Made by a program: the position numbers and the translations under genes | Notes under the pieces: generated by a model | The model's database searches: none | What the model saw: the letters and a program-made list of their open reading frames with translations, nothing else | What the model was told of the DNA's origin: nothing | Shown: piece after piece, positions 1 to 14,471 of the stretch | Position numbering within the stretch: the stretch's first letter is position 1 | Layout of the letters: each line of letters begins with the position of its first letter | Assembly: GCA_002397345.1 (NCBI GenBank) | Contig: DHAH01000019.1 | Span: 1,176 to 15,646, forward strand | DNA from: Clostridiales bacterium UBA4959 | GTDB lineage: Bacteria; Bacillota; Clostridia; Oscillospirales; CAG-272 | DNA: 14,471 nucleotides | Reading direction: 5' to 3'

Positions 1-264
1 TGTAAACGGCAGGCTCAAGGTATTTTTTGGTCATAAGGCCGACCAACACCTTTTGCTGTTCCGCATTTTCCTCGAGTTTTTTATCAAGCGCCCGGATACT
101 CTCCAAACTCTCGTCGGAGTTTACTCCGCGCAGGCTGATGAGCAGAGGCCTGAGTACGGTTTGATTCCCGAAAATGAGCTTGTTCATCATCGTGACGAAG
201 GCGTATTCAAAAGCCGATTCCGGGATGTATTTCATGGAGCATTTTTCGATGTCTGAAATATGGG
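1..264 (-). pseudogene. C-terminal fragment of a large serine recombinase (truncated at both window edge and junction)
   Basis: Reading the minus strand from about 264 down to the window edge gives a continuous frame with EKCSMKYIPE, then AFVTMMNKLIFG, then a charged helical stretch (SLESIRALDKKLEENAEQQ) and GLMTKKYLEPAVY. This matches the region of large serine recombinases (resolvase/integrase type) that follows the Recombinase domain: the end of the zinc-ribbon region and the start of the coiled coil. The catalytic resolvase domain, with its nucleophilic serine, would lie upstream, but the frame meets a stop at 299-301 and resemblance fades by about 265, where the ABC transporter sequence begins on the other strand. 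No start codon with a ribosome binding site is present. The C-terminus runs off the window. It is a remnant or one side of a breakpoint, not a working gene as seen here. Identification rests on motif recognition. Confidence 0.75.
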
Positions 265-279
265 TGAGCGAGAAACTTT

Positions 280-1320
280 TTGACCTTGCTTGTGAATTTT
301 ATCATTATTTTTTTGCGGGACGGCGGCGCCTATATCTATTTAATAATAAAAGCCGTTGAGGGGAGCATAACGCCGGGCGATTTTATCCTATATTTCAGCG
401 CAGTCAGCCAATTCGCGGGGTTTATATCAGGCGTAATAGGTATATGGTCCAACGTTCACAACGCAAATTTACAGTTCAACGATTATCGTTCGTTTGATGA
501 ATTGGAAAACCATACAAACAGGGGAAAAGGCGTCGATATTCCCCATAAAGGAGCTCTGTCCATTGATATCTTAAATTTAACATATACATATCCGAAAAGT
601 GAAAAGCCGACGCTTAAAAACATAAATTTGCATATAAACGCGGGTGAAAAAATTGCCGTAGTCGGATTAAACGGCGCGGGGAAAACGACCCTCATAAAGC
701 TGATATGCGGCATGTATACTCCGACAGAAGGAAAGATACTGGTTGACGGACATGAAATTAACGAATACAACAGAGATGAATACTACACGATGATCTCGGC
801 TGTATTTCAGGTGTTCAGATTTTTACCGTTATCCATAGCGCGGAATGTTGCGCCATTCGGAGACAATATCGACTATGACAGAGTTAATAAGTGTATTGAT
901 TTATCAGGATTCAAAGAAAAGGCTGATAAACTTATAGATGGCATCGAGACGCCGCTGATTAAAAATATAAATCCGAACGGCACGGAACTGTCGGGCGGCG
1001 AGGCGCAAAAACTTATGCTGGCACGCGCTTTATACAAAGACGCTCCCATTTTAATTTTGGATGAACCTACGGCGGCGCTTGACCCGATTGCGGAGAGCGA
1101 GCTGTATCATAAATACAATTCGTTGACCGAAAACAAAACATCGTTATTTATCTCACACAGGCTTGCATCCACACGTTTCTGCGATAAAATTATCTTTATT
1201 GAAAACGGCGAGATTGCCGAAACCGGAACGCACGATGAGCTGTTGGCGCAGAACGGCAAATATGCCGAATTATTTAACATTCAGAGCCAATATTATAGGG
1301 AAGTCATTAAGGTTAGGTGA
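280..1320 (+). CDS. ABC transporter half-molecule, 5'-truncated: last membrane helices plus full ATPase domain
   Basis: The 346-residue product has a complete nucleotide-binding domain: Walker A GLNGAGKTT (129-137), Q-loop Gln177, signature LSGGE (237-241), Walker B ILILDE (257-262), D-loop and H-loop His293. Only the end of the exporter-type membrane domain remains (about residues 1-65, with GAYIYLI and GDFILYF typical of the last helices). Family members are about 580-620 residues, so about 250 N-terminal residues are missing. The only start is a TTG at 280 without a Shine-Dalgarno sequence. Transporter-like sequence begins slightly earlier, at about 268, just after an in-frame stop at 265-267, so the ORF is probably a remnant, not a gene that starts here. 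It ends one base before the next ATG, as expected for the first subunit of a heterodimeric exporter. The substrate cannot be told from sequence. Confidence 0.85.
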   Translation: MTLLVNFIIIFLRDGGAYIYLIIKAVEGSITPGDFILYFSAVSQFAGFISGVIGIWSNVHNANLQFNDYRSFDELENHTNRGKGVDIPHKGALSIDILNLTYTYPKSEKPTLKNINLHINAGEKIAVVGLNGAGKTTLIKLICGMYTPTEGKILVDGHEINEYNRDEYYTMISAVFQVFRFLPLSIARNVAPFGDNIDYDRVNKCIDLSGFKEKADKLIDGIETPLIKNINPNGTELSGGEAQKLMLARALYKDAPILILDEPTAALDPIAESELYHKYNSLTENKTSLFISHRLASTRFCDKIIFIENGEIAETGTHDELLAQNGKYAELFNIQSQYYREVIKVR

Positions 1321-1321
1321 G

Positions 1322-3163
1322 ATGAGTTTGAGAAGCGAGCTTTCAAAAATTATTCGGGGATACAAACTGATCTGTGAAATTGATAAATTCTATTTAATCC
1401 TGCAAGTGATAAACGCTTTTACAGATTCGCTTTTCCCGTTTGTATATCTGTATATGTCGTCAAAAATCATCACAGAGCTTTCGACTTACCGGAGAGCGAG
1501 GGAGCTGATAATATATGCGCTCGTAACCGTTTCGATAAACTTTGTGTTATCGGTTTTCAGCCAGTGCATAAACACAATAAAAAGCAAGCATTCCGAGTTA
1601 TTCACCTGCAGAACGGCGCTATTTTACAGCGATATAAATAATAAGATGCGGTACGAAAGCATAGAGGACCCAGAAACGCATTTCAAACGCCAGAGTATAA
1701 TTCAAAACCAACAGGCGTCGAGCGCGGGTATTCCCATGCTGATTAACGATATATACGGCTTTATAAAAAACACATTTACGGTTATTTTCTCTTTATCGCT
1801 GACCGTAAGTATGTTTTATTTGTATTCTGACAAAAGCTGCACAGGGGTTGCGGCTTTTGTAAATTCGCCTTTTTCGATTATAATAATCGTAGGAATAGTT
1901 GCCGTAAATACATGTGTCAACATATGGTGCGATAAAAATCATACCTTGCGTTCGGTTGACGCGTGGAAGGATTTACCGCACAACAATCGGCTGCTGAATT
2001 ATTACAGCGGTCGCATATGGAATTACAACGGCGCGATGGATATTCGGATATTCAACCAGGAGGCAGTCATATCGAAGGAGCTTTCCAAATATTATGATAA
2101 TCCCGCGCATTTAAAAATTTTGGTTAAGCTGGGGCTGCATTTCGGGACTATCCGTACACTGCTCAATAAGTTTACGACGATTGCAATATATATCTATGTA
2201 GGAATAAAGGCATATATAGGAGCGTTTGGCGTGGGCAATTTCCTCATGTATACCGGCTCGTTGCAACAGTTTACATATGGGGTATCGGGTTTATGCGGGA
2301 GCGTTGTCTCGCTCTTTAATAATAACCGGTATATGCAGGAGATATTTGAATATATGGATATACCCAGCACAGTAAATCAAGGCTCGCGAAAAATCGACAG
2401 CGACGCAAAGCGAGAAATTGAGTTCCGCAACGTTTCATTCAAATATCCGGGAACAGATGTATACGCGCTGAAAAATCTCAATCTGAAATTCAACACAGGC
2501 GGGCGCGTGGCAGTGGTGGGTATGAATGGCAGCGGTAAAACCACTATGATAAAATTGCTTTGCTGGCTTTATGACCCGACTGAGGGTGAGATAACGGTAA
2601 GCGGTGTTGATATAAGAGAGTATGACTATTCGGAGTATACAACGCTGTTTTCAGTGGTGTTTCAGGATTTCAATTTATTTGCATTTTCGCTCGGTCAGAA
2701 TGTGGCGGCTTCTGTTGAGTATGACAGGGACAAAGCGGTGGAATGTTTAAAAATGGCGGGGTTTGGCAGAAGATTAAGCGAAATGCGGAAGGGGCTGGAC
2801 ACAGCGTTATATAAGGATTTTGAAGAAGACGGCATTGAAATATCCGGCGGAGAAGCGCAAAAAATCGCGCTGGCAAGAGCGTTGTATAAGGGCGCGCCGT
2901 TTGTGGTACTTGACGAGCCAACGGCGGCGCTTGACCCCATCGCGGAATTTGAGGTATACTCGAAATTCAATGAAATTGTCGGCGATAAGACAGCGATATA
3001 TATTTCACACCGTCTGTCGTCATGCCGTTTTTGCGACTTCATAGCCGTATTCCACGAAGGCGAGCTTGTACAGTATGGCAGTCACGATGAGCTTATCACC
3101 GATACCGGCGGAAAATATTACGAGCTGTGGAATGCGCAGGCGCAGTATTATACAGCCAATTAA
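1322..3163 (+). CDS. ABC transporter, fused permease and ATPase (heterodimeric exporter subunit)
   Basis: The 613-residue protein is a full exporter-type half-transporter. An N-terminal membrane domain (hydrophobic segments around 24-50, 62-80, 147-168, 181-200, 281-300 and 303-335) is followed by an ATPase domain. Motifs are Walker A GMNGSGKTT (400-408), Q-loop Gln448, signature ISGGE (507-511), Walker B FVVLDE (527-532) and H-loop His563. The open frame extends back to 1163 inside the upstream gene, but the ATG at 1322 is chosen: it lies one base after the upstream stop, has AAGG nine bases upstream, and gives a normal family start. It is 30-40% alike by eye to the upstream ATPase, including the DEPTAALDPIAE block, so the two would form one transporter. 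Such pairs in Clostridia export peptides, lipids or drugs. With its partner truncated, function as seen is doubtful. It ends 13 bases from the convergent SGNH gene, with no clear terminator between them. Confidence 0.9.
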   Translation: MSLRSELSKIIRGYKLICEIDKFYLILQVINAFTDSLFPFVYLYMSSKIITELSTYRRARELIIYALVTVSINFVLSVFSQCINTIKSKHSELFTCRTALFYSDINNKMRYESIEDPETHFKRQSIIQNQQASSAGIPMLINDIYGFIKNTFTVIFSLSLTVSMFYLYSDKSCTGVAAFVNSPFSIIIIVGIVAVNTCVNIWCDKNHTLRSVDAWKDLPHNNRLLNYYSGRIWNYNGAMDIRIFNQEAVISKELSKYYDNPAHLKILVKLGLHFGTIRTLLNKFTTIAIYIYVGIKAYIGAFGVGNFLMYTGSLQQFTYGVSGLCGSVVSLFNNNRYMQEIFEYMDIPSTVNQGSRKIDSDAKREIEFRNVSFKYPGTDVYALKNLNLKFNTGGRVAVVGMNGSGKTTMIKLLCWLYDPTEGEITVSGVDIREYDYSEYTTLFSVVFQDFNLFAFSLGQNVAASVEYDRDKAVECLKMAGFGRRLSEMRKGLDTALYKDFEEDGIEISGGEAQKIALARALYKGAPFVVLDEPTAALDPIAEFEVYSKFNEIVGDKTAIYISHRLSSCRFCDFIAVFHEGELVQYGSHDELITDTGGKYYELWNAQAQYYTAN

Positions 3164-3176
3164 TATTGTACATATT

Positions 3177-4460
3177 TTACTCTATATTCCCTGCTAAAAT
3201 ATTTTTAATTTCCCCTCCAAAAAACTTCGAAAACAAGGTGCTGCCTTTTTTATTCATATGTCCCCAGTCAGAATAATTTGATGGGTCGGCGCCTACACCA
3301 GAAGCGTCAATTGTGTTATAATCGTAGAACTCTATGCCATATTTTGCGGCAATGTCTGTTATACGCGCGTTGTTTTTATTCATCTTTATTCGATTTACAC
3401 CGCTATACTCGGGAATTTCGATGAAAATAATTTTTATTCCCAACGCATTGAATTTATCAATAAGTCTTTCAAATGAATTCCACTGTTCCTCATTGTCAGC
3501 GCATGAAACCGTCGATGAATCGCCATTAAAGCCAACGTCCCACGGAATATACCCCTTATAATAATCACTTGTAATATTGCCCGAGCTGTCGCGTTTATAA
3601 CTGTGATTATATGTTGGTAAAATTAAATTATCCGAATAAGCTTCAGTTTCCGACATGTCGTTATTTATTATATCTTCTTTTTCATCTGACTTTAACGCGC
3701 TAAACCATGATCTAACCATATCCGGGATACGATCGCGTAATGATATTATAGATAATTTCGAAAATATCTTGTCCGTAATTGCGTCGATATCCCACCATTT
3801 AATTTTATTTTCCTCTGTCGCGACAGTGTCGTCAATAACCGTTTTATCATCAGAATCCGTTTCTTTTATTTCAGCGTCATCTGCTGTCCGCGCCTCGGTT
3901 TTACACAAACGCCGCATGATATCTATCGGCATATTCGCGGCAGTATCATAATTAATAGTTCTCCATAACCAGTTGTCATCGCACATGAACCAATCGACGC
4001 ACCATATTATTGTATCAGGCATTGGATAACCCGCTTCCAGCACTATATCCCACCAGTCCTCATAATACTTAGGATTTGAACCATTCAAAGAAAAATTGAA
4101 AAAGCTGTACCCTGCGCATTCGTTTTCTACATAAAGCGGATTTACTCCGTGCGCCGCGTGGGATGTCCCCATAAACCATATATCCGCGTTATATACATTT
4201 TTAAATATTTCATAAAATTGACCGTAATAATGATAACAGTCGCGATTGCTGTATTTCTGATAAAACGCCTCCTGCTGTTCAAGCTTAAGGCATTCTAATT
4301 CAAATGTCGCGGCGGATTCTTCTTTTATGGCAAATGCTCTGATATCATCAAGTTCACTTTCAAGGAAGTTGTCCATTGCCACATTCGCTCCTAATATAAT
4401 TACTGCCGAAATAGAAATTACGATCAGCCCTTTTAAAATTAAGTTCAAATAGCACTTCAT
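3177..4460 (-). CDS. Membrane-anchored SGNH/GDSL-like protein, MBOAT partner
   Basis: The 427-residue protein has one N-terminal membrane segment (about 7-29), then an extracytoplasmic domain. The block WFMGTSHAAHGVNP (95-108) places a candidate nucleophile Ser100 followed by His101. FNFSLNGSNP (121-130) supplies a candidate oxyanion Asn, and SDWGHMN (397-403) gives the Asp398/His401 pair of the SGNH DxxH block. This is the arrangement of AlgJ/AlgX- and DltD-like proteins that work with an MBOAT in O-acetylation or acylation of extracellular polymers. A long acidic, low-complexity insertion (about 190-280, rich in Asp, Glu, Ser and Thr) separates the two catalytic blocks. It is the second gene of an operon, 15 bases after the MBOAT stop, with its own AAAGGAA ribosome binding site about six bases before the ATG. 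The exact acceptor polymer is unknown. The class is fairly sure; the enzymatic role is inferred from motif and partner. Confidence 0.78.
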   Translation of the reverse strand: MKCYLNLILKGLIVISISAVIILGANVAMDNFLESELDDIRAFAIKEESAATFELECLKLEQQEAFYQKYSNRDCYHYYGQFYEIFKNVYNADIWFMGTSHAAHGVNPLYVENECAGYSFFNFSLNGSNPKYYEDWWDIVLEAGYPMPDTIIWCVDWFMCDDNWLWRTINYDTAANMPIDIMRRLCKTEARTADDAEIKETDSDDKTVIDDTVATEENKIKWWDIDAITDKIFSKLSIISLRDRIPDMVRSWFSALKSDEKEDIINNDMSETEAYSDNLILPTYNHSYKRDSSGNITSDYYKGYIPWDVGFNGDSSTVSCADNEEQWNSFERLIDKFNALGIKIIFIEIPEYSGVNRIKMNKNNARITDIAAKYGIEFYDYNTIDASGVGADPSNYSDWGHMNKKGSTLFSKFFGGEIKNILAGNIE

Positions 4461-4475
4461 ATTATTCCTTTCTGA

Positions 4476-5906
4476 TCAGAACTGGAAATATATAAACGCG
4501 TTGTTATCATACGCGCCAAATAAAACAATGGACACCAGACACATGATATATGATGTCATTCGCAGCAGTTGTGAATGGTAGAATAACTCTTTTGCGCGCG
4601 ATGATTTTATGCAAAGTTCTATTCCGAACAGAACAAACGGTACGATCCTGCATATATAAATTCGTAATTCCGGAATCAAGTCAAAATTGCCGAGTGTATT
4701 GCCGAATATATTCTTCACAACATAAAAAGCGTCAGAAAAACTCTCGGCGCGGAAAAATATCCACGAAAACGAAATGAGCGAAAAAGTTAAAATAATTGAA
4801 AGCCAAGACGAAAGCAGTTCTAAACGGTCTATGTGCGTCAGCTTTTTAAAAAATTCTCTTACCGGTTTAAGCAGACGCGCCGCGATGATATAAAGTCCGT
4901 TCAGCAATCCCCATGCGGCGTATGTCAGGTTTGCGCCATGCCAGATTCCGCTGATGCCGAATGTCACCAATTGATTAAAACACCATCTGGGTTTACTTAC
5001 GCGGTTCCCGCCTAACGGTATATAAATATAATCCCTGAACCAGGTTGAAAGAGAGATATGCCATCTACGCCAAAATTCCGATACCGAGCCTGAAAAATAC
5101 GGCGTATCGAAATTTGTCATTAAATCAATATCCATTACTTTTGCGCATCCGATCGCGATATCCGAATACCCGGAAAAGTCACAGTATATTTGAACAGTGA
5201 AACATAATACCCCGACAATGAGCCATATACCGCCAAACGAATGGACATTTTTAAAGACAAGGTCAGCTATTAATGATAAATTGTCCGCAACCACTACCTT
5301 TTTGAACATACCCCATAACATCAGACGCCCTCCGATTGTGATATTTCCGGGTATGAGGTAATGTTCTTTTTGCAGTTGCGCCAATAAATTAGGTCCGCGT
5401 TCGATCGGTCCCGCAACGAGCTGCGGAAAGTACATGAGGAATAACGAGAAGTCTATAAAACTGGGCACCGCTTTCTGACGTTTCATATAAACGTCGATTA
5501 AATACCCCATGCTCTGAAATGTATGAAATGAGATGCCAATCGGCAAAACAATTTCCGGAACAACAACAGTTCCAAGCCTTACAGCATGACCGAAAATATT
5601 AATTATATCGCCTAACATCCCGAGATATTTAAAAAACACAAGCAGACCGATATTCAAACACAGCGATATAATAAATACTGCTTTTTTGATATTAGTCCTG
5701 TTCTCATAATGTTCTATTAACCGCGCGCCTGAATAATCGATACAGGTTGTAAAAGCGAGGATTATTATGTATTTCGGTATGAAGGACATATAGAAATAAC
5801 AGCTTGCCGCAAGCAGAAAATATCGTCTGAAACGCACCGGCAGCAGAAAATATATTATAATGACAGCAGGAAAAAATATAATAAAATGAATCGAATTAAA
5901 AAGCAT
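4476..5906 (-). CDS. MBOAT family membrane-bound O-acyltransferase (AlgI/DltB-like)
   Basis: The 476-residue, very hydrophobic protein starts MLFNSIHFIIFFP, the typical AlgI-like N-terminus. It carries the family blocks PIGISFHTFQ (122-131), FPQLVAGPIERG (160-171), DFSGYSDIAIG (243-253), EFWRRWHISLSTWFRDYIYI (277-296, His283) and GIWHGAN (320-326) with the presumed catalytic His323. Length fits AlgI (about 470-520). MBOAT proteins move acyl groups across the membrane onto periplasmic or extracellular acceptors; with a following SGNH partner this is the standard layout for polysaccharide or wall-polymer O-acylation. It is the first gene of the operon, with GGGAG nine bases before the ATG. No alginate or dlt genes (dltA, dltC) are nearby, so a teichoic acid D-alanylation role is unlikely, and a capsule, exopolysaccharide or wall polymer is the better guess. 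Family confident, acceptor unknown. Confidence 0.92.
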   Translation of the reverse strand: MLFNSIHFIIFFPAVIIIYFLLPVRFRRYFLLAASCYFYMSFIPKYIIILAFTTCIDYSGARLIEHYENRTNIKKAVFIISLCLNIGLLVFFKYLGMLGDIINIFGHAVRLGTVVVPEIVLPIGISFHTFQSMGYLIDVYMKRQKAVPSFIDFSLFLMYFPQLVAGPIERGPNLLAQLQKEHYLIPGNITIGGRLMLWGMFKKVVVADNLSLIADLVFKNVHSFGGIWLIVGVLCFTVQIYCDFSGYSDIAIGCAKVMDIDLMTNFDTPYFSGSVSEFWRRWHISLSTWFRDYIYIPLGGNRVSKPRWCFNQLVTFGISGIWHGANLTYAAWGLLNGLYIIAARLLKPVREFFKKLTHIDRLELLSSWLSIILTFSLISFSWIFFRAESFSDAFYVVKNIFGNTLGNFDLIPELRIYICRIVPFVLFGIELCIKSSRAKELFYHSQLLRMTSYIMCLVSIVLFGAYDNNAFIYFQF

Positions 5907-5934
5907 TTTTTACGCTCCCGTATACATAATACTA

Positions 5935-5975
5935 AAATTCGATAAACATAAAGATTAAAGCTTATAATCGAATTT
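5935..5975. repeat. 9-bp inverted repeat flanking the MBOAT transcription start
   Basis: AAATTCGAT (5935-5943) and ATCGAATTT (5967-5975) are perfect inverted copies 23 bases apart. The second arm abuts the -10 box and the first lies just downstream of the predicted start site, so the pair could be operator half-sites for a repressor or a stem in the leader RNA. No regulator for it is recognisable in the window. Confidence 0.45.
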
Positions 5976-5988
5976 AAGTATAAAACAA
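5961..5988 (-). promoter_or_regulatory. Candidate sigma-A promoter for the MBOAT-SGNH operon
   Basis: On the minus strand TTGTTT (complement of 5983-5988) is followed by a 16-base spacer and TATAAG (complement of 5961-5966). Transcription would begin near 5955, leaving about 48 bases before the MBOAT ATG. The -10 box matches the consensus at five of six positions; the -35 box is weak. Confidence 0.4.
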
Positions 5989-6011
5989 GCAGTTCCGATT
6001 AACGTCCTATT

Positions 6012-6043
6012 AAAAATGTCCGCATTATTAATGCGAACATTTT
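6012..6043 (-). terminator. Rho-independent terminator after the surface-protein gene
   Basis: A hairpin of 7 + 5 base pairs with one mismatch (arms 6013-6025 and 6031-6043, loop TATTA) lies 21 bases past the minus-strand stop at 6065. On the minus strand the last arm runs into TTTTT (complement of 6012-6016). The stem is AT-rich, so strength is uncertain. Confidence 0.6.
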
Positions 6044-6064
6044 GTTTGGTGTATTGATTTACAG

Positions 6065-6922
6065 TTATTTATTTTTTTTAGAAATGTATGCGGCGCCAAT
6101 CGAAATTATGATACCCGAGATCGCCATAGACAGCACGTCGAAGGTCTGGGGAGCAGCAGTGATGACAGTTTCGGTTTTTGCATCAGTATCGGTTGCTGTA
6201 ACCGCCGTTATCGGTTTGGGATCAGCTTCGGTTTTCTCCGCAGCCGTCGGTTCGGGGGCGGCTTCGGTTTTTTCTGCCGCGGCGTTGTCGAAGAATACGG
6301 CGGAGATAACCGCGTTGGACGGTGAACCGAGATTTATTGCATCGTAATATGAATACTCGAAAACCACCTTGCCTGTGATAGTCGCGGTCAAGTATGTACC
6401 ATGTTCGAAAGCGGTCAGATCATAGGTGCCGAGAGTATTTCCGGCGCTATCATACGCGGTTACCTCCACGCAGCGTCCGTCATTGCCCCAGTCGCAGGAA
6501 TAAATCGATACGGTAGTTTCTGTGCTTCCGACGTCTATGGTCAGATTAAGCCCGGTACCGTTGTATATACATGGGATAACGCGTTGTGTCTTTGTTTTAT
6601 CAGTCCAGAGGGCATCTTCATAAGCGTTGGCGCTGTTGACGCCCGAAGTATCGGAGTCGTCTCCCAACCACCACTGATGATACGACGGCTTATTGCCGAA
6701 CAAATCGCTGTAAGAGAATTCGCTGACATAGGCTGGCAGATTATTGACACAGCTTTCAGCGTTCTTGGCGAACATGAAATATCCGTCGGAACCGTATTTG
6801 CCCACCCAGTTACCTTTTGTGGCGGTATCAGCGGTTATACTGATACTGCCCGCGGCAAATACATTCAAGCTGAGTATTAAAAAAATTACCGGAACGATAG
6901 AAAAGAATTTAAAGGTTTTCAT
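6065..6922 (-). CDS. Secreted surface protein: carbohydrate-binding-like beta domain, T/E/P linker and sortase-like tail
   Basis: The 285-residue protein begins with a signal peptide (about 1-23, cut near VFA/AG). Residues about 25-212 form one domain that opens with GNWVGKYGSDGYFM (37-50) and closes with NAVISAVFFD (203-212). I recognise this pattern from small jelly-roll/CBM-like domains attached to secreted bacterial carbohydrate-active proteins, whose typical wording is GNWxGxYGxDGY ... VSGLFF, but I cannot name the Pfam family. Cysteines 58, 118, 143 and 151 could pair. A 12-residue unit, AAEKTEAAPEPT then AAEKTEADPKPI (215-238), makes a linker. It is followed by APQTFD (257-262), a hydrophobic segment (263-280) and SKKNK, resembling a variant cell-wall sorting signal. 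It is the second gene after the solute-binding protein (49-base gap, AAGGAG eight bases before the ATG). Predicted role: surface glycan binding that feeds the lipoprotein. Confidence 0.7.
   Translation of the reverse strand: MKTFKFFSIVPVIFLILSLNVFAAGSISITADTATKGNWVGKYGSDGYFMFAKNAESCVNNLPAYVSEFSYSDLFGNKPSYHQWWLGDDSDTSGVNSANAYEDALWTDKTKTQRVIPCIYNGTGLNLTIDVGSTETTVSIYSCDWGNDGRCVEVTAYDSAGNTLGTYDLTAFEHGTYLTATITGKVVFEYSYYDAINLGSPSNAVISAVFFDNAAAEKTEAAPEPTAAEKTEADPKPITAVTATDTDAKTETVITAAPQTFDVLSMAISGIIISIGAAYISKKNK
6225..6296. repeat. Two-copy 36-bp tandem repeat inside the surface-protein gene
   Basis: The GCTTCGGTTTT... unit starting at 6225 recurs at 6261 with a few differences. The period of 36 bases corresponds to the repeated 12-residue linker unit AAEKTEAAPEPT / AAEKTEADPKPI. 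This is the kind of short in-frame repeat that varies in number between strains. Confidence 0.6.
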
Positions 6923-6971
6923 TTTCGGACTCCTTGTAATATATTTATTTTTAATTTATGTAAGCTCATTT

Positions 6972-8477
6972 TCAGTCTTTTATAAAACTAAAACTTCCCA
7001 TCAGTTTTTCAAGTGCTTTATTGCTTAAACGTTCAATCTTTGCGTAATTTGACGCTACTTTTCCAGATAAATTTTTCATTTGTCCGATTATGAAACTCGA
7101 TATACCGCCCACATTGGATATGTAACCCAAATCCACTTTACGTCCCGCCAATATAATATCAAGCATCTCGCCGGATTCATCGTCGCGCATCGCCTTAGAT
7201 TTAAGCGCGATATCATAATATGTTGGTTTAAGATATATAGCGGATTCATAGGAAAGCGCTTCAAACACGATTTCGGAACGTTCGGTATCCGGAGTACACC
7301 GGGGTATGGTTAACGCATCCGAAGCCCACGCGTTTATATATGAGGTATATGTCTGCTGAGCTTCATTATATTTGGGGAAAGGCAGCACACCGAAATCCGT
7401 ATCCATAGCGCGCAATCTTGTCACGCATTGCAGTACCTCGCCATAAAACAAAACCTGCCCGGCTTCAAACATCGCTTGGGTACCTTTCCAGCCTATGCTC
7501 GGAAAATCATCATTATTAAAGGTAATTGTCTCATTATTCATGATCTTGTCAGCTTTTTCGATTATATCAACGATTTGTTCGTTGATGCCGGTCAAAACCA
7601 AACTGTCGTTGCTATCTTTTGTAATTATAGAGCCTCCCATACCATAGAATAATCCGCTGTATGAGTTACCCGAAGTCGCGAATCCATAATTATCAAGTTG
7701 GTTATATATAGAGTCGCCGTTCGAGTCGCCGCTGTTATCTTTTATTAAGGAATAGAATTTATCCGCCGTCCAGCTTCCGTCCCGTACAAGCTGGTACAGA
7801 TCTTCCAAGTGGTAATTTTCCGCGGCAACCTTATTGAACATCAATATCCAAGTTCCGTCGCTGGAGATCACGGTCATGTCTCCTACCGCAAGGAAATTAC
7901 GGTTGTAAACAGATGTATCTTCGAAAATACTCTGTGTGTAATATGGCGCGTCCATATTTATATACGTACTGTCATTTAAAGCGTAAAGATAATTGTTTTG
8001 CGCTGAGGTAAACGATGTAGCCAGTGTCAGCATGGCAAGATCGCATGAATTATCGCCTGCATTTATTGATTTGCCGAGGGTGTTGACAAAGTTTCCATCC
8101 GCCACGGTGTATGGTTTTATTATTATGTTCATCCATTCCTCAACAGTGGCATTCCTATTGAAAAGCGCGTCGTTTAACGGCTCGCTGTTCAATTCCTCTG
8201 TAAACACGTCGGTGCTTCCCCACCACCCGCTCGCATCGTCCGCGCGCTCCATAATAACGAAAGTATATCCGTCGTAATTGCGTTCAGGAAGTTTTGGACA
8301 TACGAGTTTGGTATTGTCTCCGTCATCTGTTATAGTTTCTGTTGTATCGCCAAGTGTGTTTTCGATCTGCGTCTGCGCCTTTTTTTCGCCGCATGATACT
8401 GTCGAAAGAGTGAATAAAAGGGAGAATAACAGTAATATACAGCGCCTGAACCGAACTGCTTTCGTATTAAACATCAT
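6972..8477 (-). CDS. Extracellular solute-binding lipoprotein (ABC sugar-uptake type), copy 1
   Basis: The 501-residue protein has an Arg-rich then hydrophobic leader (9-28) ending in TVSC, with Cys29 as the predicted lipidated residue; Thr at -3 makes the lipobox weaker than usual. After an acidic T/E/D linker (about 34-57) comes a large solute-binding domain resembling family 1 (sugar) binding proteins: YDGYTFVIMER, EELNSEPLNDALFNRN (94-109), MFNKVAAE, a calcium-loop-like DSNGDS (251-256) and FGVLPFPKYNEAQ. The paralogue at 10872-12356 shares all these blocks. Two adjacent ATGs (8477, 8474) are possible starts; GAGG sits three bases before the first and six before the second, so 8474 may be the real one. 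It leads an operon with the surface protein. No permease or ATPase gene accompanies it. The ligand is not predictable from sequence; oligosaccharide is a guess from family. Confidence 0.85.
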   Translation of the reverse strand: MMFNTKAVRFRRCILLLFSLLFTLSTVSCGEKKAQTQIENTLGDTTETITDDGDNTKLVCPKLPERNYDGYTFVIMERADDASGWWGSTDVFTEELNSEPLNDALFNRNATVEEWMNIIIKPYTVADGNFVNTLGKSINAGDNSCDLAMLTLATSFTSAQNNYLYALNDSTYINMDAPYYTQSIFEDTSVYNRNFLAVGDMTVISSDGTWILMFNKVAAENYHLEDLYQLVRDGSWTADKFYSLIKDNSGDSNGDSIYNQLDNYGFATSGNSYSGLFYGMGGSIITKDSNDSLVLTGINEQIVDIIEKADKIMNNETITFNNDDFPSIGWKGTQAMFEAGQVLFYGEVLQCVTRLRAMDTDFGVLPFPKYNEAQQTYTSYINAWASDALTIPRCTPDTERSEIVFEALSYESAIYLKPTYYDIALKSKAMRDDESGEMLDIILAGRKVDLGYISNVGGISSFIIGQMKNLSGKVASNYAKIERLSNKALEKLMGSFSFIKD

Positions 8478-8844
8478 TCACCTCATACATTCTGAAATAT
8501 GATACACAAGTACAAAAAACCCGTTCATAATATTGTACAATCTACGCCTATCAATTATTTACTTTTTAGTCATTATATCATTGATTTTTTATTGATACAA
8601 TTTTGTTTTCATCTTAATATTATATGGTTTCGGTGCTATTTTTGTATATTTGCGATATATATAAGGCGGTTATCTCAATATTTTCATTAATTACGGCAGA
8701 TGTCTGAATGGTGAGCTGCCACTTCATGGTTCATTATATTGTTTCGTCCACACTAAAATATAATAAAGTTATCAAATCAATATAGACATCTCGGGCTTTC
8801 AATGATATAAGATTATTATAAACCTACATAGGAGAGGCGTTGAT
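8478..8844. promoter_or_regulatory. Divergent regulatory region between binding protein 1 and the AraC-UroD gene
   Basis: This 367-base AT-rich stretch holds no convincing gene. Besides the minus-strand promoter it contains a perfect 10-bp palindrome, ATTGTACAAT (8532-8541), in the leader of binding protein 1. It also holds an 8-bp inverted pair AGATGTCT (8698-8705) / AGACATCT (8784-8791) bracketing a TATAAT at 8759-8764 on the plus strand. That TATAAT is a possible -10 for the AraC-UroD gene, but no good -35 box lies 16-18 bases upstream, which would fit an activator-dependent promoter. AGGAGAGG (8830-8837) is the ribosome binding site for the ATG at 8845. The divergent layout suggests that the AraC-type protein controls the operon. 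Confidence 0.5.
8572..8600 (-). promoter_or_regulatory. Promoter of the solute-binding protein 1 operon
   Basis: On the minus strand TTGTAT (complement of 8595-8600), a 17-base spacer and a perfect TATAAT (complement of 8572-8577) form a good sigma-A promoter. The start would be near 8565, giving an approximately 88-base leader before the ATG at 8477. Confidence 0.65.
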
Positions 8845-10776
8845 ATGCAAAGACACGAATGTATTCCAAAATTATTGGAAATCCCGGAGTTGAAATCCAT
8901 ACCTGTGTTTTTGAATAAAGCATTTTGTTGGGGGTTTGAAGATCAAAATTTTCATTATCATGAATTTATCGAAATCTGCTATGTGGCTTCGGGGGGCGGG
9001 TATCATCAGATACGCGATAAAGTTCTTGAATGCAAAAAAGGTGATATATACATTATAAATCGCGGTGTTGCGCATGCGTTCTTTATGTCTGACGATTTTA
9101 ATTATAAAGAACTTCTGGTTAAAAACCTTATATTTTTGCCGCAGTTTATTTTTTCTTCAGAATGTCCGGATTTTCAGCTAATCGACATATACAAACACCT
9201 CTCCGTCGAAATACTTAATGACGACACTTCAGTAATGAAACTTAGTCTCAACGCCGGGCAATTTGATGATTTGGATCGTCTGTATTCGGATATAAACGAC
9301 GAATACAGAAATATGCAGATCGGTTCATTAAATATAATAAACGCCGAGATAATAGTTTTTCTCACCAAAATGGTACGCTATATTCAACAGGATTCAAACA
9401 ATGTTATTCCTTATAAATTTACAAACTGCAGTCTTTCTCTTGTTGAAAACACCTGTAAATTTATCGACACAAATTTTAACGATCCGAATTTAACAATCGC
9501 CGCCGCGGCGAAACATGTATTCACCGGGAAAAGTTATCTCAGCCGGATATTTAAGAAATATACGGGAAAATACTTTTCTGATTATCTTCATGAATACCGA
9601 ATGAACGAAGCGTGCAAGCTGATCCGCACGGGAAAAATGACAAACGAGCAGATCTGCTACGCCTGCGGTTTTCGTGACCTTCCGACATTTTATAAAAACT
9701 TCCGCAAATATACCGGAATCACACCGAAAGAATATTACAAGCGGAATATTCAGAATAATTATAAAAAAGAGGTTTCTATTATGCCAACGACACACGATGA
9801 AATGACTTCTGCCGAGCGTGTCAAAAATGCTATTCTCGGTCTGCCCGTCGACCGGACGCCAATATATGGCTGGGTCAGCGCCAATTTGAGCGGTCCTATC
9901 GCTTCATCCTATGGGTATGTATCAGCATTTGAAGATAAATACCGTTTTGACGCGGCACATATTTTTGGCGGTCCCGGGCCATTCAACAACACTGTCATAA
10001 ATAACATACGCGCTTCATGTGATGAAATGACGCCCGATATGCTGCTGGACGCTGACATTTTCACAGATCCAGATCGCATATCGGATTATCAAAATATTCG
10101 CGGCAATATAGACTTTCATAAAGAGCGCGGACGTTTTTGTTATGTCCAGACACCTGGCTTTTTTGAAAATTTCAACGGTATATTTAAAATAGAAGATCAG
10201 TTATTATATCTTGCGGAATATCCCGACGAACTGGGTGAATTATACAGACGCCAAGCCGAATGGACGAAAAAATTCGCGGATCATTGTCTGGAATGCGGAG
10301 CCGATATGATCCACATTTCCGATGACTGGGGCGCGCAAAACAACCTCATGTTTTCACCCTCGACATGGAAAAAGCTGATAAAACCAAATCTTATAACGGT
10401 CGTCGACCACGTGCATTCCAGAGGCGCGCTTGCCAGTCTGCATTCGGACGGCTGTATCGCGCCGGTAGTAGACGAACTGGCGGATATAGGTATAAACTGC
10501 ATACATCCATGGCAGGAAAGCGCAAATATGCCGTATTCGCTGTGGCTGGATAATTACAGCGACCGCTTCGCTATTATGGGCGGAATTTGCGTACAGACGA
10601 CTTTGGGATTCGGCAATTACAGGCATCTGGAAAACGAGATACGCCGCGTATTCTCTCTGTTGCGGGGAAAACGCTGGATATGCTGCACCACGCATTTCGT
10701 GCAAAACCATTGTTCGCTTGTTGAACTTGAGTTCGCGTTTGATCTCATTTACAAACTTGCGCGTGAAAATTATTAA
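8845..10776 (+). CDS. AraC-family regulator fused in frame to a UroD/MtaA-like domain
   Basis: One 643-residue frame contains two complete proteins. Residues 1-about 190 hold an AraC-type cupin sensor (HYHEFIEICYV, 37-47; GDIYIINRGVAHAF, 66-79). Residues about 200-300 hold the two helix-turn-helix motifs (LTIAAAAKHVFTGKSYLSRIF; MTNEQICYACGFRDLPTFYK), closing with the standard TGITPKEYY. Only 13 linker residues later, at Met313, starts a uroporphyrinogen-decarboxylase-like barrel: SAERVKNAILGLPVDRTPI, ISDDWGAQNNLMFSP (491-505), LHSDG with candidate metal ligand His533, and a final GKRWICCTTH. This branch resembles MtaA/UroD-like proteins, often methyltransferases or of unknown substrate, not haem biosynthesis HemE. 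The UroD part alone is 331 residues, a full-length family member, and has its own ribosome binding site, so two products are possible. The first ATG has AGGAGAGG seven bases upstream. The domain calls are firm; whether the fusion is real is discussed in the findings. Confidence 0.85.
   Translation: MQRHECIPKLLEIPELKSIPVFLNKAFCWGFEDQNFHYHEFIEICYVASGGGYHQIRDKVLECKKGDIYIINRGVAHAFFMSDDFNYKELLVKNLIFLPQFIFSSECPDFQLIDIYKHLSVEILNDDTSVMKLSLNAGQFDDLDRLYSDINDEYRNMQIGSLNIINAEIIVFLTKMVRYIQQDSNNVIPYKFTNCSLSLVENTCKFIDTNFNDPNLTIAAAAKHVFTGKSYLSRIFKKYTGKYFSDYLHEYRMNEACKLIRTGKMTNEQICYACGFRDLPTFYKNFRKYTGITPKEYYKRNIQNNYKKEVSIMPTTHDEMTSAERVKNAILGLPVDRTPIYGWVSANLSGPIASSYGYVSAFEDKYRFDAAHIFGGPGPFNNTVINNIRASCDEMTPDMLLDADIFTDPDRISDYQNIRGNIDFHKERGRFCYVQTPGFFENFNGIFKIEDQLLYLAEYPDELGELYRRQAEWTKKFADHCLECGADMIHISDDWGAQNNLMFSPSTWKKLIKPNLITVVDHVHSRGALASLHSDGCIAPVVDELADIGINCIHPWQESANMPYSLWLDNYSDRFAIMGGICVQTTLGFGNYRHLENEIRRVFSLLRGKRWICCTTHFVQNHCSLVELEFAFDLIYKLARENY
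9763..9783 (+). promoter_or_regulatory. Internal ribosome binding site and ATG for the UroD-like domain
   Basis: AAAAAAGAGG (9763-9772) lies eight bases before the ATG at 9781, which is residue 313 of the fused frame and exactly the start expected of a stand-alone UroD-like protein. It implies an ancestral two-gene operon, or translation of a separate 331-residue product from within the fused gene. Confidence 0.6.
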
Positions 10777-10777
10777 A

Positions 10778-10817
10778 AAATAGAAAAGCGGGTAAAATTG
10801 TTCCTGCTTTTACCCGC
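10778..10817 (-). terminator. Intrinsic terminator between convergent AraC-UroD and binding protein 2 genes
   Basis: GCGGGTAAAA (10788-10797) and TTTTACCCGC (10808-10817) form a perfect 10-bp stem with a 10-base loop. On the minus strand the stem is followed by TTTTCTATTTTTT, so it terminates the binding-protein 2 transcript. On the plus strand no T-run follows, although the hairpin could still stabilise the AraC-UroD mRNA end. Confidence 0.8.
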
Positions 10818-10871
10818 CATTATGTATCTCTGTAATACCCTTATCAGCAGCCGAAATAATCTTTCCGCTTT

Positions 10872-12356
10872 TTATGGGTTCTCACCATAAGCCTTTAAAG
10901 TTTTCTCCATAGCTTTTACCGCCGCTTTCTCAATTTTACCGTAAGCGGAGACAAAGTCGGAGGAGCCTTTTTCGGTGAGGTTGCCGGGCAGGGAAAAAAC
11001 TCCGCCCCAATCAAAGATATTGCCAAGGTCATATATCCTCGACGCGAATATAAGGTCGAGCATATCCGACGACTGCTCGTCACGCGAATATTTAGTTTTG
11101 AGCGCGATGTCGTAATAAGCCGGGGTGAGCGTGTAATACGATTCGGCTGAAAGCGCCTCGATGATAATTCCCGTGCGGTCGAGATCGATGACGGTTTTGG
11201 GTATCATTATGCTTGATGCGCAGCCGCAGCTAACCGGGCAGTGGTAGTTTTTCTGAGCCTCATCATATTTTGGCACGGGTAAAATGCCGAAGTCCGTGTC
11301 CATGCTGCGGAACAGGGTCACGCGATTCATGCCCGCGAAGTTGAACAGCACTCTGCCGTCCGAGAATATTTTATCCATGCAGCCTGACCATACGTCAGAG
11401 AATTTGCCTGTATAGTTGGAAACATAAAAGCATATGTCGCCTTTGCGTGAGTTAATTTTGATAGCTTTATCAAAAGCGGCGATAAATTCCGGTGTGTTTA
11501 TCGATATGTAGGGCATGTCGTCGCTGTCCTTGGAGATTACACGGCAACCCGCACCCGCGCACAGGGCAAAGGTATTGAAACCCTCGCCCTCGATGCCCCA
11601 CTGGTCGTTTTCGTTCAATTTGCCGTCGCCGTTGAGATCGCTGGAAGCAAACCGCACGCACTCGTAAAGCTTGTCAATCGTCCACACGCCGTTATTGACA
11701 GCCTGATACAGATCGCCGAGCTGCAATTCATTCGCAAGCTGTTTATTGAACAATAACACCCATGTGGCGTCGTTGTCCATGACCATAAGATCGCCGGTCG
11801 TGGCGAAAAGTTTATGATCAATGGAAAGCGAACTGTTGGCGTTCTGGTCGTACCACGGTTTTTCAAGGTCCATATATGTTATTGTTTTCAAGTCCATAAC
11901 ATATCCTTTTGTCGAGTAGTTTCCCAGCGTACCCAACCCGATCGCAAACATGTCAAAATCATCGGAATTTGAGACGACGCTCTTCTGCCCGGCGCCTGTA
12001 TAGTCGGAAAATTGCCCGATCTCTTTTATCGAGAAGTTGTACTGTTCTCCGATTTTGCTGTTGCGGTTGAAAACGGCGTCGTTTATGGGGTCGGCGTTCA
12101 GCTCTTCCGCGTATATGTCTTTGGTTTTCCAATGCACGTCCCAATTACCTTTGGTAAGCACGCGGAACTCATACCCTTCAAAGTCTTTTTTAGGTAAATT
12201 GGGCAGCAGCTTTTCTGTTTCGGTTGTTTGCGTTTCAACAGTTTCATCAATAGCGGGTTCTTTGGAGGTGGCTTTATTTTCCGCGCAGGATGCGAGGGCG
12301 GATGCCGTGATAAGTAAAACAAGCAGCATTGAAGCGATTTTGGATAAATGTTTCAT
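10872..12356 (-). CDS. Extracellular solute-binding lipoprotein (ABC sugar-uptake type), copy 2
   Basis: The 494-residue protein has a signal peptide ending in ALASC, with Cys24 as the lipidated residue in a good lipobox. A T/E-rich linker follows, then a solute-binding domain with FEGYEFRVL, EELNADPINDAVFNRN (84-99), LLFNKQLA, a calcium-loop-like DLNGDG (240-245), FGILPVPKYDEAQ and YYDIALKTKYSRDEQ. These blocks line up one for one with the copy at 6972-8477, so the two are diverged paralogues. The open frame reaches a GTG at 12368, but the ATG at 12356 is chosen because GAGGAAAA lies just before it (GAGG seven bases upstream) and the signal peptide then starts normally (MKHLSKIAS). It stands alone as a transcription unit, closed by the terminator at 10788-10817. 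It has no permease partner here, so it probably shares a transporter encoded elsewhere or serves as a sensor. Ligand unknown. Confidence 0.87.
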   Translation of the reverse strand: MKHLSKIASMLLVLLITASALASCAENKATSKEPAIDETVETQTTETEKLLPNLPKKDFEGYEFRVLTKGNWDVHWKTKDIYAEELNADPINDAVFNRNSKIGEQYNFSIKEIGQFSDYTGAGQKSVVSNSDDFDMFAIGLGTLGNYSTKGYVMDLKTITYMDLEKPWYDQNANSSLSIDHKLFATTGDLMVMDNDATWVLLFNKQLANELQLGDLYQAVNNGVWTIDKLYECVRFASSDLNGDGKLNENDQWGIEGEGFNTFALCAGAGCRVISKDSDDMPYISINTPEFIAAFDKAIKINSRKGDICFYVSNYTGKFSDVWSGCMDKIFSDGRVLFNFAGMNRVTLFRSMDTDFGILPVPKYDEAQKNYHCPVSCGCASSIMIPKTVIDLDRTGIIIEALSAESYYTLTPAYYDIALKTKYSRDEQSSDMLDLIFASRIYDLGNIFDWGGVFSLPGNLTEKGSSDFVSAYGKIEKAAVKAMEKTLKAYGENP

Positions 12357-12582
12357 GGTTTTCCTCACTTAATTATAATATTTTTTAATAATGCCGTGAT
12401 TTATGCCGCTATTGATAACAAGAGGAATATTAATTAATACAGCTTTAAAATAATCACCTTCCCTTTAAATCAATGGATATATCAAGAAATAATCCGGGGC
12501 TTTTTTATTACGTTTTGCTTATAAAACCACTCCTTATCTTAGTTATCTTGTTAAAGTAATACAAATATTTAAGTTGATAATT

Positions 12583-12611
12583 ATTATATTACGTTTCATA
12601 TGTTATTGCAA
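12583..12611 (-). promoter_or_regulatory. Promoter of binding protein 2
   Basis: On the minus strand TTGCAA (12606-12611), a 17-base spacer and TATAAT (complement of 12583-12588) make a plausible sigma-A promoter. The predicted start is near 12576, which leaves an unusually long leader of about 220 bases before the ATG at 12356. Confidence 0.55.
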
Positions 12612-12615
12612 TAAC
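12602..12615. promoter_or_regulatory. Perfect 14-bp palindrome over the -35 box (candidate operator)
   Basis: GTTATTGCAATAAC is its own reverse complement and covers the whole -35 box of the binding-protein 2 promoter. A dimeric repressor bound here would block that promoter; the divergent transketolase promoter is about 140 bases away. No copy was noticed at the other promoters of the window. Confidence 0.5.
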
Positions 12616-12750
12616 AAACAAAATGTTTTTACAATATTTACGATTTATCCACATTATGCCGCTATATTAAGCTCTCGCGGCTTTATGCAACCATATATGA
12701 ACACAATTATAATAATCTGACACAAATGTATATTATCTATATTAAATGTG

Positions 12751-12779
12751 TTGACTAATTGTGTAAAGCTGTATATAAT
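12751..12779 (+). promoter_or_regulatory. Near-consensus promoter of the transketolase genes
   Basis: TTGACT (12751-12756), a 17-base spacer and TATAAT (12774-12779) match the sigma-A consensus at 11 of 12 positions. Transcription would start near 12786, and AAAGGAGG lies about six bases before the ATG at 12827. This predicts strong expression of the split transketolase. Confidence 0.8.
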
Positions 12780-12826
12780 CGCTTTAATAAAAACCCAAAA
12801 ACGCAGGGAAATAAAGGAGGTTCATA

Positions 12827-13642
12827 ATGACACGAGAAAAAGTGGACTCACTAAAAAAGCTTGCCGCACAGGCGCGCAGGCACATCGTGGAGATGATAGG
12901 CAAGGCGAGGGTCGGTCATGTCGGCGGCGCGCTGTCAATCGTCGAAGTGCTTACGGTGCTTTACTTTGACAAGCTTAACATTCGCGCCTCGGAGCCGCGC
13001 TGGCCAGACCGTGACAGGCTTGTGCTGTCCAAAGGCCATGCCGGTCCGGCGCTTTATGCGATGCTTGCGATGAAGGGTTATTTCCCGATAAGCGAGCTGG
13101 ACACATTGAACGCACCGGAAACCCGACTGCCCAGCCATTGCGATATGCTGCGCACTGTCGGCGTGGATATGACAGCGGGTTCTCTGGGGCAGGGGCTCTC
13201 CGCGGCTGTAGGTATGGCTTTGGCAGGCCGTATCGACAGTAAAACTTACCGTGTCTACTGCATCATCGGCGACGGCGAGAGCGACGAGGGTCAGATTTGG
13301 GAAGCCGCAATGTATGCGGGTCACTCCAAGCTGGGGAACCTCACCGTGTTTTGTGATTACAACAAGCTGCAACTCGACGGCACGACCGACGAGATTAACA
13401 CTATGGAACCGATCTGCGACCGCTGGGCAAGCTTTGGCTTCGATGTGATACGCGTAACCGACGGCCATGATATGGAAGCGATCGCAACGGCAATAGAACA
13501 AGCGCAGCGCCAGACAAAAAAGCCCACAATGATTATACTTGACACCATTAAAGCCAAGGGATACAAGGGTTATGAGGGACGCGTCGAATCACACAACTTT
13601 CCGGTTTCATTTGACCGGGTCGAAGATGTTTTGATGGGTTAG
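12827..13642 (+). CDS. Transketolase N-terminal subunit (TPP-binding)
   Basis: The 271-residue protein is the thiamine-diphosphate pyrophosphate-binding half of a split transketolase. It carries GHVGGALS (30-37, His31), SKGHAGPALYAML (68-80, His71), LPSHCD (101-106, His104), GSLGQGLSAAVGMA (118-131) and the TPP/Mg motif GDGESDEGQ (148-156) ending at DYNK (177-180, Asn179). His256 near the end (VESHNFP) matches the transketolase donor-site histidine. Length fits the two-gene form (about 270-285). It would transfer two-carbon ketol units in the pentose phosphate or a related sugar pathway, in the cytoplasm, only as a complex with the next gene. It is the first gene after a strong promoter, 11 bases before its partner. 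The family is certain; housekeeping or specialised use is undecided, but its place beside sugar-binding proteins favours a dedicated catabolic role. Confidence 0.93.
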   Translation: MTREKVDSLKKLAAQARRHIVEMIGKARVGHVGGALSIVEVLTVLYFDKLNIRASEPRWPDRDRLVLSKGHAGPALYAMLAMKGYFPISELDTLNAPETRLPSHCDMLRTVGVDMTAGSLGQGLSAAVGMALAGRIDSKTYRVYCIIGDGESDEGQIWEAAMYAGHSKLGNLTVFCDYNKLQLDGTTDEINTMEPICDRWASFGFDVIRVTDGHDMEAIATAIEQAQRQTKKPTMIILDTIKAKGYKGYEGRVESHNFPVSFDRVEDVLMG

Positions 13643-13653
13643 GGGGAAAACAG

Positions 13654-14471
13654 ATGAATTTTGCTTCAGATGAAAAAGAGATCCGCGAGGTATACTGCGA
13701 TACGCTGATGGAGCTGGCTGCGCGCGACGAGCGTATAGTCGTGGTTGAAGCAGACCTGATGAAAGCCAACGGCACGTTACGCTTCAAATCTAATTTCCCC
13801 GACAGAACATTCGACGTGGGTATCGCGGAAGCCAACATGGCTGGTATTGCCGCGGGGCTTGCCGCTTGCGGCAAAGTGCCGTTCATCACATCGTTTACGC
13901 CATTTGCGACACGGCGCATTTATGACCAGCTCGCGATCAGCCATGCTTACGCAAATCTGCACACGATTATCGTGGGCACCGATCCGGGTATCGCCGCCGA
14001 ATTGAACGGGGGCACACATATGTCCATGGAGGACATCGCTATCATGCGCGCGATGCCCAATATGAAGGTCGTGGAAATTGTAGATTCGGCGCAGCTTAAA
14101 AAAGCGCTGCCTGTGCTGGTTGACGCCGAAGGTCCGGTTTATCTCAGGATGCTCCGCAAAAAATTTTATAAAATTTATGACAGCGATTGTGATTTCAGGT
14201 TAGGCGGATCTTCCATACTTCGCGACGGTGCGGATGTTGCGGTTTTCGCTTCCGGTATATTGGTGCCCGAGGCGCTGACCGCCGCGGAGGTTCTTGCCGC
14301 TCAGGGCATAGACTGCGCAGTTATCAACACATACGGCATCAAACCCATGGACGAAGAAACGGTATTATGTTATGCTGATAAATGCCGTGCCGTTGTAACT
14401 GCCGAGAACGGATCGGTCGTTGGAGGATTAGGCGGCGCTATCGCGGAGCTTCTTGTAAAGAAGTTACCCGC
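13654..14471 (+). CDS. Transketolase C-terminal subunit, partial (cut by window end)
   Basis: The ATG at 13654 follows AGGGGG, which overlaps the upstream stop, with seven bases of spacing; the 272 codons seen are open to the window edge. The pyrimidine-binding domain has FDVGIAEANMAGIAAGLAA, with Glu59 as the TPP-activating glutamate. NGGTHMSMEDIAIMR (118-132) holds the conserved His122. A transketolase C-terminal domain follows from about 185 (ADVAVFASGILVPEA, 193-207; TAENGSVVGGLGGAIAE, 249-265). The usual length is about 305-315, so roughly 35-40 residues are missing. By eye two substrate-site positions differ from classical transketolase: the Asp of GEDGPTH is Asn118, and the phosphate-site Ser of DLAPSNLT is Ala38. 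It forms the active site together with the preceding subunit. Confidence 0.92.
   Translation, partial: MNFASDEKEIREVYCDTLMELAARDERIVVVEADLMKANGTLRFKSNFPDRTFDVGIAEANMAGIAAGLAACGKVPFITSFTPFATRRIYDQLAISHAYANLHTIIVGTDPGIAAELNGGTHMSMEDIAIMRAMPNMKVVEIVDSAQLKKALPVLVDAEGPVYLRMLRKKFYKIYDSDCDFRLGGSSILRDGADVAVFASGILVPEALTAAEVLAAQGIDCAVINTYGIKPMDEETVLCYADKCRAVVTAENGSVVGGLGGAIAELLVKKLP

Follow-up and report, generated by a model that had tools for sequence, protein, structure and literature searches.

The stretch of DNA studied here (14,471 nucleotides, hereafter the window) carries a gene in which an AraC-type transcription regulator is joined in frame to a whole UroD-like enzyme domain, an architecture that recurs in public data. 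The fusion is real; we consider with moderate confidence that it arose by loss of a stop codon, that its enzyme part is probably a methyltransferase I, and that it provides both a tethered regulator-enzyme and a free enzyme translated from an internal start. The gene, delimited by its ORF, Pfam matches, and homologues, occupies positions 8845-10776 of the plus strand, on which all its features lie, and is a single open frame of 643 aa preceded by the Shine-Dalgarno (SD) sequence AGGAGAGG (8830-8837; GAGG 7 nt before the ATG at 8845). It encodes a cupin and an AraC helix-turn-helix (HTH) part, joined by 12 linker residues to a complete domain of the URO-D fold. The N-terminal ligand domain is of the cupin type found in AraC/XylS regulators: Pfam places the AraC-type cupin at residues 29-83 (8929-9093), the cupin has an HxH(x)3-4E motif, and a RhaR-like fold spans residues 9-187. 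The AraC DNA-binding domain follows (HTH_18, residues 222-300, 9508-9744), its tandem HTH scoring 78.5 and 55.8 bits with HTH_18/HTH_AraC, both above the cut-off. These domains place the gene among the AraC/XylS regulators, and its product is predicted to bind DNA and control transcription. The linker (residues 301-312, 9745-9780), modelled with low confidence, contains an internal SD, AAGAGG (9767-9772), 8 nt 5' of the ATG at 9781; the whole signal (9767-9783) ends at Met 313, the native first Met of the UroD/methyltransferase-I-like domain (9781-10776), which could be translated separately (331 aa). This domain matches the URO-D profile (PF01208) and has the UROD barrel fold.

The initial annotation had proposed the in-frame fusion, called its architecture non-standard, and advised a check for a missed stop codon between the two parts. 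The fusion is confirmed by the single frame, and no stop codon had been missed; none of the best 25 of 32 NCBIfam matches of the protein reaches its cut-off. Because nine further full-length fusions exist in public data, 45-84% identical, a missed stop or a chimeric assembly is ruled out.

These fusions come from a search of 5.8 billion proteins that gave 45 matches, the window's protein included. Nine are the further full-length AraC-UroD proteins (P0002-P0007 and P0009-P0011); P0008 is cut, and P0012 (860 aa) combines AraC, B12-binding, and URO-D parts. The search also returned seven UroD proteins without AraC (P0013-P0019), seven AraC proteins with a B12-binding domain (P0020-P0026), and 19 matches that have mainly the HTH in common. 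P0040 (423 aa, AraC HTH and PF09370) is one more regulator with an additional domain attached. The AraC-UroD fusion is rare. UroD of the window's clade (E <= 1e-90) is present in 34 of 395 genomes of the same family and fused in two of the 34, the window's own genome and G044. From a collection of species genomes, 195 confirmed stretches were reduced to 80 loci, nearly all MAG records of Clostridia, Oscillospiraceae, Lachnospiraceae, or Bacillota (one isolate, Anaerocolumna sedimenticola, L116, whose unfused araC and uroD genes are divergent), and one of these (L039, the G044 record) has the fusion. Among 391 genomes of the class, 17 matched P0010, with a full-length fusion in its own genome only; P0012 was likewise found only in its own genome among 279 of the phylum.

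Beside the AraC-UroD fusions stands a twin family of AraC-corrinoid fusions, absent from the initial annotation. Profiles made from the fusions revealed it in 10 of the 80 loci (L057, L059, L074, L079, L081, L086, L090, L091, L105, and L109), together with unfused AraC kin above 120 bits in nine further loci (L087, L096, L097, L099, L101, L103, L104, L106, and L116) and weaker AraC matches of 60-82 bits in L068, L092, and L117. Whole-genome searches added the AraC-corrinoid fusions of L118, L119, L120, L123, L124, L140, and L143; among the searches for further fusions, that with P0020 against 391 class genomes gave one, and that in the families of G1076 and G574 (16 and 20 genomes) yielded one new place. 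A second three-part protein, in L152 (6689-9379, minus strand; 897 aa), consists of HTH, B12-binding_2, B12-binding, and a URO-D domain of another subfamily than the window's. Neither an AraC-UroD nor an AraC-corrinoid fusion is described in the titles and abstract openings among the matches listed by our literature search.

In the AraC tree, the UroD-fused rows form two supported clades (P0001-P0007 and P0009-P0011; two changes, gains or losses), nested in a clade whose other rows are corrinoid-fused or, in a few cases, free; in the UroD tree, the fused label requires four changes. Four architectures are thus found in one AraC clade, with the regulator joined to UroD, to a corrinoid protein, to a corrinoid protein and a window-type UroD, or to a corrinoid protein and another UroD, which implies more than one event that joined a regulator to methyl-transfer parts. 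One row labelled as free in the AraC tree is a second AraC relative in G044 (L132:1473-2345, minus strand; G044:C274), nearest to a UroD-fused clade, with a stop within the HTH and further stops after it.

The fusion would have arisen from two neighbouring genes that shared a frame, once the stop codon separating them was lost. Corrinoid relatives display both states of such a site: where L074 has CAA, the closely related L096 carries a TAA in frame, L074 and L079 read through, and all three have an SD and an ATG after this site. The L096 stretch (4701-8622) comprises two UroD genes of the clade followed by AraC and corrinoid genes, the last three in the same frame with single stop codons between them. 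The initial annotation had recommended a comparison with relatives in which the parts are separate genes. In G001, of the same genus as the window, a UroD gene without the AraC part comes immediately after counterparts of the window's MBOAT gene (70%) and of that gene's partner (60%). The Met of this UroD aligns with Met313 and is preceded at 8 nt by AAAGGGGG, counted as a miss by our SD rule (see below). Since six fused rows form a supported clade (SH-aLRT 99) within which this UroD is placed, the AraC part was most likely lost in G001.

A stop codon can be lost in one step, as L096 and L074 illustrate, and the enzyme might accordingly be a mere passenger on AraC, with no functional link between the two and only the free enzyme of consequence. 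The rarity of the fusion (two of the 34 family genomes with clade UroD, out of 395 searched) and the lack of an AraC part in G001 agree with this. We nevertheless judge it quite improbable, given that each of the four architectures in the AraC clade draws on the same type of enzyme system, that the fusion persists down to 45% identity, and that the fused corrinoid copy retains its cofactor motif where a second corrinoid gene is present.

The reading of a fusion that yields two products draws on the junctions. Two AraC-UroD fusions were read as DNA, and both have an internal SD and ATG: the window and L009/L039, whose junction reads AGGAG, 8 nt, ATG. We scored as a start any Met codon with an SD core (AGGAGG, AGGAG, GGAGG, GAGG, GGAG, or AGGA) at a spacing of 4-11. 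In a first set of 17 fused ORFs (2 UroD, 15 corrinoid), the junction had a start in 12 of 17 cases, compared with 16 of the 238 Met codons elsewhere inside these ORFs. With L140 and L143, which have one, and L152, which lacks it at the corrinoid junction and has it at the UroD junction (AAGGA and ATG), the count rose to 15 of 21 junctions, whereas of the remaining internal Met codons in these ORFs 18 of 294 have a start (Fisher 2e-12, which ignores the relatedness of the rows and therefore overstates the case). AGGAG or GAGG lies 8-9 nt 5' of the ATG in 14 of the 15 start-bearing junctions; the window's SD has a GAGG core and is weaker than that of most junctions, which have AGGAG. Of 89 UroD rows whose start region could be read, 66 have an SD by the same rule; this reference set includes double-fetched loci and the fused L039. 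The junction word is mostly read as Lys-Gly-Glu or Arg-Gly-Glu, and the linker peptides vary while the SD word stays. Because L086 and L140 read the word in another phase (Lys-Glu-x), the DNA word rather than the peptide is what has been kept. The gene has, in sum, the mark of genes with long and short forms, an SD and in-frame start at a domain border that is kept in relatives. The retained ribosome-binding site and start, missed in the initial annotation, suggest two products.

If the full-length fusion were instead the sole product, a bifunctional regulator-enzyme, the internal SD would be a useless inherited relic. The conservation of the AraC-UroD fusion down to 45% identity fits such a protein, as does P0011, which has Leu instead of Met at the junction. 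We consider it unlikely: starts are found at the junctions (15 of 21) at about the rate of real UroD genes (66 of 89), and the DNA word is kept over varying linker peptides, in two cases in the other codon phase. The corrinoid junctions that lack an internal start (L090, L091, L109, L120, L124, and L152) bear on this question in both directions. Their mere existence favours a single product, yet loss of the start goes with a second gene copy in four of the six: in L090, L091, L120, and L124 the fusion is followed immediately by another corrinoid gene, which L109 and L152 lack. No such gene follows any of the 10 fusions with an internal start and readable flanks (L057, L059, L079, L081, L086, L105, L118, L119, L123, and L140); L074 and L143, where the sequence ends too soon, were left out. 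For this difference, Fisher p is 0.008, a value that ignores the kinship of rows. Four tree-independent pairs, L152 not among them, give three as predicted, none opposite, and one without difference, a sample far too small for the sign test (p 0.25). The prediction, fixed beforehand, failed in the only new case that followed: the corrinoid junction of L152 lacks a start, and no free corrinoid gene lies close by; this again speaks for the full-length product alone.

In the corrinoid sister fusions, then, an internal start and a separate gene copy partly replace one another. Each second copy resembles start-bearing fused copies from other lineages (three compared) more than the fused copy next to it (81 versus 74% identity in L124, 81 versus 71% in L090, 79 versus 71% in L091, and 83 versus 78% in L120), as if the fused corrinoid copy had been released from the enzyme's work where a second copy exists. 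In its assembly, the second copy of L124 is divided between two frames and may therefore be broken. The fused copies beside them nevertheless retain the cobalamin motif GDxHDIG.

The UroD domain of the window is probably a corrinoid-dependent methyltransferase I acting on an O-methyl compound, as judged from sequence and gene context. It differs from the UROD-superfamily corrinoid methyltransferases (MtaA, CmuA, MtvB/OdmB/VdmB, and CdmB) in being fused to a regulator and in having His-x-Asp where they have His-x-Cys. Its scores lie far below the cut-offs of the MtaA model NF040654 (32.2 bits versus 400) and of TIGR01463 (26.5 versus 235.4), and the hemE model does not appear among the 25 of 32 NCBIfam matches listed. 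In MtaA and CmuA, the His-x-Cys...Cys pattern provides the zinc ligands. A weak phmmer alignment (E 0.0095) sets His533-Ser-Asp535 (10441-10449) against the His-Ile-Cys of MtaA. This replacement of Cys by Asp, and the absence of any match at E 0.01 between the UroD-clade profile and solved structures, are what one would expect had the domain lost catalysis and become a ligand-binding sensor only. We find this hard to credit, for H-S-D-G, HxSDDWG, and CT...VQ are identical across an alignment of 12 stand-alone and 2 fused rows and nearly the same in the fused proteins (the His of CTTHFVQ is Gln in P0009-P0011). The available text of one study describes O-methyltransferases of the superfamily in which Asp/Glu or non-ligand residues take the place of one Cys or of both (PMC10418091), and that of another reports related enzymes that use no zinc (PMC13222342).

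A catalytic role as methyltransferase I is also consistent with the genomic setting. The window's own genome contains one corrinoid gene and one gene for a reductive activator (RACo), the partners of an O-demethylase-type system, both on contigs other than that of the fused gene. We clustered the neighbours in 86 loci (the 80, the window, L118, L119, L120, L123, and L124), with cluster representatives only matched to Pfam. MtaA-like URO-D proteins form a cluster present in 13 loci, of which 8 also have an AraC-corrinoid fusion; the corresponding numbers are 11 and 9 for RACo, and 8 and 6 for DUF2284. The link to cobalamin or one-carbon chemistry raised in the initial annotation is thus supported by the AraC-corrinoid sister fusions and by the RACo and MtaA-like genes of their operons. 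The stand-alone UroD genes of the clade often adjoin kin of the window's AraC regulator.

Catabolic neighbours suggest O-methyl sugars as possible substrates. L-rhamnose isomerase and rhamnulose-phosphate aldolase genes lie near the AraC-corrinoid operon of L123, a tagaturonate reductase and a galactarate-dehydratase-like protein (the latter below the cut-off) are encoded in L124, and L105 has a GH78; L057 gives a weak rhamnosidase match. The rhamnose and uronate catabolism genes (L123:14171-15999 and L124:11230-14185) adjoin the AraC-corrinoid methyltransferase operons. A Pfam tally over 117 ORFs flanking clade UroD genes (39 of the 80 loci), made to look for a signal of a shared substrate, gave 133 families, none dominant (URO-D in 6, B12-binding in 4, AraC HTH in 4, and GH95 in 2), and the sugar-ether idea therefore rests on single loci. 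A family of 385 aa with a Cys-containing start (L118:12269-13423, with homologues in 8 loci) occurs near clade UroD and AraC-corrinoid genes and matches neither Pfam nor NCBIfam.

We envisage the following mechanism. The enzyme's own ribosome-binding site and ATG, retained inside the fused frame, would most likely give two products. The tethered AraC-enzyme would sit on DNA at a promoter, where its cupin and enzyme domains may meet the same substrate and so set transcription. Ribosomes entering at the internal site would make free enzyme for bulk catalysis, predicted to pass the methyl group of the O-methyl compound to the corrinoid protein, and the state of the enzyme could feed back on transcription. 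More broadly, we propose, tentatively and as somewhat doubtful, a class of one-component regulators in which a working piece of a corrinoid methyltransferase system, be it the UroD enzyme, the B12 protein, or both, is tethered to AraC, transcription follows the methylation or substrate state of that enzyme, and an internal start supplies the free enzyme. If so, one gene would set both the sensor and the thing sensed.

Compared with AraC/XylS one-component regulators that have a cupin sensor (RhaR, RhaS, and AraC), the window protein adds a whole enzyme-fold domain after the HTH. CmuA unites methyltransferase I and corrinoid protein in one chain, as stated in the available part of PMC13222342. 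Like it, P0012 and the L152 protein hold parts of one corrinoid system in one chain. Unlike the AraC fusions, CmuA has to our knowledge no regulator part. Long and short forms made from an internal in-frame start are described for CheA, CcmM, and InfB in the portion consulted of PMC11005335. As in these genes, the long form of the window gene has an extra domain and the predicted short form would carry the core function; unlike in them, that domain regulates transcription and the predicted short form would be an enzyme. PutA, BirA, and NadR are trigger enzymes, or bifunctional regulator-enzymes, that combine an enzyme with transcription control in one chain. The window protein resembles them in this respect, and we know of no such protein with AraC or a corrinoid system. 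Regulator-enzymes and internal starts are each already known; a combination of the two that involves AraC and a corrinoid system was not found in the titles and abstract openings searched. According to the available text of PMC13222342, how the acetogen Acetobacterium dehalogenans regulates its 26 methyltransferase systems is for the most part unexplored. Regulators that carry an enzyme or a B12 protein are candidates for controlling such systems, and the AraC fusions allow a direct test of whether the methyl-corrinoid state is a transcription signal. If the internal start is translated, one fused gene would give both regulator and enzyme.

The initial annotation had also considered an enzyme that controls its own sugar locus. 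The window does not support this: the fused gene lies alone between two genes for solute-binding-type lipoproteins, which have no permease gene beside them. Nor does a corrinoid or RACo gene adjoin the fused gene, which counts against our main reading. Upstream of it, a search for AraC operator repeats gave short two-copy repeats only. Scans for promoter-like and terminator-like signals stayed near the level of shuffled sequence. In viral contigs, none of 29 pattern matches was confirmed. We saw no second UroD of the window's clade in the own genome (other matches have 22-30% identity), though absences there are weak because the genome is 74% complete. The flanking lipoproteins (6972-8477 and 10872-12368, minus strand) are paralogues, 36% identical, without a match in Pfam or NCBIfam, and have homologues in L042, L048, L064, L082, and L115. 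At 3177-5906 (minus strand), an MBOAT O-acyltransferase is encoded with a 427-aa partner, and this pair adjoins a stand-alone UroD in L038 too (70% and 60% identical). The corrinoid gene of the own genome lies directly 3' of an AraC regulator with a PocR domain (L126:5645-7679; G000:C172), and AraC-corrinoid neighbours of similar size are found in L129, L130, and L131.
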